Positions 1-64,000 of a stretch of 64,000 nt of DNA are shown piece by piece. The stretch is from Gammaproteobacteria bacterium (GTDB lineage: Bacteria > Pseudomonadota > Gammaproteobacteria > Pseudomonadales > Pseudohongiellaceae): NCBI GenBank assembly GCA_002711845.1, contig PASF01000006.1, forward strand, positions 1 to 64,000, read 5' to 3'. Within the stretch, counting starts at the first letter, position 1; the number at the start of each line of letters is the position of its first letter. The notes beneath the pieces are model-generated. The model did not search any database. It was not told the origin of the DNA and saw only the letters and a program-made list of their open reading frames with translations. The translations under genes and the position numbers were made by a program.

Positions 1-33
1 ATTTGGCTTTCGTTAAATCTTTTGCTCTTCATT

Positions 34-64
34 GTAGAATTTCCTCTGTAGTGGAAAATTCTAC
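34..64. other. Inverted repeat, possible hairpin
   Basis: Arms GTAGAATTTCC (34-44) and GGAAAATTCTAC (53-64) pair with one bulged base and an 8-nt loop. It lies beyond the ligA stop in the window's left edge. It could be a terminator or an operator of a gene off the window; nothing else supports a role. Confidence 0.3.
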
Positions 65-84
65 TCTCAACCGCGATTATTTTC

Positions 85-138
85 AGGGGGTATTACAGAG
101 GCAATACTTTAGAAAAAGTATTGCCTCCGTCCCCATTC

Positions 139-140
<2 letters not shown>
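85..140. repeat. Palindromic GGAGGCAATACTTT element, copy 1 (degenerate left arm)
   Basis: The inner arms GAGGCAATACTTT (98-110) and AAAGTATTGCCTC (115-127) are perfect. The outer right arm continues as CGTCCCCATTCTT, whereas the outer left arm is decayed. The element abuts the ligA stop codon (TAA at 139-141) and may serve as a 3' hairpin. Confidence 0.85.
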
Positions 141-2289
<2,149 letters not shown>

Positions 2290-4818
2290 TTAACGTATGT
2301 TGGCGTTTTTCAGTTCCTGCAGCTCGAAGTCGCGGATACGCTGCCGATAGTGTTCAACCGTCTGCGCGGTCATGACGGAGCGGTTGTCATCCTTTAACTC
2401 GGCATCGAGCGCGGCCTGAACCTTGCGCGCGGTCGCCAGCATCTGTTCGAACGCCATCATGTTATTGACGACATTCGGCAACGTCATGAAGAAACACACA
2501 CCCAGCGTGGCAAACTCGCTGATCCTGTTGAGGTCGAAGGTGCCGGGGTTCAGCGCATTGGCGACACTAAACATCACCGGACCGTGTTTGCGGCCGCCAA
2601 TTTTGTCAGTATGGCGATGGAAAATCGACATTTCGCCAAACTTCAGACCATTGCTCATCAGCACCGGCAACAGATCATCACCGGCCAGTTCGGTGCCCGG
2701 GCGCGCCATCACGTTGATCACCAGCACTTCGCTGTAGGCAGGCGGCTCCTGCTCACGAGCGTCGTCGTCCTGGGCGTATGCCTGATCCCCGTCATCGGCG
2801 TCGTAACGGTCATCGTCCAGATCAAGCTGGCTCTGGCGCAACTGTTCTGCCTTTCTCTGTGCCGCCTTTCTCTGTTCTGTTTGCACACGCTCGGCGGCGC
2901 CGGGTCGCTCAGTTTCGCGCACCGACAGGATACCGTCATCGTCATAGCCGCCATCTTCATCATCAACATGGCCGGTGTCGCGCTGTGCTGCTGCGATGTC
3001 ATCAAGCTCTTGCTGTGCCTGTTTGCGCTCGGCCTTGGCCTGTTTTTTCTCCGCCTTGCGGGCGGCCTTGTCGGCTTTTTTGGCGTCTTCATGCGAAGCC
3101 GCGGATGCCACTTCCGGGGCGTCATCCTTGTCGGCGCGCGCGGATCGGCCAAACGCGCCGCCGAACCAGGACATGAAGCGTTTGGGGGCAGATTCCTGCT
3201 GTGCTTCCAAGGCGGCAAGACGACTTTCGCGCTCGTCATCGTCGAACAGCACATCGATATCATCATCGCGGCTGGCGGCGAATGAATCGTGTTCCTCGGG
3301 CTGCGGCTCGGGGTCGGCTAGGTTTTCATTATCAAAATCGGGCATATCATCCTCGACCGGTAGCGGGTCGGACTGCGAATCAGCGTGCTGGTTCGGCGTG
3401 GGTTCCTGATGGTACTCATTGTCAATGTCCTCGGCGGCGTAGTCCAGCAGCGGATCCGGCTCAGGCTCAGGTTCCGGTTCTGGTTCCGCATCGTCGTGGG
3501 CGGCTTGCTCAGGGCCAGGCCAGGGATGAGGCTCTGGCCAGGGCTCGGGCTCGGGCTCCGGGTCAATTTCCGGCTCGGGCTCATAGTTCGGCTCGATCTC
3601 AGGCTCCGGCTCGGGCTCGGGCTCTTTTTCTGGCTCGGGCTCTCGTTCTGGCTCTGGCTCTGGCTCGGGCTCTGGCTCGGGCTCTGGCTCTGGCTCTGGC
3701 TCTGGCTCGGTCATTGTCTCCCAGGTCAGCGCGGGCTCGGGGAACTCGTCGGTATGAAGAACCGTCGGGCGCACGGCGTCGGGAGGCGCGGCTTTCTGCA
3801 ATAATTCGTCGAGCACGCCGTCCAGCTCAGCATCGTCATCGCCAGGGCGCTGGGCGGTGTGATGCGTGTTGAGATGAGTGGCGTCGTGCGCGTTGTGCTG
3901 GCTGGTATGTTGAATAGGCTCCCCAAACACGTCGGTGTCTTCATCCTCTTCATCGTTGTCACTTTCGTCAGTGCTGTCATCCTCGATAGCCCTGTCATCC
4001 TGTCTGTCCTCAACAAAGCTGAACACTGGTTCCCGAGCGCCCGGCTCTGTGCCCGGCGCTTCAGTGTCGAGTTCGTCTGCAGGTTCGTTGTCCTCTTCAG
4101 GCTCTGACAACATTTCTTCGTCAAAATTGCCATCGCCGACATTGACCAGCGGTTCCTCGTCAAACAGCGGCTCTTCGTCGCCGGTAACTGCCTGCTCATA
4201 GAGTGACGGCTCGTAGTCAGCCGGATCGTCCTGGTCTTCATGCCGCGGCTGCGCGGTGGCGCCCTGCTCCGCATCCAGGCCTTCATCCAGACCCTCATCC
4301 AGGCCCTCATCCATCAGCATCGGTTCATCGGCGGGGGCGAAATCCAGCGCCGGCGTTTGCGGGTTGTGACGCGCCGCGGCGGTTTTATCGGCCACGGGCG
4401 TTTCTTCTGCCACGGGCGTTTCAGCAGCCACAGGCGTTGTCTTCACCGCCTCATCGGTTCTGGCCTGGGCCGCTGCGACCGCAGGCGCGGTGCGGGTGCC
4501 GGTGCGGGACAGGTTGGTCTTCAGACCTTTGGCGCCCGGGCGCAAGGTCGAGGGTTTGCCGCTGGCCGTGGCATTGGCCCTGGCTGCATGGGCGGAATTC
4601 TGCCGCAGCACTTCGGCGAAAGAACGCTCCACCTGGCGTGCGCCCCCGTTGGGCAGCTCGCGCATCTCCAGCTCGTCCAGGTCGTATTCGGGGATGTTTT
4701 TTTCCAGGGCGATCTTGATCTGCCCGCGGCGGGAACGCAGGGCCACATAAAGGCCGCGCAGCACAACGACCACGATAGCCAGAATCAGTATAAGAATCAG
4801 CAGTTCCCGTAAACCCAT
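2290..4818 (-). CDS. zipA: Cell division protein ZipA, strongly enlarged linker
   Basis: Membrane anchor that tethers FtsZ to the inner membrane during septum formation. The N-terminus ([20 protein letters not shown]) is the usual single membrane segment, followed by the conserved basic juxtamembrane stretch. The C-terminal ~140 residues, from [10 protein letters not shown] onward, match the FtsZ-binding ZipA domain. At 842 aa it is well over twice the E. coli length of 328. The extra is an acidic, low-complexity linker with a Glu-Pro dipeptide run (coding about 3450-3715), a DEGL triplication (about 4275-4312) and Asp-rich stretches. The smc-zipA-ligA order is typical of gammaproteobacteria. 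The enlarged linker is probably disordered and may work as a longer tether. Confidence 0.95.
3450..3715 (-). repeat. Glu-Pro dipeptide low-complexity tract in zipA
   Basis: Degenerate 6-bp repeats (GGCTCG / GGCTCT / GGCTCC on the plus strand) encode long runs of alternating Glu and Pro in the ZipA linker. Such tracts change length by slippage while keeping frame. Confidence 0.85.
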
Positions 4819-4843
4819 TGTTTACTGTTCCTTCACAAGTTGG

Positions 4844-4968
4844 AAAGAATGGGGGCGGGAAGAATGGGGGGAAGAATGGGGACGGAGGCAATACTTTTCT
4901 GCGACAAGTATTGCCTCCGTCCCCATTCTTCCGGTCCCCATTCTTATTGCCTCCGTCCCCATTCTTTC
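4844..4968. repeat. Palindromic element copy 4, compound, between smc and zipA
   Basis: It begins with truncated arm fragments (AAGAATGGGGGCGGG, AAGAATGGGGGG), then a full arm pair around 4873-4930. Two more right-arm fragments follow, ending in CCATTCTT at 4966. It abuts the smc TAA at 4969-4971 and fills almost the whole smc-zipA gap. Confidence 0.9.
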
Positions 4969-7900
4969 TTACATCGCCGCGAGTTCAGCGGCTTCTTCTA
5001 TGTCTACCGCGACGATGCGGGAGACGCCTGGTTCATGCATGGTAACACCCAGCAGCTGATTGGCGATCTCCATGGTGAGTTTGTTGTGCGTGATGAACAC
5101 AAACTGCACGGTGTCGGACATCTCTTTCACCAGTCGACCATAACGCCCTACGTTGGCATCATCAAGCGGGGCATCCACCTCGTCAAGCATACAGAACGGT
5201 GACGGGTTGAGCCGGAAGATGGAGAACACCAGCGCGATCGCGGTCATCGCCTTCTCACCGCCGGACAGCAGGTGGATGGTGCTGTTGCGCTTGCCCGGGG
5301 GCCGCGCCATGATCGCCACGCCCGTGTCCAGCAGGTCCTCGCCGGTCATGTCCAGATAGGCGTGTCCGCCGCCGAACACCTTGGGGAACAGCTCCTGCAG
5401 ACCGGCGTTGATCTTGTCGAAGGTCTCCTTGAAACGCGTGCGGGTTTCCCGGTCGATCTTGCGGATGGCGTTTTCCAGCGTCAGCAGCGCGCGCTCCAGG
5501 TCATCGTTCTGCGCATCCAGGTACACTTTACGCTCGGACTGCTGCTCGTATTCCTCGATCGCGGCCAGGTTAATGGCGCCCAGCCGCTGGACGCGGTTGC
5601 CGATGGCTTCCAGCTCGTCTTCGCAGCCCTGCTGTGTCAGGTCTTCGGGCAGGTTGGCGAGCACCGTTTCCAGGTTGTAACGCGCCTCTTTCAGCTGTTC
5701 GGACAGGGCTTCGCGCTTGACCAGGTCGCCTTCGGTTTTCAGCCGGTGCTCCATCAGCTGTTCCCGCAGGCCGCCGGCCTTGCGCTCGAACCCGGCACGC
5801 TCCTGCTCCAGGGCGCGCAGCTGATGCTCGTTGTCGTCGGCGGCTTTTTTGGCCGCGTTCATCTTGTCTTCCACTTCCAGGCGATTCTGCAGCAGCGTTT
5901 CCAGCTCCATGCGCTTGCCTTCCAAGGGCATGTCGGATTCGTTGAGCTGTTTCTCGATCGATTCGATGCGCTCTTTGGCGCGCAGCACCTGGGTGTTCAT
6001 GCGGGCCATGGTGTCGCGCATGGAGTTGATCTGCGAGCGCAGCAGTTGTTCGCGCACACTCAGCTGGTGGGCGTGGTCCTTGTCGTGGCGGGCCTGCTGG
6101 CGGATCTGATCGAGGCTGCCGCGCAATGAGTCGCGTTGCTGCATCAGGGTCTCGCGGCGCTCAATGTCCTGCTCCATGGCATCCAGCGCGTTCTGCAGGT
6201 TCTCGCGTGAGCGGGCGATGTTCTCCTGCTCGACTTCCAGCTGCTTCTCCAGCTCTTCCAGCTCATGCTGCAGGCGCTGACGGCGCTGGGTGGTCTGTTC
6301 TTCCTTCATGATCTTGGCGCTGAGGCGGGACTTGAGCTCGCTGTATTCGCGGCTGACCTGGGCGATCTCGCGCTGCACCTGCTCGCGCTCGCCTTCCAGA
6401 TCACGCAGTGCATCGCGGCTGGCCTGCTGACTTTCGAGTAATTCATCGGCCTGCTGCTGCAGAATCTCCATCTGCTCGCTGAGGCGGCTCATCTCGCCCT
6501 TGCGCGCCAGCAGACCTTCACTGGCATCCACGGATTTGCGCACGCGGATCCAGTTGCGACCCAGCCACAGGCCTTGCGGCGTGACCACGGAATCGGCGCC
6601 GGACAGCTGCTTGCGGGCGGCCAGCGCCTCCTCCAGCGAGTCGGCGACATAGATGCCCTGCAGCAACGGGCTGACATCAAAGTCCGCGGTGATCTTGTCG
6701 CTGAGCGGGGAAAGTATGGGGACGGAGGCAATACTTTCGCTCGCGAAAGTATTGCCTCCGTCCCCATTCTTATTGCCTCCGTCCCCATTCTTTCCCGTCT
6801 CCAGCAGCGCCAGCACCCCTGACGGCAGTTCCGCCAGCGCGCCGGCCACGGAATCGAGGTCGTCGACACACACCGCCTGCAGGGTATCACCCAGCACCGC
6901 TTCCACGGCGGGTTCCCAGCCAGCGGCTACTTTAATACGCTCACCCAGACGGCTGCCCTGATCCAGGGATTTGTCGGCCAGCCAGCGATTGAGTTTGTCG
7001 TCGGTCTGCCCGAGCGCGGATTTCTGCAGGGCATCCAGCGAGGCAAACTGGCCCTTCTGGCGCTGCAGTTCGCTGCGCGCCTGGTCCAGTTCATGGCCCA
7101 GTTGCTGGCCTTTGCCGCGCTCCTGTTCAATCTGCGAGGCCAGTTCGGAGTTGCGTGTCTGTTTGCTGTCCAGCTGATCTTCCATGGCGGTGATCTGCAC
7201 GGACAGCTCATCAATGGCGTCCTGCTCCGGGTTCTCGCCCAGCGCCTGACGCTCGTCACGCAGCCGGCCACGACGCTCCACGCCGCGCTCGACAATCTTT
7301 TCCAGCTGCTGAATACGTGACTGCTCGACCTCGGCCAGTTGCCGGGGTTCTTCCGAGCGCTGGCTGAACTCATCCCAGGTCTGCTGCCAGCCCTGCATCT
7401 GCTCTTCGGCGTCTTCCAGCTTGATGGCAGACTCTTCCTGCGCATGCTCGGCCAGTTCCAGCTCCGGCTCAAGCACAGCGAGCTCCTCTTCCAGCGAGGC
7501 CATTTTCTGCACGTCGGCCTGCGCTTCGGTTTGTGACTGCTCGAAGTTGCGCCGGTTTTCGTCGAGATCCTGGCGCAGCTGTTTCATGCGCTCAATATGA
7601 TGTTCAATCGATTGTTCGATGCGGGCAATGTCGCCGCCCAGGCTGTAGTAACGACCCTGCACTTCACTGAGCTCATCATTGAGATCGGTGTGCTTGAGCA
7701 GCAGCTCTTCGTGCCGGGCATCCAGGCCGCGCTGCTCGGCGATCACTGACTCGATCTGCAGCTCCAGTTCCTTGATCACGCCCTGCTTGGCGCGCACTTC
7801 GGTGTCCAGCGCACGCCAGCGCAAGGCATCATATTGCGCCTTAAGATCGCGCTCCTGTGTTTTGTATTCTTTGTACTTTTCTGCCGCCTGCGCCTGGCGA

Positions 7901-8526
7901 TGCAGGTGTGCCAGCTGACGCGTGAGCTCATCACGGATGTCGGTCAGGCGTTCCATGTTTTCGCGCGTGCGCTTGATGCGGTTTTCGGTGTCGCGGCGGC
8001 GCTCCTTGTATTTGGAGATACCGGCGGCCTCTTCGATGAAGATGCGCAGCTCTTCGGGTTTGGACTCGATCAGGCGCGACACCATGCCCTGCTCGATGAT
8101 GGAATAGCTGCGCGGGCCCAGACCGGTGCCCAGGAAAATATCGGTGATGTCACGACGACGACACTTGGTGCCGTTTAACATGTACATGTTGGTGCCGTCA
8201 CGGGAGACTTTGCGCTTGATGGAGATTTCCGCGAAGCTGGCGTATTCGCCCTTGATGCGGTTGTCGCTGTTGTCGAAGATCAGCTCGATGCTGGCCTGCC
8301 CGACCGGTTTGCGATTGCCCGACCCGTTGAAAATAACGTCGGTCATGTTCTCGCCGCGCAGGTTTTTTGCAGAGCTCTCGCCCATCACCCAGCGCACGGC
8401 ATCGATGATGTTGGATTTGCCGCAGCCATTGGGGCCAACGACCGCTGCCAGGTTGCTGGGGAAATTGACCGTGGTGGGGTCGACAAACGATTTAAAGCCA
8501 GCCAGTTTGATACTTTTTAAACGCAT
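4969..8526 (-). CDS. smc: Chromosome partition protein Smc with repeat insertion in the hinge
   Basis: ATPase that organises and segregates the chromosome as a V-shaped dimer. The N-terminal Walker A is GPNGCGKSNIIDAV (about residues 31-44). Two long coiled coils flank a hinge, and the C-terminal head carries the LLSGGEKAMTAIAL signature and MLDEVDAPLDD Walker B. The length of 1185 aa fits the family. About residues 576-605, in the hinge, come from an in-frame palindromic repeat (KNGDGGN twice, then SIASVPIL). The gene is transcribed toward zipA and ligA. Presence of Smc rather than MukB argues against an enteric host. Confidence 0.97.
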   Translation of the reverse strand: MRLKSIKLAGFKSFVDPTTVNFPSNLAAVVGPNGCGKSNIIDAVRWVMGESSAKNLRGENMTDVIFNGSGNRKPVGQASIELIFDNSDNRIKGEYASFAEISIKRKVSRDGTNMYMLNGTKCRRRDITDIFLGTGLGPRSYSIIEQGMVSRLIESKPEELRIFIEEAAGISKYKERRRDTENRIKRTRENMERLTDIRDELTRQLAHLHRQAQAAEKYKEYKTQERDLKAQYDALRWRALDTEVRAKQGVIKELELQIESVIAEQRGLDARHEELLLKHTDLNDELSEVQGRYYSLGGDIARIEQSIEHHIERMKQLRQDLDENRRNFEQSQTEAQADVQKMASLEEELAVLEPELELAEHAQEESAIKLEDAEEQMQGWQQTWDEFSQRSEEPRQLAEVEQSRIQQLEKIVERGVERRGRLRDERQALGENPEQDAIDELSVQITAMEDQLDSKQTRNSELASQIEQERGKGQQLGHELDQARSELQRQKGQFASLDALQKSALGQTDDKLNRWLADKSLDQGSRLGERIKVAAGWEPAVEAVLGDTLQAVCVDDLDSVAGALAELPSGVLALLETGKNGDGGNKNGDGGNTFASESIASVPILSPLSDKITADFDVSPLLQGIYVADSLEEALAARKQLSGADSVVTPQGLWLGRNWIRVRKSVDASEGLLARKGEMSRLSEQMEILQQQADELLESQQASRDALRDLEGEREQVQREIAQVSREYSELKSRLSAKIMKEEQTTQRRQRLQHELEELEKQLEVEQENIARSRENLQNALDAMEQDIERRETLMQQRDSLRGSLDQIRQQARHDKDHAHQLSVREQLLRSQINSMRDTMARMNTQVLRAKERIESIEKQLNESDMPLEGKRMELETLLQNRLEVEDKMNAAKKAADDNEHQLRALEQERAGFERKAGGLREQLMEHRLKTEGDLVKREALSEQLKEARYNLETVLANLPEDLTQQGCEDELEAIGNRVQRLGAINLAAIEEYEQQSERKVYLDAQNDDLERALLTLENAIRKIDRETRTRFKETFDKINAGLQELFPKVFGGGHAYLDMTGEDLLDTGVAIMARPPGKRNSTIHLLSGGEKAMTAIALVFSIFRLNPSPFCMLDEVDAPLDDANVGRYGRLVKEMSDTVQFVFITHNKLTMEIANQLLGVTMHEPGVSRIVAVDIEEAAELAAM
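6711..6796. repeat. Palindromic element copy 5, in frame inside the smc hinge
   Basis: Left arm AAGTATGGGGACGGAGGCAA starts at 6712. The loop is TTTCGCTCGCGAAA. The right arm ends in CCCCATTCTT and is followed by a second partial arm (ATTGCCTCCGTCCCCATTCT, 6771-6790). The left arm has AAGTATGGGG whereas the right has CCCCATTCTT, so this copy mixes two subtypes. Confidence 0.92.
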
Positions 8527-8612
8527 TTAGAGGTCTGCCAACGGTCCGCTGTTTGTTGTTGTGTCGAAGGACGGAAGTGTAGCTGATTTTTGCGCCCAGC
8601 GTACAGGCCGCG

Positions 8613-8728
8613 ATTATGGGGAAGTATGGGGGCGGGGACTTATGGGGAGGCAAGTATGGGGACGGAGGCAATACTTTCCCGAAAGTATTGCCTCCGTCCC
8701 CATACTTGCCTCCGTCCCCATACTTGCC
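8613..8728. repeat. Palindromic element copy 6, compound, upstream of smc
   Basis: Partial arms (TATGGGGAAGTATGGGGGCG, TATGGGGAGGCAAGTATGGG) precede a full pair at about 8653-8705, then a second right arm ends at 8727. Both outer arms use the AAGTATGGGG / CCCCATACTT subtype, so pairing is kept. It occupies the region between divergent smc and the outer membrane protein gene, where it could affect both promoters. Confidence 0.9.
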
Positions 8729-8807
8729 GAAATCGTCCCGTTTTCGCCCCACCCAAGCGCGCGGAACTGTGGTAATCTTTTTGCCGCTTATCATCAGGGA
8801 GAGTTTT

Positions 8808-9941
8808 ATGCGCAAGGTGTCTGCTGTTTTGCTGGGTGTATTTTCGATATCGGCGGCTGCGCTGGCCGATCCTGCCGACGCACAACAGCCCTCCGGCTGG
8901 ATCGGCAATGGGCACACCAGCGCCTATACCCTGCGCCCGGGGGAATTCGAGCTTAGCGGCCATTGGTTGCGGGTCGATGATACTCTGGATGTCCTGGACC
9001 TGCGCGAAGAAGTGCTGCGCAACAACAATCGACTGACTGGCAACAGTGGCGACCTGGATGGATCCCGCGGCCACCTGCGGGTCGGTATCTGGCGCGGCAT
9101 GGAACTGTTTTACAGCCGCCAGCAACAGGACCTGACATTAAAAGTGGCGCCCAGTGCCCGCGCTGATGTGGCCGACCTGGACGAACAGCTGCAAACCACC
9201 AGTACCGCCTGGGGCGGCAAATTTGTATTCTACGAGACGGCCAACCCATCACCTCAGCGCCCCTGGACCAGCGCGGCTGTGCAGGTAAAATACATTGAGA
9301 ACGAAACCGATGATTTTGGCGGCTATCTGGAAAGCCTGCGCTTTGATGCCAACATCAACATTCGCCTGGATCCACCCCAGCGGTTTAGCCTGGATCGACT
9401 GCAGGACGATGGCTGGCAGGCACAACTAATTCTAAGCCACGGGCTGGGCAATAGACTGGCCATCAGCTATTGGGCAGGTTACGGCGAACAGGATTCAAGT
9501 TCGGGCACCAGCACCGAAATAGAGCAAGCCTCGCTGCGCGATGCCTTCCTGCAGACCTTCGATGTCTCGGAGCAAGTGCTGACGGCCGGCGTCAGCCTGA
9601 ACTGGCAGATCACACAACGACTGCCCTTGCAGATTGGTTACGAATACATTCGCATCCAAGATCGCGAAGCCATTATCAATAGCAGCGACAGCCCGCTGGT
9701 GCCAGGCTTTTTGCGCGGCGGCAACCTGACCGCCAGCGCCGACAACAATCATACGCTTTACGGCTCACTGAACTGGTGGGTAAGCCCGCATATCTACGCC
9801 GGTATCACCGGCAAACTTTATCGCAATCAGTACACCGGCATTATGCCGCACTACAACAACCCGTTGAGTGGCAGCTTTTCCGACATCACCTACGGGCACC
9901 TGGAGCTTAGCGTGGGCGTGCGATTTGCGGCATTCCAGTGA
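8808..9941 (+). CDS. Predicted outer-membrane beta-barrel protein, unknown function
   Basis: The start at 8808 is chosen because a GGGAGAG Shine-Dalgarno lies just upstream and a signal peptide follows (MRKVSAVLLGVFSISAAALA, cut near ALA-DPADA). The mature ~355 residues are rich in alternating polar/aromatic strands. The end (YGHLELSVGVRFAAFQ) resembles a last barrel strand ending in an aromatic plus polar residue. I do not recognise a named family. It is divergent from smc across a repeat-filled gap and followed by a long AT-rich leader, so it is probably monocistronic. Confidence 0.65.
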   Translation: MRKVSAVLLGVFSISAAALADPADAQQPSGWIGNGHTSAYTLRPGEFELSGHWLRVDDTLDVLDLREEVLRNNNRLTGNSGDLDGSRGHLRVGIWRGMELFYSRQQQDLTLKVAPSARADVADLDEQLQTTSTAWGGKFVFYETANPSPQRPWTSAAVQVKYIENETDDFGGYLESLRFDANINIRLDPPQRFSLDRLQDDGWQAQLILSHGLGNRLAISYWAGYGEQDSSSGTSTEIEQASLRDAFLQTFDVSEQVLTAGVSLNWQITQRLPLQIGYEYIRIQDREAIINSSDSPLVPGFLRGGNLTASADNNHTLYGSLNWWVSPHIYAGITGKLYRNQYTGIMPHYNNPLSGSFSDITYGHLELSVGVRFAAFQ

Positions 9942-9947
9942 ACAGGC

Positions 9948-9961
9948 AGGTGCACCTGCGA
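9948..9961. other. Palindrome after the outer membrane protein gene
   Basis: A perfect 14-bp palindrome, GCAGGTGCACCTGC, lies just after the stop at 9941. With no loop and no T-run it is a poor terminator; its role is unknown. Confidence 0.3.
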
Positions 9962-10124
9962 CAATGGGGCAACACCCCTAGCCATTTGTCTAATGGCACT
10001 TGCGTCATGAATCTGCCAAGCTTTCTAGCAAATGACGCGTAAATAATGAATTATTAGAAATATTCAGCATCTGTTAACAAATATATACAATTCTATGGCA
10101 GAATGGTTTTCAGTCTAAGCTGGT

Positions 10125-10161
10125 GCTTTCGCCGCGCCGTTAAAACTCTTTAGGCGAAAGT
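10125..10161 (+). promoter_or_regulatory. Leader hairpin upstream of the large secreted protein gene
   Basis: Perfect 8-bp arms CTTTCGCC (10126-10133) and GGCGAAAG (10153-10160) enclose a 19-nt loop, about 70 nt before the start codon. The surrounding 9962-10231 stretch is AT-rich, unlike its neighbours. I see no match to a known riboswitch core. It may be a leader hairpin or an operator. Confidence 0.3.
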
Positions 10162-10231
10162 TGCAACTCATTGAACAAAAACACAAACTCACGAGTAACC
10201 AAGATTGCAATCGCATTTTGAGGGATTTCCA

Positions 10232-12835
10232 ATGAACAACAATCAACGCTTCGTGAAAAAGCGTCTCGCACAATATGTAGCAACATCGCTTATCGTCGGT
10301 ATGAGCTCACAGGCGTTGGCAAATGATTTCACCATCGATAATGGCCAGTTGACGATCAGCAACGGCAGCTTCACTCAGACAGTGACGGTCGGCTCGAACG
10401 GTGTCCTCGGTTCAGTCGATAACGTGCCCACCAGCGACAATTTCGGCATCCCCAATTTCAGTTTTGATCTGGTGAACTCGGCAACAACGCCGACCAATGG
10501 CACTTACGAATTCAAAGTTGGCGTGGCCATCGAGACAGAAGGCTCGTCGAACCGTCGTTTCGAAGCCTACCTGAGCAACCTGACACTGAACGTGAACGGC
10601 AGCACCGTCACCGGCACCATACCCAGCCAGGATCTGGTGGTACTGGCCCGAGACGGCTCCGTCAATGCCACCGCAGTCATCAGCAATAATTCAGCCTCCA
10701 ATGGCGCAGTGACCATCAGTGGTGGCAGCGTGACGTTCAGCGGTTCCAACCTGGTAAATCGGCTGGTCAACTCTAACGCGGCGTTTCAGACGATACTGAA
10801 CGGCTTCAACTCCGGTGGCCAATACACCTTCCGCGTCATTATCCAGCAGACCAGTGGCTCCCCATCGACACGTTTTGGCCGCATCACGAGCGGCACATTC
10901 TCGGCGCTGCCGCGGGTTCAGACCACATGTGGTCAAGACACCGCCTCCCAGCTGAGCAGCGTATTTGAGCTGAACGGCACGGTGAACAACGCCTCCTATC
11001 AAATTGAAAACCAGTTCTCGCTGGCATACGCGGTACAGGGCAAGTTTGGTGTCAGCCAGGCTGCGTCCACTGGCGCGCTGACGGCGTTCACGGAAGACTG
11101 CACGGCGCCGGCCACCGGTGGCGGTGGTGACACTGGCGGTGACACTGGCGGTGATACCGGCGGTGGCACAACTGTGGTGCCTGAAGAAGACCTGAGCAAC
11201 CAGGAAACGGAGCTGGACAATCTGGCCGATCAGCTGGCTAGCGGCACCGTCACCGAAGAGGTCATCACTCAAACCAATACCGCGACCCAGACCGCCGTGA
11301 CCAACCTTAACAATGTCATCACCCAGATCGACACGGTCAGTACCAGCAACCTGCTGAGAACTCTGGAGGTCGTGTCCCAGGCGGGCAGCACGGGCTCGAC
11401 GGCCGCGAACAACGCGGCCGCTGGCGACACCGCTGCCACCCTCGTGACCAATGCGACCAATGTGCTGAACAGCAGCGCCAGTGCGTTCACGTCGCTGGCG
11501 ACCCGCACACAATCAAGTGGCACGGCACTGACACAGGCGGAAGTGACTCAGGTCAAATCTGCGACCACCAACCTGCTGAGCACGGCCTCGTCGCTCAGCT
11601 CCCGGTCCGGCGCCTCATCGGCGGACATTAGTGCAGCGGCCCGTTCAGCAGCCGAAGTCATTAACGCAAACCGTCGCCTTAACGTGGCAGCGGATGCGGC
11701 ACTGGTGACCTCCATCTCCAACGCCAGTAACCAGATCGCCACCGCTGCCATTCGCGCAGTCGCGGGCGAAGGCGTCACTGACGCCCAAATCACCGAGCTG
11801 TTGCAGACCAACCCGGGCCTGGCCGAGCAGGTATTGAACCTGGCACTGCCGATTCCGCCAACGGTGGTTGAAACACAGGGTGAGAAACGCGACAAGGTCG
11901 GTGGCGCATTACCCAATGTTTCCGAAGAAACACGCAATCGCCTGGCAGACGCGACACGTGACAACTTCGTGGTGCCCACGTCCGTTGTCATCAACGGCGT
12001 CAATATTGCTGACCGGCTGCGCAATCTGTTCGGTGCTAACACCGCAGGCCTGTCCATGCAGATTATTGATGAGACCGGTCGTTTTGGTGGCATCCTCGGC
12101 GCGACAACCGCACAAACGGAAATCATCGTTGACGATATCACCGGCGCGGTCAAGATTGTGCTGCCAGGTGAAACCTACTCCGGCGTCATTGTTGCTGTTC
12201 GCTCGGTGCCCGCAACGGTGCCCAATGGCATCCGAATTCGACGGGATGGCCGCACGGTGATCGTCAATGACGGTGTCGCGGTAGAACTTGCCCCGACGGC
12301 ACTGGACGTGCTGGCTTTTGGTGCGGCGGTTGAGTCGCAAGGATATGAGTTCTCAACGCGCGACAATGGCTCCTTTGGCCTGAATCTGGGCGGCGGCAAC
12401 AACTTCTCCGGCACCTTCGCCTATGACAACCTGAGCGGCGCGACGAACATTGCCAGCTGCGGCGCTGTCAGCTTCGCAGAGCCAACGCTGGAAGTGAACT
12501 CAGCGGAGTACGCCTTCGGCATCAACTGTGCCAATGGCGTCACCCAGCGGGTTGTTCCCTACCCGAACAGCACCTCGTTCTTCCAGAGCGTGGAAGCCGC
12601 CGGGCTGACTGCGAATGCGGATCGTAACTCAGGCTTTATCACCATCAGCGGTGTGGGTGTGTTGAAGCCGAGCTTCTTCGTCAGCCCGCGCACCGCGTCA
12701 GAAGTCCTCTTCTATGATGACAACAAAGACACCTTCGGCCTTGCCTATCAGGCCATCGACGTCAATGGCGACGGCAAAATAGACTACAAGGTGATCTCGG
12801 CGACAGGAACGCAGGTGTTTTACGGCGTTAACTGA
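10232..12835 (+). CDS. Large secreted protein of unknown function with a C-terminal Ca-binding-like loop
   Basis: The start at 10232 follows GAGGG and gives a signal peptide (basic N-terminus, YVATSLIVGMSSQALA, then NDFT). The mature ~840 residues are poor in charged aromatic cores and rich in Ser, Thr, Asn and Ala. An N-terminal beta-rich region (about 25-290) is followed by a GGGGDTGGDTGGDTGG linker (near residue 300). An Ala/Thr-rich helical section (about 310-560) and a second beta-rich region come next. Near the C-terminus, DVNGDGKIDYKV resembles a DxNxDGxxD calcium loop as in dockerin or thrombospondin type-3 repeats. No catalytic motif was recognised. It may be a surface or matrix protein. 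It has a strong hairpin after its stop. Confidence 0.7.
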   Translation: MNNNQRFVKKRLAQYVATSLIVGMSSQALANDFTIDNGQLTISNGSFTQTVTVGSNGVLGSVDNVPTSDNFGIPNFSFDLVNSATTPTNGTYEFKVGVAIETEGSSNRRFEAYLSNLTLNVNGSTVTGTIPSQDLVVLARDGSVNATAVISNNSASNGAVTISGGSVTFSGSNLVNRLVNSNAAFQTILNGFNSGGQYTFRVIIQQTSGSPSTRFGRITSGTFSALPRVQTTCGQDTASQLSSVFELNGTVNNASYQIENQFSLAYAVQGKFGVSQAASTGALTAFTEDCTAPATGGGGDTGGDTGGDTGGGTTVVPEEDLSNQETELDNLADQLASGTVTEEVITQTNTATQTAVTNLNNVITQIDTVSTSNLLRTLEVVSQAGSTGSTAANNAAAGDTAATLVTNATNVLNSSASAFTSLATRTQSSGTALTQAEVTQVKSATTNLLSTASSLSSRSGASSADISAAARSAAEVINANRRLNVAADAALVTSISNASNQIATAAIRAVAGEGVTDAQITELLQTNPGLAEQVLNLALPIPPTVVETQGEKRDKVGGALPNVSEETRNRLADATRDNFVVPTSVVINGVNIADRLRNLFGANTAGLSMQIIDETGRFGGILGATTAQTEIIVDDITGAVKIVLPGETYSGVIVAVRSVPATVPNGIRIRRDGRTVIVNDGVAVELAPTALDVLAFGAAVESQGYEFSTRDNGSFGLNLGGGNNFSGTFAYDNLSGATNIASCGAVSFAEPTLEVNSAEYAFGINCANGVTQRVVPYPNSTSFFQSVEAAGLTANADRNSGFITISGVGVLKPSFFVSPRTASEVLFYDDNKDTFGLAYQAIDVNGDGKIDYKVISATGTQVFYGVN

Positions 12836-12841
12836 TAGACA

Positions 12842-12877
12842 GGTGTCGGCGGCGCAGGCCACTGTGCCGCCGACACC
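12842..12877 (+). terminator. Strong GC hairpin after the secreted protein gene
   Basis: Perfect 12-bp arms GGTGTCGGCGGC (12842-12853) and GCCGCCGACACC (12866-12877) form a hairpin 6 bp after the stop codon. There is no T-run, so it may act as a weak or factor-assisted terminator or as 3'-end protection. Confidence 0.6.
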
Positions 12878-12979
12878 GGTATCAGCGTGTAAGAACAAGA
12901 AGATTGGCGATGGCCGTTATCGATCGCCGCAAATTTTACGCATATGTAAAGACACGGAACCAGTCACGGAAGCTCGATC

Positions 12980-14026
12980 ATGACACTCGTCACACTTATC
13001 AGCGCCTTCCTGCTCACATCTGCATTATTACTGGCATTGCGGCCGGTTGCCGGCATGACCGGCCTGCTGGACTATCCCGGCGGACGCAAGACCCACAGCG
13101 CACCCACCCCGATGATTGGCGGTCTGGGTATTTACCTGGCACTGCTCGCGGTTTCCCTGTTAACGCCGGTCATCCTGGCCGATTATCAGATTCTGCTGAT
13201 GCTGGCCGGGTTTGTGCTGATCGTCGGCGTGCTCGATGATCTGTATGAAATCCGCGCCAATCTGCGTATTGCCTGCCATTGCGTTGCGGCGCTGGCGATG
13301 GCGTTGCTGGCGGACATCAAACTGGACACCTTTGGCGACCTGCTGTTTATGGGCCCTGTTGAATTGGGCATGCTGGCGGTCCCGGTCACCATTTTCGCCA
13401 CCGTCGGTGTCATCAATGCCGTCAACATGAGTGACGGTCTGGATGGCCTGTCAGGGGGCCTGGTGGTTATTGCCCTGGTGTTCCTGTCCATCGCGGCGCT
13501 GGTGGCCGGACAAAGCGCCATGCTGAGCTTCAATCAGATCCTGATCGTTGCCCTGCTGGCCTTCCTGTCGTTCAACTTCCGCATGATGTGGAAAAAAAGC
13601 GCATTGATGTACCTGGGCGATGCCGGCAGCACCCTGCTGGGATTCATCCTTGCCTGGCTGATCATTGCTGCCACCCAGGGCAACAGCGCCTTTATCGCGC
13701 CGGTCTACGCGCTCTGGTTCCTGGCCGTGCCGCTGATGGATACGGTCGGCCTGATGATCAAACGCCCGCTGCGGGGGCAGTCACCGTTTACGCCCGGTCG
13801 CGATCATCTGCACCACCGCTTGCTGAAAGCGGGTTTTAATCCGCAGCAGACGGTATTGATCATGCACCTTGCAGCGATCGTATTCGCCAGTATCGGACTG
13901 GGCGCGCATCTGGTGGGCGTGCAGGAAGGCACCATGTTCCTGCTGTTCATGTCGCTGTTTGCCATTTATCTGGTCGCCACCCGACAACCCATTCATGCCG
14001 CTGAATCTCAGCAGGCTGATACCTGA
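12980..14026 (+). CDS. wecA: WecA/MraY-family undecaprenyl-phosphate glycosyl-1-phosphate transferase
   Basis: Multi-pass inner-membrane enzyme that transfers a sugar-1-phosphate (typically GlcNAc-1-P) to undecaprenyl phosphate, starting O-antigen or other surface glycan synthesis. Family signatures are present in order: LDYPGGRKTH near the N-terminus, the Asp pair in VLDDLYE, NAVNMSDGLDGLSGG, the LGDAGSTLLGF loop and the C-terminal DHLHHRL histidine motif. About ten hydrophobic segments and 348 aa fit the family. It stands alone, with no glycosyltransferase neighbours, so the acceptor glycan cannot be inferred. Its stop codon lies inside a 14-bp tandem repeat. Confidence 0.88.
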   Translation: MTLVTLISAFLLTSALLLALRPVAGMTGLLDYPGGRKTHSAPTPMIGGLGIYLALLAVSLLTPVILADYQILLMLAGFVLIVGVLDDLYEIRANLRIACHCVAALAMALLADIKLDTFGDLLFMGPVELGMLAVPVTIFATVGVINAVNMSDGLDGLSGGLVVIALVFLSIAALVAGQSAMLSFNQILIVALLAFLSFNFRMMWKKSALMYLGDAGSTLLGFILAWLIIAATQGNSAFIAPVYALWFLAVPLMDTVGLMIKRPLRGQSPFTPGRDHLHHRLLKAGFNPQQTVLIMHLAAIVFASIGLGAHLVGVQEGTMFLLFMSLFAIYLVATRQPIHAAESQQADT

Positions 14027-14083
14027 GCACCGGCACCTGAGCCCCGGCACCTGAGCCCCGGCACCTGAGCCCCGGCACCTGAG
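14020..14083. repeat. 14-bp minisatellite at the 3' end of the wecA-like gene
   Basis: About 4.5 units of CACCTGAGCCCCGG (the first unit varies as TACCTGAGCACCGG) run from the wecA stop codon to 4 bp before the convergent beta-CASP gene's stop. The unit is not a codon multiple and the array is outside coding sequence apart from the first codons. Confidence 0.9.
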
Positions 14084-14086
14084 CGT

Positions 14087-15502
14087 TTAATCCGGCACCA
14101 CCACCTCAATCGCCCTGCCCGCCTGCCTGGCCATCGCCAGAATGGCGGTTCTCAGGCTCTCGCGCGCGTTGCGCTCCCCGTGCACGATCCGGACCTGTCC
14201 AGGCCACACCCGCATGCCGCCGATAAAATCCAGCAGATCCTGCTGATCCGCATGGGCACTGTAGCCACCGATACGGGTGATCGGACAGGCGACCTTGATG
14301 CGCTCCCCGTCTATGAGGACGCTGTTATCGGCGCCAGACGGCAGGCTTTGTAACTGCTGTCCCAGGGTGCCGCTGGCCTGGTACCCGACAAATAGCACAT
14401 CATGCACCGGATCGGGCAGCATGGCTTTCAGGTAATTGACGATGCGACCGCCCGCCGCCATGCCACTGGCGGCTATGACCACCGCAGGCTGCCGGGTTTT
14501 AGCCAGGTAGGCGACGGTCTGCAGGTGTTCTTCGTGTGAATCCACTGTGTACAGGCTGTCAAAATCCAGCGGATGCCGCCCGGCCTGCAACCGCTGCTGC
14601 GCTTCGGCATCCCAGAAGGGTTTCAGCTCACGGTAGACCGCCGTGAACCTGGCCGCCAGCGGCGAATCGACAATCACCTGCAGGTTTCCCCAGACACTGT
14701 CGTGTGTCTGCCGGCCCTCATAGATCAGGCCTTCGATCTCGTACAGCAGTTCCTGGGTGCGCCCGATGCTGAACGCGGGCACCATCACCGTGCCCCGGTT
14801 CTGCAGCGCGTGTTCAAGCACCGCTTTCAGGCGCTGGCGACGCGTTTCACGGTTTTCGTGCAGGCGGTTACCGTAGGTGCTTTCAATGACCAGGGTATCA
14901 GCGGCGTCGGGGGATTGCGGTGCCGGCAGCAACGGCGCATGCGGCGCGCCCAGGTCGCCGGAAAATACCGTGCGATGGGCGCGCTGCTCGCGAGGGTAAT
15001 GTGTATCGATCTCGATGTACGCCGACCCCAGGATATGCCCCGCGCGCTGCAGGCGGACGCTGACCTTGATGTCGGGCGTCTCGGCGAGGGTGTGCCACTG
15101 TTGATAGGGCAAGGGCACCAACTGCCCCCCCACCGTTTCCAGAAAACGCTCGATCAGGGCCGCATCGCGGGTAAACCCCACTTTCAGCGCATCCTCGATG
15201 ACCAGCGGCAGCAGATGCGCCGACGGCACACTGCAATAGATGGGGCCCCGGAAGCCGGCGGCCAGCAGGTACGGCAGGCGCCCGATATGGTCAATGTGCA
15301 CATGCGTCACCAGCAGCGCCCTGACCGCGGCAATGTCGAAGTCGATCTGATGCTGCGTCAGCGTATCGCCCCGCGCATCACGGCCCTGAAACAGGCCGCA
15401 GTCCACCAGAAAGTGCAGATCCGCCGCTGCCAGGTAACGATGGCAGCTGCCAGTCACGCCCCTGACGGCGCCATGATGTTCAAACGCCGGATATAAGCTC
15501 AT
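14087..15502 (-). CDS. MBL-fold metallo-hydrolase with beta-CASP and RMMBL domains (RNase-like)
   Basis: Predicted zinc-dependent nuclease of the beta-CASP group, probably acting on RNA in the cytoplasm. The metal motif is THVHIDHIGRLPYL (about residues 65-78). Further MBL ligands include FSGDLG. The beta-CASP insert contains VESTYGNRLHE and PAFSIGRTQELLYEIE. The C-terminus has SGMAAGGRIVNYL and GYSAHADQQDLLDF, typical of the Ysh1/CPSF73-like branch. The length of 471 aa fits bacterial members. It is convergent with the wecA-like gene and followed by nothing co-directional, so it is probably transcribed alone. Substrate unknown. Confidence 0.9.
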   Translation of the reverse strand: MSLYPAFEHHGAVRGVTGSCHRYLAAADLHFLVDCGLFQGRDARGDTLTQHQIDFDIAAVRALLVTHVHIDHIGRLPYLLAAGFRGPIYCSVPSAHLLPLVIEDALKVGFTRDAALIERFLETVGGQLVPLPYQQWHTLAETPDIKVSVRLQRAGHILGSAYIEIDTHYPREQRAHRTVFSGDLGAPHAPLLPAPQSPDAADTLVIESTYGNRLHENRETRRQRLKAVLEHALQNRGTVMVPAFSIGRTQELLYEIEGLIYEGRQTHDSVWGNLQVIVDSPLAARFTAVYRELKPFWDAEAQQRLQAGRHPLDFDSLYTVDSHEEHLQTVAYLAKTRQPAVVIAASGMAAGGRIVNYLKAMLPDPVHDVLFVGYQASGTLGQQLQSLPSGADNSVLIDGERIKVACPITRIGGYSAHADQQDLLDFIGGMRVWPGQVRIVHGERNARESLRTAILAMARQAGRAIEVVVPD

Positions 15503-15520
15503 ACCTAAAGCTTAGACTAA

Positions 15521-15604
15521 AAGAATGGAAAGAATGGGGACGGAGGCAATACTTTTAAGAAAAGTATTGCCTCCGTCCCCATTCTTTCCGTCCCCATTCT
15601 TTTC
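15521..15604. repeat. Palindromic element copy 7, between porin and beta-CASP genes
   Basis: A partial arm (AAAGAATGG) precedes a full pair with loop TTTTAAGAAAA, then an extra GTCCCCATTCTT tail. It fills the gap between the porin stop (15606) and the beta-CASP gene start region, so it lies in the latter's 5' leader. Confidence 0.92.
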
Positions 15605-15605
15605 C

Positions 15606-16733
15606 TTACAGGCTAATGGTATAGCGCACGAAGTAGTCGATGTCCTTGCGCTTGCGCACGGCGCTGCTGCGCTGGACCAGGTCTTCGCGTTCGCGGACGC
15701 GGATCTGGAACAGGTGCCCCGGCAGTGTCTGCCAGTTCCAGCGGATCTCGGTGAGGGACATATTGTTGGTGAAGTCGGTGGACAACAGCCAGCCGGCATC
15801 GTTCTCACCATGTACCAGGCCAATGCTGTGCCCGGGTGCCACGTCAGTGATGTTCACCGAGACCTGCCAGGCATTGCCATCGCTGTCACCCAGGCCGGGC
15901 AGGCCCATGGCTGCCAGTGTGGGGGTGTCCGGGGCATGCGCAATTTCCGCGCCGGCGACAAACCGGCTCTCGCCGCGCAGCGCCCATTGCATCGCCAGGC
16001 GACCACTGAACGCGACATAGTCAGTCCGGTCACCGGCGGCGACGCCGTTGTAATACAGCGCGGATGGAATCACGGTGACGTCCACCGAACGCTGCAGGAA
16101 CAGGCCATCATCATCGGCTTTATCAACCGAGGCGTAGTAGGTCACGCGACTGTCTGACGCGCGGTAGTTAATCGGTCCGCGACGCACCAGGCTCGCGCCT
16201 TCGTCGGTGGAATAATCCAGAACAAAATTATACTGCCAGCCGTTGTCAGCACGGTAACGGCTGTGCAGACCGTCGGTCCAGTGCACATTCCAGCTGTTGG
16301 AACTGGTACGACTCATCGACTTTGACGCCACCACATCCAGCCGGTTCTGGTACTGGAAGCGGCCCACGCGATGTTCCCAGTTGCCGTAGCGGGCGCGCAC
16401 AAACAGTTCATCAAAGGTCATGTCGCCGGCCTCGATATTGGAGGAACCGGCCGGTAATTCGGTGTAGAACTTCAGATCGCCATTGAAGTCGCTGTCGTTC
16501 CCGGTCACCGCGACACGCGCTTTGGCACTGTAGACGTCGGATATATTCCATTGCGCACCGGCCCTGACCCGCAGATTAACCTCGGTGTCATCGACCTGTT
16601 GACCATTACGATCATCCCGGTCCAGGCCCACCACGCCAAGGCGCAGATCGCCGGAAAAATTGATATCCTGCGCGGACGCAGCGGTACTGAGCACTGGCAA
16701 CAGCGCCAGTCCCAGCCAAGATTTGTGATTCAC
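15606..16733 (-). CDS. Porin-like outer-membrane protein, probably phosphate-regulated
   Basis: It has a signal peptide (MNHKSWLGLALLPVLSTAASA, then QDINFSG) and about 350 residues of barrel-like beta strands. Repeated Asp/Arg-rich turns include a VGRFQYQNRLD segment typical of porins. The C-terminus (YFVRYTISL) resembles a last barrel strand. The fold looks like phosphate-selective porin O/P relatives, but identity is too low by eye to be sure. A run of four 7+4-nt TGTCA-like half-sites upstream fits a PhoB box, suggesting induction under phosphate starvation and a role in phosphate or polyphosphate uptake. It is divergent from msrA's 3' end, followed by palindromic copy 7. Confidence 0.7.
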   Translation of the reverse strand: MNHKSWLGLALLPVLSTAASAQDINFSGDLRLGVVGLDRDDRNGQQVDDTEVNLRVRAGAQWNISDVYSAKARVAVTGNDSDFNGDLKFYTELPAGSSNIEAGDMTFDELFVRARYGNWEHRVGRFQYQNRLDVVASKSMSRTSSNSWNVHWTDGLHSRYRADNGWQYNFVLDYSTDEGASLVRRGPINYRASDSRVTYYASVDKADDDGLFLQRSVDVTVIPSALYYNGVAAGDRTDYVAFSGRLAMQWALRGESRFVAGAEIAHAPDTPTLAAMGLPGLGDSDGNAWQVSVNITDVAPGHSIGLVHGENDAGWLLSTDFTNNMSLTEIRWNWQTLPGHLFQIRVREREDLVQRSSAVRKRKDIDYFVRYTISL

Positions 16734-16817
16734 GAAAGCTCTCCCCTTTTGCGTGAAATAGTTTAACTGTTAACCAATTGTCACATGTCCTTTTGAAGAC
16801 AATACCAAGACAACTGC

Positions 16818-16857
16818 GTGTCATTTTAACAACAGTTTGATGACATTAATGTGACAA
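16818..16857 (-). promoter_or_regulatory. Candidate PhoB-binding box
   Basis: Read on the minus strand, four direct units of 7+4 nt follow each other: TTGTCAC-ATTA, ATGTCAT-CAAA, CTGTTGT-TAAA and ATGACAC. The first two match the Pho-box pattern of two CTGTCAT-like half-sites separated by four A/T-rich bases. The array ends about 85 nt before the porin start codon, a fitting position for activation. Confidence 0.55.
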
Positions 16858-16886
16858 CGCAAATGGGTTGTCGGTCCAGGGTGTTT

Positions 16887-17513
16887 TCAGATCAAGCAGG
16901 GTAACCCGCGAATCCCGCAATACCCCGCCGGATTCTTGGCCAGATACTGCTGATGATACTCCTCGGCGTAGTAGAAATCGGCCAGCGGCGCAATGTCTGT
17001 GGTGATGATGCCCACGTCCGCCTCATCCAGCCGTTTTTGCGCGTCAGCGCGGCTGGCATCGGCCTGCATTTGCTGATCATCGGACACGGTGTAGATGGCC
17101 GAGCGGTACTGGGTACCCCGGTCATTGCCCTGGCGCATGCCCTGGGTCGGATCATGCGAGGCCCAGAACGCCGCCAGCAACTCGGCGTAACTGACCTGCG
17201 CCGGATCAAAAAACACCCGCACCACTTCGGTATGACCGGTGGAGCCACTGCACACTTCTTCGTAGGTCGGATTGGGCGTGAAGCCGCCGGCATAGCCCAC
17301 CGCCGTGCTGTACACACCGGGTATCTTCCAGAACACCCGTTCCGCGCCCCAGAAGCAGCCCAGACCAAAGACCGCCTCCTGCAGGCCTGCCGGTAGCGGC
17401 GGCACCATGGCGTTATCATTGACAAAATGCCGCCCGCTGATTGTTATCGGCGTGTCGCGGCCACGCAGCGCCCGATCCGCTGTAATCATCCTGTCTTTGT
17501 CGAACAAACCCAT
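16887..17513 (-). CDS. msrA: Peptide-methionine (S)-S-oxide reductase MsrA
   Basis: Repairs oxidised methionine in proteins, using thioredoxin as reductant. The active-site motif [16 protein letters not shown] with its catalytic Cys lies near residue 53, and TAVGYAGG and [12 protein letters not shown] follow. The start at 17513 ([10 protein letters not shown]) has a GGGGAG ribosome site. The 208-aa protein has the ~45-residue N-terminal extension seen in long MsrA forms such as E. coli's. C-terminal resolving cysteines are visible ([11 protein letters not shown]). It is divergent from the argD-like gene. Confidence 0.95.
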
Positions 17514-17628
17514 AACTCCCCCGTTACTGCCGTAAATTGCAGACTCGCATGTACAAGCACCAGTCCGGCGCCTAGAATACCACATCAACGTTTACAGCCA
17601 CCTATTCCAGGTACATCAGGATCTATAA

Positions 17629-18798
17629 ATGACTTCAGCTTTGATGGCCAATTACGGCCACCCGGAACTCCAGTTTGCCCGCGGCCAGGGTGTCTATCTG
17701 TACACAGCAGACGGTGAACGGTATGTCGACTTCACCATGGGCATCGCCGTGAACTGTCTGGGACATTGCCACCCGCACTTGATCGCCGCCCTGAAAAAAC
17801 AGGCCGACACGCTGTGGCATACCTCCAACCTGTTCAGCATCGAACCCACGGAACGACTGGCCAGACGCCTGGTTGAGCTGACGTTTGCTGACCGCGTGTT
17901 TTTTGCCAATTCCGGCACTGAAGCGGTGGAGTGTGGTTTCAAGATGATGCGTCGTTACCACTACCATCACGGCCGCAAGCAGCGGGTGCGTATCATCTCC
18001 CTGACCCAGTCCTTCCATGGCCGCACCCTGGCGCCGGTGGCGGCTTGTCTGAACCCGGTGCACATCGAAGGTTTCCTGGTGGGTGATGGCGGTTTTGACC
18101 AGGTGCCATTTGGCGATCTGGACGCCCTGCGGGCGGCGATCACGGACAGCACCGCCGGCATTATCCTGGAGCCGGTTCAGGGCGAAGGTGGCATCCGCGC
18201 GGTGCCGGTGGAGTATTTGCAGGCCATTCGCCAGATTTGTGACGAACACGGCATTTTATTGATGTTTGACGAAGTACAATCAGGCGTAGGACGGACCGGA
18301 CACCTGTTTGCGCACCAGGCATTGGGCGTGGAACCGGACCTGCTGGCCTCGGCCAAGGGCCTGGGCGGTGGTTTTCCGATTGGTGCCTGCCTGTCCAAAG
18401 AACACGTCGCCGAGGTGATGACCGCCGGCACCCACGGCAGCACCTTTGGCGGCAACCCGCTGGCCACGGCGGTGGGCAACGCGGTGCTGGACGTGATGAC
18501 CGAACCGGGTTTTCTGGATCAGGTGAACGCCCGGGCTGCCCAGCTGCGCGCCGGCATTGATGCGTTGACCGAGCGCTTCCCGGCCGTGCTGGCCGGTCAC
18601 ACCGGGCTGGGCCTGATGGTGGGCCTGCGCTGCGCCGGCAGCAATGCCGACCTGCTCAAAGCCATGGCCAGGCACAAACTGCTGGCAGTCAAGGCCGGTG
18701 CCAATTCGGTGCGCCTGTTGCCGCCACTGAACATCAGCGCGGCGGAAGTGGATGAAGGGCTGGCCCTGCTGACAGCCGCGTGTAACGACCTGGCGTAA
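17629..18798 (+). CDS. argD: Acetylornithine/succinyldiaminopimelate aminotransferase ArgD
   Basis: PLP-dependent class-III aminotransferase, converting N-acetylglutamate semialdehyde to N-acetylornithine in arginine synthesis. It is often also able to use succinyl-DAP precursors. Diagnostic parts: MGIAVNCLGHCHP, the phosphate-binding ANSGTEAVECGFKM, FDEVQSGVGRTG, and the PLP lysine in ASAKGLGGGFPIGA (near residue 248). The length of 389 aa is normal. Its stop codon sits in the loop of a 7-bp hairpin. There are no arginine genes alongside. Confidence 0.9.
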   Translation: MTSALMANYGHPELQFARGQGVYLYTADGERYVDFTMGIAVNCLGHCHPHLIAALKKQADTLWHTSNLFSIEPTERLARRLVELTFADRVFFANSGTEAVECGFKMMRRYHYHHGRKQRVRIISLTQSFHGRTLAPVAACLNPVHIEGFLVGDGGFDQVPFGDLDALRAAITDSTAGIILEPVQGEGGIRAVPVEYLQAIRQICDEHGILLMFDEVQSGVGRTGHLFAHQALGVEPDLLASAKGLGGGFPIGACLSKEHVAEVMTAGTHGSTFGGNPLATAVGNAVLDVMTEPGFLDQVNARAAQLRAGIDALTERFPAVLAGHTGLGLMVGLRCAGSNADLLKAMARHKLLAVKAGANSVRLLPPLNISAAEVDEGLALLTAACNDLA

Positions 18799-18805
18799 CG
18801 CCAGG
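18789..18805 (+). terminator. Hairpin containing the argD stop codon in its loop
   Basis: Arms CCTGGCG and CGCCAGG are perfect, with the stop codon TAA as the 3-nt loop. No T-run follows, so termination is uncertain. Confidence 0.4.
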
Positions 18806-18827
18806 CAGCACCTTAAACAGAGTTTGG

Positions 18828-18844
18828 CATTTTGTTACAAAATG
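18828..18844. promoter_or_regulatory. 17-bp perfect palindrome, candidate operator
   Basis: CATTTTGT-T-ACAAAATG lies 7 bp before the putative -35 of the diguanylate cyclase gene. Its symmetry and place suggest a dimeric regulator site; the regulator is unknown. Confidence 0.4.
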
Positions 18845-18850
18845 TCATAA

Positions 18851-18879
18851 GCTACACGGAAAACACACCGTTTTATAAT
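18851..18879 (+). promoter_or_regulatory. Candidate sigma-70 promoter for the GGDEF-EAL gene
   Basis: A perfect TATAAT (18874-18879) has a weak -35 GCTACA 17 bp upstream. The start codon follows about 50 bp later. Confidence 0.45.
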
Positions 18880-18927
18880 AATAAAGTGCGCCCGCGATGC
18901 GCTCACTACCCGGATAACAGGGAGACT

Positions 18928-21900
18928 ATGCAACCCACTGACCACCCCACCCGACTGGGCGAGTCTGACGTGCGCCGCACCACGCTTGCGTCGTTGCTGC
19001 AGTTCATTTCACTGAGCGCGGATGTCACCTGGCAGGAAGATGCTGAGGGAACATGCACCTACATCAGCAGTCACAGCGACAAGACCACCGCCGTGGCGGC
19101 GCTGCTGTATCAGCACCAGCTGACCGAGCTGGGCGAAGCGGACAGTTTGGACAGCGCCGGCAGTAGCGACAGTGGCGACAGTGCCGCCAGTAACAACTGG
19201 CAGCACTACCTGGCCTGCGTTGAGGCCCGCCAGCCTTTCCGCCAGATCAAATGCCGCATCAAAGGGGATCAGCAGAGCTACTACCTGCACATCAGCGGGG
19301 TTCCCCAGTTTGATGAGCAGCAGCACTTTCTGGGCTACGACTGCGCCGCCATCGACATGAGCCACGAGCACCGCAGCGAGGCCAGCCTGCTGCGCTTCCG
19401 CGCCGCCATGGACATGTCCATGGACATGATTTACCTGGTCGACCGTGACACCCTGACCTTCCTGGACGTCAACGACACCGCCGCCCGCGCCTACGGTTTC
19501 AGCCGCGAAGAGGTCCTGGCCATGGGCCCCTCGGCAGCCCTGGGGTTTACCGAGAAAGAGCTCATCGAACGTTATGACCGGCTGATCCAGCAGGGCGGCA
19601 GCAGCCGCATTGAGCGCCGCGTCACCCTGAAAGACAACAAACCCGGCATCGTCGAAGTCTACAGCCGCGCCACCTGCCTCAATGGCCGCTGGATCATCAT
19701 CGGCGTCAGCCGCGACATCTCCGATCGCAAGATGGCGGAAACCCGGGCGTTGCATCTGCAGCACATATTCTCCACGCTCAGCCGCATCAACGAGGCCATT
19801 ATTCGCGCCGACGGCGTCGACACCCTGTACCAGAACGTCTGCCGCGCCGCCATCGATGACCAGCTGTTCGCCATGTCCATGGTGGTCACCCCCGATGGCA
19901 AGGGGCAGTTTCGCGGGCTGGCGATGATGGGTGATGAGTCGTTTGAAACCCACCCGCTGCAGATCAGCACCGAGGCCGGTTCACCACTGGGCGATGGGCT
20001 GGTGGGCAGCGCCTTGCGCGAAGGCGTGGCGATGATCAGCAATGACTACATCAATGATCAGCGCTCCCTGCCCTGGCGCGACCGCCTGATGGAGCAGAAC
20101 CTCAACAGCGCCGCCGCCTTCCCGCTGTTCCAGCGTAAACGGGTGGTTGCCGTCATGCTGTTCTATGGCCGCGTCAAGCATGCCTTTGACAGTGAAACCC
20201 AGGCCGTCATGCAAAGCATGGCCGACAACATCTCCTTTGCCCTGGACAGTTTTGCCAATGCCGAGGAACAGGCACGCGCGGCCGCGCTGATCCGGGAAAG
20301 TGAAGCGCGCTTTCGCAGCCTGACCAACCTGACCTCGGATTTCTACTGGGAACAGGACGTCAATCTGCGTTTCACCAAATATGAAGGCCGGGTAGTGGGC
20401 GAGAGCAACCGGAAGGCGGTCAGGACCATACTGGGCCGGCACCTGTGGGAGATGCCCGGCATCAAGCCTGACTCGCTGAACTGGCGCCAGTTGCGGCGAC
20501 TGCTGAAAAAGGAACAGCCTTTCCGCGACTTTGAGTTCTCGTTTACCAACGACGACAATGTGCGCTACCACTTCTCGCTGGCCGGTGAGCCGATCATAGA
20601 CAGTGACGGCAAATTTGCCGGGTATCGGGGTATTTCGCGCGATATCACCGAGAAAAAACGGGTTGCCGATCGCATCAAGCACCTGGCCACCCATGACACC
20701 CTGACCGGCCTGCCCAACCGGGTCATGTTCAGCGAACTGCTGCGCCAGGCCATCCGCACCGCCAACCGCTATCGGGATCAGCGCTTTGCCGTGATGTTTA
20801 TCGACCTGGACCGCTTCAAGGCCGTCAACGATATCTATGGCCACCACACCGGTGATGCGCTGCTGGCGGAAGTCGCCCGGCGCCTGCGCACGCCCCTGCG
20901 CGACAGTGACATTGTGGCACGCCTGGGCGGCGATGAATTTGTGGTGCTGCTGCACAAGGTCAACGACAAACAGCACGCCGGCCAGATCGCGCAGCATGTG
21001 CTGAGCATGCTCAAGCGGCCCATTGCCCTGGATGAGCGCGAATTTGCCGTCAGTGGCAGCATCGGCATCAGCCTGTTCGGGGAGGATGCCCACGATGAAG
21101 AAACCCTGATGAAACACGCCGACACGGCCATGTACGCGGCCAAGGATGACGGGCGCAACAACTTCCGCACTTACGCCGCCGACCTGCACCAGCACACGCA
21201 GGAACGCGCCGTGCTGTCGCTGCAGCTGCGGCACGCCCTGGAGCGCGGTGAACTGAGCCTGCACTATCAGGCCAAGCTGGCACTGTGCAGCAATGATGTG
21301 GTCGGTGTGGAGGCGCTGCTGCGCTGGAATCACCCCGAGCTGGGCGCCATTTCACCGGTGCAGTTCATCCCTATCGCCGAGGACAATGGCCTGATCATTC
21401 CCATCGGCGAGTGGGTCATGGAAACGGCCTGCGAGCAGCTGGTGGCGTGGCAGGCGCAGGGGCTGCCGGCGCTGGGGCTGGCGGTGAACCTGTCCCCGCG
21501 GCAGTTCAATCATCCGGATCTGCACAAGCACATCAGCGAGGTGCTGGCGCGCACCGGCTTTGCCGCTGATCTGCTGGAGCTGGAGATTACCGAAAGCCTG
21601 GTGATGCAGAACCCGGAGCGCGCCATTGAACTGATGTCCACCATCAAGCAGATGGGCGTGGGTTTTGCCATTGATGATTTTGGCACCGGTTATTCGTCGC
21701 TGGGGCAGCTGCGTCATTACCCCATTGATACCCTGAAGATTGACCGTGCCTTTATCCGCGACCTTGATCAAAGCAAGGAAGACCAGGCCATCAGCAAGGC
21801 CATCATCTCCATGGGTAAAACCCTGGGACTGACCGTGGTGGCCGAAGGCGTGGAAACCGTCCGGCAGCTGGCGTTCCTGCGCGAGCACCATTGTGACCAG

Positions 21901-21990
21901 ATACAGGGCTTTCACTTTCATCGCCCCTGCAGTGCCGATGACTTTGTCGCCTGGTACAAACAGGCCGATCTGCCATCCGGCGTCGCCTGA
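18928..21990 (+). CDS. PAS/GAF diguanylate cyclase-phosphodiesterase (GGDEF-EAL)
   Basis: Predicted bifunctional c-di-GMP enzyme, 1020 aa from the start at 18928 (GGGAG just upstream). Order: an N-terminal sensor region, PAS (about 155-270), GAF-like (about 300-440), a further PAS (about 455-590), GGDEF (about 600-755) and EAL (about 770-1015). The GGDEF site is intact (ARLGGDEFVVLL) with an upstream RxxD inhibitory site (RDSD). The EAL site is intact (EALLRW, DDFGTGYSSLGQL), so both activities are possible. There are no clear membrane segments, so it is probably cytosolic. A short SDS/GDS-rich stretch lies near residue 75. It precedes an Aer-like chemoreceptor, pointing to redox or energy sensing feeding motility. 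Confidence 0.92.
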   Translation: MQPTDHPTRLGESDVRRTTLASLLQFISLSADVTWQEDAEGTCTYISSHSDKTTAVAALLYQHQLTELGEADSLDSAGSSDSGDSAASNNWQHYLACVEARQPFRQIKCRIKGDQQSYYLHISGVPQFDEQQHFLGYDCAAIDMSHEHRSEASLLRFRAAMDMSMDMIYLVDRDTLTFLDVNDTAARAYGFSREEVLAMGPSAALGFTEKELIERYDRLIQQGGSSRIERRVTLKDNKPGIVEVYSRATCLNGRWIIIGVSRDISDRKMAETRALHLQHIFSTLSRINEAIIRADGVDTLYQNVCRAAIDDQLFAMSMVVTPDGKGQFRGLAMMGDESFETHPLQISTEAGSPLGDGLVGSALREGVAMISNDYINDQRSLPWRDRLMEQNLNSAAAFPLFQRKRVVAVMLFYGRVKHAFDSETQAVMQSMADNISFALDSFANAEEQARAAALIRESEARFRSLTNLTSDFYWEQDVNLRFTKYEGRVVGESNRKAVRTILGRHLWEMPGIKPDSLNWRQLRRLLKKEQPFRDFEFSFTNDDNVRYHFSLAGEPIIDSDGKFAGYRGISRDITEKKRVADRIKHLATHDTLTGLPNRVMFSELLRQAIRTANRYRDQRFAVMFIDLDRFKAVNDIYGHHTGDALLAEVARRLRTPLRDSDIVARLGGDEFVVLLHKVNDKQHAGQIAQHVLSMLKRPIALDEREFAVSGSIGISLFGEDAHDEETLMKHADTAMYAAKDDGRNNFRTYAADLHQHTQERAVLSLQLRHALERGELSLHYQAKLALCSNDVVGVEALLRWNHPELGAISPVQFIPIAEDNGLIIPIGEWVMETACEQLVAWQAQGLPALGLAVNLSPRQFNHPDLHKHISEVLARTGFAADLLELEITESLVMQNPERAIELMSTIKQMGVGFAIDDFGTGYSSLGQLRHYPIDTLKIDRAFIRDLDQSKEDQAISKAIISMGKTLGLTVVAEGVETVRQLAFLREHHCDQIQGFHFHRPCSADDFVAWYKQADLPSGVA

Positions 21991-22096
21991 ACCGCAGCCC
22001 TGCCCGCCGGCAAAATATTCCTTTGGGTACGCCTCAAGTTGACGTGGCTCTCGCCGTTACACTCTATGAATGCGCAAACTGGATTGAGACTCCCCC

Positions 22097-23635
22097 ATGG
22101 CACAACGCAAGCTGTTCCCAGCCTCCGAAAAACTGGTGTCCACCACCGACCTGAAAAGCTACATCCGCTACGCCAACCCGGAATTCACCGCCATCTCCGG
22201 TTACACCGAAGATGAGCTGATGGGCGCGCCCCACAACATCGTGCGCCACCCGGACATGCCCAAGCAGGCGTTCAAGGCCCTGTGGGACAGCGTTGAGAAA
22301 GGCAAGCCGTGGATGGGCATGGTCAAGAACAAATGCAAGAACGGCGACTATTACTGGGTCGATGCCTACGTCACACCGGTGATGGAAAATGGCAAGGTGG
22401 CCGGTTACCAGTCGGTGCGTTCCTGCCCGGACGAAAACCACGTTGCCAATGCCGAGTCACTGTATAAAAAACTGCGCGCCGGCGCCTCGGTGCGCCTGTC
22501 GTCGCTGTTGTCCTGGCGGCAGTCGCTGCTGGCCATCCAGAGCCTCAGCGTGATTGCCGCTGTTGCCGCTGTCGGTCTGCTCTCTGGCCCGTTGTCGTGG
22601 GTGCTGGCCGCGGTGGCCGCGGTGGCAGGCATCGGCGGCAGTGCCTGGAAACTGGCCCAGATGAACCCGCTGCTGCGCAGCTGCGAGCAGGTCAACCGCG
22701 ATCCGCTGGCGCGGGCAGTGTATACCGGGCGCCATGACGAGCTGGGCAGCATCGAGCTGGCCCTGAGGTTTCGCCGGTCGCAGGCTGACACCATCCTCAA
22801 GCGCATTGACGAGTCGGCCACACGTCTGACGGCGCTGGCCGGGCAGGCCACGGAGTCGGTGAACATCACCGACAAAGCCATTAACCAGCAGCAGCATGAA
22901 CTGGCCTCGGTCTCGTCCGCGGTCACCGAAATGTCCAGTGCCATTGTCGAAGTCGCAAGCAACACCGCCCGCACCTCCAGCGCCGCGGAAGAAGCCGACA
23001 ATTCGGTGGAACAGGGGCATCACTCCATCGAGGAAAGCCTGTCCGCCACCACCCAGCTGGCGGAGAACATTGATGATATTACCCAGCTGATCAATGGCCT
23101 GGGCACCGACAGCAAAGCCATTGGCTCGGTGATCGAGGTGATCAATGCCATCGCCGAACAGACCAACCTGCTGGCCCTGAACGCGGCCATCGAGGCAGCG
23201 CGCGCCGGTGAACAGGGCCGCGGCTTTGCTGTGGTCGCCGATGAAGTGCGTACCCTGGCGCAGTGCACACAAAACTCCACGGTGGAGATCAAGGACATCA
23301 TCTCACGCATCCAGAACAGCACCAGCAGCTGTGTCGACAGCATCACCGATGCGCAGAGCAAGGCCAAAGCCTGTGTCAGTTACAACCAGCAGGCCGGCCA
23401 GTCCTATACCTCGATCAGCAAGGCGGTGTCGGACATCCGCAACATGACCTTCCAGGTGGCCACGGCGGTGGAAGAACAAAGCGCGGTGGCCGAAGAGGTC
23501 AATCGCAATATCGTCAATATTCAGGGGCAGTCCGAGAAAACCAGCGAGGCCTCGCGCATCAATGCTGACAGCAGCACACGCCTGGCCAGGGACATTGCCG
23601 CGATGCGTGAGCTGGTCAAGCAGTTCAGTGCCTGA
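22097..23635 (+). CDS. Aer-like PAS methyl-accepting chemotaxis protein
   Basis: Energy/redox-taxis receptor. The N-terminal PAS domain ([26 protein letters not shown], residues about 25-120) matches the FAD-type PAS of Aer. A double hydrophobic hairpin (about 150-195) anchors it in the membrane without a periplasmic domain. The cytoplasmic signalling tip is the canonical [18 protein letters not shown]...[11 protein letters not shown]. The length of 512 aa matches Aer. No CheB/CheR pentapeptide is visible at the C-terminus (VKQFSA). Confidence 0.93.
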
Positions 23636-23736
23636 TCCGGCCATCACGCGGGCACTGGCATGATGTGAATCCATTCATTTTTGGTTTAGAATCGGTCTGT
23701 CGATATTTCCGGCAAGAATAACAAGAGACCGATGCC

Positions 23737-24903
23737 ATGCTGTACCCGCAACTGAATTTTGATCTGGACGAAACACTGGTGATGCTGCAGACGCAGATCC
23801 GCCAGTTTGCTGCCAACGAGATAGCGCCGCGCGCTGCCGACATTGACCGCGACAATGACTTCCCGGCTGACCTGTGGCGCAAAATGGGCGACCTGGGCTT
23901 GCTGGGTATCACGGTCTCGGAGCAGTACGGTGGCGCCGGCCTGGGGTATCTGGCCCATGTCATCGCCGCTGAGGAAATCAGCCGTGCCTCGGCCAGTGTC
24001 GGCCTGAGTTACGGTGCCCACTCCAACCTGTGTGTCAATCAGATTTACCGCAACGGCAACGACGCGCAAAAGCAGCGCTACCTGCCCGGCCTGGTCAGTG
24101 GCGAGGCCATTGGCGCGCTGGCCATGAGCGAGCACAATGCCGGCTCCGATGTGGTGAGCATGAAACTCAGCGCCCGCCGCCAGGGTGATGTGTATGTGCT
24201 CAATGGCAGCAAGATGTGGATCACCAACGGGCCCGATGCCCATGTCTATGTGATCTATGCCCGCACCGATGCGGATGCCGGCGCCCATGGCATCACCGCG
24301 TTCCTGGTGGAACGGGATTTTCCCGGTTTCAGCCGCTCGCCCAAGCTCGACAAACTGGGCATGCGCGGTTCCAACACCTGTGAACTGGTGTTCCAGGATT
24401 GCCAGGTGCCGGCGGCGAATGTTCTGGGCGCGGAAAACGGCGGCGTGCAGGTGCTGATGAGTGGCCTGGACTATGAACGCGTGGTGCTCTCCGGCGGACC
24501 GCTGGGCATCATGCAGGCCTGTGTGGATGCGGTGCTGCCCTATATTCATGACCGCAAGCAATTCGGCGAAGCCATCGGCAACTTCCAGTTTATCCAGGGC
24601 AAGGTCGCCGACATGTACACCAACCTCAACGCCGCCCGCGCGTACGTGTATGCGGTGGCGCGCGCCTGCGATCGCGGCGAGACCACGCGCAAGGACGCAG
24701 CCGGGGCCATCCTGTTCAGCGCCGACAAGGCCACGCAACTGGCACTGGAAGCGATCCAGATTCTGGGCGGAAACGGTTACATCAATGATTACCCGGTTGG
24801 GCGGCTGCTCCGGGATGCCAAGCTGTACGAGATCGGCGCCGGCACCCAGGAAATCCGCCGCATGCTGATCGGCCGCGAACTGTTCCGGGAGACACAGTCG
24901 TGA
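23737..24903 (+). CDS. liuA: Isovaleryl-CoA dehydrogenase LiuA
   Basis: FAD acyl-CoA dehydrogenase oxidising isovaleryl-CoA to 3-methylcrotonyl-CoA in leucine breakdown. It has [44 protein letters not shown] and the C-terminal [22 protein letters not shown]; the 388-aa length is normal. It is first in a co-directional liu cluster, 34 bp before liuB. The usual MerR-type regulator liuR is not next to it; a chemoreceptor gene is there instead. Confidence 0.95.
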
Positions 24904-24937
24904 ACGGGGCAACAGCCTTGAGCGGAGAAAAGCACCG

Positions 24938-26539
24938 ATGAGCAGATTGACCTCCGCCATCAGCCCCCAGAGCGAGGCCTTTGCCAGCAATTACCAGCAC
25001 CATTGCGCGCTGCGCGATGAACTGCAGAGCCTGACCGCCACCCTGGCGCTGGGCGGTGATGAACGCTCCCGGCAGCGTCACCAGCAGCGTGGCAAACTGC
25101 TGCCACGCGAACGCATTGAGGCGCTGCTCGACACCGGCTCGCCGTTTCTGGAATTCTCCGCGCTGGCCGCCTATCAGGTCTATGACGACGACATACCCGG
25201 CGCCGGGCTGATCAGCGGCCTGGGCATGGTGTCGGGGCAATGCTGCGTGATTGTCGCCAACGATGCCACGGTCAAGGGCGGCACCTACTATCCATTGACC
25301 GTCAAAAAACATTTGCGCGCGCAGCAGATTGCCGCCGAGAATCATCTGTCCTGCATTTACCTGGTGGATTCCGGCGGTGCCAACCTGCCCCACCAGGCCG
25401 AGGTGTTCCCGGACCGGGAGCATTTTGGTCGCATCTTCTATAACCAGGCCCGCATGTCGGCAGCAGGTATCCCACAAATTGCGGCGGTGATGGGTTCGTG
25501 TACCGCCGGCGGTGCGTATGTACCGGCGATGGCGGATGAATCGATTATCGTGCGTGAACAGGGCACGATTTTTCTCGGCGGCCCGCCGCTGGTGAAAGCC
25601 GCCACCGGCGAGGTGGTCACTGCGGAAGAGTTAGGCGGTGGCCAGGTGCACAGTCAGATCTCCGGCGTCGCCGATCAACTGGCCGATGATGACATGCATG
25701 CCCTGGCGCTGATCCGGCGCAGTATCGCGCGCCTGAACCGCCCTGCCCGCACGCTGGACCTGAGCGCCCCGCCGCCGGCGTTCGACAGCGATGAGCTGCT
25801 GGGCATTGTGCCAGCCGATGTGCGCCAGCCCTATGATGTGCGCGAGGTCATTGCCCGGGTCGTGGACGGCTCCGTGTTTGATGAATTCAAGCCCCTGTAT
25901 GGCGCCACCCTGGTGTGCGGGTTTGCCGACATCCTGGGACAGAGCGTCGGCATCATTGCCAACAACGGCATCCTGTTTTCCGAAAGCGCGTTAAAAGGCA
26001 GTCACTTTATCCAGCTGTGTTGCCAGCGCAATATCCCCTTGGTATTTTTGCAGAACATCACCGGTTTTATGGTGGGCAAAAAGTACGAACATGAGGGCAT
26101 TGCCAAAAACGGTGCCAAGCTGGTCAATGCCGTGGCCACGGCCAGTGTGCCCAAGGTCACGGTGCTGATTGGCGGCAGTTTTGGTGCCGGCAATTACGGC
26201 ATGTGTGGCCGCGCCTACGATCCACGCTTTCTGTGGACCTGGCCCAATGCGCGGATCTCGGTGATGGGGGGTGCCCAGGCGGCCGGCGTGCTGGCGCAGA
26301 TCAAGGCCGAGACCCTGGCCGCCAAAAATCAGTCGTGGAGCGCCGAACAGGAACAGCAGTTCAAGAAACCCATTGAAGACAAGTATGAACGCGAAGGCCA
26401 TCCCTACTATGCCAGTGCGCGGCTGTGGGATGACGGGGTGATCGCCCCCACCGATACGCGTGTGGTATTGGGCCTGTCACTGTTTGCCGCGCGACATGCT
26501 CCGCAGCAGGACACCCGGTTTGGCATTTTCCGCATGTAA
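24938..26539 (+). CDS. liuB: Methylcrotonoyl-CoA carboxylase beta subunit LiuB
   Basis: Carboxyltransferase subunit that moves CO2 from biotin to 3-methylcrotonyl-CoA. It has the N- and C-terminal carboxyltransferase halves, with [38 protein letters not shown], the [11 protein letters not shown] oxyanion region and [20 protein letters not shown]. The 533-aa length is typical. It works as a complex with LiuD, encoded two genes downstream. Confidence 0.95.
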
Positions 26540-26579
26540 CGCCAGCCGCCCTTTCCAATGACAAGAACAAGGGAAACGT

Positions 26580-27491
26580 ATGAACACTCAACCTGACAGC
26601 TCGCCACTGGAGATCAGCCACCCGCATGACGGTGTGACGGTGATCTGGCTGAACCGTCCGCAGAAACACAACGCCATGACCCAGGCGCTGATCGCCGAAC
26701 TGCATGACACCCTGACCACACTGGCCCACGATGACAACACCCGGGTACTGATTCTGGCCGGGCGCGGCAAGAGCTTCTGCTCCGGCGCCGACCTGAACTA
26801 CATGAAGTCGATGGTGGATTTCAGCCACGAAGAAAACGTTGAGGACGCCAGCCGCTTTGCCGGCATGCTGCAGGCCCTGCATCAATTTCCCAAACCGGTG
26901 ATCGCGGCCCTGCACGGCAATGTGTTTGCCGGGGCCACCGGCCTGACCGCGTGTTCAGATATCGTCATCGCCGCCGACGATGCCCGTTTTTGTGTCAGCG
27001 AAGTCAAGCTGGGCCTGGTGCCGGCGGTGATCAGTCCCTACGTGGTGGCACGCATCGGTGCCCATCAGGCACGGCGCTATTTTCTGACCGCCGAGGTGTT
27101 TGACGCCGAGGCGGCCCGGCAGGCCGGCCTGGTGCACCGCTGTGTGCCGGCAGACACGCTGATGAACGAAGTCATGGCAACGGCGATGCAGCTGCTGAAC
27201 AATGCACCGCGCGCCATGGCCACTACCAAGAACCTGATCAATTACCTGGTGCCGGTGCCGGCCGCGCGCGAAATCACCGACTACACGGCGGCGCTGATCG
27301 CCCGCGTGCGCACCGGCCAGGAAGCCCAGGGCGGCCTGCAGGCCTTCCTCGACAAACAACCACCGCCCTGGTCGCAGGACAGCAGCCCTGAGCCTGTAAA
27401 CAGCCCTGAGCTTGTAAACAGCCCTGAGCGGATTGACAGCCCTGAGCGGATTGACAGCCCTGAGCAGAATAAGAGCAAGGACAAACCATGA
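26580..27491 (+). CDS. liuC: Methylglutaconyl-CoA hydratase LiuC with repetitive C-terminal tail
   Basis: Crotonase-fold hydratase converting 3-methylglutaconyl-CoA to HMG-CoA. It has the crotonase signature GRGKSFCSGADLNYM and HGNVFAGATGLTACSDIVIA. The catalytic core ends about residue 265. The last ~35 residues are five 6-residue repeats of type SPEPVN/SPERID encoded by 18-bp DNA repeats, not a family feature. Its stop overlaps the liuD start by ATGA, implying translational coupling. Confidence 0.93.
   Translation: MNTQPDSSPLEISHPHDGVTVIWLNRPQKHNAMTQALIAELHDTLTTLAHDDNTRVLILAGRGKSFCSGADLNYMKSMVDFSHEENVEDASRFAGMLQALHQFPKPVIAALHGNVFAGATGLTACSDIVIAADDARFCVSEVKLGLVPAVISPYVVARIGAHQARRYFLTAEVFDAEAARQAGLVHRCVPADTLMNEVMATAMQLLNNAPRAMATTKNLINYLVPVPAAREITDYTAALIARVRTGQEAQGGLQAFLDKQPPPWSQDSSPEPVNSPELVNSPERIDSPERIDSPEQNKSKDKP
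27384..27473 (+). repeat. 18-bp tandem repeat in the 3' end of liuC
   Basis: Five units begin with AGCCCTGAG and encode SPEPVN, SPELVN, SPERID, SPERID and SPEQNK. Units 3 and 4 are identical. The array extends the protein with a charged, Pro-rich tail. Confidence 0.92.
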
Positions 27492-29290
27492 TCACCCGCC
27501 TGCTGGTCATTAACCGCGGCGAAATTGCCTGCCGCATCATGCGCACTGCGCAGCGTCTGGGCATTGAGTGCGCGGCGGTGTATTCACCGGCTGATCGCGA
27601 TGCCCTGCATGTGCTGCTGGCCGACCGGGCCTTTGCCCTGCGCGGCAATGCCGCCAGCGACAGCTACCTGGATCAGCAGCAGCTGCTGGCCATTGCCACT
27701 GACTGGGGCGCCGAGGCCATTCATCCCGGTTACGGTTTTTTGTCCGAGAACAGTGACTTCGCGCGGGCCGTGACCGACGCCGGCATGCGTTTTGTTGGCC
27801 CCGGCGCCGAGGCCATAGCGGCCATGGGCTCCAAGGCCCGCGCCAAGCAGCTAATGGCCGAAGCCGATGTGCCCATGCTGCCGGGTTACCATGGCGATGC
27901 GCAGGATATCGCGGTGCTGCGCGAGGCGGCTGATCAGGCCGGTTATCCGGTGCTGCTGAAAGCCGTTGCCGGTGGGGGTGGTCGCGGCCTGCGGGTGGTC
28001 CATGCCGAGGTGGAACTCGAGGAGGCCCTGGCGGCGGTGCAGCGCGAAGCCCGGGCGGCGTTTGGTGACCCGCGCGTGCTGCTGGAGAAATACCTGCCCC
28101 AGGCCCGGCATGTGGAGATCCAGGTGTTTGCCGACGACCATGGCCACTGCGTGCATCTGCATGAACGCGACTGCTCTGTGCAGCGTCGTCATCAGAAGCT
28201 GATCGAAGAGGCACCGGCCCCGGGTCTGGATGATGCCACGCGGACGGCGATGGGCGCGGCAGCCGTGCGCGCCGCCACCGGCATCGGTTACTCGGGCGCG
28301 GGTACCGTGGAGTTCCTGTATCAGGGCGGTGAGTTCTATTTTCTGGAAATGAATACCCGCCTGCAGGTGGAGCACCCGGTCACCGAGTGCATCACCGGCC
28401 TGGACCTGGTGGAGTGGCAGCTGCGTGTGGCCAGCGGTGAAGCGCTGCCGCTGACTCAGGCCGACATTCCGCGCCACGGCTGGGCCATCGAGGCGCGCAT
28501 CAATGCTGAGACCGGTGCCCCGGATTTTTTACCGTCAACCGGCCTGATCACCGACCTGGTGTGGCCGCAGGGGGACGCGCTGCGTGTGGATGCCGGCTTC
28601 CGCAGCGGCGATCGGATCAGCGTGTTCTATGACAGCATGCTGGGCAAGCTGATTGCCTGGGGTCCCAGCCGCGCCGAGGCGGTGGCGGAACTGTCCCGTG
28701 GGCTGGGGCAACTTCGCGTCAGTGGCATCAGTCACAACGCCGAGTTCCTGGGGGCTGTGCTTGATACGCCGGCGTTTCGCGCGGCGGATGTGCATACCGG
28801 GTTTCTGGCGCAGCATCAGCAGGACATTGCGGTGGCGCTGATACAGCGGCGGCCCCAGGACGACCCGGCGACTCAACACCCGGACTGGGGGACGCTCTCG
28901 CGCGGGGGGCCCTTAACCGGCTGGCGGCAGAATCGCGGTCAGGCGCAGAGGTTCAGCCAGCAGTACCATATGCGGCCGCTGTATGCTGGCACCGCACCGT
29001 CGGCGGCCACGGACATCAATACGCTGGCGGGCGGCGGTGCGCAGGGTCAGTCGCAACAGGCATTGACCGCGCCCCTGCCCGGCCGGGTCATCAAACTGCT
29101 GGTCAGCGCCGGCGACAGTGTTGTTGCTGGCCAGCCGCTGCTGGTGATGGAGGCCATGAAAATGGAACATACCCTGCGCGCCACCGCCGATGCCCGCATC
29201 GACGCGGTGCACTGCGAAACCGATGCCATGGTGCAGCCCGATCAGTTGCTGATCGCCTTTGCTGTCCCCGCCGAGGCGCAGCCGTCATGA
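27488..29290 (+). CDS. liuD: Methylcrotonoyl-CoA carboxylase alpha (biotin) subunit LiuD
   Basis: ATP-dependent biotin carboxylase plus biotin carrier. N-terminal biotin carboxylase: IHPGYGFLSEN, KAVAGGGGRGLRVV, HLHERDCSVQRRHQKLIEEA and MNTRLQVEHPVTE. C-terminal biotinyl domain with the lysine in VMEAMKMEHT (near residue 558). At 600 aa the linker between the halves is shorter than in many homologues (about 650-670). It is coupled by ATGA overlaps to liuC upstream and liuE downstream. Confidence 0.95.
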   Translation: MITRLLVINRGEIACRIMRTAQRLGIECAAVYSPADRDALHVLLADRAFALRGNAASDSYLDQQQLLAIATDWGAEAIHPGYGFLSENSDFARAVTDAGMRFVGPGAEAIAAMGSKARAKQLMAEADVPMLPGYHGDAQDIAVLREAADQAGYPVLLKAVAGGGGRGLRVVHAEVELEEALAAVQREARAAFGDPRVLLEKYLPQARHVEIQVFADDHGHCVHLHERDCSVQRRHQKLIEEAPAPGLDDATRTAMGAAAVRAATGIGYSGAGTVEFLYQGGEFYFLEMNTRLQVEHPVTECITGLDLVEWQLRVASGEALPLTQADIPRHGWAIEARINAETGAPDFLPSTGLITDLVWPQGDALRVDAGFRSGDRISVFYDSMLGKLIAWGPSRAEAVAELSRGLGQLRVSGISHNAEFLGAVLDTPAFRAADVHTGFLAQHQQDIAVALIQRRPQDDPATQHPDWGTLSRGGPLTGWRQNRGQAQRFSQQYHMRPLYAGTAPSAATDINTLAGGGAQGQSQQALTAPLPGRVIKLLVSAGDSVVAGQPLLVMEAMKMEHTLRATADARIDAVHCETDAMVQPDQLLIAFAVPAEAQPS

Positions 29291-30228
29291 ATAGCGCAGC
29301 CCTCATGAACATGGCAGCGCTGCAAGGCCGGCCGGTGAGTCTGGTCGAAATGAGCCCCCGCGATGGCCTGCAGAATGAGCGGGCCCACCTGAGCGCCTCG
29401 GTGAAAGCGGGGCTGGTCGACCGGCTGGCCGCCGCCGGTTTGCAACGCATCGAGACCGGCAGTTTTGTGTCGCCCAAATGGATCCCGCAGATGGCCGACT
29501 CGGCCGAGGTGTTTGCTGCCATCACCCGTTTGCCCGGCGTGCGTTACAGCGCCCTGACCCCGAACATGCAGGGATTTGAGCGGGCGGTGCAGGCCGGCGC
29601 CGATGAGGTGGCGGTGTTTGCCGCGGCGTCGGAGCTGTTCAGCCAGAAAAATATCAATTGCAGTATCCGCGACAGCATCCAGCGCTTTACCGAGGTGTGC
29701 ACCGCGGCCCAGGCTGCCGGCATCCCGGTGCGTGGTTATGTGTCCTGCGCCATGGGCTGCCCGTATCAGGGTGAGGTGCCGGCAGATGATGTGGCCATGG
29801 CGGTGAGCGAGCTGATGGCCCTGGGCTGCTTTGAGGTCTCCATTGGTGACACCATCGGCACCGGCACCCCGCAGCATGTGCATGAGGTGCTGTCACGCTG
29901 CCTGCAGGAAGCCCGTGCCGATCAGCTGGCCATGCATTTTCACGATACCTACGGGCAGGCGCTGGCCAATATCATGGCCGGTCTGCAACTGGGGCTGAGC
30001 ACCATTGATGCATCCGTCGCCGGCCTGGGCGGTTGCCCTTATGCGCAGGGTGCCAGCGGCAATGTCGCCACCGAAGATGTGGTGTTTATGCTGCATGGCC
30101 TGGGCATGGACACCGGCGTGGATCTGTCGCGCCTGATCGATACCAGTCGCTGGATCTGCACACAGCTGGATCGTCAGAATCAGTCACGGGTGTCCCTGGC
30201 CGGCCTGCCGGTCGCGCGCGGCGCCTGA
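29287..30228 (+). CDS. liuE: Hydroxymethylglutaryl-CoA lyase LiuE
   Basis: TIM-barrel lyase splitting HMG-CoA into acetyl-CoA and acetoacetate, the last leucine-specific step. It has EMSPRDGLQNE for metal binding, ETGSFVSPKWIPQMAD and the active-site loop SVAGLGGCPYAQGASGN with its reactive Cys. The length of 313 aa is slightly long because of the N-terminal MNSAALMNMAALQG stretch; an internal ATG could be the true start. Its product acetoacetate is the substrate of the next gene. Confidence 0.95.
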   Translation: MNSAALMNMAALQGRPVSLVEMSPRDGLQNERAHLSASVKAGLVDRLAAAGLQRIETGSFVSPKWIPQMADSAEVFAAITRLPGVRYSALTPNMQGFERAVQAGADEVAVFAAASELFSQKNINCSIRDSIQRFTEVCTAAQAAGIPVRGYVSCAMGCPYQGEVPADDVAMAVSELMALGCFEVSIGDTIGTGTPQHVHEVLSRCLQEARADQLAMHFHDTYGQALANIMAGLQLGLSTIDASVAGLGGCPYAQGASGNVATEDVVFMLHGLGMDTGVDLSRLIDTSRWICTQLDRQNQSRVSLAGLPVARGA

Positions 30229-30259
30229 CATTTATTGCACCAGGAGCGGAAGCTGACCC

Positions 30260-32263
30260 ATGCCCACCACAACCGACCCGAACATCCTGCAGCCGGCACG
30301 CTTTGAGTTGAGCACGGCGGCGCCCGGAGACTGCCACCTGGTCGATTTCATGCACTGGATCAACCGCACGCAGCGCGTGCAACTGGACAGCTACGCCGCC
30401 CTGCATCGCTGGAGCGTTCAGAACCGCGAAACGTTCTGGCAGGCATGCATGACCTTTACCGGCATCGCGGCCGAGGCACCGGCCGATGCCCGGGCGCTGA
30501 AACAGGGTCGACAGATCTGGCTGGATCAGTGGTTTCCCGACCATCAGCTGAATTATGCTGCCAATCTGCTGCGCTTTCGCGATGAGCACACGGCGCTGAT
30601 CTTTTGTGACGAACACAATAACCGCCAGTCGCTGAGCTATGCGGGGCTGGCTCAGCAGGTCGCCCAGGTACAGCAATGGCTGTTGGCGCAGGGTGTGCAG
30701 GCGGGTGACCGGGTCGCCGGGTTTGCGGCCAACCGTATCGAAACCGTGGTGGCGATGCTGGCCAGCGCGTCCATCGGCGCCATCTGGTCATCGTGTTCAC
30801 CGGATTTTGGTGTCGGTGGCATACTGGACCGATTCACCCAGATTGAGCCCAGGGTGCTGTTTGCCGTCTCCAGTCACTGTTATGCCGGGCGCATCAATGC
30901 CCATCAGGCGGTGCTGGAGAAACTGATGGCGGGCCTGCCCTCGCTGCAGGCGGTGGTGTTGCTGCCCGACCTGTATGGCGCCGGCGGTGATGATCCGGCG
31001 GGTCACAGTACGGTGGTGCACTGGTCAAATGTGCTGGCCGACACGCCAGCGGCCGCGCCCGTGTTTGCCGACCTGCCGTTTGCGCACCCGCTGTTCATCA
31101 TGTACTCCTCGGGCACCACCGGGGTGCCCAAGTGCATCGTGCACAGTGCCGGCGGGACGCTGCTGCAGCACCGCAAGGAGCACCACCTGCACCTGAACCT
31201 GCAGCGTGACGATGTGCTGTTCTATTTCACCACCTGTGGCTGGATGATGTGGAACTGGCTGGTCAGTGGCCTGGCGTCTGGCGCGACGCTGGTGCTGTAT
31301 GACGGCTCGCCGTTTCACCCACAGCCCTCGATACTGTTTGACCTGGCCGCGGACACCGGGGTCAGCATCTTCGGCACCTCGGCGAAATACCTGTCGGCCG
31401 CGGAGAAAGCCGGCGTTAAACCCCGGCAGACACATGCGCTGCCGCGGCTGCATACCCTGCTCTCCACCGGCTCGCCGCTGAGCGTCGAGGGTTTTGATTA
31501 CGTGTACCGGGATGTGAAGCAGGACCTCAGTCTGCAGTCGATCTCCGGCGGCACCGACATCATCTCCTGCTTTGTGCTGGGCAGCCCGCTGCTGCCGGTG
31601 TATCGCGGCGAAATTCAGTGCGCGGGCCTGGGCATGGATGTGAAGGTGTATAACCAGGCCGGCAAACCGGTGTCGCAGGCGAAAGGCGAGCTGGTGTGCC
31701 AGCAGTCCTTCCCCAGCATGCCCACCGGCTTCTGGCATGACCCGGGGCACCAGAAGTACCAGGCCGCCTACTTTGAGCGTTTCGACAACACCTGGACGCA
31801 TGGCGATTATGCCGAACAGACCGCACAGGGTGGCTGGATCATCTACGGTCGTTCGGACACCGTGCTGAACCCCGGCGGCGTGCGCATCGGCACCGCGGAA
31901 ATCTATCGCCAGGTGGAACAGCTGCCGCAGGTGCTGGAGAGCGTGGCCGTGGGTCAGGAATGGGAAAACGATGTGCGCATTGTGCTGTTTGTGCGCCTGC
32001 AGCCGGGTGTCGAACTGGACCAGCAACTGACCGGTGACATCAAGCTGGCCATCCGCAACGGAGCCTCACCGCGCCACGTCCCGGCGGTAATTCGCCAGGT
32101 GACTGACATCCCCCGCACACTCAACGGCAAGATCGCCGAAACCGCCGTGCGCGAAACCCTGCACGGCCGCCCCGTCAACAACAAGGATGCGCTGGCAAAC
32201 CCCGAGGCCCTGCAAGAATACAAGAATGGGGACGGAGGCAATACTTTATTGACAAAGGCCTGA
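30260..32263 (+). CDS. aacS: Acetoacetyl-CoA synthetase, C-terminus supplied by a repeat element
   Basis: Adenylate-forming enzyme activating acetoacetate from the LiuE step to acetoacetyl-CoA for central metabolism or storage polymer. It has the P-loop-like YSSGTTGVPKCIVH, TCGWMMWNWLVSGL, YGRSDTVLNPGGVRIG and the acylated-lysine region PRTLNGK near the C-terminus. The final residues ([13 protein letters not shown]) and the stop codon come from palindromic element copy 8, adding about 14 residues after the natural C-terminus. It is last in the liu cluster and convergent with mtnC. Confidence 0.94.
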   Translation: MPTTTDPNILQPARFELSTAAPGDCHLVDFMHWINRTQRVQLDSYAALHRWSVQNRETFWQACMTFTGIAAEAPADARALKQGRQIWLDQWFPDHQLNYAANLLRFRDEHTALIFCDEHNNRQSLSYAGLAQQVAQVQQWLLAQGVQAGDRVAGFAANRIETVVAMLASASIGAIWSSCSPDFGVGGILDRFTQIEPRVLFAVSSHCYAGRINAHQAVLEKLMAGLPSLQAVVLLPDLYGAGGDDPAGHSTVVHWSNVLADTPAAAPVFADLPFAHPLFIMYSSGTTGVPKCIVHSAGGTLLQHRKEHHLHLNLQRDDVLFYFTTCGWMMWNWLVSGLASGATLVLYDGSPFHPQPSILFDLAADTGVSIFGTSAKYLSAAEKAGVKPRQTHALPRLHTLLSTGSPLSVEGFDYVYRDVKQDLSLQSISGGTDIISCFVLGSPLLPVYRGEIQCAGLGMDVKVYNQAGKPVSQAKGELVCQQSFPSMPTGFWHDPGHQKYQAAYFERFDNTWTHGDYAEQTAQGGWIIYGRSDTVLNPGGVRIGTAEIYRQVEQLPQVLESVAVGQEWENDVRIVLFVRLQPGVELDQQLTGDIKLAIRNGASPRHVPAVIRQVTDIPRTLNGKIAETAVRETLHGRPVNNKDALANPEALQEYKNGDGGNTLLTKA

Positions 32264-32395
32264 GCAGGCGGGGATTCGGGAGTCCGTCGAGGAACAATCA
32301 GGGAGCCGCAGGCGAGCGTTCCGAGACCGACCCCGGATTCCCGCCTGCTCAGGCCGGCTAGCAATGCAAAAGTATTGCCTCCGTCCCCATTCTTT
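32222..32395. repeat. Palindromic element copy 8, split by a nested repeat
   Basis: Left arm AAGAATGGGGACGGAGGCAA begins at 32222 and right arm AAAAGTATTGCCTCCGTCCC begins at 32368. Instead of the usual short loop, about 115 bp separates the arms, holding a second inverted repeat. The left arm encodes the end of AacS, and the right arm abuts the mtnC stop. Confidence 0.9.
32257..32355. repeat. Nested inverted-repeat element inside copy 8
   Basis: GC-rich arms GGCCTGAGCAGGCGGG (32257-32272) and its complement (to 32355) enclose about 65 bp, itself with a smaller pair GGAAC/GTTCC (32291-32322). It lies between the convergent aacS and mtnC and could act as a two-way terminator. It may be a separate mobile repeat that inserted into the loop of copy 8. 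Confidence 0.75.
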
Positions 32396-32397
32396 CT

Positions 32398-33081
32398 TTA
32401 TATCTCGGCGAAGCTGCTGACGATGCGATGCCGGGACTTTTTCGGAGCCACGGTGCCTTCTTGCGGCCGCACCACCCAGATGGTGTTGAGGCCGGCGTCG
32501 GCAGCGGCGTCGAGCTCGCCTTCGATGTCGGACAGGAACAGGATGTCCTTGGGCGGCAGCGCGATCTGCTCGGCCAGGTTGAGGTAGGACTGCACCTCCT
32601 GCTTGGCACCGATGCCGGTGTCGAAGTAGCCGGCGAACATCAGACGCAGATCCCCGCAGCTGGAGTAACGGAAAAACAGCCGCTGGGCTTTTTCGGATCC
32701 AGATGAGTAAACATACAGGTTGATGCCTTCGTCCAGCCATTCCTGCAGCTTGGGCGGCACATCGGGATAGACGTGGGCCTGGTACTCGCCGCGCTGGTAG
32801 CCACGCTCCCACACCATGCCCTGCAGCGCCTTCAGTTCGGTGACCTTCTTGTCCTCGTGCATCCACAGACGCAGCTGGTCAATCAGTGCTTCGGTGTTCT
32901 TCAGCGGGATCCCGGTGTTGTCACTCATGCTGCGCAACTGACGTGCCACGTCGCGCTCTTCCTTGTGCTTGCGCACGAACTCGGGCAGGAAGCGCTCGGC
33001 GTATACAAACAGGACATCTTTCACAAAACGGATGGAACTGGTGGTGCCTTCGATATCCGTAACAATGGCAATCGGCTTCAT
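32398..33081 (-). CDS. mtnC: Acireductone synthase (enolase-phosphatase) MtnC
   Basis: HAD-superfamily enzyme that enolises and dephosphorylates 2,3-diketo-5-methylthiopentyl-1-phosphate in methionine salvage. The N-terminal VTDIEGTTSSIRFVKDVLFVYA is the family variant of the HAD aspartate motif. YVYSSGSEKAQRLFF (motif II) and FLSDIEGELDAAADAGLNTIWVVR (motif IV) follow. At 227 aa it is normal. Its ATG overlaps the mtnD stop (ATGA), and its own stop abuts palindromic copy 8. Confidence 0.96.
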   Translation of the reverse strand: MKPIAIVTDIEGTTSSIRFVKDVLFVYAERFLPEFVRKHKEERDVARQLRSMSDNTGIPLKNTEALIDQLRLWMHEDKKVTELKALQGMVWERGYQRGEYQAHVYPDVPPKLQEWLDEGINLYVYSSGSEKAQRLFFRYSSCGDLRLMFAGYFDTGIGAKQEVQSYLNLAEQIALPPKDILFLSDIEGELDAAADAGLNTIWVVRPQEGTVAPKKSRHRIVSSFAEI

Positions 33082-33638
33082 TGTGACTCCAGACGGGAAA
33101 ACGACTCAGCAATCTGACTGCCGGTGTAGTTGGCAACCCAGCCTTCAGTGTTGTTGAAAAAACGGATCGCCACAAAGGACGGTTTCGGACCCATGTCAAA
33201 CCAGTGCGGGGTGTTGGCGGGCACGGAAATCAGGTCGCCTTTATGGCACAGCACTTCATACACCTTGTCCTGCAGATGCAGACTGAACAGCCCCTGACCA
33301 TCGACAAAAAAGCGCACCTCGTCTTCACTGTGGCGATGTTCGCTGAGAAACTTCTGTCGCAACTCCGGCACCTTGGCTTCCACCTCCGGGTTCGAGGCAT
33401 CCAGACTGATGACGTCCACGGTCTGATAACCTTCATCGGCCACCAGCTGATCGATATCGGCTTTGTAGGCGGCCATGACCTGATCGCTGCTGTCGCCGGC
33501 CCTGACCGGTGCGGTGGCCTGCCACTGCTCAAAGCGGATACCGGCGGCAGCCAGTTGTTCGGCAATTTTCAACGGGTCGGTCGCCTGCCACTCAACGTTA
33601 GCCGGATCCGACTCCGAAAAAATCTTCAACGCGCTCAT
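33078..33638 (-). CDS. mtnD: Acireductone dioxygenase MtnD
   Basis: Cupin metalloenzyme converting acireductone to the keto-acid precursor of methionine (Fe form). The metal ligands are visible in EHRHSEDEVRFFVDG and the later His of TPHWFDMG. The start at 33638 (MSALKIF) overlaps the mtnB stop by ATGA, which decides it over an upstream in-frame ATG. At 186 aa the length is typical. It acts between MtnC and the final transaminase, which is not in the window. Confidence 0.96.
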   Translation of the reverse strand: MSALKIFSESDPANVEWQATDPLKIAEQLAAAGIRFEQWQATAPVRAGDSSDQVMAAYKADIDQLVADEGYQTVDVISLDASNPEVEAKVPELRQKFLSEHRHSEDEVRFFVDGQGLFSLHLQDKVYEVLCHKGDLISVPANTPHWFDMGPKPSFVAIRFFNNTEGWVANYTGSQIAESFSRLESQ

Positions 33639-34291
33639 TCTCTGTCCTCGCTCACTGTCTGCGTCGGGCGTGTCGCCAGACGTGCGTGCCAATAGTAATC
33701 AAGCAGAAACTCCAGTGCCTCAAGATGGCGCAGGGTCTCCGGCAAATCGCGGCCCCAGGTGTACAGGCCATGGCCCCTTATCAGATATGCATGTCCGGTG
33801 CCATGTTGCTGCATCCAGCCCTCAACCTGTGCTGCCAGCGCGGCAATGTCCTGGGTGTTGTCAAACACCGGCATACGCAGGGTCACCTGATGACTGCTGT
33901 TGCCGGCAAAAGCTTTGAGCAGTTCCAGGCCGCTGAGTTCCACCACCGCCGGGGCATCCATCGACACCAGGGTCGCTTTCACCGAATGTGTGTGCAACAC
34001 CGCCCCGATCTCCGGGTCGCGCCGGTACAGCTGGGTATGCAACAGGGTTTCTGCGGAAGGTTTGTTGCCGTCCAGCGACTGCCCAGCCAGGTCGACCTGC
34101 ATGATATCCGCCGGCTGCAGACTGCCCTTGTCCCGCCCCGACACCGTAATCGCACAACGGTCGGCATCCAGACGCTGGGAAAAATTGCTGCTGGTGGCCG
34201 GACACCACCCCTGCAGCCAGATACGCTGGCCGGCGGCAATCAGACCTGAGACGGCGTGCTGATAAAGTTCTGTTGAGGGCGCTGGGTTCAT
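33635..34291 (-). CDS. mtnB: Methylthioribulose-1-phosphate dehydratase MtnB
   Basis: Class-II aldolase-fold zinc enzyme dehydrating methylthioribulose-1-phosphate in methionine salvage. It has GWCPATSSNFSQRL, VSGRDKGSL, the zinc motif HTHSVKATLVS and YLIRGHGLYTWG. The start at 34291 (MNPAPSTE) gives 218 aa. It lies 25 bp after rlmI on the same strand. mtnA and mtnP are not in the window. Confidence 0.95.
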   Translation of the reverse strand: MNPAPSTELYQHAVSGLIAAGQRIWLQGWCPATSSNFSQRLDADRCAITVSGRDKGSLQPADIMQVDLAGQSLDGNKPSAETLLHTQLYRRDPEIGAVLHTHSVKATLVSMDAPAVVELSGLELLKAFAGNSSHQVTLRMPVFDNTQDIAALAAQVEGWMQQHGTGHAYLIRGHGLYTWGRDLPETLRHLEALEFLLDYYWHARLATRPTQTVSEDRE

Positions 34292-34316
34292 GGCGCGCAA
34301 TTATAGCCCGAATTGC

Positions 34317-35501
34317 TCAGTCAAGCACACAAACCAGACCTTTGAGGTACAAGGCCTCCGGGAACGGCAGCGCCACCGGATGATCCTCGGCCTGGTGCAA
34401 ATAGTGCGTGATGCGCCCTTCGCGACCGGCATCGAGCAGGGCATCGGCGGTAATTTTCTGAAACAGCGCCGGGTCGATGGCCCCCGAGCAGGAGAAACTC
34501 ACCAGCGTGCCGCCGGCACTGAGCAGCTGTGCAGCCTGCAGGGCAATATCCTTGTAGGCACGGGCCGCCTTTTTAAACTGGTGCCGGGTCTCGGCGAACT
34601 TGGGCGGATCCAGCACAATCAGATCATACTGCGTGTTGCTGTGCTTCAGCTCCCGCAGGTATTCAAACACATTGGCCTGCACCAGCTCGGCCTGATCGGT
34701 GCTAAAACCGTTCAGTGCCAGGTTCTCCCCGGCCAGCTCCAGCGCCGGCCCGGAGGAATCGACATTGGTGACGTGGGTGGCGCCGCCCTTGAGCGCGGCA
34801 ATGCCAAACCCGCCGGTGTAGCAGAAACAGTTGAGCACGGACTTGCCCGCACTCAACCGCTGCACCAGGCTGCGGTTGTCAAACTGATCGAGGTAATAAC
34901 CGGTTTTGTGGCCCTGCGCGATGCTGACCATGAACTGCCGGTCCTGCTCCTGAATCTGCACCAGCGCCGGCGGTTCCTGGCCGTGGATCAGCCCCTGGCG
35001 CTGTTCCAGCCCTTCGTGTTTGCGCACGGTGACGTCGGAGCGTTCGTAAATCCCCAGGCAGGGGGAGAACTCGGCCAGCGCCTCGATGATGGTATCGCGC
35101 CAGAATTCGGCGCCGGCACTGAGAAACTGACAGCTCAAAAAATCACCGTAACGATCGACGATCAGGCCGGGGAAACCATCGGCCTCGGCATACACCAGGC
35201 GGCAGGCCGTTCGGGTGGCCGACAACAGCCCCTGCCGCCGGGCGATGGCGCGGCGCAGACGTTCGCGAATAAACCCGGCGTCGATCACCGCATCGGGGTC
35301 AAAGGACCACATGCGCGCGCGAATCTGCGAGGCTGGTGACCACGCCGCAAACCCCAGGGCCTTGCCGCGGCTGTCCTGGATGGCGACGGTGGCGCCGACG
35401 GCCGGCTCTGCGTCAACGGACGCAATGGCGCCGGAAAAAATCCACGGGTGGCGCCGCAACAGCGAACTGTCACGGCCTTTACTCAGTGTGATGACGGTCA
35501 T
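34317..35501 (-). CDS. rlmI: 23S rRNA cytosine-C5 methyltransferase RlmI-type
   Basis: SAM-dependent methyltransferase, probably forming m5C1962 in 23S rRNA. It has an N-terminal PUA-like part (LRRHPWIFSGAI), Rossmann motif NCFCYTGGFGIAALKGGA, the catalytic-type YDLIVLDPPKFAETRHQFKKA and LVSFSCSGAIDP with its Cys. At 394 aa the length agrees with RlmI. Its start overlaps the pirin gene's stop by ATGA, so translation is coupled. Confidence 0.93.
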   Translation of the reverse strand: MTVITLSKGRDSSLLRRHPWIFSGAIASVDAEPAVGATVAIQDSRGKALGFAAWSPASQIRARMWSFDPDAVIDAGFIRERLRRAIARRQGLLSATRTACRLVYAEADGFPGLIVDRYGDFLSCQFLSAGAEFWRDTIIEALAEFSPCLGIYERSDVTVRKHEGLEQRQGLIHGQEPPALVQIQEQDRQFMVSIAQGHKTGYYLDQFDNRSLVQRLSAGKSVLNCFCYTGGFGIAALKGGATHVTNVDSSGPALELAGENLALNGFSTDQAELVQANVFEYLRELKHSNTQYDLIVLDPPKFAETRHQFKKAARAYKDIALQAAQLLSAGGTLVSFSCSGAIDPALFQKITADALLDAGREGRITHYLHQAEDHPVALPFPEALYLKGLVCVLD

Positions 35502-36352
35502 GGCAGGGGTATAAATTCCTTGTCGTCCCCCGGCACGGGGGCAAATTCACCATTGTCCCAGCGTTTGCGGGCGGCATCCAGTGTGCTGCGCTCATAGGCA
35601 ACAAAATTCCAGTGGATATGCGGGACGCGGTTGAACTTCTCGCCGCCCAGCAGCATCAGCCGGCTGTGCTCCAGGCTTTCAAAGCTCTGATCATCGGCGT
35701 CCAACAGCACAAAGTCACCGGCCACAAACTCCGCCTCGCCTATCCTGATGCGGCCACTTTCGACAAAGATGGCAGCTTCGTGTTCGGGGTTCGGATGCTC
35801 GAGCTCGGCACCGGGCTGCGCCAGCACATCGAGGTAGAACATAGGCGAAAAGGTGCGCACCGGTGAGCTGCGATCGTAGGCTTCGCCGACGATCAGCCGC
35901 ATCATCAGCCCGGGGCGATTGATGGTGGGCAGCAGCGACTTGTTGACGTGCTCGAAATCCGGCTCCACCGTCTCCTGCTCGGGCGGCAGCGCCACCCACA
36001 GCTGCAGTCCGTGCAGCGGGTGTGCCTGCGCGCGCACTTCATGGGTCTCCCGCTCGGAATGCACGATGCCTTTGCCGGCGATCATCCAGTTGACGTCGCC
36101 AGGGAAAATCTCCTGCACCGACCCCAGACTGTCCCGATGCAGAATACTGCCCTGGAACAGATAGGTGACCGTGGCCAGACCGATGTGCGGATGCGGACGC
36201 ACGTTGATGCCCTCACCGGCCGGAAAATCCGCCGGCCCGATGTGATCAAAAAATATGAACGGCCCGACCATTTTTTTGTCGTGATGCGGTAGCACCCGGC
36301 TGACCGTGAAGCCCCCCAGGTCCTTGTCATCTGCCTTTAATATCGTTGCCAT
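35498..36352 (-). CDS. Pirin family protein
   Basis: Bicupin of the pirin group, some members of which degrade quercetin while others act as redox regulators. It has the metal motif HPHIGLATVTYLFQG, RDSLG...GDVNWMIAGKGIVHSE and a second cupin half with a degenerate site, as usual. The length of 284 aa is normal. It is first in a tight run pirin-rlmI-mtnBDC; the link with methionine salvage may be only transcriptional. Confidence 0.93.
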   Translation of the reverse strand: MATILKADDKDLGGFTVSRVLPHHDKKMVGPFIFFDHIGPADFPAGEGINVRPHPHIGLATVTYLFQGSILHRDSLGSVQEIFPGDVNWMIAGKGIVHSERETHEVRAQAHPLHGLQLWVALPPEQETVEPDFEHVNKSLLPTINRPGLMMRLIVGEAYDRSSPVRTFSPMFYLDVLAQPGAELEHPNPEHEAAIFVESGRIRIGEAEFVAGDFVLLDADDQSFESLEHSRLMLLGGEKFNRVPHIHWNFVAYERSTLDAARKRWDNGEFAPVPGDDKEFIPLP

Positions 36353-36406
36353 GACGGCGCTCCTGCGTTGCTGATGATTTTGCCGGTTGCAAATGACACG
36401 GCCACG

Positions 36407-36991
36407 TTATCGACGCCATACCTCATCCAGGGGTTTACGCGGCGAAGGTTTTTCCTTGGCGGCAATGTCGTCGGGCAGCGTATCCGGCGTCGTTGCCACA
36501 CCAATGGCAAACCCACACACCACCTTGTGATCGTCATCCAGCGTCAGGTAACTGGCCACCTCATCATGTTTGATACCCGCCATGCCGTGAGTATACAGCC
36601 CCATCTGCCGCGCCTGCAGGGTCATCGCCATCCAGGCGGCACCGGCATCATACTCGGCGTACGCATTGGGCTTGCCGTTGTGAGCAAAGGTTTTTTTGAC
36701 CACCACAAACCCCAGCACCGAGGCATCGCCGGCCCACGCCTGATTGCCTTCCACCAGCAAGTGCAGATAGTCGTTAAAGGTTTTGTCGGTGGACACGTAA
36801 AACTGCCAGGGCTGTGCATTAAAACAGGACGGCGCCCAGCGCGCCGCTTCAAACAGCCGTGCCAGATCGGCTTCATTGATGGGGGTTTTGACAAAGGCGC
36901 GCGGTGACCAGCGGCTGACCTGCAATGGATCAACGCCGGGCAAGGCATCACGGGCGGAGAAATCCGGTTGAATGGTATCGGGGTACTTCAT
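36407..36991 (-). CDS. Nitroreductase family protein
   Basis: Predicted FMN oxidoreductase. The start at 36991 (MKYPDTIQPDF) is preceded by GAGGGAG. It has RWSPRAFVKTPINEADLARLFEAARWAPSCFNAQPWQF-type FMN binding (near residues 27-62) and the closing GFAIG region. The 194-aa length fits. The substrate is unknown. A 13-bp tandem repeat lies 70-120 bp upstream of its start. Confidence 0.9.
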   Translation of the reverse strand: MKYPDTIQPDFSARDALPGVDPLQVSRWSPRAFVKTPINEADLARLFEAARWAPSCFNAQPWQFYVSTDKTFNDYLHLLVEGNQAWAGDASVLGFVVVKKTFAHNGKPNAYAEYDAGAAWMAMTLQARQMGLYTHGMAGIKHDEVASYLTLDDDHKVVCGFAIGVATTPDTLPDDIAAKEKPSPRKPLDEVWRR

Positions 36992-37061
36992 GCTCAACTC
37001 CCTCGTTTGACACGTTATGTGGCAATCAGGTCGTGAGTGTACCTTTGATACTGTGAGGGGG

Positions 37062-37113
37062 ATAGTCTGGGGGGATAGTCTGGGGGGATAGTCTGGGGGG
37101 AGAGTCCGGGGGG
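37062..37113. repeat. 13-bp tandem repeat upstream of the nitroreductase gene
   Basis: Three exact units ATAGTCTGGGGGG and a fourth variant AGAGTCCGGGGGG run head to tail, each ending in six G. The array lies in the likely promoter or leader region of the nitroreductase gene. Confidence 0.92.
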
Positions 37114-37223
37114 CGAACAGTCCTGGAAGGTGATCGTAGCGCGGCACCTGCGATAGGGAAAAAATGCACATCCTTGTGCTCCCTGTCCAAAACCTTTTAG
37201 ACGCTACTTGAACCTAACCTTCC

Positions 37224-37718
37224 TTACAGGGTGAAGTCGGTTTTGACACCGTTCACATTGACCGTGTAGTCACCGGACGCCATGCCCTGCGTCGGCAAGG
37301 TGGCAATCACGTAAAACTCGATCGCCTGGGCGATACACACATCCGATGTCGGCGCCGACTCGGGAATCGCCACCATGAACTCGCCGCTGTGGTACGACAC
37401 CGCTTCCGCCTCAATGCTCACACAGGCCGAGCGGAAACCTTTGGCCAGAACATCAACACGGTCCGCTTCACGCAGGACCTCCACCGAATCCACCGTGGCC
37501 AGGCTGCCCGGCTCGGACGCGGTGATGGCAAAACTGCCACTGCTGCCCTGGGTCAGGACGACATTGCGGAAATGACTGATGTTATCGCCCTCCACAACCA
37601 CTGCCTGCGGCAGGGTCAGCACATCGTCGCGCAGCACCACAGGCGGATTATCAGCCCACAGTGCGTGACTGCATCCCATCATCAATGTGGCGAGCATAAA
37701 GTGTTTTAAATACATCAT
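37224..37718 (-). CDS. Exported protein of unknown function
   Basis: The start at 37718 is set by a strong AAGGAGG 5 bp upstream; a second ATG follows directly. Signal peptide MMYLKHFMLATLMMGCSHALWA, probably cut at ALWA-DNPP; the MMGC could alternatively be a poor lipobox. The mature ~142 residues look all-beta with two Cys (SACVSIEA and SDVCIAQA) that could form a disulphide. No family recognised; the upstream gap to the GNAT gene holds its own promoter region. Confidence 0.7.
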   Translation of the reverse strand: MMYLKHFMLATLMMGCSHALWADNPPVVLRDDVLTLPQAVVVEGDNISHFRNVVLTQGSSGSFAITASEPGSLATVDSVEVLREADRVDVLAKGFRSACVSIEAEAVSYHSGEFMVAIPESAPTSDVCIAQAIEFYVIATLPTQGMASGDYTVNVNGVKTDFTL

Positions 37719-37961
37719 GTTTTCCTCCTTAAAACCTGAGGCTTCCCTTTCAGGGTAACAAGCACAAACCGCACTGTTAACCCCCCTCTTCGCAGCAACC
37801 TGACCCATAGTAATGTGGGAATTATTCCCACGCAAGCCCCTGCCACACCTGATTGCGCTGCGTGTGACGCCAATCACAGGCAACGGCGAGTATTACCACC
37901 GTGTGCCTGACAGGCGATACAATTATCCACCCACAAGACCGACCTAACGGAACCCGAGACC

Positions 37962-38537
37962 ATGGCAGACCAACCCACGCTGGCCACTGAACACCTGTTG
38001 TTACGCCCTTTCCAGCTCACCGATGCGCCGCGCGTGCGGGAGCTGGCAGGCAATCCGAATGTGGCCCTGATGACCAGCAATATTCCCCACCCATACGCCG
38101 AAGGGGAAGCGCAGAACTGGATCAGTAGCCATGCCAGCGACTGGCAACGCGGCACAGCAGCCATCTTTGCCGTGTGTCTGCGCAGCAACGCGGCGCTGAT
38201 CGGCGCCGTCGGCCTGATGAACGTGTATCAGGGCGACACCGAACTGGGGTATTGGGCCGAACTGGGGTATTGGGCCGAACTGGGGTATTGGATAGGCGAA
38301 CCTTACTGGGGTCAGGGGTTTGCCAGCGAGGCGGTGGACGCGGTCATCGGTTTTGGAATCACCTCGCTGGAACTGCAGCGCATCCACGCCCATCACTTGT
38401 CATGTAACCCCGCCTCTGGCAAGGTATTAAGAAACGCCGGGCTGAGCCGCGTCAAAAAAGGCACGGTCAGCGCCCGTGATGGCGTCACCCAGGAACCCGC
38501 CGAGTTCTATGAACTGGTTCTGATTGAAGGAGGCTGA
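37962..38537 (+). CDS. RimJ/RimL-type GNAT N-acetyltransferase with a duplicated strand motif
   Basis: Acetyl-CoA-dependent transferase of the GNAT group. It starts LATEHLLLRPFQLTDAPRV and ends with the acetyl-CoA pocket WGQGFASEAVDAVIGFG and NPASGKVLRNAGL. The usual single ELGYWIGEPYWGQG segment is preceded by two extra ELGYWA copies (18-bp tandem repeat), inserting 12 residues just before the cofactor loop. The reading frame is intact at 191 aa. It is followed within 3 bp by the lipoprotein gene. Confidence 0.9.
   Translation: MADQPTLATEHLLLRPFQLTDAPRVRELAGNPNVALMTSNIPHPYAEGEAQNWISSHASDWQRGTAAIFAVCLRSNAALIGAVGLMNVYQGDTELGYWAELGYWAELGYWIGEPYWGQGFASEAVDAVIGFGITSLELQRIHAHHLSCNPASGKVLRNAGLSRVKKGTVSARDGVTQEPAEFYELVLIEGG
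38241..38294 (+). repeat. 18-bp tandem triplication inside the GNAT gene
   Basis: Two exact units GAACTGGGGTATTGGGCC and a third ending GGATA encode ELGYWA, ELGYWA and ELGYWI. The identical DNA implies a recent in-frame expansion. Confidence 0.95.
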
Positions 38538-38540
38538 ATC

Positions 38541-38939
38541 ATGTTGAAGCACAAACGCCCATTGCCCCGCATCGCGTTGCTGGCGGCCACGTCGTGGCTG
38601 CTCGCCGCCTGTGCATCTTCCGGCCCCAGCACCCAGTCGGCCATCATCAATGGCATGCAGGGTGAAGAAGCCAATTCCATCTGTTTTAATCGCGACATCC
38701 GCAGCTGGCACGAATACGATGATTCAGCCATCGTGGTTGAGGTGCGCAATGATGAATATTACAAACTGGAACTGGCCGGTGGCTGCGACACCCGCAATGC
38801 CTTCATGCAGATTGCCGTGGAGTCGCGCGGTGCCGCCTGCCTGACGCCGGGTGACCGTATCACCTTTGATCAGGACCGGGGCATGAGCTGCTCGGTAACC
38901 AGCATCCATCGCTGGCACCTGGCCGACATGACCGAGTAA
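38541..38939 (+). CDS. Small lipoprotein, DUF6491-like
   Basis: It has a lipoprotein signal (LAATSWLLAAC, lipidated Cys near residue 25). The ~108-residue mature part contains SICFNRDIRSWHEYDDSAIVVEV and paired Cys residues (GGCDTRN, AACLTPGD, MSCSV). This resembles small uncharacterised gammaproteobacterial lipoproteins. It is probably co-transcribed with the GNAT gene (3-bp gap). No function can be assigned. Confidence 0.75.
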   Translation: MLKHKRPLPRIALLAATSWLLAACASSGPSTQSAIINGMQGEEANSICFNRDIRSWHEYDDSAIVVEVRNDEYYKLELAGGCDTRNAFMQIAVESRGAACLTPGDRITFDQDRGMSCSVTSIHRWHLADMTE

Positions 38940-38941
38940 GG

Positions 38942-39604
38942 TCAGCTGACGGCGCCCAGTGTCAGCACGATGGTGACCGCCGTGGCGCTGAAACCCAGCA
39001 ATGCCAGCAGACCGTCGCGGGCCACCAGCGCCACCCCGAACACCACCAGCACGGCGCCGGCCAGTGACGATGAAAACAGAATCAGTTCCATCAACGGCAA
39101 CAGACAGGCAATGACCAGACAGATCAGCGCGATCAGATAAATGCTGGGCCCGCGCACCAAGACCACCAGCCGCTGTCTGGTGATGCGGTCGATGAAGCGT
39201 GCCGGGCGCTGCAACCAGGTCAACGCGGTATCCAGTTTGTCACAGGGCACCTGCACCTTCAGCAGACGCGCCGGCAACCAGAAATGCCGGCGCCCGTACA
39301 GCATCTGCAGCGTCACCAGCAGGACGATGCCGGCGACCATACTGGGAAATGTAGGCACACCACTCAGGGGGGACACCAGCAACATACCAACCAGCATCAA
39401 CAGCGGTGCGAACGAGCGGTCACCGACCACATGGATGATACTGCCGACACTGACGTGGCAGGCATCATCGTCGCTATCGCAGTCACCGTCAGGGTGCTGA
39501 TCACATAAATCACGCAGGTGCGCGAGCAACATGTTCAGGGATATCGCATCGCGCGGCGACGAGTCCGACTCGTGGGTTTGCTCGTGGGTTTGGGTGCTCA
39601 CCAA
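38942..39604 (-). CDS. ExoD-family integral membrane protein
   Basis: Inner-membrane protein of the exopolysaccharide-synthesis ExoD family. About four to five hydrophobic segments follow a His/Asp-rich N-terminus. The conserved FAPLLMLVGMLLVSPLSGVPTFPSMVAG and WLPARLLKVQVP segments are present. The length of 220 aa is normal. It is divergent from the SDR-VKOR gene and ends 2 bp from the convergent lipoprotein gene. Confidence 0.85.
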   Translation of the reverse strand: MVSTQTHEQTHESDSSPRDAISLNMLLAHLRDLCDQHPDGDCDSDDDACHVSVGSIIHVVGDRSFAPLLMLVGMLLVSPLSGVPTFPSMVAGIVLLVTLQMLYGRRHFWLPARLLKVQVPCDKLDTALTWLQRPARFIDRITRQRLVVLVRGPSIYLIALICLVIACLLPLMELILFSSSLAGAVLVVFGVALVARDGLLALLGFSATAVTIVLTLGAVS

Positions 39605-39680
39605 TTATCAGCCTTTGAGTTCATTGCTACGGGCTTGTTATGATTGTGCAGCGTCCAGTGCGCAAACAGGAGGATACGAC

Positions 39681-42161
39681 ATCAGCAATCAAGGCAAATC
39701 CAAGCCTGTGATCGTGATCACCGGCTCCAATGGCAATATTGGAACAGCTCTGCGGAAAAAACTCAAATCCGGCTATCAGGTGGTCGGCATGGATCGCGAC
39801 GATGGCAACAACACGGACATCGTCGCCGACCTGACCTCACCCGACTCGCTGACCCTGGCGTTCCGTCAATTGCGTGACGAGCATGGTGACAGGATTGCGG
39901 CCGTGGTGCACCTGGCAGCCTACTTCGATTTCACAGGTGCCAAATCTCCCCTGTATGACCAGGTCAATGTTGAAGGCACCCGAAACCTGCTGGATGCCTT
40001 GCAGGCATTTAACGTTGAACGGTTCATCTACTCGGGCACGATGCTGGTTCACCAGGCCGTCAAACCGGGAGAACGCGTCAGCGAAACTTCACCGATCGCG
40101 CCGCAATGGGCATACCCCGAATCCAAAGCCGAGACCGAGCAGGTCATCCGCGAGCATGACGCTGGCATTCCGTATACGCTGCTGCACCTGGCCGGCCTGT
40201 ATGATGACAACACCGCCGTGCCGACGCTCGCACACCAGATTGCCCGTATTTACGAACGCGACATGAAAGCGCATCTGCATTCGGGTGACCAGGACGCCGG
40301 TCAGTCCTTTATCCATCTGGACGACATGTTGGAGCTGTTCAAGCGCTGTGTGGAGCGTCGCAACGACCTGCCGCCCGACTGCACGTTGCTGGCGGGTGAG
40401 CCGGATGTGATGAGCTACCGCGAGTTGCAGGACGAACTGGGCCGGCTGATCCACGGCGAGGACGTCTGGCGCACGCTGTCACTGCCGCAGCCGGTGGCCA
40501 AAGCTGGCGCCTGGCTGGAGGAAAAATCCGAGCCGGTGGTGCCCGATGCCATTGACCATGGCGAGAAACCCTTTATCCGGCCGTTTCTGATTGATCTGGC
40601 TTCTGATCACTATGCGCTGGACATCACCCATGCCAAGCACCTGCTGGACTGGCAACCCAAGCATTTTATCCGGGACAAACTGGACACTTTGGTCAAGAAT
40701 CTGAAGCAAGACCCGGTGGCCTGGTACCGTCAAAATGACATCCGCCCCCCCGACTGGCTGGTCAATGCCGGTGAAAAAACCGACAAACCCGAGGTCATGC
40801 GTCAGCGCCACGAAAGCGCGTACCGCCACGAGCATGCGCGCAATGTCTGGGGTTCGCTGTTCAATATTGGCCTGGGCTTCTGGCTGGTGGCGTCGATTCC
40901 GCGCCTGGCCTATGAGTCACAGGCGATGGTGATCAGTGATCTGATCTCGGGCGTGGCCATCATCATACTGGCCTCCCTGTCACTGTCCTGGCGCCTGCCC
41001 CTGGCACGCTGGGCGACCGCGGCTGTCGGGCTATGGGTGATGTCAGCGCCGCTGGTGTTCTGGGCGCCGACCACGGCCGCCTATTTGAACGGCACGCTGG
41101 TGGGTTTCCTGGTGGTGGCCCTGTCCGTGGCGCTGCGGCCGGCACCAGGCATCTCACCGCTGGCGGTGATGACCGGCCCCACCATTCCGCCGGGCTGGCA
41201 ATACTCGCCGTCCTCATGGATGCAGCGACTGCCGATTATCATACTCGCGTTTATTGGCTTCTTTATCTCTGCCTACATGGCGGCCTACCAGCTGGGGCAT
41301 GTGGAGACCATCTGGGAACCGTTCTTTACCGGCGCGATCCCCGATGACGGTAAAAACGGCACTGGCGAGATCATTACCTCGTCCATCTCCGAGGCCTGGC
41401 CGGTGCCCGATGCCGGCGCCGGCGCGATGGTGTACCTGCTGGAGATTCTGGTGGGGGTGATCGGCTCCTCGCAGCGCTGGCGCACCATGCCCTGGCTGAC
41501 CATCCTGTTCGGCATTCTGATTGTGCCGCTGGGCGCGGTGTCCATCACCTTTATCATCATTCAGCCCATTTTGCTGGATACCTGGTGCACGCTGTGCCTG
41601 ATGGCAGCCGCCGCGATGCTGCTGCAGATTCCGTTTTCGGTGGATGAGCTGGTGGCCACCTGTCAGTTCCTGCTGCGTCGCAAACGTGCCGGCCATTCCG
41701 TGCTGCGCGCGTTCATCTTCGGCGACACCGACGAGGGCAGTAAAGGCAGCCGGGACGATGCTGTCGATGACTTCCAGCGCCCACCCAAGGCTATCATCAA
41801 GGATATGTTCACTGGCGGTGTGCGTCTGTGTCTCGCGCTGCAGGCCTGCATCGTCGTGGGTGTGCTGTTGATGTTCAGCCGGGTATTGCTGGGCGTGACC
41901 GGCGGCATGGCCGACGCGCATCACCTGATTGGCGCGCTGGTCATCACCGTGTCCGTGACGGCGCTGGCTGAGGTCGCGCGGCCGCTGCGCTTCCTGAACC
42001 TGTTTCTGGCATTGGGGCTGATGATCTGTGGACTGGTGCTGGAAGGTAGCCTGCTGGTTACCGGCGTCACGCTGCTGGCTGCGGCGCTGATCATGGCCGC
42101 CAGTATCCCGCGCGGCCCGGTTAATGGTGCCTATGGCAACTGGTCACGTTTGATTGTCTGA
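39681..42161 (+). CDS. SDR-SPW-VKOR fusion protein
   Basis: Three parts. (1) NAD(P)-binding epimerase/dehydratase of the SDR type: VIVITGSNGNIGTAL and active-site YPESKAE. (2) A membrane SPW-type repeat (EHARNVWGSLFNIGLGFW...). (3) A C-terminal VKOR-like domain with WEPFF, PVPDAGAGAMVYLLE, RWRTMPW and the redox CxxC of DTWCTLCLM. No paired loop cysteines are visible, so classical VKOR chemistry is uncertain. Start: the frame is open from 39531, overlapping exoD, but AGGAGG at 39668-39673 sits 7 bp before an ATC (39681); the next usual start is GTG at 39708. The protein is therefore about 817-826 aa. The stop overlaps the convergent DUF3817 gene by 31 bp. Confidence 0.85.
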   Translation: MSNQGKSKPVIVITGSNGNIGTALRKKLKSGYQVVGMDRDDGNNTDIVADLTSPDSLTLAFRQLRDEHGDRIAAVVHLAAYFDFTGAKSPLYDQVNVEGTRNLLDALQAFNVERFIYSGTMLVHQAVKPGERVSETSPIAPQWAYPESKAETEQVIREHDAGIPYTLLHLAGLYDDNTAVPTLAHQIARIYERDMKAHLHSGDQDAGQSFIHLDDMLELFKRCVERRNDLPPDCTLLAGEPDVMSYRELQDELGRLIHGEDVWRTLSLPQPVAKAGAWLEEKSEPVVPDAIDHGEKPFIRPFLIDLASDHYALDITHAKHLLDWQPKHFIRDKLDTLVKNLKQDPVAWYRQNDIRPPDWLVNAGEKTDKPEVMRQRHESAYRHEHARNVWGSLFNIGLGFWLVASIPRLAYESQAMVISDLISGVAIIILASLSLSWRLPLARWATAAVGLWVMSAPLVFWAPTTAAYLNGTLVGFLVVALSVALRPAPGISPLAVMTGPTIPPGWQYSPSSWMQRLPIIILAFIGFFISAYMAAYQLGHVETIWEPFFTGAIPDDGKNGTGEIITSSISEAWPVPDAGAGAMVYLLEILVGVIGSSQRWRTMPWLTILFGILIVPLGAVSITFIIIQPILLDTWCTLCLMAAAAMLLQIPFSVDELVATCQFLLRRKRAGHSVLRAFIFGDTDEGSKGSRDDAVDDFQRPPKAIIKDMFTGGVRLCLALQACIVVGVLLMFSRVLLGVTGGMADAHHLIGALVITVSVTALAEVARPLRFLNLFLALGLMICGLVLEGSLLVTGVTLLAAALIMAASIPRGPVNGAYGNWSRLIV

Positions 42162-42508
42162 GCGGGCGTCAACAACCCCAGCCGCCTGAACCAGATCTCC
42201 AGCGGCAACGTCACCAGCGGCGGTATGGCGGCCAGTATGGCCAGTGCGCTCGCCCACAGGGGCCAGCGCAGGCGCCCGGCGGCAATGACCGTGACCACGA
42301 CATAAAACACGAAAGCGGCGCCGTGCAGACGGCCAAACAGCCACACGCCCAGATCGGTGGTCTCAGTGACATACTTGAGGAACATGCCCAGCAGCAGGCC
42401 GGCCCAGGTCAATGCTTCAATCAGGGCAGCGATGGCGAACAGGCGGGCCGTGGCAGGCAGCGGTGGTGGTGGTGTCAGCTGGGGGAATGGCTGTTTACTG
42501 AAAGGCAA
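42131..42508 (-). CDS. DUF3817 membrane protein
   Basis: Small integral membrane protein with three to four helices and the family pattern LFAIAALIEALTWAGLLLGM, FGRLHGAAFVFYVV and PLEIWFRRLG. At 125 aa it is normal. A Pro-rich N-terminus is unremarkable. Function unknown. Its 3' end overlaps the VKOR fusion gene by 31 bp in the convergent direction. Confidence 0.85.
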   Translation of the reverse strand: MPFSKQPFPQLTPPPPLPATARLFAIAALIEALTWAGLLLGMFLKYVTETTDLGVWLFGRLHGAAFVFYVVVTVIAAGRLRWPLWASALAILAAIPPLVTLPLEIWFRRLGLLTPAQTIKRDQLP

Positions 42509-42532
42509 GACTGAGCTCTCCGTGGTGGCGGC

Positions 42533-42936
42533 TTATTTTTCGGGATCGTTTTCCTTGGGCCTGTTGCGCATCGCACGGATGCGTCTGACCAGATCTGACA
42601 CACTGTGCAGACTGTCGCTCTCGCGCGCCAGATGAATGCCCAGCAGGTAGCCAGCATAGGCAATTCCCACCCAGATGACAACGGATGCCCCGCCGCTGCC
42701 AGGCCAATAGCCGAACCACATCACTGCGGTAATGATATTGCCAAATTGCGCCACGATCAGATTGACGAACATCGCAATGATGCCATTGGCCAGCAACGCA
42801 GACAGATCAAAATTGGCTATGAAGCCAATCAGCTCGCCGGCTTCGATGACCAGCAGCGTCCATAACACCGCCAGCCCAGCACTGACATGGGGATGCCGAG
42901 TTTGATGATGGCCTCCAGCCAGCCCAAGGGTGTCAT
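42533..42936 (-). pseudogene. Membrane protein gene with a single-base frameshift
   Basis: The ATG at 42936 overlaps the S9 peptidase stop (ATGA) and reads MTPLGWLEAIIKLGIPMSVLGW, then loses frame near 42871. The other frame continues as AVLWTLLVIEAGELIGFIANFD to a stop at 42533. Adding one G in the GG tract at 42870/42871 joins the two into a smooth 134-aa protein with three membrane helices and a charged tail. It is either a real frameshift or a sequencing error. The family is not recognised. Confidence 0.75.
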
Positions 42937-45386
42937 TCCTGGTCTGGTCGGAAGCCTTCCAGACCACGGACATACTGATTGATCCACTCGGTCTGTTCCC
43001 ACAACATGTGGAGCACCGACTCCCGTGCCCGGTAGCCGTGGCTTTCCTCCGGCAGCATGACCAGCCTTGCCGTACCACCCAGTCCGCTGACCGCCGCATA
43101 CATGCGTTCGCTCTGCATCGGGAAGGTACCGGAGTTGTTGTCTTCAGCGCCGTGGATAAACAGTATGGGGTCCCGGATGCTGTCTGCATTCATGAACGGC
43201 GACATGCTGTAGTACAGATCAGAGGCTTCCCAGAAGCTGCGTGGTTCGGCCTGAAACCCGAAAGGTGTCAGGGTACGATTATAAGCACCGCTGCGCGCGA
43301 TACCGGCGCGAAACAGATCCGAGTGTGCCAACAGGTTGGCCGTCATGAAGGCACCATAACTGTGCCCACCTATGGCAACCCGTTCCGGGTCACCCACACC
43401 GCGAGCAGCCAGCTCGTCAATGACTGCCTCGGCGCTCAACACCAGTTGTTCCACAAAGGTGTCGTTCGGTTCTTCATCCCCTTCACCCACCACTGGCATG
43501 GTGGCGTTCTCCACCACTGCAAAACCCTGGGTCAGGGCAAAATGCGGACCCCAGTAACTCATGGCGGCAAAACGGTAGGGGGAGTCAGCAACCTGGCCTG
43601 CCGCCTCGGCACTTCTGAACTCCCGGGGATATGCCCACACCAGCACGGGCAATGGGCCATCGTTGTCAGGTTCATACCCGGGCGGCAGGTACAGGGTAGC
43701 GGAAAGCTGCACACCGTCGGCGCGCTGGTATTGAATGAATTCCTTGTGCACGTTGCGCAGTTGCGGGGTCGGGTGCTCGAAATATGTCAACTGTTGTAGC
43801 TGGCCATTCTGCAGGTCTCGCCGGAAATAATTGGGCTGTGTGTCCACCGCTTCCCGACTTGTCAGCAGATCTGTGCCGTCATCGCTCAGCAGTGCGTAAA
43901 CGCGTTCATAATACGGCGCTTGTGACCGCCATAATTCGTTGGTCGCCCCTGTGTTCATGTTGAAGCGCGACAGGAAGGGCCGGTTGCCTTCTGGCGTCGC
44001 ACCAACACCACGCATCAGCAGCACATCGCCGTCTTCCTGTGTGTTCAGCACCCAGGTGCCAAACGCCGAGCGGCGCATAACCGGTGAGCCGGGATCGTTG
44101 TAACGGTCTTCGGTGGACAGGTCGAACACGATGTCCAGCGCGTCCGCAGGATCATCCGGGTTGAACTTCCAGGTTCTGCTGTGGCGGGTGTCGCGCCAGA
44201 ACTCACTGACCAGGGCATAACCGTCTTCACTCCACTGCAGGCCGGAGTAGCGATACTCCAGGTCCAGGTGTGTCATCGGCTCTGCGGTGAACGGCGCAGG
44301 CAGCGAGAAAATCCGGTCACGCATGGGCACGTCAATCGCAGGGTCACCGCCGTCCAGCGCCTCTACCCAGAACAGGGTGGCCGGTGCGTCATTGCGCCAG
44401 GTCAATGAACGCGGCCCTTCGGTGGTGGCAGAAAAAGCGATCGGTACCTGATCTGCCAGTGGCAGGTTGGCAAGGGTACGCACCGCGTTACCTGCTGTGT
44501 CCCAGACCTGTATCAGCTCGGGAAACCGGAAACCCGGCACACTGTAGGAATACGGGCGCTGGGTCAGGCTGATCAGCAGATAGTTGCCGTCGGGTGACAG
44601 ACTGATGGTGCGGAACACGGCGGGCTCTCCCACGGGGCGCTCCGAGCCGTCCAGCGTTATGTCCATCAGCTGGGCGGAGAAGTAGTAGTCAAACAGCGCT
44701 TCATCATGGCTGTCCGACAACAGATCCTGATAGGTGCGCGCCGGTGTCGCCGCACCGATGTTCTGCTGGATAGTGGGTCCGGTGGGCACGGATACGCGCG
44801 CGGGTGCATCGCCACGACCGGCAGGCACCACTTTTACCAGGAGCGACTGACTGTCCCGCGCCCAGATGTAGGCATCACTGTAGTAGGTGTCATTGACCCG
44901 GTGATCACTGAGCCTGCGCGCTGCGGCAGCGCCGGCATCAACCACCCAGAGCGCCAGCGCGTCATCGGTGTTCAACAGAAACGCAACGTGCTGACTGTCC
45001 GCAGACCAGTTGACGTTGGTGATTCGCGCGTCGGCCGGCAACCCGCTTACCGGCCTGTCATTGCCCGTGGCCAGGTCTCGCAGGGTCAGTCCGGAAATGG
45101 TGCCCGGTCGGCTCGGGCCATTGGTATCCGGGTTGATGCGCATGCCGGCCAGGCGCAGCTCCGGCTGAGCAAGTTCAGCAATGGACGGCAGTGCGGGCAG
45201 ATCCATGATCAACAATGTTTGTCGGTCCGGTGACAGACCCACTGACGGCGTGCGTGCCCCGTCCACCAGGGCTACCAGCTCCGGACCGGGTACCTGATAG
45301 CTGTCCTGCGCAAAAAGCTGTGATGGGAGCTGGAGACCCGTACAGAGTAAAACGAGCGTGAAGTAACGTGCGATTGCCTTCGTCAT
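42933..45386 (-). CDS. S9 family (prolyl oligopeptidase-like) secreted peptidase
   Basis: Serine peptidase with a signal peptide (FTLVLLCTGLQLPSQLFA, then QDSYQVPG), probably periplasmic. The N-terminal ~550 residues form a beta-propeller-like region with TolB/DPP-type repeats. The C-terminal alpha/beta-hydrolase has the nucleophile GGHSYGAFMTANLLA, the Asp in FIHGAEDNN and the His in PEESHGYRARE. The ordering resembles the glutamyl-endopeptidase branch (S9D). ATG at 45386 is preferred over a GTG three codons earlier, giving 817 aa. It is coupled by ATGA to a small membrane protein gene. Confidence 0.92.
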   Translation of the reverse strand: MTKAIARYFTLVLLCTGLQLPSQLFAQDSYQVPGPELVALVDGARTPSVGLSPDRQTLLIMDLPALPSIAELAQPELRLAGMRINPDTNGPSRPGTISGLTLRDLATGNDRPVSGLPADARITNVNWSADSQHVAFLLNTDDALALWVVDAGAAAARRLSDHRVNDTYYSDAYIWARDSQSLLVKVVPAGRGDAPARVSVPTGPTIQQNIGAATPARTYQDLLSDSHDEALFDYYFSAQLMDITLDGSERPVGEPAVFRTISLSPDGNYLLISLTQRPYSYSVPGFRFPELIQVWDTAGNAVRTLANLPLADQVPIAFSATTEGPRSLTWRNDAPATLFWVEALDGGDPAIDVPMRDRIFSLPAPFTAEPMTHLDLEYRYSGLQWSEDGYALVSEFWRDTRHSRTWKFNPDDPADALDIVFDLSTEDRYNDPGSPVMRRSAFGTWVLNTQEDGDVLLMRGVGATPEGNRPFLSRFNMNTGATNELWRSQAPYYERVYALLSDDGTDLLTSREAVDTQPNYFRRDLQNGQLQQLTYFEHPTPQLRNVHKEFIQYQRADGVQLSATLYLPPGYEPDNDGPLPVLVWAYPREFRSAEAAGQVADSPYRFAAMSYWGPHFALTQGFAVVENATMPVVGEGDEEPNDTFVEQLVLSAEAVIDELAARGVGDPERVAIGGHSYGAFMTANLLAHSDLFRAGIARSGAYNRTLTPFGFQAEPRSFWEASDLYYSMSPFMNADSIRDPILFIHGAEDNNSGTFPMQSERMYAAVSGLGGTARLVMLPEESHGYRARESVLHMLWEQTEWINQYVRGLEGFRPDQE

Positions 45387-45485
45387 CTTTGTCACCGCCT
45401 GTTCAATGCCAAGTGTTGTGGGAAAAGCATACCAGATCTTCCGGTGCTTGTATGGTCAGGGCAATCGGCTGCGCTTGCCAATAGG

Positions 45486-47186
45486 TCAGCGCGCGCGACT
45501 TGCGATGCGACGATAGTCGCGGTACACGGGTGTCCAAAAATTGCGCTCGATGGCGAACAGCAGCTCTTCGTCGGTCATTTCACGCGCCAGCATTTGCTCC
45601 TGCGCCTTCTTCGCGACCTGGAATGCAATCCGTCGGCTTATATTGGACAGCGATGTCAACGGCGGTAATATTGCACCGGGCTGTTCTTCCTGCTCACTGG
45701 CGATCTCGGCCAACGTCGTACTGGCCACCATCAACATTTCATCACTGACCCGTCGCGCACTGCAGGCAATGACGCCGAGCCCGATGCCCGGGAACACATA
45801 ACTGTTGTTGCACTGCGAAATGGCGTAGGTGTTCCCCTCATAGACGACCGGTTCAAAGGGGCTTCCGGTGGCGACCAACGCCTCACCATCGGTCCATTGA
45901 ATGACATCGGCAGGATTGACTTCCACATGTAACGAGGGATTGCTCAGAGGGAAGATTATGGGTTGCGGACAATGGGCATGCATCAGGCGAATCAAGGTTT
46001 CGATAAACAGACCCGCTTTGCCTGACACACCGATCAGTATGCCCGGCTTTACGTTTGCCACCACATCCAGAAGGCCTGGATAGTCACTGTTTTCATCTCG
46101 CTGCCAGTTTGCAATCTCGGCGTGTGGATGAACCAGGCGCGCCTGAAAATCCAGCAGGTTTGCCATGCCGGCCGTCAGCAGGCCATCGCGATCGACCATA
46201 TAGATTCGTTCTCGCGCTTCCTGATCGCTCAGCCCTTCGTTGATCATGGCGCTGATGATGAGTTCGGCGATGCCGCAGCCGGCCGACCCTGAACCCACAA
46301 ACACAATGCGCTGTTCTCTGAGTGCCTGGCCCTTTTTACGACAGGCAGACAGCAGCGAACCCAGCGTGACAGCAGCAGTTCCCTGAATATCGTCATTAAA
46401 GCAACACACCCGGTCGCGGTGGCGCTGCAGCAGGGGCATGGCATTGGGCTGTGCAAAGTCCTCGAACTGAATCAGCACACCCGGCCACCGTTCCTGCGCG
46501 GCGTCGATGAACTGGTCAACAAAGGCATTGTATTCATCCCCCGTGATACGGGGACGGCGGATGCCCATGTACATCGGGTCATCCAGCAGTGCCTGATTGT
46601 TGGTGCCGACATCCAGCGCCACGGGCAATGTGTAGGCCGGGCTGATGCCACCGCAGGCCGTGTAAATTGCCAGCTTGCCAATCGCTATGCCCATGCCGCC
46701 GATACCCTGGTCACCAAGTCCCAGCACCCGCTCACCGTCTGTCACCACAATCACTTTGACCTTGTCCTTGGTCACGCTGTGCATGATGTCGGTCATGCAG
46801 TCGCGCTCCTCGTAAGAGACAAAGATGCCGCGCGCACTGCGGTAGATGTCGGAGAAATGTTCGCAGGCCTCCCCTACCGTCGGGGTATAGATGATGGGCA
46901 ACATCTCAACCAGATGTTCGCTGATCAGGCGATAAAACAGTGTTTCGTTGGTGTCCTGTACGGCGCGCAGATAAATGTGCCGATTGATCGGTTCCACGAA
47001 GCTGCGGTACTGCTTATAGGCCCGACTCACCTGCCCTTCTATGGTCTCGTAGCGAGGCGGCAACAATCCGATGAGATTGAACAGGAGGCGTTCCTGTTTT
47101 GAGAAGGCCGCACCCTTGTTCAGCAGTGGCGTTTCGAGCAGCGCGGGGCCGGCATAGGATATGTAGATGGGCTTGTTACGATTCAT
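45486..47186 (-). CDS. maeA: NAD-dependent malic enzyme
   Basis: Oxidatively decarboxylates malate to pyruvate, linking the TCA cycle to gluconeogenesis or acetyl-CoA. It has [38 protein letters not shown] (the catalytic-site signature), [42 protein letters not shown] for NAD and [16 protein letters not shown]. The 566-aa length agrees with E. coli MaeA. It is the last core gene before the integron cassette and tRNA-Leu element. Confidence 0.96.
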
Positions 47187-47302
47187 GGTGCTCCCGCTCT
47201 GCTTGATTCATTTGCTTCTTTTGTCTCCATGCTCCGCTGGCGTTCAAGTGCGAGCACTGCCAATTGCTCTGTGTCCTGATAAGGTCGTATGATCACATGC
47301 CT

Positions 47303-47417
47303 GTTAACGCTCGCCTAAGCTGCGCCGAAGCCGTAACGGTTTTGTGTTAATGTCTGAGCGCCGCGAGTAACACAAAGCCGCGTAGGGTTTGGCGTCAGTC
47401 TGGAAGCGCTTGTTACG
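47303..47417 (-). repeat. attC recombination site (VCR-like)
   Basis: On the minus strand it begins ACGTAACAAGCGC (R''/L'' side) and ends CTTAGGCGAGCGTTAAC (L'/R' side), with partly complementary ends. Internally TTTGTGTTA and TAACACAAA pair perfectly around an 18-nt loop. The ~115-bp length and terminal wording resemble Vibrio cholerae repeats. The stop codon of the GNAT gene lies within its R'' box, as is common in cassettes. Confidence 0.8.
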
Positions 47418-47890
47418 TGCGTGGTTCAATTTTAATGTACAACCTCAGCATGTCCTTATGCTGGATGCCATCTTCATAAATAGGCTCTGGATAATTTACT
47501 AAGAAATGGTCTTTGAGGACAGAATCCACTCGAAAACCAAGTCTTTGATAGTACGTTAGTTGGTAACCAAATGTGCCTGTGCCTAACTCCACGCGAATTA
47601 CATGTTTTGCAGCCAATTGCGATAGAGCAAAACTCAACAACCCTGAACCAATACCTTGTTGCTGGAAGGTGGGATAGACAGAGACATTGAATATTTCTGC
47701 AATACCTTCGCTAGTGCTTTTAGCGATACACGCACCCAGAATTTGCCCATTTCTTTTAGCAGCGAAGCACCACGCATCATTGAGATATGATTCGATGCTT
47801 CGTTCCGACGGGTCGCCCTCCAGTAGCAACTGCATTGGGACTTCATATCTACTAACCTCTGTATATTCCATTCTTCCTCAAAGTACCTAA
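47308..47890 (-). mobile_element. Solitary integron gene cassette
   Basis: The cassette's 5' end is GTTAGGT (47891-47885, perfect GTTRRRY), 14 bp before the ORF's start. It contains one ORF and ends at the G-TT cleavage point of the attC. No integron integrase, attI or second attC is seen nearby, so it looks like one cassette inserted at a secondary site or left over from an array. Confidence 0.75.
47413..47871 (-). CDS. GNAT N-acetyltransferase carried by an integron cassette
   Basis: A 152-aa acetyltransferase with the acetyl-CoA motif VYPTFQQQGIGSGLLSFALSQLA and the C-terminal YYQRLGFRVDS strand-turn. Base composition is clearly more AT-rich than the surrounding core genes. A GAGGA ribosome site lies right after the cassette border, and the stop codon is inside attC. 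Acetyltransferases are common cassette cargo and may modify antibiotics, polyamines or toxins; the substrate here cannot be told. Confidence 0.88.
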   Translation of the reverse strand: MEYTEVSRYEVPMQLLLEGDPSERSIESYLNDAWCFAAKRNGQILGACIAKSTSEGIAEIFNVSVYPTFQQQGIGSGLLSFALSQLAAKHVIRVELGTGTFGYQLTYYQRLGFRVDSVLKDHFLVNYPEPIYEDGIQHKDMLRLYIKIEPRT

Positions 47891-48126
47891 CAGTCTATTT
47901 CTGATGCCTTCGGACTCATAATAATTCTTGGCAAGCGGCCATTTAATCACAGATATCTGTCAATAAAGGGAAGCGCCAGAGGGTCAGGAAGTATTGACCG
48001 GCAAGCACGCAAATTTTAGCAGGCTTGTGGAATAAAGAGAAAATCCAGTTTTTAATCTTATCTGCTCCATCTAAGAAATAGAATATTTATCCGGAAAACA
48101 GATAGCTCTTAACTTATTGATTTTAT
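47891..48126. other. AT-rich gap between integron cassette and attL
   Basis: No open reading frame of note, no second attC and no tRNA is visible. Its last ~30 bases (TCCGGAA...CTTAA..TATTGATTT) resemble the sequence before the right-hand att copy. This suggests the trailer region of tRNA-Leu is similar on both sides. Confidence 0.5.
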
Positions 48127-48182
48127 TGGTGCCCGGGACCGGAATCGAACCGGTACGGAGTTTCCCCCGAGGGATTTTAAGT
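48127..48182. repeat. attL: 56-bp copy of the tRNA-Leu 3' part
   Basis: It is identical to 54902-54957, covering the CCA end, T arm, variable arm and part of the anticodon stem. The 5' half of a tRNA is missing, so this is an attachment-site remnant and not a gene. Confidence 0.92.
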
Positions 48183-48301
48183 TATTTGCGTCCTTTTTTG
48201 CTGTTTTTTTATATTGTTTTAAAAACAACAAGATAAGCTACTTTTGGACCAACCCCTGTTTTAACAAATTTGCCAAAATACCCCGTTTTTTGAAATAATG
48301 C

Positions 48302-48405
48302 GCCTACACTGTGCCTACACGGCGCACACAAGGGACGGAGTCTAAGCGAAATGCCCCAGATAAAAATATCGAATTCCCGTGTAGGCAAGATAGTCCCGCC
48401 TACAC
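48302..48405. promoter_or_regulatory. Left-end GCCTACAC octamer cluster (candidate integrase arm sites)
   Basis: Direct copies lie at 48302-48309 and 48313-48320 (11-bp phase), an inverted copy at 48379-48386 and a further direct copy at 48398-48405 inside the integrase's first codons. Confidence 0.5.
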
Positions 48406-49565
48406 CAAAACCGGACGGCAAACCCCAACATGTGTTCTATCGGGATGACCAGCTCCAGGGGTTCGGAATCAGGGTCACCAGCAATGGCACCATGTCCTAT
48501 TTCGTGGAAAAACGGGTCAATGGCAAAAACAAACGGGTGACCATTGGCAAGCATGGCCCGATTACTCCCGAGCAAGCCCGAAGGGAAGCTCAAAAACTAC
48601 TCGGCCAGATGAGCACCGGCACCGATCCGGTCGTTGAAAAACGGGAACGCAAAATCCAGGCTGTCACTCTTCGCGAAAGCTACAATGCCTACCTGCTCGC
48701 CCGCAAAGGACTGAAACCCAACACCCTGCATGACTATAAACGCTGCATCGAAGGCGCACTGGCCGATTGGCTGGACAAACCTCTGACCAGTATCACCAAA
48801 GACATGGTGGAAAAGCGGCACAGCAAGCTTGGGGCCAAAAGCCATGCCCGAGCCAACAACACCATGCGGGTACTGCGCGCCCTCTTCAACTTTGCCAGCG
48901 AAAAGTACGAAAGCCAGGACGGAAAACCCTTACTGACCAACAACCCTGTAGATCGACTCAGTAAAAGCCGCGCCTGGTATGACGTCAGAAGACGCCAGAC
49001 CCTGCTGACACCGACCCAGCTCAAACCCTGGTACGAAGCCACTATGCTGCTCAACCAGGAGACAACTCGCGACTTCCTGCACTTCATCCTGTTTACCGGT
49101 CTTAGACGCTCAGAGGCTACGCACTTGACCTGGGATAATGTGGATTTTAAGGAGCGCACATTTCTGATACCCGATACCAAGAACAAGGAACCTCACCGCC
49201 TGCCCATGTCCGACTTCCTGGAAGAGCTGTTAAAACGCAGATTTCTGATGGCAGAAAAGGTCTGGGTATTCCCCTCCCCTGTGACCAATGGGCCACTAAA
49301 GGAACCCCGCACCGCGTTAACCAGGGTAGCCGAGCTTTCCGGCGTCGAATTTCAGCTCCATGACCTGCGGCGAACCTTTATCACCATTGCTGAGAGTCTG
49401 GACATACCCGCCTTTGCCCTGAAGCGTCTACTCAATCACAAGTTTTCCAATGATGTGACGGCAGGGTATATAGTGCCGAATACCGAAAGGCTGCGCGAAC
49501 CTATGCAAAGAATCACAGACTATATAAGGGAAAAGGCGGAAGCAGAAAATGATGATCTGGGATAA
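48351..49565 (+). CDS. P4-type tyrosine integrase
   Basis: Site-specific recombinase that would insert and excise the element at tRNA-Leu. The N-terminal arm-binding region has YRDDQLQGFGIRVTSNGTMSYFVEKRVNGK. The catalytic set is visible: Arg in FTGLRRSEATHL (~residue 250), HDLRRTF (~336), His in LLNHKFSNDVTAGYIVP and its Tyr (~373). The length of 404 aa is usual. Its start region contains two of the octamer repeats, so integrase may bind over its own start. It overlaps the next gene by 17 bp. Confidence 0.95.
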   Translation: MPQIKISNSRVGKIVPPTPKPDGKPQHVFYRDDQLQGFGIRVTSNGTMSYFVEKRVNGKNKRVTIGKHGPITPEQARREAQKLLGQMSTGTDPVVEKRERKIQAVTLRESYNAYLLARKGLKPNTLHDYKRCIEGALADWLDKPLTSITKDMVEKRHSKLGAKSHARANNTMRVLRALFNFASEKYESQDGKPLLTNNPVDRLSKSRAWYDVRRRQTLLTPTQLKPWYEATMLLNQETTRDFLHFILFTGLRRSEATHLTWDNVDFKERTFLIPDTKNKEPHRLPMSDFLEELLKRRFLMAEKVWVFPSPVTNGPLKEPRTALTRVAELSGVEFQLHDLRRTFITIAESLDIPAFALKRLLNHKFSNDVTAGYIVPNTERLREPMQRITDYIREKAEAENDDLG

Positions 49566-50295
49566 ATCATACTTCGACAGCTTCGGTGTGACTGACGGTC
49601 AGACAGACACCCAGTTTCCGTATTTTGATCAGGCCGACCGGATCATCATCAGGTCTCGCGAAACCCTGGCCACGCTCACGGCCAACGCCATACAGTCAGC
49701 CATTGAGGAGTTTGACGCCCTTTATACCGACTTTTATGGCGAAGGTTTTCACGAGCATATGGGAGCCAGGCTCCTTCGTGACGAAACCATTGAGGACTAT
49801 CAACGCTACCATCCTGAAGTGCTAGACCTATTATTGATTCAAGACGCCTACCCTATCAAAAACAAACCATTCAACTGGAGTCATATAGACGCCATCATTG
49901 CCTTGAACGTCATTGCCAGGGCTGTCACGGAAGACCTCTCGGCGAGAGACGATCAATCCTCAACTGATCAGATTCGCAACCATGAGGCCAGCGAATACCT
50001 ATTGTTGGCAAATGAGGTCCTATCGCTTGTCGAACCAGCGGCCAGGCCGGCTACCGACAACACCCAATCCTTGAACGCCAGAAAGGCTGCTCGCGCCAAA
50101 CATGCCCCGCGAGACGAATTAAAGCAGGAATTCTTCGATTGGTACGCGCGCCATGATGATAAACGCACCTTTACCAGCAAGAACCAGGCGGCTGAAAAGT
50201 TCTACAGAAGCCTACCTGAACACAAAAGAAACCTGATAGCCGAAAGCAATGCCAAGCGCTTCTTCACTGACGCCCTTAGAGCATATCTGAAGTAG
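49549..50295 (+). CDS. Element protein of unknown function
   Basis: A 248-aa soluble, acidic protein overlapping the integrase by 17 bp, so it is probably translationally coupled. The N-terminal half is helical with an Asp/Glu-rich stretch. The C-terminal section KQEFFDWYARHDDKRTFTSKNQAAEKFYRSLP looks like a small helical DNA-binding-like module. I do not recognise the family. Its place suggests a role in integration, excision or replication control. Confidence 0.75.
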   Translation: MMIWDKSYFDSFGVTDGQTDTQFPYFDQADRIIIRSRETLATLTANAIQSAIEEFDALYTDFYGEGFHEHMGARLLRDETIEDYQRYHPEVLDLLLIQDAYPIKNKPFNWSHIDAIIALNVIARAVTEDLSARDDQSSTDQIRNHEASEYLLLANEVLSLVEPAARPATDNTQSLNARKAARAKHAPRDELKQEFFDWYARHDDKRTFTSKNQAAEKFYRSLPEHKRNLIAESNAKRFFTDALRAYLK

Positions 50296-50417
50296 TTTTG
50301 CCCATAATTCGCTACGTCTGCACGCATAAGTAGTACTTCTGCGCGCAGCGGTAATTCCCAAACATAGCAGTTTAGCTCAATTTACGGCCAAGTCCCTCAA
50401 CCGTAATCGGAGCTGTT

Positions 50418-50624
50418 ATGACCAAACTACTCAATACCAAGCAGGCTGCCGCGTACCTCAATATAAGCGCTGCATTCCTGGAGCGAGACCGCTGGGCTGG
50501 CGCAAAAATACCGTTTATCCGGATTGGCACTCGCTCGATACGTTACCGCATCACTGACCTGGACGACTTCATTGAAAATCGGCTTCGACTAAGCACCTGT
50601 GACGAAGGCACTTCACATGCCTGA
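50418..50624 (+). CDS. AlpA/excisionase-type helix-turn-helix protein
   Basis: A 68-aa MerR-like HTH protein: LLNTKQAAAYLNISAAFLERDR and the wing IRIGTRSIRYRITDLDDFIENR. Such proteins direct excision or switch on replication in P4-like elements. Its last codons overlap the replication endonuclease start, so the two are coupled. A 120-bp gap upstream probably holds the promoter. Confidence 0.88.
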   Translation: MTKLLNTKQAAAYLNISAAFLERDRWAGAKIPFIRIGTRSIRYRITDLDDFIENRLRLSTCDEGTSHA

Positions 50625-52188
50625 TTACAAGCTTTCCGCTACCCTGGGCGAACAACTGACCTGGGATAATAGCGATCCTTCGGGGGATGATAGAAAATGG
50701 CGAGCCACTCAGTTCAGCACCTTACCTAGCCTGTTTCATTTCGCTGTCGCCAAACAGTACAACCATTTGTTTGCCACGAAAGGACGATATGAGGCGAACA
50801 CTTTCCTTCGCACGCTGGTAAAGCAGTTTTCCCAGATCAATTTCAAGCTCGCCACTGACAATGACTTTTTACGGAAATTTGCCGCAAATCGGGCAAAGGA
50901 GTTCACTCGGGCAATTCGGTCAACTCCAGACCCTAAAGACCAATATGACACATTATCCAGGCTGCTGATTAATTTCGACGTCACAGCTCCGGAGGTTAAG
51001 CCTCCTGTTACCGTCAATGGCGCGGTCAAACGAATGCTTGATGAAAGCTGGCTGGCAAGGCGACTCAGACAAGCCAACTTACCCCAGTTTGAAGCCGTAG
51101 CCATCAAAGCTGGCCTAGTTCACAAATTCGCCAGCCTCTATATCAGTGAAGAATCCCTGAAAGCATTCAAACAGCGGCAATCCAACAACCGTCAAGTCAT
51201 GGAAAGGATGCAACTGGAAAACGAAATCGGGCAAGTCTACGAACTGGCCGACCTGGTAGCTCTGTCAGTGGCAAACCCGAAGAATCGCCGCCATGAACTC
51301 ATGGCCAGGCTATATGGATTTGATCAAATTGCTCAACGTATGGGCCATGTCGGGCTTTTTATAACCCTTACCTGCCCTTCTCGCATGCACGCAAGATACG
51401 CAAAGTCCGGTGACCCTGTTCCCAGCTACGACGGCACGACACCCAGGCAGGCTCAGCATTACCTGTGTAACGTCTGGGCAAGAGCACGGGCATTGTTTAA
51501 ACATGCCTCAATCCACGTCTACGGTTTCCGTATGGCAGAGCCTCAACATGACGGAACCCCTCACTGGCATATCCTGCTCTACACAGCCCCGCATAATGAA
51601 TATGAAGTCGGTGACATTCTGACTCGGATGGCACTTGAGGACTCACCAGATGAAAAAGGCGCACGCAAACGACGTTGCGATATAAAAAGAATAGATTGGA
51701 GCAAGGGTAGCGGAGTTGCTTACGCAGCGAAGTACATTGCCAAGAATATTGACGGCGAACACATTGAGCAAGACTTGCATGGCAACCAAGCCAAAGACAC
51801 TGCCTCGCGAGTAGTCGCATGGGCATCCACACACCGGATACGCCAGTTTCAACAATTTGGTGGTCCACCTGTCACCTGTTGGCGAGAGCTACGGCGAATC
51901 GGTTCGGCACCTGAAGGGATACTTAACAGTGCCCGAACTGCTGCCGACCAGGGGGATTGGAGTACATTTACGAATGTTCTGGGTGGTACGGACATTTGTC
52001 GCAAGGACCAGCCCGTCAAATTAGTTCGAGAGCACAAATCTGACCTGGGCCGTTATGGTGAGCCGAAAGGGAATCAGATCGCGGGGGTCAGTGACGGGTA
52101 TACATGTATACAAACACGCATGCACACATGGACAGCTAAGCTAAAGAGCAAAAGCTTGCGGGTGCTTGACGAAGTCAGGCACCCGTAG
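50617..52188 (+). CDS. P2 gpA-type HUH replication endonuclease
   Basis: Predicted rolling-circle initiator that nicks the element origin. Motif order fits phage gpA: FITLTCPSRMHARY (~residue 247), HxH of TPHWHILLY (~315) and paired tyrosines YAAKYIAKNID (~368). It also has the RQAQHYLCNVWARARALFKH segment and a GGPPVTCWRELRRI tail typical of the family. ATG at 50617 (AAGG upstream) overlaps the AlpA stop, giving 523 aa. It shows the element can replicate independently after excision. The GC content is moderate, unlike the AT-rich SIR2 gene that follows. Confidence 0.93.
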   Translation: MPDYKLSATLGEQLTWDNSDPSGDDRKWRATQFSTLPSLFHFAVAKQYNHLFATKGRYEANTFLRTLVKQFSQINFKLATDNDFLRKFAANRAKEFTRAIRSTPDPKDQYDTLSRLLINFDVTAPEVKPPVTVNGAVKRMLDESWLARRLRQANLPQFEAVAIKAGLVHKFASLYISEESLKAFKQRQSNNRQVMERMQLENEIGQVYELADLVALSVANPKNRRHELMARLYGFDQIAQRMGHVGLFITLTCPSRMHARYAKSGDPVPSYDGTTPRQAQHYLCNVWARARALFKHASIHVYGFRMAEPQHDGTPHWHILLYTAPHNEYEVGDILTRMALEDSPDEKGARKRRCDIKRIDWSKGSGVAYAAKYIAKNIDGEHIEQDLHGNQAKDTASRVVAWASTHRIRQFQQFGGPPVTCWRELRRIGSAPEGILNSARTAADQGDWSTFTNVLGGTDICRKDQPVKLVREHKSDLGRYGEPKGNQIAGVSDGYTCIQTRMHTWTAKLKSKSLRVLDEVRHP

Positions 52189-52247
52189 GATTTTGCTCAC
52201 TTGGAGTTCTGTCAATAACTGTACAAGCTAAACATCACGTCAGTGCT

Positions 52248-52276
52248 TTAACATATTTATGTGCTACAGTTAATAT
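52248..52276 (+). promoter_or_regulatory. Candidate promoter of the SIR2-TPR gene
   Basis: The -35 TTAACA and -10 TAATAT are 17 bp apart in an AT-rich gap, about 35 bp before the start codon. The gene can thus be expressed independently of the replication operon. Confidence 0.5.
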
Positions 52277-52315
52277 TTGGTATGTGAGCCAACTTAAAGG
52301 AATTGGTGCGATGCG

Positions 52316-54649
52316 ATGACTAAACATAAAAATAACCATATATCAATTCTTGCGAACTCCATGCGACGAGCACGAGATGACTCTAAGCCATTTCATATGC
52401 TAACCGGTGCAGGTTGCTCTTTGTCAGCCGGCATTCCATTAGCTAAAGCTTTAGTCAATGAAATTCATGAAAAGTACCATAATGAATGCCGACAAAAGCT
52501 AGAGGAAGAGCAATTGTACGAGTATGGTGCTTGCATGAGCTGCCTAACACTCAACGAAAGACGCGATCTTCTCTCCCCACATCTTGACGGTGCCAAGATA
52601 AATTGGGCGCATCTGGCCATAGCTTGCCTGATTAAGGCAGGATACGTTACAAGAGTGTTAACTTTCAATTTTGACTCCGTCTTAGCTAGGGCTTGCGGCC
52701 TCGTTGGTCTATACCCTGCAACCTACGATTTCGCGGCATCAGCATCCGATGTTACAAGTCACCTAGCATCACCAGCAATAATCCATCTGCACGGTCAAGG
52801 CTTTGCTCATAGATTACTAAATGCAGATAGTGAAACTGCCGAAAATGCTATAAACATACGCCCTTTATTCCGTAATACACTTAGCCAGCACCCTTTCATA
52901 GTAATAGGATATAGTGGTGTATCAGACTCTGTTTTCCCTACCATTAAGGACCAATATCATGGAGAAGAAAGACTATATTGGGCTGGCCACTCGGAGACTC
53001 CAAGCAATTCTGTACTTGAATTTCTAAATAAAGGTGGAAACACTGCAGAATATCTAGGAAACTCTGATGCTGACGATTTTTTAATCAATCTAGCTAGAGA
53101 GCTAGAGTGTTTCCCGCCAAAACTGTTTAGCGACCCACATGGTCACCTTTTAGAAGAGCTAGAGCCAGTCTCCACCTTCCCGTTACAAGAAAACGACGGC
53201 CCAGATTTACTTTTGCGACTTCGCTCGATGTTGACGAACTTAAAGGTAGGAGTAAATCATCATCAGAAACCTGACCTTGAAGCACTTTTCATGGAAGGAA
53301 AATGGGAAGATGTAATTAGAATAGGCGACCCCAAAGATGAATTCGAAAAAGACATTGTTGCTCAAGCGTACCTTATGCAAGGAAAAGATCTTTCCAAAAA
53401 TGCCAAGCTGGAAGAGGATTTTTCAAAGTTTGAGCAGGCTTTTGATAAATTCCAAAAAGCCATCGAAATTAAACCAGGCATGCATGGGGCATATATTATC
53501 TGGGGCACTGCGTTGAGTGATCTGGCTTCACTAAAAAAGGACGCTTCAATTTTTGAACAAGCTTTTGATAAATTCAAAAAAGCCATCGACATCAAACCAA
53601 ACATACACCAAGTCTATTATAACTGGGGACATTCGCTCTCTGACCTAGCGATAATAAAAGAAGACTTTTCATTGTTTCAACAGGCTTGTGATAAATTCAA
53701 AAAAGCCGTCGATATCAATCCAAACTACCCCCGCGCATATGCAAACTGGGGTGACTGCCTCGGCGAGCTAGCTAATCTGAAAAAGGACACCCTACTCTAT
53801 GAACAAGCTTTTGAGAAATACCAAAAAGCCATCGACATCAATCCAAACATACACGAGGTCTATAATAACTGGGGTAACCGGCTAGGCGAGCTGGCTGAAC
53901 TGAAAAAGGACAGCTCACTCTTTGACCAGTCTTTTGAGAAATATCAAAAAGCCATCGACATCAAACCAGATAAGCACAAGACATACTATAACTGGGGTAA
54001 TTTTCTCTGTGATCTGGCGATACAAAAAGAAGATTTTTCAATTTTTCAACAGGCTTTTGACAAATACCAGAAAGCCATCGACATCAATCCAGACAGTCAC
54101 GAGACATATAATAACTGGGGCTATGGTTTGTATAGGTTGGCAATAAAAGAAAAGGATGCTTCACTATATGAACAGGCTTTTGAGAAATACCAAAAAGCCA
54201 TCGACATCAATCCAGACAAACACGACACCTATAATGACTGGGGTACTGCATTAATAAGCCTGGCGTCATTGAAAAAAGATGTTTCGTTGTTCGAAGAAGC
54301 TTTTGATAAATACCAAAAGGCCCTCAATATCAAACCTGACAAGCATGAGACCTTTAGCAACTGGGGCGTTGCTTTATTATCATTATGGCGCATAACCGGC
54401 CAGGAAGGCCTTCTTGACCAAGCAAAGACATATCTCAATCGCGCCAAGAAACTAAACCCAGATGAGACATATAATTTGGCTTGCTTGTATGCAGTTGCAG
54501 GTAATTACAAGTTCTGTCGGGATGAGCTACACCATTGCAGGAAACTTAAAACACTTCCGAGTAAAAAGCACTTATTGACGGATGAAGACCTCAAAAATAT
54601 CCGCGACCTAAAGTGGTTTAAGGAACTAATCCACGAAATGCCAGACTAA
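52316..54649 (+). CDS. SIR2-TPR protein, probable anti-phage NADase effector
   Basis: A 777-aa cargo protein. The N-terminal SIR2 domain has LTGAGCSLSAGIPL (~residue 29), TFNFDSVL (~120) with the catalytic-type Asn, HLHGQG (~158) with the catalytic-type His and IGYSGVSDSVF. After a linker come eight nearly uniform 41-aa TPR-like repeats (about 372-700), each with a core such as EQAFDKYQKAIDINPD followed by NWG. In known defence systems SIR2 domains deplete NAD+ upon phage sensing; the TPR array would be the sensor or oligomerisation part. The gene is AT-rich compared with all neighbours, a sign of transfer. A tiny ATG-CGA-TGA frame overlaps the start. Confidence 0.88.
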   Translation: MTKHKNNHISILANSMRRARDDSKPFHMLTGAGCSLSAGIPLAKALVNEIHEKYHNECRQKLEEEQLYEYGACMSCLTLNERRDLLSPHLDGAKINWAHLAIACLIKAGYVTRVLTFNFDSVLARACGLVGLYPATYDFAASASDVTSHLASPAIIHLHGQGFAHRLLNADSETAENAINIRPLFRNTLSQHPFIVIGYSGVSDSVFPTIKDQYHGEERLYWAGHSETPSNSVLEFLNKGGNTAEYLGNSDADDFLINLARELECFPPKLFSDPHGHLLEELEPVSTFPLQENDGPDLLLRLRSMLTNLKVGVNHHQKPDLEALFMEGKWEDVIRIGDPKDEFEKDIVAQAYLMQGKDLSKNAKLEEDFSKFEQAFDKFQKAIEIKPGMHGAYIIWGTALSDLASLKKDASIFEQAFDKFKKAIDIKPNIHQVYYNWGHSLSDLAIIKEDFSLFQQACDKFKKAVDINPNYPRAYANWGDCLGELANLKKDTLLYEQAFEKYQKAIDINPNIHEVYNNWGNRLGELAELKKDSSLFDQSFEKYQKAIDIKPDKHKTYYNWGNFLCDLAIQKEDFSIFQQAFDKYQKAIDINPDSHETYNNWGYGLYRLAIKEKDASLYEQAFEKYQKAIDINPDKHDTYNDWGTALISLASLKKDVSLFEEAFDKYQKALNIKPDKHETFSNWGVALLSLWRITGQEGLLDQAKTYLNRAKKLNPDETYNLACLYAVAGNYKFCRDELHHCRKLKTLPSKKHLLTDEDLKNIRDLKWFKELIHEMPD
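53430..54420 (+). repeat. 123-bp repeats encoding the TPR array
   Basis: Eight in-register units of 123 bp, each with a TACCAAAAAGCCATCGACAT-like core, encode 41-aa repeats. DNA similarity between units is high enough for recombination to add or remove repeats. Confidence 0.85.
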
Positions 54650-54826
54650 GAATCTGCATAGCCTTTTCGGTTTGCACACTACTAGTAGCTTCGGATGGAT
54701 TCGTGCTCCTCTGTGCGCCCTTCAGTCATGATAATCATTGCGATCAATAGATGTTAGTTAGTGCCTAGTCGTGACTTTCGACTCTGATGTTAAGTCGAAC
54801 TGCTTGTGGAAGTGCACTACCCGACC

Positions 54827-54843
54827 GCCTACACCGCGCCTAC
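54827..54843. promoter_or_regulatory. Right-end GCCTACAC octamers (candidate integrase arm sites)
   Basis: GCCTACAC at 54827-54834 and a partial GCCTAC at 54838-54843 repeat the left-end pair with the same 11-bp phase, about 60 bp inside attR. The rest of 54650-54901 holds no gene. Confidence 0.5.
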
Positions 54844-54901
54844 TTTCAAATTGTCCGGAAGTAAAAATTTGACGAACAACATCTTAAGCTATTGATTTAT
54901 A

Positions 54902-54988
54902 TGGTGCCCGGGACCGGAATCGAACCGGTACGGAGTTTCCCCCGAGGGATTTTAAGTCCCTTGCGTCTACCAATTTCGCCACCCGGGC
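54902..54988 (-). tRNA. tRNA-Leu (anticodon TAA), host of the integrated element
   Basis: An 87-nt class-II tRNA with encoded CCA. It has acceptor GCCCGGG, long variable arm, T loop GGTTCGATTCC and anticodon loop CTTAAAA (anticodon TAA). It corresponds to leuZ of the glyW-cysT-leuZ cluster in E. coli. Its 3' 56 nt are shared with attL, so the element restores the gene. Confidence 0.95.
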
Positions 54989-55154
54989 GTGGGGGCTGTC
55001 TTTATACTGCGAGGAAACCGGGCTGGGGGTTTCTCGCCTCCGCTCTCGGACTCCTGTCCTGTGCGGCATTCTTGCATCCTGTTTTCCGTTATCAGTCAAA
55101 CAGTTATCGCCAAGTCAGCACCAGCAGGTTGGGTGCCTTTTTGCGAAGCTGCGC

Positions 55155-55160
55155 ATTATA
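55155..55160 (-). promoter_or_regulatory. -10 box with GC discriminator upstream of tRNA-Leu
   Basis: TATAAT followed by GCGC on the minus strand, about 165 nt before the tRNA, looks like a stable-RNA promoter; the -35 is not clear. The tRNA would need its own promoter because the selenocysteine block cuts it off from tRNA-Gly and tRNA-Cys. Confidence 0.35.
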
Positions 55161-55236
55161 TAGCAATCACTTGCCTAAACCTAGTTACGAACCGGCACGC
55201 GAGACCGCTGCCCCGAATCGCCCGACCGCAACAACA

Positions 55237-55941
55237 TCAATCTAAAGGCACCTCCTCGTCCGGCCCGATCTCGTTCCATTTGCTGACCTTACCAATCGGC
55301 GTGGCGACCAGCGTCAGCCTGATGCTGGGCGCCAGCAATTCATTGAAGCGAGATACATCCTGTTCGGCCGGGTCCAGCCAGGCATCGAGGGTGGCCTGGT
55401 CATCGGGCAGCATCAGCGGCATGGACTTGGGGTGGATGTCACGCACCCAGCGTTTGTTGTCGGGCGGCGGCAGCGTGATGATGCTGGCGGACAGTGCGGT
55501 TTCGCCGGTGTCGTGATTGACCCATTCGCGGTATACGCCGCCGAAAGCGATGGCGTCGGCGGGCCGGCGCAGTTTGTGGTAGGTCTTGCCGTCGCCCAGG
55601 CCTTCGATAAAGGCCGATGCGGGGATCACGCAGCGGGACTCGCGGTAGGGTTTGTAGGCAAGGGCCCTGGGGGTATCAAGCTTGTCGGCGCGGCTGTTGA
55701 AGGACGCGTATTGGTAGTTGGGCTTGAGGGTCGCGGGATCGAGCATCAGCCACCAGGTGGCGTCGCTGACCCGGCGCTCGTCGCCGGTCTGGCGGACAAT
55801 GCTGATGGTTGATCCGGGCGCGGCGTCCGGGGTGAACCGCAAGCCCGGGGTAAAACAAGAGCCCGGGTACAGCGTGATGCCGAGATGCTGCAGAAGCGTC
55901 ATGACTTCGGCACTGTCGATGACGTTGAAGCGGCCGCACAT
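55237..55941 (-). CDS. yedK: SOS response-associated peptidase YedK/HMCES
   Basis: SRAP protein that shields abasic sites in single-stranded DNA by a covalent link through Cys2. The start at 55941 is fixed by the required MCGRF N-terminus. Other active residues are visible: Asn in YASFNSRADKL, Glu in PASAFIEG and His in DIHPKSMPLML. At 234 aa it is normal. It is divergent from the UGSC operon and the gene nearest tRNA-Leu in this block. Confidence 0.95.
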   Translation of the reverse strand: MCGRFNVIDSAEVMTLLQHLGITLYPGSCFTPGLRFTPDAAPGSTISIVRQTGDERRVSDATWWLMLDPATLKPNYQYASFNSRADKLDTPRALAYKPYRESRCVIPASAFIEGLGDGKTYHKLRRPADAIAFGGVYREWVNHDTGETALSASIITLPPPDNKRWVRDIHPKSMPLMLPDDQATLDAWLDPAEQDVSRFNELLAPSIRLTLVATPIGKVSKWNEIGPDEEVPLD

Positions 55942-56065
55942 GGCATTCTCCAAAACTGTTTTGATGAAAATGCTACCACAAAGCCGGGTGCGGCTGTTGC
56001 TGGACATTCGTCAGGAGCGGCGCTACCTTTGGGTGTCAAAGCGCCACCCGGAGAAAGGCCCATCA

Positions 56066-57499
56066 ATGACCACACCCCCGCCCGACGGTCTGATCGTCGT
56101 CGCCAAGGCAGATTGCCCGACCTGTCGCCTCATCGAACCTTTGCTGACTGAGCTGGCAGATGCCGGCCCGCTGCAGGTTTTTGTGCAGGACGACAGCGAC
56201 TATGCGAGCACCCTGCCCGGCACTCACTATGATGACACGCTAGAGCATTCCTGGCGCCTGGATACCGAATTTGTACCGACGCTGATCCGCATGGAACAAG
56301 GCCGGGAAGTCTCCCGCACCTACGGCTGGGACAAGGCTGAGTGGCGCACCATCAGTGGCCTGAGCGGGCTGGGTGAGGCGCTGCCGGTGATGCGCCCGGG
56401 CTGTGGCTCCAAAACCCTGGAGCCTGGCATTGCCGAGCGGCTGGAGCTGGCCTTTGGTGATGTCCGTCTGTCCGCGCGGGAAATTGATGTCAGCGCCGAA
56501 GATGATGCCATTGAAGCGTGTTATGCGCGTGGCTGGAGCGACGGTCTGCCGGTGGTGCCGCCGACGCCGGTGCGGGTGCTGCGCATGCTCAAGGGCACCT
56601 CACGCGACCCGCAAGAAGTGATCGGCCTGATGCCGCCGGATCTGGTGTCCTGCACCGTCGAGAAAGTCGCCATCAATGCGGTGATGGCAGGCTGCAAACC
56701 GGAGTACATGCCGGTGCTGCTGGCGGCGCTGGAGGCGACACTGGAAGACGATTTTGGCCTGCATGGGCTGATCTGCACCACCATGTTCGGCAGCCCCATG
56801 ATCATGGTCAATGGCCCCATCGCCAAGGCCATCGGCATGAATTCCGGCAACAACGCCCTGGGCCAGGGCAATCGCGCCAATGCGACGATTGGCCGGGCTC
56901 TGCAGCTCATTATCCGCAATGTTGGCGGTGGGCGCCCCGGCGAGATTGACCGGGCGACGCTGGGCAATCCGGGCAAGTACAGTTTCTGCTTTGCCGAAGC
57001 TGAAGACAGCGAATGGCTGCCGCTGGCCCAGGAGCGCGGCATTGCTGCCGGCCGTTCAGCCGTGACCGTGTTCCCCGGCGAAGGGGTACAGGGCATCATT
57101 GATCAGAAGTCGCGCGACCCGGACTCGCTGGCCCGCTCGATCGCGGAGTCCCTGCGCGCAGTAGATAATGTCAAGCTGGCCATGGCCGGCGATGCCGTGC
57201 TGGTGGTATCGCCGGAGCACGCGCGCATTTTCATCGAGGCCGGCTGGTCGAAGCAGCAGCTACGCGAGACACTGGAGCAACTGCTGATGGCTCCGGGCGA
57301 GAAACTGATCGCCGGTGCCGGCGGCATGGCAGAGGGCATTCCGGAAAAGTTCAAAGGCAAACAGATACCCAAATTCAGGCCGGGCGGCCTGCTGATTGTC
57401 CGCGCCGGTGGCACAGCCGGCCTGTTTTCTGCGATTATTGCTGGCTGGGCTGCATCTGGCCCGGTTGGCTCTTCACCTGTTACAAGAGAGATCACATAA
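56066..57499 (+). CDS. UGSC-linked protein with N-terminal thioredoxin-like domain
   Basis: A 477-aa protein. The start at 56066 follows GGAGAAAGG and begins a thioredoxin-like domain (VVAKADCPTCRLIEPLL, CxxC near residues 17-20). A conserved domain of unknown function follows (about 140-470), with CYARGWSDGLPVVPPTP, the Cys-containing VMAGCKPEYMPVLLAAL, NSGNNALGQGNRANATIGRA and GGLLIVRAGGTAGLFSA. Twelve bases separate it from the UGSC selenoprotein gene, so they are almost surely co-expressed and may form one redox system. I know no biochemical role for it. Confidence 0.85.
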   Translation: MTTPPPDGLIVVAKADCPTCRLIEPLLTELADAGPLQVFVQDDSDYASTLPGTHYDDTLEHSWRLDTEFVPTLIRMEQGREVSRTYGWDKAEWRTISGLSGLGEALPVMRPGCGSKTLEPGIAERLELAFGDVRLSAREIDVSAEDDAIEACYARGWSDGLPVVPPTPVRVLRMLKGTSRDPQEVIGLMPPDLVSCTVEKVAINAVMAGCKPEYMPVLLAALEATLEDDFGLHGLICTTMFGSPMIMVNGPIAKAIGMNSGNNALGQGNRANATIGRALQLIIRNVGGGRPGEIDRATLGNPGKYSFCFAEAEDSEWLPLAQERGIAAGRSAVTVFPGEGVQGIIDQKSRDPDSLARSIAESLRAVDNVKLAMAGDAVLVVSPEHARIFIEAGWSKQQLRETLEQLLMAPGEKLIAGAGGMAEGIPEKFKGKQIPKFRPGGLLIVRAGGTAGLFSAIIAGWAASGPVGSSPVTREIT

Positions 57500-57510
57500 G
57501 AGGTCACGTT

Positions 57511-58080
57511 ATGAACGAACACATCCTGCTGGATCCGACGGCGGAAAACGCCCCGGCGCAGCGGGCACGACTGCCCAGGCCCGACAGCCTGGATAACAAG
57601 GTCGTCGGCCTGCTGGACATCTCCAAGCCGCGCGGCAATGTCTTTCTGGATCGCATCGAAGAGCAGCTGACGGCGCTTGGACTCACCGTCAAGCGTTACA
57701 GCAAGCCGACCTTCACCCGCCCTGCCCCCACTGAGCTGAAGCAGCAGATGGCAGCAGAAGTGGATGTCCTGGTAGAAGGACTGGCTGACTGAGGATCGTG
57801 TACGTCGTGCTGTATGCATGACATAGCCGATCTGGAGTCACGACAGATTCCGGGAGTTGGAGTTGCCTCTAGCGAGTTTATTGATGCGGCGGCCGCACAA
57901 TCCAGAACGCTGGGTTTCGACCCGGCCATGGTCTTTGTGCCGCACCCGATCCAGAACCGTACTGATGCGGAAATGCGCACCCTGGCCGACGAGGCTTTGG
58001 GGGATATTCTGCGGCTGCTGTGTGCCGGGCCAAACACTGCCGGCCCAAGCACCTCCAAAGAGGGCACTGAAGACACCTGA
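57511..58080 (+). CDS. UGSC-family selenoprotein (Sec94)
   Basis: Reading through the TGA at 57790-57792 joins two frames that otherwise look like a broken gene. The upstream part ends VDVLVEGLAD; then Sec, GSCTSCCMHDIADLE, and an in-frame continuation (VGVASSEFIDAA, MVFVPHPIQNRTD) to the stop at 58080. This is the U-G-S-C motif of a selenoprotein family described from marine metagenomes; 189 aa in all. selA, selB and tRNA-Sec follow directly. Function is unknown; the U/C cluster suggests thiol or metal redox chemistry. Annotation programs are likely to split it. Confidence 0.93.
57790..57845 (+). promoter_or_regulatory. Candidate bacterial SECIS region
   Basis: The TGA at 57790 is followed after 16 nt by a small possible stem GCTGT/ACATAGC (57809-57827). 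A wider pair GTCGTG/CACGAC (57804-57809 with 57839-57844) is an alternative. Bacterial SECIS hairpins lie just after the Sec codon, so position fits; exact fold not proven. Confidence 0.4.
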
Positions 58081-58116
58081 CACGTTAACAACGGCTGTCA
58101 TGCCGGGGGCACTGTC

Positions 58117-59520
58117 ATGAGCAGCCTCTCCGGCACACGCCCACCGGCCGTGGATAAGGCGCTGGCCTGGCCAGGCATAAAGGTATTGATTGCCTGCCAC
58201 GGCCGCGCTCTGGTCCTGGACGCGCTGCGAGACAGCCTGCAGCAGTGGCGCGATGGCCATATTCAGGACAAACAGACGCTGATGGCCGAGGTACAGGCCA
58301 GCATCGAACAACAGCTGGCGCCTGCCTTTAAACCGGTTTTCAACCTGACCGGCACGGTCATTCACACCAATCTGGGACGTGCGCCCCTGCCACCGGAAGC
58401 CATCGACGCCATCGCTGCGGTGGCCAGTGGCGCCAGCAACCTGGAATATGATCTGCACAGCGGCCAGCGCGGCGACCGCGACGCCCATGTCGAAGACTGG
58501 ATTTGCCGGCTGACCGGTGCTGAAGCGGCTACCGTGGTGAACAATAATGCGGCGGCGGTGCTGCTGGTGCTCAATGCCCTGGCGCTGCGCCGGGAAGTGA
58601 TCGTCTCGCGCGGCGAACTGATCGAGATCGGTGGCTCATTCCGGCTGCCGGACATCATGGCCCGGGCTGGCTGCAAACTGCGCGAGGTCGGCAGCACCAA
58701 CCGCACCCATACCCATGATTACGCCGATGCCATCAGCACACGCACCGCGCTGCTGCTCAAGGCGCATACCAGCAATTATGTGATTCAGGGGTTCTCCAGT
58801 AGCCTGAGCGACACCGAGCTGGCCGGCATTGCGCGACAACATGACATCCCGCTGGTGGTCGACCTGGGCAGCGGCTCGCTGATTGATATGCAGCGCCTGG
58901 GTTTGCCGGCCGAGCCGGTGGTGCGGGACGTCCTGGCCCAGGGCGCTGATGTGGTGACGTTCAGCGCTGACAAGCTGCTGGGCGGCCCCCAGGCCGGCAT
59001 CATCGCCGGCCGTGCGGACCTGATCACGCGAATCCGAAAAAGCCCGTTAAAACGGGCACTGCGCTGTGACAAACTGACGCTGGCGGCCCTGGCCGCTGTG
59101 TTGCGGCTGTACGCCGACCCGGACACGCTGGCGCAGCGCATCCCTGCCCTGCGCATGCTGAGCCGACCGCAGGGAGACATCGGGCAGACGGTGACAACGC
59201 TGCTGCCGGCACTGCAAAACTGGGCCGGCGACGGCATCCAGGTGGACACCTGCGAGGTACTCAGCCAGATAGGCTCCGGCTCCCAGCCTTTGGACCGGTT
59301 GCCCAGCGCGGCGCTGCGGCTGCGCAGTCAGCACAGCAACAAACGCGCCCGCAGCCGTCAGTTGCGTGAACTGGCCAGACAGTTGAGACAGTTGCCGGTG
59401 CCGGTGATTGGTCGTATCGCCGATGACAGCCTGCTGCTGGACTGCCGTTGTGTGGAAGCGCCGCAGACCCTGGCAGACCAGTGGCTGAATCATCGCTTTG
59501 CGCTGGAACCGCCGGCGTGA
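58117..59520 (+). CDS. selA: L-seryl-tRNA(Sec) selenium transferase SelA
   Basis: PLP enzyme that converts seryl-tRNA(Sec) to selenocysteinyl-tRNA(Sec) using selenophosphate. It has NLTGTVIHTNLGRAPLP, SNLEYDLHSGQRGDRD, VNNNAAAVLLVLNALA and the PLP lysine in FSADKLLGGPQAGIIAGR (near residue 286). The 467-aa length is normal. Its TGA overlaps the selB GTG start. selD, needed to make selenophosphate, is not in the window. Confidence 0.96.
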   Translation: MSSLSGTRPPAVDKALAWPGIKVLIACHGRALVLDALRDSLQQWRDGHIQDKQTLMAEVQASIEQQLAPAFKPVFNLTGTVIHTNLGRAPLPPEAIDAIAAVASGASNLEYDLHSGQRGDRDAHVEDWICRLTGAEAATVVNNNAAAVLLVLNALALRREVIVSRGELIEIGGSFRLPDIMARAGCKLREVGSTNRTHTHDYADAISTRTALLLKAHTSNYVIQGFSSSLSDTELAGIARQHDIPLVVDLGSGSLIDMQRLGLPAEPVVRDVLAQGADVVTFSADKLLGGPQAGIIAGRADLITRIRKSPLKRALRCDKLTLAALAAVLRLYADPDTLAQRIPALRMLSRPQGDIGQTVTTLLPALQNWAGDGIQVDTCEVLSQIGSGSQPLDRLPSAALRLRSQHSNKRARSRQLRELARQLRQLPVPVIGRIADDSLLLDCRCVEAPQTLADQWLNHRFALEPPA

Positions 59521-61481
59521 TTTTTGCGACCGCCGGGCATGTGGATCATGGCAAAACCACACTGATCAGGGCACTCACCGGCAAAGACACCGATCAGCTT
59601 GCCGACGAACAGCGGCGCGGCCTGACCATTGACCTGGGGTTCGCCTGGTGGCATGACAGCCAGGCCGGCACCCTGGGATTCGTGGATGTGCCAGGTCATG
59701 CGCGGTTCATCCGCACCATGCTGGCCGGGCTCGCCGGCGTGGATGCCGCCCTGCTGGTGGTTGCCGCTGACGCCGGCCCGATGCCGCAAACCCGTGAACA
59801 TCTGGCCTTGCTGGAGCTGCTGGGCATTCACCGTGGCATTGTGGTGATGAGCGCCGTGGATCGCGCCGATACGCAGCAGCAGGCCGACTGCCGGGCCGCC
59901 ATCACGGCGATGATGCAACACAGTCCGCTGGCCGATTCACCGGTGCTGCCGGTGGATGCCATCAGCGGTGTGGGAATGGATGACCTGCGGGCAGCCATCC
60001 GCACGCTGTCGTCGACAACACCGGCGCGCAGTGCACAGGGACAGCCCCGCTTTCTGATCGACCGGCGCTTTACCGTGCCCGGCGTCGGATGTGTGGTAAC
60101 CGGCACCTTGCTCAACGGACAGCTGGATCTGACACAGCAACCACCGTTGCAACTCACGCCCGTGTCCCGGACCGTGCGCGTGCGCGGTATCCAGATTGAT
60201 GGCCGGGCGGTCACCGGCATTGTGAGCGGCCAGCGGGCAGCGCTGAACCTGATCGGCGAACTGGACAGCGAGCATCCGCATCGCGGCGACTGGCTGTTGG
60301 CGGCCGAACCGGGTTCAACCCATCATGCCCAGACCAGCCAGCGGCTGGATGTGCATCTGCGCGTCTTGCCGGAACAACGTATTCATCGTGGCACGTTGCA
60401 GATACTGACCGGCGCCAGTGCCGTCAGCGGCCGCCTGGTGTGGCTGGAAGCGCCTGCGGCCAATGAAGCGCCCGCAGCCGATAAAGAGCCAGCAGCCGAT
60501 AAAGCCCTCTCGGGGCTCGCGCAGTTACTGCTGGACAAACCCGTGCACGGCATTGCCGGTGACGCTGTCATTGTGCGGGAGCCCGCCGCCAATATCACCC
60601 TGGCTGGCGGCCGGATACTGGACCCGCAGGGGCGCCAGCGTGGCCGCAGCAGTCCCCGGGCGCTGGCCCGGCTGACGGCGCTCAAAACCGCGCACACTGC
60701 CTCGCACGCCCTGGCTGCCGACCTGATTCATCTGCAGGAGATCAACCTGCCCGCCTTTGCCCGGCGCTGGCACCTGAGCGCGCAGCAACTGGATAGCCTG
60801 CTGGCAGGACAGGCGGTTGTCCGGCTGGGTAACCAGGCACTCAGCAACTCGCAGTTTGGCAACGCCGCGGCTGTCATCCTGCAACATGTGCAGCTGGCCC
60901 ATGATCAACAGCCGGCACACCTGGGCGTGCATCCGCAGTCGCTGCTCCGCGCGATCGACACCGGTCTCTGCCGGGACACGGAAACGCTGATCATCAACCA
61001 ACTGGTGAATGGTGGTCGCCTGCGCCGTCGTGGCGTGGTGCTTGCCCTGCCCGACCACCAGGCAGTGTTGCCAGCCTCGGACCAGGCGGTGTATCAGCGC
61101 GTGCGCGAGGCGCTGGCCGGTGCCGGGCTGCGACCGCCGATCGTCGGTGAGCTGGGTGCTTTGCTGGGGCTTGAACGAGAGGACATGCTGGCCATCATGC
61201 AAAGGCTGCAGGGCTGGGGTTACGTGCTGGCAGTGGCGCCCAACCGGTTTTACCTGCCCGACCAGCTGGACGACCTGGCGGCGGTGGCACAGGCACTGTG
61301 CGAGCAAAGCCCGGACGGCGGTTTTTCGGCCGCGGATTACCGGGACCGCGCCGACATTGGTCGCAACCTGACGATCAAAGTGCTGGAGTATCTGGATCGG
61401 GCCGGCGTTACTGTGTACCGGGATGAACGGCGCTTTATGCGGCCGGACTGGCGACGCGCGGTCGCGGACAAAATCACGTAG
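59517..61481 (+). CDS. selB: Selenocysteine-specific elongation factor SelB
   Basis: GTPase that brings Sec-tRNA to UGA codons marked by SECIS. GTG at 59517 (GTGA overlap with selA) starts MIFATAGHVDHGKTTLIRALTG, placing the G1 motif correctly; FVDVPGHARF is G3 and VMSAVDRADT a G4 variant. C-terminal winged-helix domains (about 400-650) would bind the SECIS. At 654 aa it is slightly longer than E. coli SelB (614). Part of the excess is a hexapeptide repeat (APAANE/APAADK/EPAADK) near residue 315-330. Confidence 0.95.
   Translation: MIFATAGHVDHGKTTLIRALTGKDTDQLADEQRRGLTIDLGFAWWHDSQAGTLGFVDVPGHARFIRTMLAGLAGVDAALLVVAADAGPMPQTREHLALLELLGIHRGIVVMSAVDRADTQQQADCRAAITAMMQHSPLADSPVLPVDAISGVGMDDLRAAIRTLSSTTPARSAQGQPRFLIDRRFTVPGVGCVVTGTLLNGQLDLTQQPPLQLTPVSRTVRVRGIQIDGRAVTGIVSGQRAALNLIGELDSEHPHRGDWLLAAEPGSTHHAQTSQRLDVHLRVLPEQRIHRGTLQILTGASAVSGRLVWLEAPAANEAPAADKEPAADKALSGLAQLLLDKPVHGIAGDAVIVREPAANITLAGGRILDPQGRQRGRSSPRALARLTALKTAHTASHALAADLIHLQEINLPAFARRWHLSAQQLDSLLAGQAVVRLGNQALSNSQFGNAAAVILQHVQLAHDQQPAHLGVHPQSLLRAIDTGLCRDTETLIINQLVNGGRLRRRGVVLALPDHQAVLPASDQAVYQRVREALAGAGLRPPIVGELGALLGLEREDMLAIMQRLQGWGYVLAVAPNRFYLPDQLDDLAAVAQALCEQSPDGGFSAADYRDRADIGRNLTIKVLEYLDRAGVTVYRDERRFMRPDWRRAVADKIT
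60450..60503 (+). repeat. 18-bp tandem repeat inside selB
   Basis: Three imperfect 18-bp units encode APAANE, APAADK and EPAADK in the domain-linking part of SelB. Confidence 0.8.
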
Positions 61482-61519
61482 AATGCAGCTGATGGAAAAA
61501 TGCAGGTGCTGGGAACAAA

Positions 61520-61614
61520 GGAAGGACATCGTCCCCGGTGGGGCGCCCGGACTTCAAATCCGGTGAGATGCGCAGCGCGCGTCTGGTGGGTTCGACTCCC
61601 ATGTCCTTCCGCCA
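61520..61614 (+). tRNA. selC: tRNA-Sec (anticodon TCA)
   Basis: A 95-nt tRNA with an 8-bp acceptor stem (GGAAGGAC/GTCCTTCC), G discriminator, encoded CCA, long variable arm and anticodon loop with TCA. It lies 38 bp after selB on the same strand, completing the selA-selB-selC block. Confidence 0.95.
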
Positions 61615-61643
61615 CACAGGGTCTTGCTGGGTATCAGGAAAAA

Positions 61644-61717
61644 TGGAGGCTGGGGTCGGAATCGAACCGGCGTACGCGGAGTTGCAGTCCGCTGCATGAC
61701 CACTCTGCCACCCAGCC
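61644..61717 (-). tRNA. tRNA-Cys (anticodon GCA)
   Basis: A 74-nt tRNA, acceptor GGCTGGG, anticodon loop CTGCAAC (GCA), with encoded CCA. It is transcribed after tRNA-Gly, as in the E. coli glyW-cysT-leuZ order. Confidence 0.95.
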
Positions 61718-61833
61718 TTGATTGTTGCAAATTCACCTGTCTGGGCGCAAAATCCGCGGCAGGTGATTTCCGGACTGGCCAACGCGGCCCCCGGGAGGGA
61801 TACTGCGCTGTGCATGGCCTGTGGCCGTAAGTT

Positions 61834-61909
<76 letters not shown>

Positions 61910-62053
61910 TTTACTTCGTATTACTGACTGTCTCTCAACTACCCCGGATCTTAGGGTCTGTCAGCTCTTTTGCAGTGCCGTTTTGCTCACTCCGAAAGAG
62001 GCGCTTATTCTAATGCCATTCGGTGTGAAGTCAAGCGCAAATCAGCAAATTTT

Positions 62054-62611
62054 TTACTGTTTTGCTGTCAGAACCGGCATTGCCTTGATCAGGTATTGCG
62101 CCATGGACCAGAGGCTCAAAGCGGCGGCAAGATATATCAAACCATAGCCGGTTTGCAAGAAAAATTGCGGCCAGGCCGGGGTGTAGGCCAGCAGCACGAT
62201 AATCGCAATCATCTGTACCGTGGTTTTGACCTTGCCGATGTAACCCACCGCCACCGCATCGCGCTGATTGTTGCTGGCCATCCACTCGCGCAGCGCTGAC
62301 ACAAAGACTTCGCGGCCAATAATGATGGCCGTGGGCACCACAAACCAGGGGCTGGGATAGATGGCGGTGAGCAACACCAGGGCCATCACCACCAGCAGCT
62401 TGTCGGCCACCGGATCCAGAAATGCACCAAACGGCGAGGTCTGGTTCAGGCGCCGCGCCAGGTAGCCATCCAGCCAGTCACTGATACTGGCAATGGTGAA
62501 CAGAAACGCGGCAATCAGCTGGCTGTGGGCGATGCCACTGTAGTACACCAGCACAATCACCGGCACCAGCAAAACGCGGCAATACGTCACCATATTGGCG
62601 GCATTCAACAT
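62054..62611 (-). CDS. pgsA: CDP-diacylglycerol-glycerol-3-phosphate 3-phosphatidyltransferase PgsA
   Basis: Inner-membrane enzyme making phosphatidylglycerol phosphate, the committed step to phosphatidylglycerol and cardiolipin. The CDP-alcohol phosphotransferase motif is complete: SDWLDGYLARRLNQTSPFGAFLDPVADK. Four to five membrane helices and 185 aa fit. It lies between uvrC and the tRNA genes, the usual gammaproteobacterial arrangement. Confidence 0.96.
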   Translation of the reverse strand: MLNAANMVTYCRVLLVPVIVLVYYSGIAHSQLIAAFLFTIASISDWLDGYLARRLNQTSPFGAFLDPVADKLLVVMALVLLTAIYPSPWFVVPTAIIIGREVFVSALREWMASNNQRDAVAVGYIGKVKTTVQMIAIIVLLAYTPAWPQFFLQTGYGLIYLAAALSLWSMAQYLIKAMPVLTAKQ

Positions 62612-62699
62612 CCAGATACTCCCTGATTCAACGGCTTTTCCTCTATATCCCAGCGTACTAAAAATTTAACTTAAATGCTTTTGAAAAACGTGATTGAGA

Positions 62700-62860
62700 C
62701 TGCCAGTGCGAGACAAAACCGGGCTCACAAGCGCAGTTTACACAGAGTAAATGAGCATTGTGAGCCTGGTTTTAACGAAGCAATGGCAACGCACGACTGC
62801 ATGGACGCAGGAGGTAGAGCGACGCATGGAGCCAAAGTCGAGATAGCTTTTCACAGCATT
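62700..62860. repeat. Structured intergenic element between uvrC and pgsA
   Basis: Arms AAAACCGGGCTCACAA (62715-62730) and TTGTGAGCCTGGTTTT (62758-62773) pair at 15 of 16 positions, with an inner TTTAC/GTAAA stem. A GAGGTAGAGC-containing tail with two GCATGGA motifs follows. The layout suggests a mobile repeat (MITE-like) or a structured RNA. Confidence 0.5.
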
Positions 62861-64000
62861 TTACTCACTATGCAATGACTCATAAATAACAGCAGCCAGT
62901 TTTTTGCTGATACCCGGCGTGCGCGCCAGATCAGACTCGCTGGCGCGCATGATCTCCTGTTGACCACCAAAGTACTTCAACAGTTCACGGCGCCGTGACG
63001 GGCCCAGCCCCGGGATCTGCTCCAGCGGCGATTGCTGGCGGGTCTTGGCACGGCGCTGGCGGTGGCCAGTGATGGCAAAGCGGTGGGCTTCGTCGCGTAC
63101 CTGCTGCAGCAGGTGCAGTGCCGGTGAATGCCCGGGAATGGCCAGCTCCTGCATGCCGTCGGCCGTGGCAACAAACAGTGTCTCCTGCCCGGCCCGGCGA
63201 CTGATGCCTTTGGCGATACCGATCAGCATGATCTCCGGCAACTGACAGCCCTGCAGCACGTCGATGGCCTGGGCCAGCTGCCCTTTGCCGCCGTCAATCA
63301 ACAGAATATCGGGCACTTTGCTGGCCAGCAGCGACGGATCTTCCTCATCCTGCAGCGCCTGCAGCTGGCTGCTGAGCTTGCTGTAGCGCCGGGTCAGGGC
63401 CTGATCCATGGCGGCGTAGTCGTCACCGCCCTGAATGCCTTCGATGTTGTAGCGGCGATAGTCGGATTTCAGCGGGCCATTGTGATCGAATACCACGCAG
63501 GCGGCCACGGTGCTCTCGCCCATGGTATGGCTGATATCAAAACACTCGATGCGCTGCGGCAGCGCATCCAGCCCCAGCGCGCTTTGCAGCAGCTCAAAGC
63601 GCTTGAACATGCTCTGCCGGTTGTTGATATGGCTCTGGATCGCCTGCTGTGCGTTGGCCAGGGCCAGATCACGCCAGCGCGCGCGGTGACCGCGGACATT
63701 GCCGCGCAGTGACACGGCCTTGCCGGCCGCGGCGCTGAGGGCGTCCTGCAGTCCTTTCTGCTCCCTGATCAACGGAAACACCACGATCTCGGCCGGGATT
63801 GCCGCGGCTGCCAGCTCGCCGCCGTCGCGCAGGTAGTATTGGGCGATAAACGCCGCCAGCAGGTCGGCGGCGGTTTCCGCCAGCTTGTCCTTGGGGAAAA
63901 AGTTGCGGCTGCCGATGATGCGCCCGCCACGAATGACAATGACATGGACGCAGGTGTAGGCGCCTTCCAGTACCGCGGCCAGCACGTCGGCATCACTGCC
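62861..64000 (-). CDS. uvrC: UvrABC excinuclease subunit C (N-terminal part cut by window edge)
   Basis: Makes the two incisions in nucleotide-excision repair. The visible 380 residues cover the C-terminal RNase H-like nuclease (CFDISHTMGESTVAACVVFDHNGP, LLIDGGKGQL, VRDEAHRFAITGHR) and the closing helix-hairpin-helix pair (IPGLGPSRRRELLKYFGG). The reading frame stays open to base 64000, so the GIY-YIG N-terminus lies outside. It precedes pgsA on the same strand. Confidence 0.95.
   Translation of the reverse strand, partial: GSDADVLAAVLEGAYTCVHVIVIRGGRIIGSRNFFPKDKLAETAADLLAAFIAQYYLRDGGELAAAAIPAEIVVFPLIREQKGLQDALSAAAGKAVSLRGNVRGHRARWRDLALANAQQAIQSHINNRQSMFKRFELLQSALGLDALPQRIECFDISHTMGESTVAACVVFDHNGPLKSDYRRYNIEGIQGGDDYAAMDQALTRRYSKLSSQLQALQDEEDPSLLASKVPDILLIDGGKGQLAQAIDVLQGCQLPEIMLIGIAKGISRRAGQETLFVATADGMQELAIPGHSPALHLLQQVRDEAHRFAITGHRQRRAKTRQQSPLEQIPGLGPSRRRELLKYFGGQQEIMRASESDLARTPGISKKLAAVIYESLHSE

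Follow-up and report, generated by a model that had tools for sequence, protein, structure and literature searches.

Gene Content of the UGSC Locus

The window, i.e., the whole stretch of 64,000 nucleotides analyzed here, carries on its forward strand a gene for a UGSC selenoprotein, an upstream partner gene and the genes selA, selB and tRNA-Sec (Table 1). Two adjacent ORFs in the same frame, 57511-57792 (93 aa) and 57814-58080 (88 aa), join over the TGA at 57790-57792 to give a protein of 189 aa, in which U94 lies within the sequence ...GLADUGSCTSCCMHD.... The original prediction of a UGSC selenoprotein concealed by an in-frame TGA is thereby confirmed with regard to coordinates, frame and reading. 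The joined protein matches Pfam family PF24696 (UGSC) over residues 6-171 with an E-value of 5.9e-40 and 137.6 bits (cut-off 25), and NCBIfam model NF041046 with 142.7 bits (cut-off 125), such that the cut-offs of both UGSC families are exceeded. Its start is located 11 bases past the stop of the ORF directly upstream (56066-57499), which had been passed over previously, with a GAGG in between. Downstream, selA, selB and tRNA-Sec follow immediately in a tight gene row, just as had been predicted, with 36 bases separating UGSC from selA; the start of selB was assigned from the sequence and the first residue covered by the profile.

Table 1. Position and properties of features at the UGSC locus.
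Feature	Position	Strand	Remarks
Partner protein: thioredoxin-like domain and UPc domain	56066..57499	+	Probable start ATG 56066; mechanical ORF starts at 55718
Thioredoxin-like domain with CPTC	56087..56383	+	Cys17 and Cys20 of partner; limits approximate
UPc domain	56486..57448	+	321 aa by profile; no Pfam/NCBIfam family found
UGSC selenoprotein gene	57511..58080	+	189 codons with one TGA read through, TGA stop at end; orthologues share TGA
In-frame TGA, predicted to be read as selenocysteine	57790..57792	+	U94 in U-G-S-C-T-S-C
Putative bacterial SECIS hairpin GUCGUGC-UGUAU-GCAUGAC	57804..57822	+	Loop 18 nt past UGA; 7-bp stem
selA, L-seryl-tRNA(Sec) selenium transferase	58117..59520	+	TIGR00474, 570.3 bits
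selB, Sec-specific elongation factor	59517..61481	+	TIGR00475, 350.5 bits; probable start GTG 59517, overlapping selA stop
tRNA-Sec	61520..61614	+	Anticodon TCA; RF01852, 83.2 bits

The flanks are ordinary and contain genes for a SRAP family protein (55237-56007), a CDP-alcohol phosphatidyltransferase (62054-62611) and UvrC (62861-63985), all on the reverse strand. A search for promoter-like sites returned none, while seven terminator-like sites were found vs. 3.6 in shuffles, two of them within UGSC.

Conservation of the TGA and the Putative SECIS Hairpin

Members of the UGSC family were detected in 83 of 194 related genomes, 82 of them above the cut-off, and nearly every match contained exactly one TGA. 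Departures comprise genomes G169 (no stop) and G186 (no stop, below the cut-off) as well as three short fragments, of which one carries a TAG and the others lack a stop. The arrangement is not due to chance. In seven orthologues from the same genus, third codon positions account for most of the changes, upstream as well as downstream of the TGA, and the column of U94 is always occupied by Sec or Cys in alignments of 26 and of 73 sequences. A search for Sec or Cys homologues, which had been suggested originally as a check, retrieved Cys-containing (CGSC) proteins that align over the TGA. The expectation that standard gene calling would yield a truncated hypothetical protein is borne out by Paracoccus ferrooxidans (CP038202), where the UGSC gene is represented by two neighboring CDS, both named "hypothetical protein" and split at the TGA.

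The hairpin following the TGA has a loop of five bases, UGUAU, the second of which is G, and presumably fits the bacterial SECIS rule with regard to this G and its distance from the UGA. Among 47 distinct Sec sequences, most of which stem from one bacterial family, the stem is 91.8% paired and three pairs have changed on both sides (7 cells). None of 500 shuffles attained its pairing or its covariation score, while one of five measures, further pair types, was ordinary (49/500 shuffles). When the register was slid by +2, the covariation score remained similar (0.101 vs. 0.112), but only 48.6% of the stem was paired. The same stem in Cys sequences (53 of 63) is 69.8% paired, with no excess over shuffles (103/500). 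Distant Sec copies in loci L078 and L105 retain the stem with compensatory letters; it is shifted by one base in L082 and largely broken in L052 and L053. The energy of the window hairpin, taken on its own, is weak when compared to dinucleotide shuffles (z -0.96, 37/200 as good), with values of -0.41 to -2.42 for six other Sec and of 0.26 to -0.73 for four Cys sequences. Mononucleotide shuffles resulted in a mean z of -2.83 for 45 distinct Sec sequences vs. -0.16 for 62 Cys sequences, a contrast whose P value cannot be taken at face value because of the type of shuffle and the relatedness of the sequences. With regard to the SECIS element, a hairpin directly after the UGA is supported by the comparison of Sec genes, with weak single-sequence energy. 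None of the six Rfam matches listed for positions 55000-64000 lies at the TGA. The Actinophytocola metagenome-assembled genome in L082 features a second UGSC-like piece with a TGA (1569-1751, reverse strand) and a hairpin of other sequence in nearly the same place.

Selenocysteine Machinery and Its Distribution

The genome contains the complete set of selA, selB, tRNA-Sec and selD, the last on contig C7 (440.6 bits, above the cut-off), so that the possibility of a missing selD, raised as a potential objection to the prediction, does not speak against it. Ten of the 15 genomes from the genus of the window contain both selA and UGSC, and the other five are devoid of both. The 194 relatives comprise 76 with selA and UGSC, seven with UGSC only, eight with selA only and 103 with neither, which is to be read as a pattern rather than a clean P value given shared ancestry and the incompleteness of relatives. 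The seven with UGSC only include G169, G186 and G028, the latter being 99% complete and containing UGSC with TGA but no selA match at E 1e-60. The three other selenoprotein models searched, formate dehydrogenase (TIGR01553), Rdx/SelW and CMD/AhpD, did not match the genome.

Genomes of a related genus (g4; loci L061, L064, L066-L073) often carry two UGSC copies. The second kind is about 30% identical to that of the window and has its own UPc nearby, without a thioredoxin domain.

UPc, a Near-Constant Partner of UGSC

Scans of 26 UPc members against Pfam and NCBIfam did not reveal any credible family. A set of 57 loci from named genomes was collected by UGSC alone, with a scan pattern that spelled Cys, such that one of the 61 copies (at least 100 aa) has a TGA. 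UPc is encoded within 1.5 kb and on the same strand for 60 of these 61 copies, downstream of UGSC in 37 and upstream in 23 cases. The sole exception in named genomes is a Cys-form UGSC from a Methanobrevibacter bin (L118:8893-9411), whose neighbors we take to be a tRNA-synthetase-like and a polyferredoxin-like ORF. In 40 loci from relatives (L035-L074), 39 of which have a UGSC copy, UPc accompanies 36 of the 39 copies, in 35 cases on the same strand, and three (L062, L065 and L066) are without UPc inside 1.5 kb. Among 30 loci with short flanks (L005-L034), some representing the same genes, UPc is present in 25.

This near-constant association appears to be new. UGSC and UPc are even fused into single frames in L054 and L141, and the domain Unknown_1, for which fusion with UGSC has been reported (PMC2398784), may be identical with UPc. 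Twelve columns are invariant in 26 diverse UPc members, while two near-invariant cysteines are both missing in L057. The predicted UPc structure has a pLDDT of 88.9. Profile comparison with solved structures gave nothing better than E 0.48, and fold matches were weak (Foldseek: best E 6.6e-3, TM 0.28; VIA: Z 6.5 over 95 residues), so that no fold was assigned to UPc.

Link to Thioredoxin

In the window, UPc is preceded by a CxxC thioredoxin domain within the same protein, and this assignment is supported by sequence. The CPTC motif is invariant in the window and in relatives with the fused domain (13 aligned, more seen), and a profile of the 13 domains matches thioredoxins from the PDB with a best E of 4.1e-6. 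Of the 13, 10 are matched by PF13098 (E up to 1, best 9.9e-6); the window domain alone stays below Pfam cut-offs. To the published picture of the family, the present analysis adds, besides UPc, the fusion with a thioredoxin domain and the adjoining sel operon. Moreover, annotated trxB and trxA genes lie beside the pair in Arthrobacter (order trxB-trxA-UPc-UGSC), and trxB is situated near UPc-UGSC in records from Roseovarius, Variovorax and Paracoccus. Among 110 loci surveyed by tblastn, some of them duplicates, trxB-like ORFs occurred in only 14 and trxA-like ORFs in 3.

Relationship to Glycine and D-Proline Reductases

When 26 UGSC members were compared with NCBIfam at E up to 1, GrdB ranked next after UGSC itself (11 members, best E 3.1e-4), followed by GrdF (6), the TIGR01918 superfamily model and PrdB (3 each) and GrdH (2). 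All of these Grd/Prd matches are weak, and unrelated families matched at most two members each. The window protein scored 15.9 bits with TIGR01917 (cut-off 602.2) and was likewise far from the cut-off for GrdF; the cut-offs of the GrdB and PrdB models (TIGR01917/01918, TIGR04483) were not attained and PF07355 did not match.

Profile-profile comparison with hhalign was clearer. A profile of 67 UGSC sequences aligned with one of 21 sequences (four GrdB-type, six PrdB and 11 PrdB-like) at a probability of 94.1%, a score of 53.8 and E 1.3e-7 (for one profile), with UGSC placed over UGTC and the Sec/Cys columns superposed. Controls with 30 column shuffles reached at most 1.6% and a score of 19.7, and a reversed profile scored 16.7. 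The probability was 90.3% for the four GrdB-type sequences, 41% for the PrdB set and 60% in an initial comparison with 10 PrdB-like proteins from the class and phylum of the window. Two of the GrdB-type genes are annotated as grdF (Peptoclostridium) and two are unannotated (Acetoanaerobium), while the PrdB genes stem from Peptoclostridium, Acetoanaerobium, Ligilactobacillus, Enterococcus, Terrisporobacter and Paraclostridium, those from Acetoanaerobium and Paraclostridium being unannotated. The GrdB-type protein from Acetoanaerobium reads DAVILTSTUGTCTRC...GIP...IPHPLG and PrdB reads DAVLLTAGUGTCHR...GIP, the counterpart in the window being DVLVEGLADUGSCTSC...QIP...VPHPIQ. On the basis of these sequence comparisons, UGSC is very probably related, as a distant homologue, to GrdB and PrdB, the Sec subunits of these reductases.

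UGSC shares with GrdB/GrdF/GrdH of glycine, sarcosine and betaine reductase (TIGR01917/01918, PF07355) the UG[ST]CTxC motif with aligned Sec/Cys columns, the [GQ]IP and PHP[LI] segments and a supply of thioredoxin. In Acetoanaerobium the order trxB, trxA, GrdE-type gene, GrdB-type gene parallels trxB-trxA-UPc-UGSC. On the other hand, UGSC is devoid of the long N-terminal part (189 vs. 436-440 aa) and is paired with UPc instead of a GrdE-type protein. PrdB (TIGR04483) has the domain and the Sec position in common with UGSC by profile, which is weak with PrdB alone (41%) and clear in the joint profile, whereas its partner PrdA is a pyruvoyl proprotein, to which UPc is not detectably homologous. 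Comparison of UPc with GrdG (GrdE-type), PrdA, PrdD and GrdB yielded probabilities of 0.04-0.28%, vs. 97% for the control PrdA vs. GrdG, and classical pyruvoyl chemistry is therefore not implied. The fluoroacetate system farB/farE, described in Synergistota and proposed to work without a Schiff base (PMC10838667), is similar in combining a GrdB-type Sec subunit with one partner and differs in that this partner is a GrdE homologue, which UPc is not. For D-proline reductase, electron transfer via PrdC has been proposed (PMC3091704).

PrdB-like proteins are also encoded in the class and phylum of the window (L145, L148, L152 and L154), two of them with an in-frame TGA (UPAC, UPVC). By eye, a frame resembling a CoA-transferase was recognized downstream of the PrdB-like gene in L152 and L154.

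Predicted Fold of UGSC

The structural model of UGSC (pLDDT 93.8) consists of five strands in an alternating alpha/beta arrangement, with U94 immediately before helix 95-110. Comparison with solved structures by sequence revealed no relative (profile best E 0.28), and the best structural matches of the model are flavodoxins, PurE and receiver domains. No thioredoxin chain is among the best 50 matches listed by either fold search, although absence from such a list is no proof, and no GrdB or PrdB chain is among the matches listed in the UGSC fold search. The flavodoxin-like model speaks against the thioredoxin fold that was guessed in PMC2398784. When the model (m818eb9f1a5e9) was compared by VIA, the natural chain ranking first was 8s7v_H, which belongs to the methyl-coenzyme M reductase activation complex (Z 10.8, rmsd 3.8 over 135 residues); common alpha/beta arrangements are nearly equal in score.

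Genomic Neighborhood

The neighborhood was surveyed by a Pfam census of 29 diverse loci with 162 neighboring ORFs, of which 133 were scanned and 29 (24 shorter than 120 aa, 5 long) were dropped by hand. Among the matches listed for these 133 neighbors, class III CoA-transferases (9), SDR proteins (5), LysR regulators (4) and old-yellow-enzyme proteins (3) were the commonest recurrent families. In a tblastn survey of 110 loci with labelled baits and without background control, ORFs for CaiB-like proteins (44 loci), SDR (28), TTT receptors (18) and LysR (16) were present; phosphosulfolactate-synthase-like and PEP-mutase-like ORFs occurred in 6 and 5 loci, respectively. The CoA-transferases, LysR, SDR and TTT/TRAP transporters next to Cys-form pairs suggest catabolism of small imported acids, the families being too varied to point to one substrate. 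The neighbors of UGSC in the window are sel genes, not catabolic genes.

Proposed Function and Alternatives

Based on these analyses we propose, with a probability of roughly 0.6, that UGSC and UPc form a two-subunit, thioredoxin-driven, GrdB-like reductase. This rests on several computational findings: the gene is readable across a TGA that is conserved and followed by a hairpin, its product is homologous to GrdB/PrdB, UPc is its near-constant neighbor, and a thioredoxin domain or neighboring trx genes are present. The locus would then comprise both the reductase and the genes needed to produce its selenocysteine. UGSC, as a short flavodoxin-like relative of GrdB and PrdB, would be the catalytic subunit and would form a complex with UPc, which would bind and present a small substrate. 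The selenolate of U94 would serve as the nucleophile that attacks the substrate, and Cys97 would resolve the selenium adduct with formation of a Se-S bond. Reduction of this bond would fall to the CPTC domain of the partner, which in turn would be recharged by NADPH-thioredoxin reductase. These roles of U94, Cys97, CPTC and UPc are proposed by analogy, and the enzyme would have a catabolic function directed at a small imported organic compound. More tentatively, and at slightly under even odds, the pair could constitute a third, hitherto unrecognized class among the reductases of the GrdB/PrdB type. This class would be supplied by thioredoxin and would occur, as Sec and as Cys forms, in haloarchaea and in several phyla of bacteria, with a protein of new fold replacing the pyruvoyl partner and a new class of substrate being reduced. 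In the genus of the window, this enzyme alone could then be what the entire selenocysteine machinery is retained for.

Were the TGA a genuine stop or a sequencing error, the two pieces would represent a pseudogene or two small genes, a view that could draw on their origin from a mechanical ORF search and on the weak single-sequence fold of the hairpin (z -0.96). We consider it extremely improbable in light of the TGA shared by nearly all related copies, the mostly third-position changes downstream of it, the hairpin after the TGA, the sel operon and the Cys homologues spanning the site. The window gene is almost certainly a recoded selenoprotein, and selenocysteine would be inserted in vivo. 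UGSC might also be a general thioredoxin-like protein active in thiol-disulfide exchange or peroxide detoxification, with UPc as an accessory. The Sec/Cys-x-x-Cys motif and the link to thioredoxin would fit, a list in PMC13188914 that names UGSC ends, in ambiguous wording, with proteins of thioredoxin-like fold, and a title cited in PMC3091704 reports peroxidase activity for GrdB. This explanation appears unlikely, as the model resembles flavodoxins, PurE and receiver domains, the sequence is related to GrdB/PrdB, and the annotated neighbors are mostly other than oxidative-stress genes.

The roles of the two subunits could also be reversed, with UPc as the actual enzyme and UGSC merely relaying electrons from thioredoxin. 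UPc is the larger protein, is well conserved (12 invariant columns in 26 members) and carries the thioredoxin domain in the window, while UGSC, a small protein, is redox-active judging by its motif; yet UGSC aligns to the proline reductase subunit proposed as nucleophilic attacker and to its glycine reductase counterpart, and both near-invariant UPc cysteines are missing in L057, such that we rate this distribution of roles as rather improbable. Even less probable is a function in reductive detoxification or assimilation of non-amine compounds, with cleavage of carbon-halogen or carbon-sulfur bonds, instead of amino-acid-like catabolism. For the GrdB/GrdE-like pair farB and farE, cleavage of the fluoroacetate C-F bond has been proposed (PMC10838667), no relationship of UPc to pyruvoyl proproteins is detectable, and phosphosulfolactate-synthase-like (6/110) and PEP-mutase-like (5/110) ORFs would be in accordance with such chemistry, which is itself a guess; however, no halide or sulfonate gene was seen to be common to most loci. 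A GrdB-like, thioredoxin-driven reductase formed by UGSC and UPc remains our preferred reading.

Relation to Published Work

Glycine and proline reductase chemistry has mostly been studied in amino-acid fermenters and, if our proposal is true, would extend beyond this group, while the fold guessed in print for UGSC would be corrected. The UGSC family itself has already been published (PMC2398784, PMC9312934, PMC7539508, PMC13188914, PMC9402790, PMC5029168, PMC5330540). It was named "UGSC-containing protein" in PMC2398784, where 255 Sec forms are given from an ocean survey, and accounts for 8.2% of selenoprotein genes in PMC9402790. The window protein is a member of this known family (NF041046/PF24696), with which it shares the full-length match, the UGSC motif and the occurrence of Sec along with Cys homologues; nothing within the UGSC protein itself sets it apart, only the thioredoxin fold guessed in print differing from our model. 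The functional proposal appears to be the new part. In the accessible literature passages that we consulted, neither a function of UGSC nor the UPc partner nor a relation to GrdB is mentioned. These accounts are in line with the original statement that no function is known for the family, and the links to UPc, thioredoxin and GrdB/PrdB go beyond it. One of the commonest selenoproteins of ocean surveys is here given a near-constant partner, a likely electron source and a probable kinship with glycine and proline reductases.

In Paracoccus ferrooxidans (CP038202), selA, selB and trxB are all located within 10 kb of UGSC. Two Paracoccus plasmids, L142 (CP038202.1, 1319406-1339969) and L079 (NZ_CP035287.1), bear UGSC with TGA together with UPc, which was recognized by profile in L079, as well as selA, selB and trxB, and thus a plasmid-borne selenocysteine cassette.
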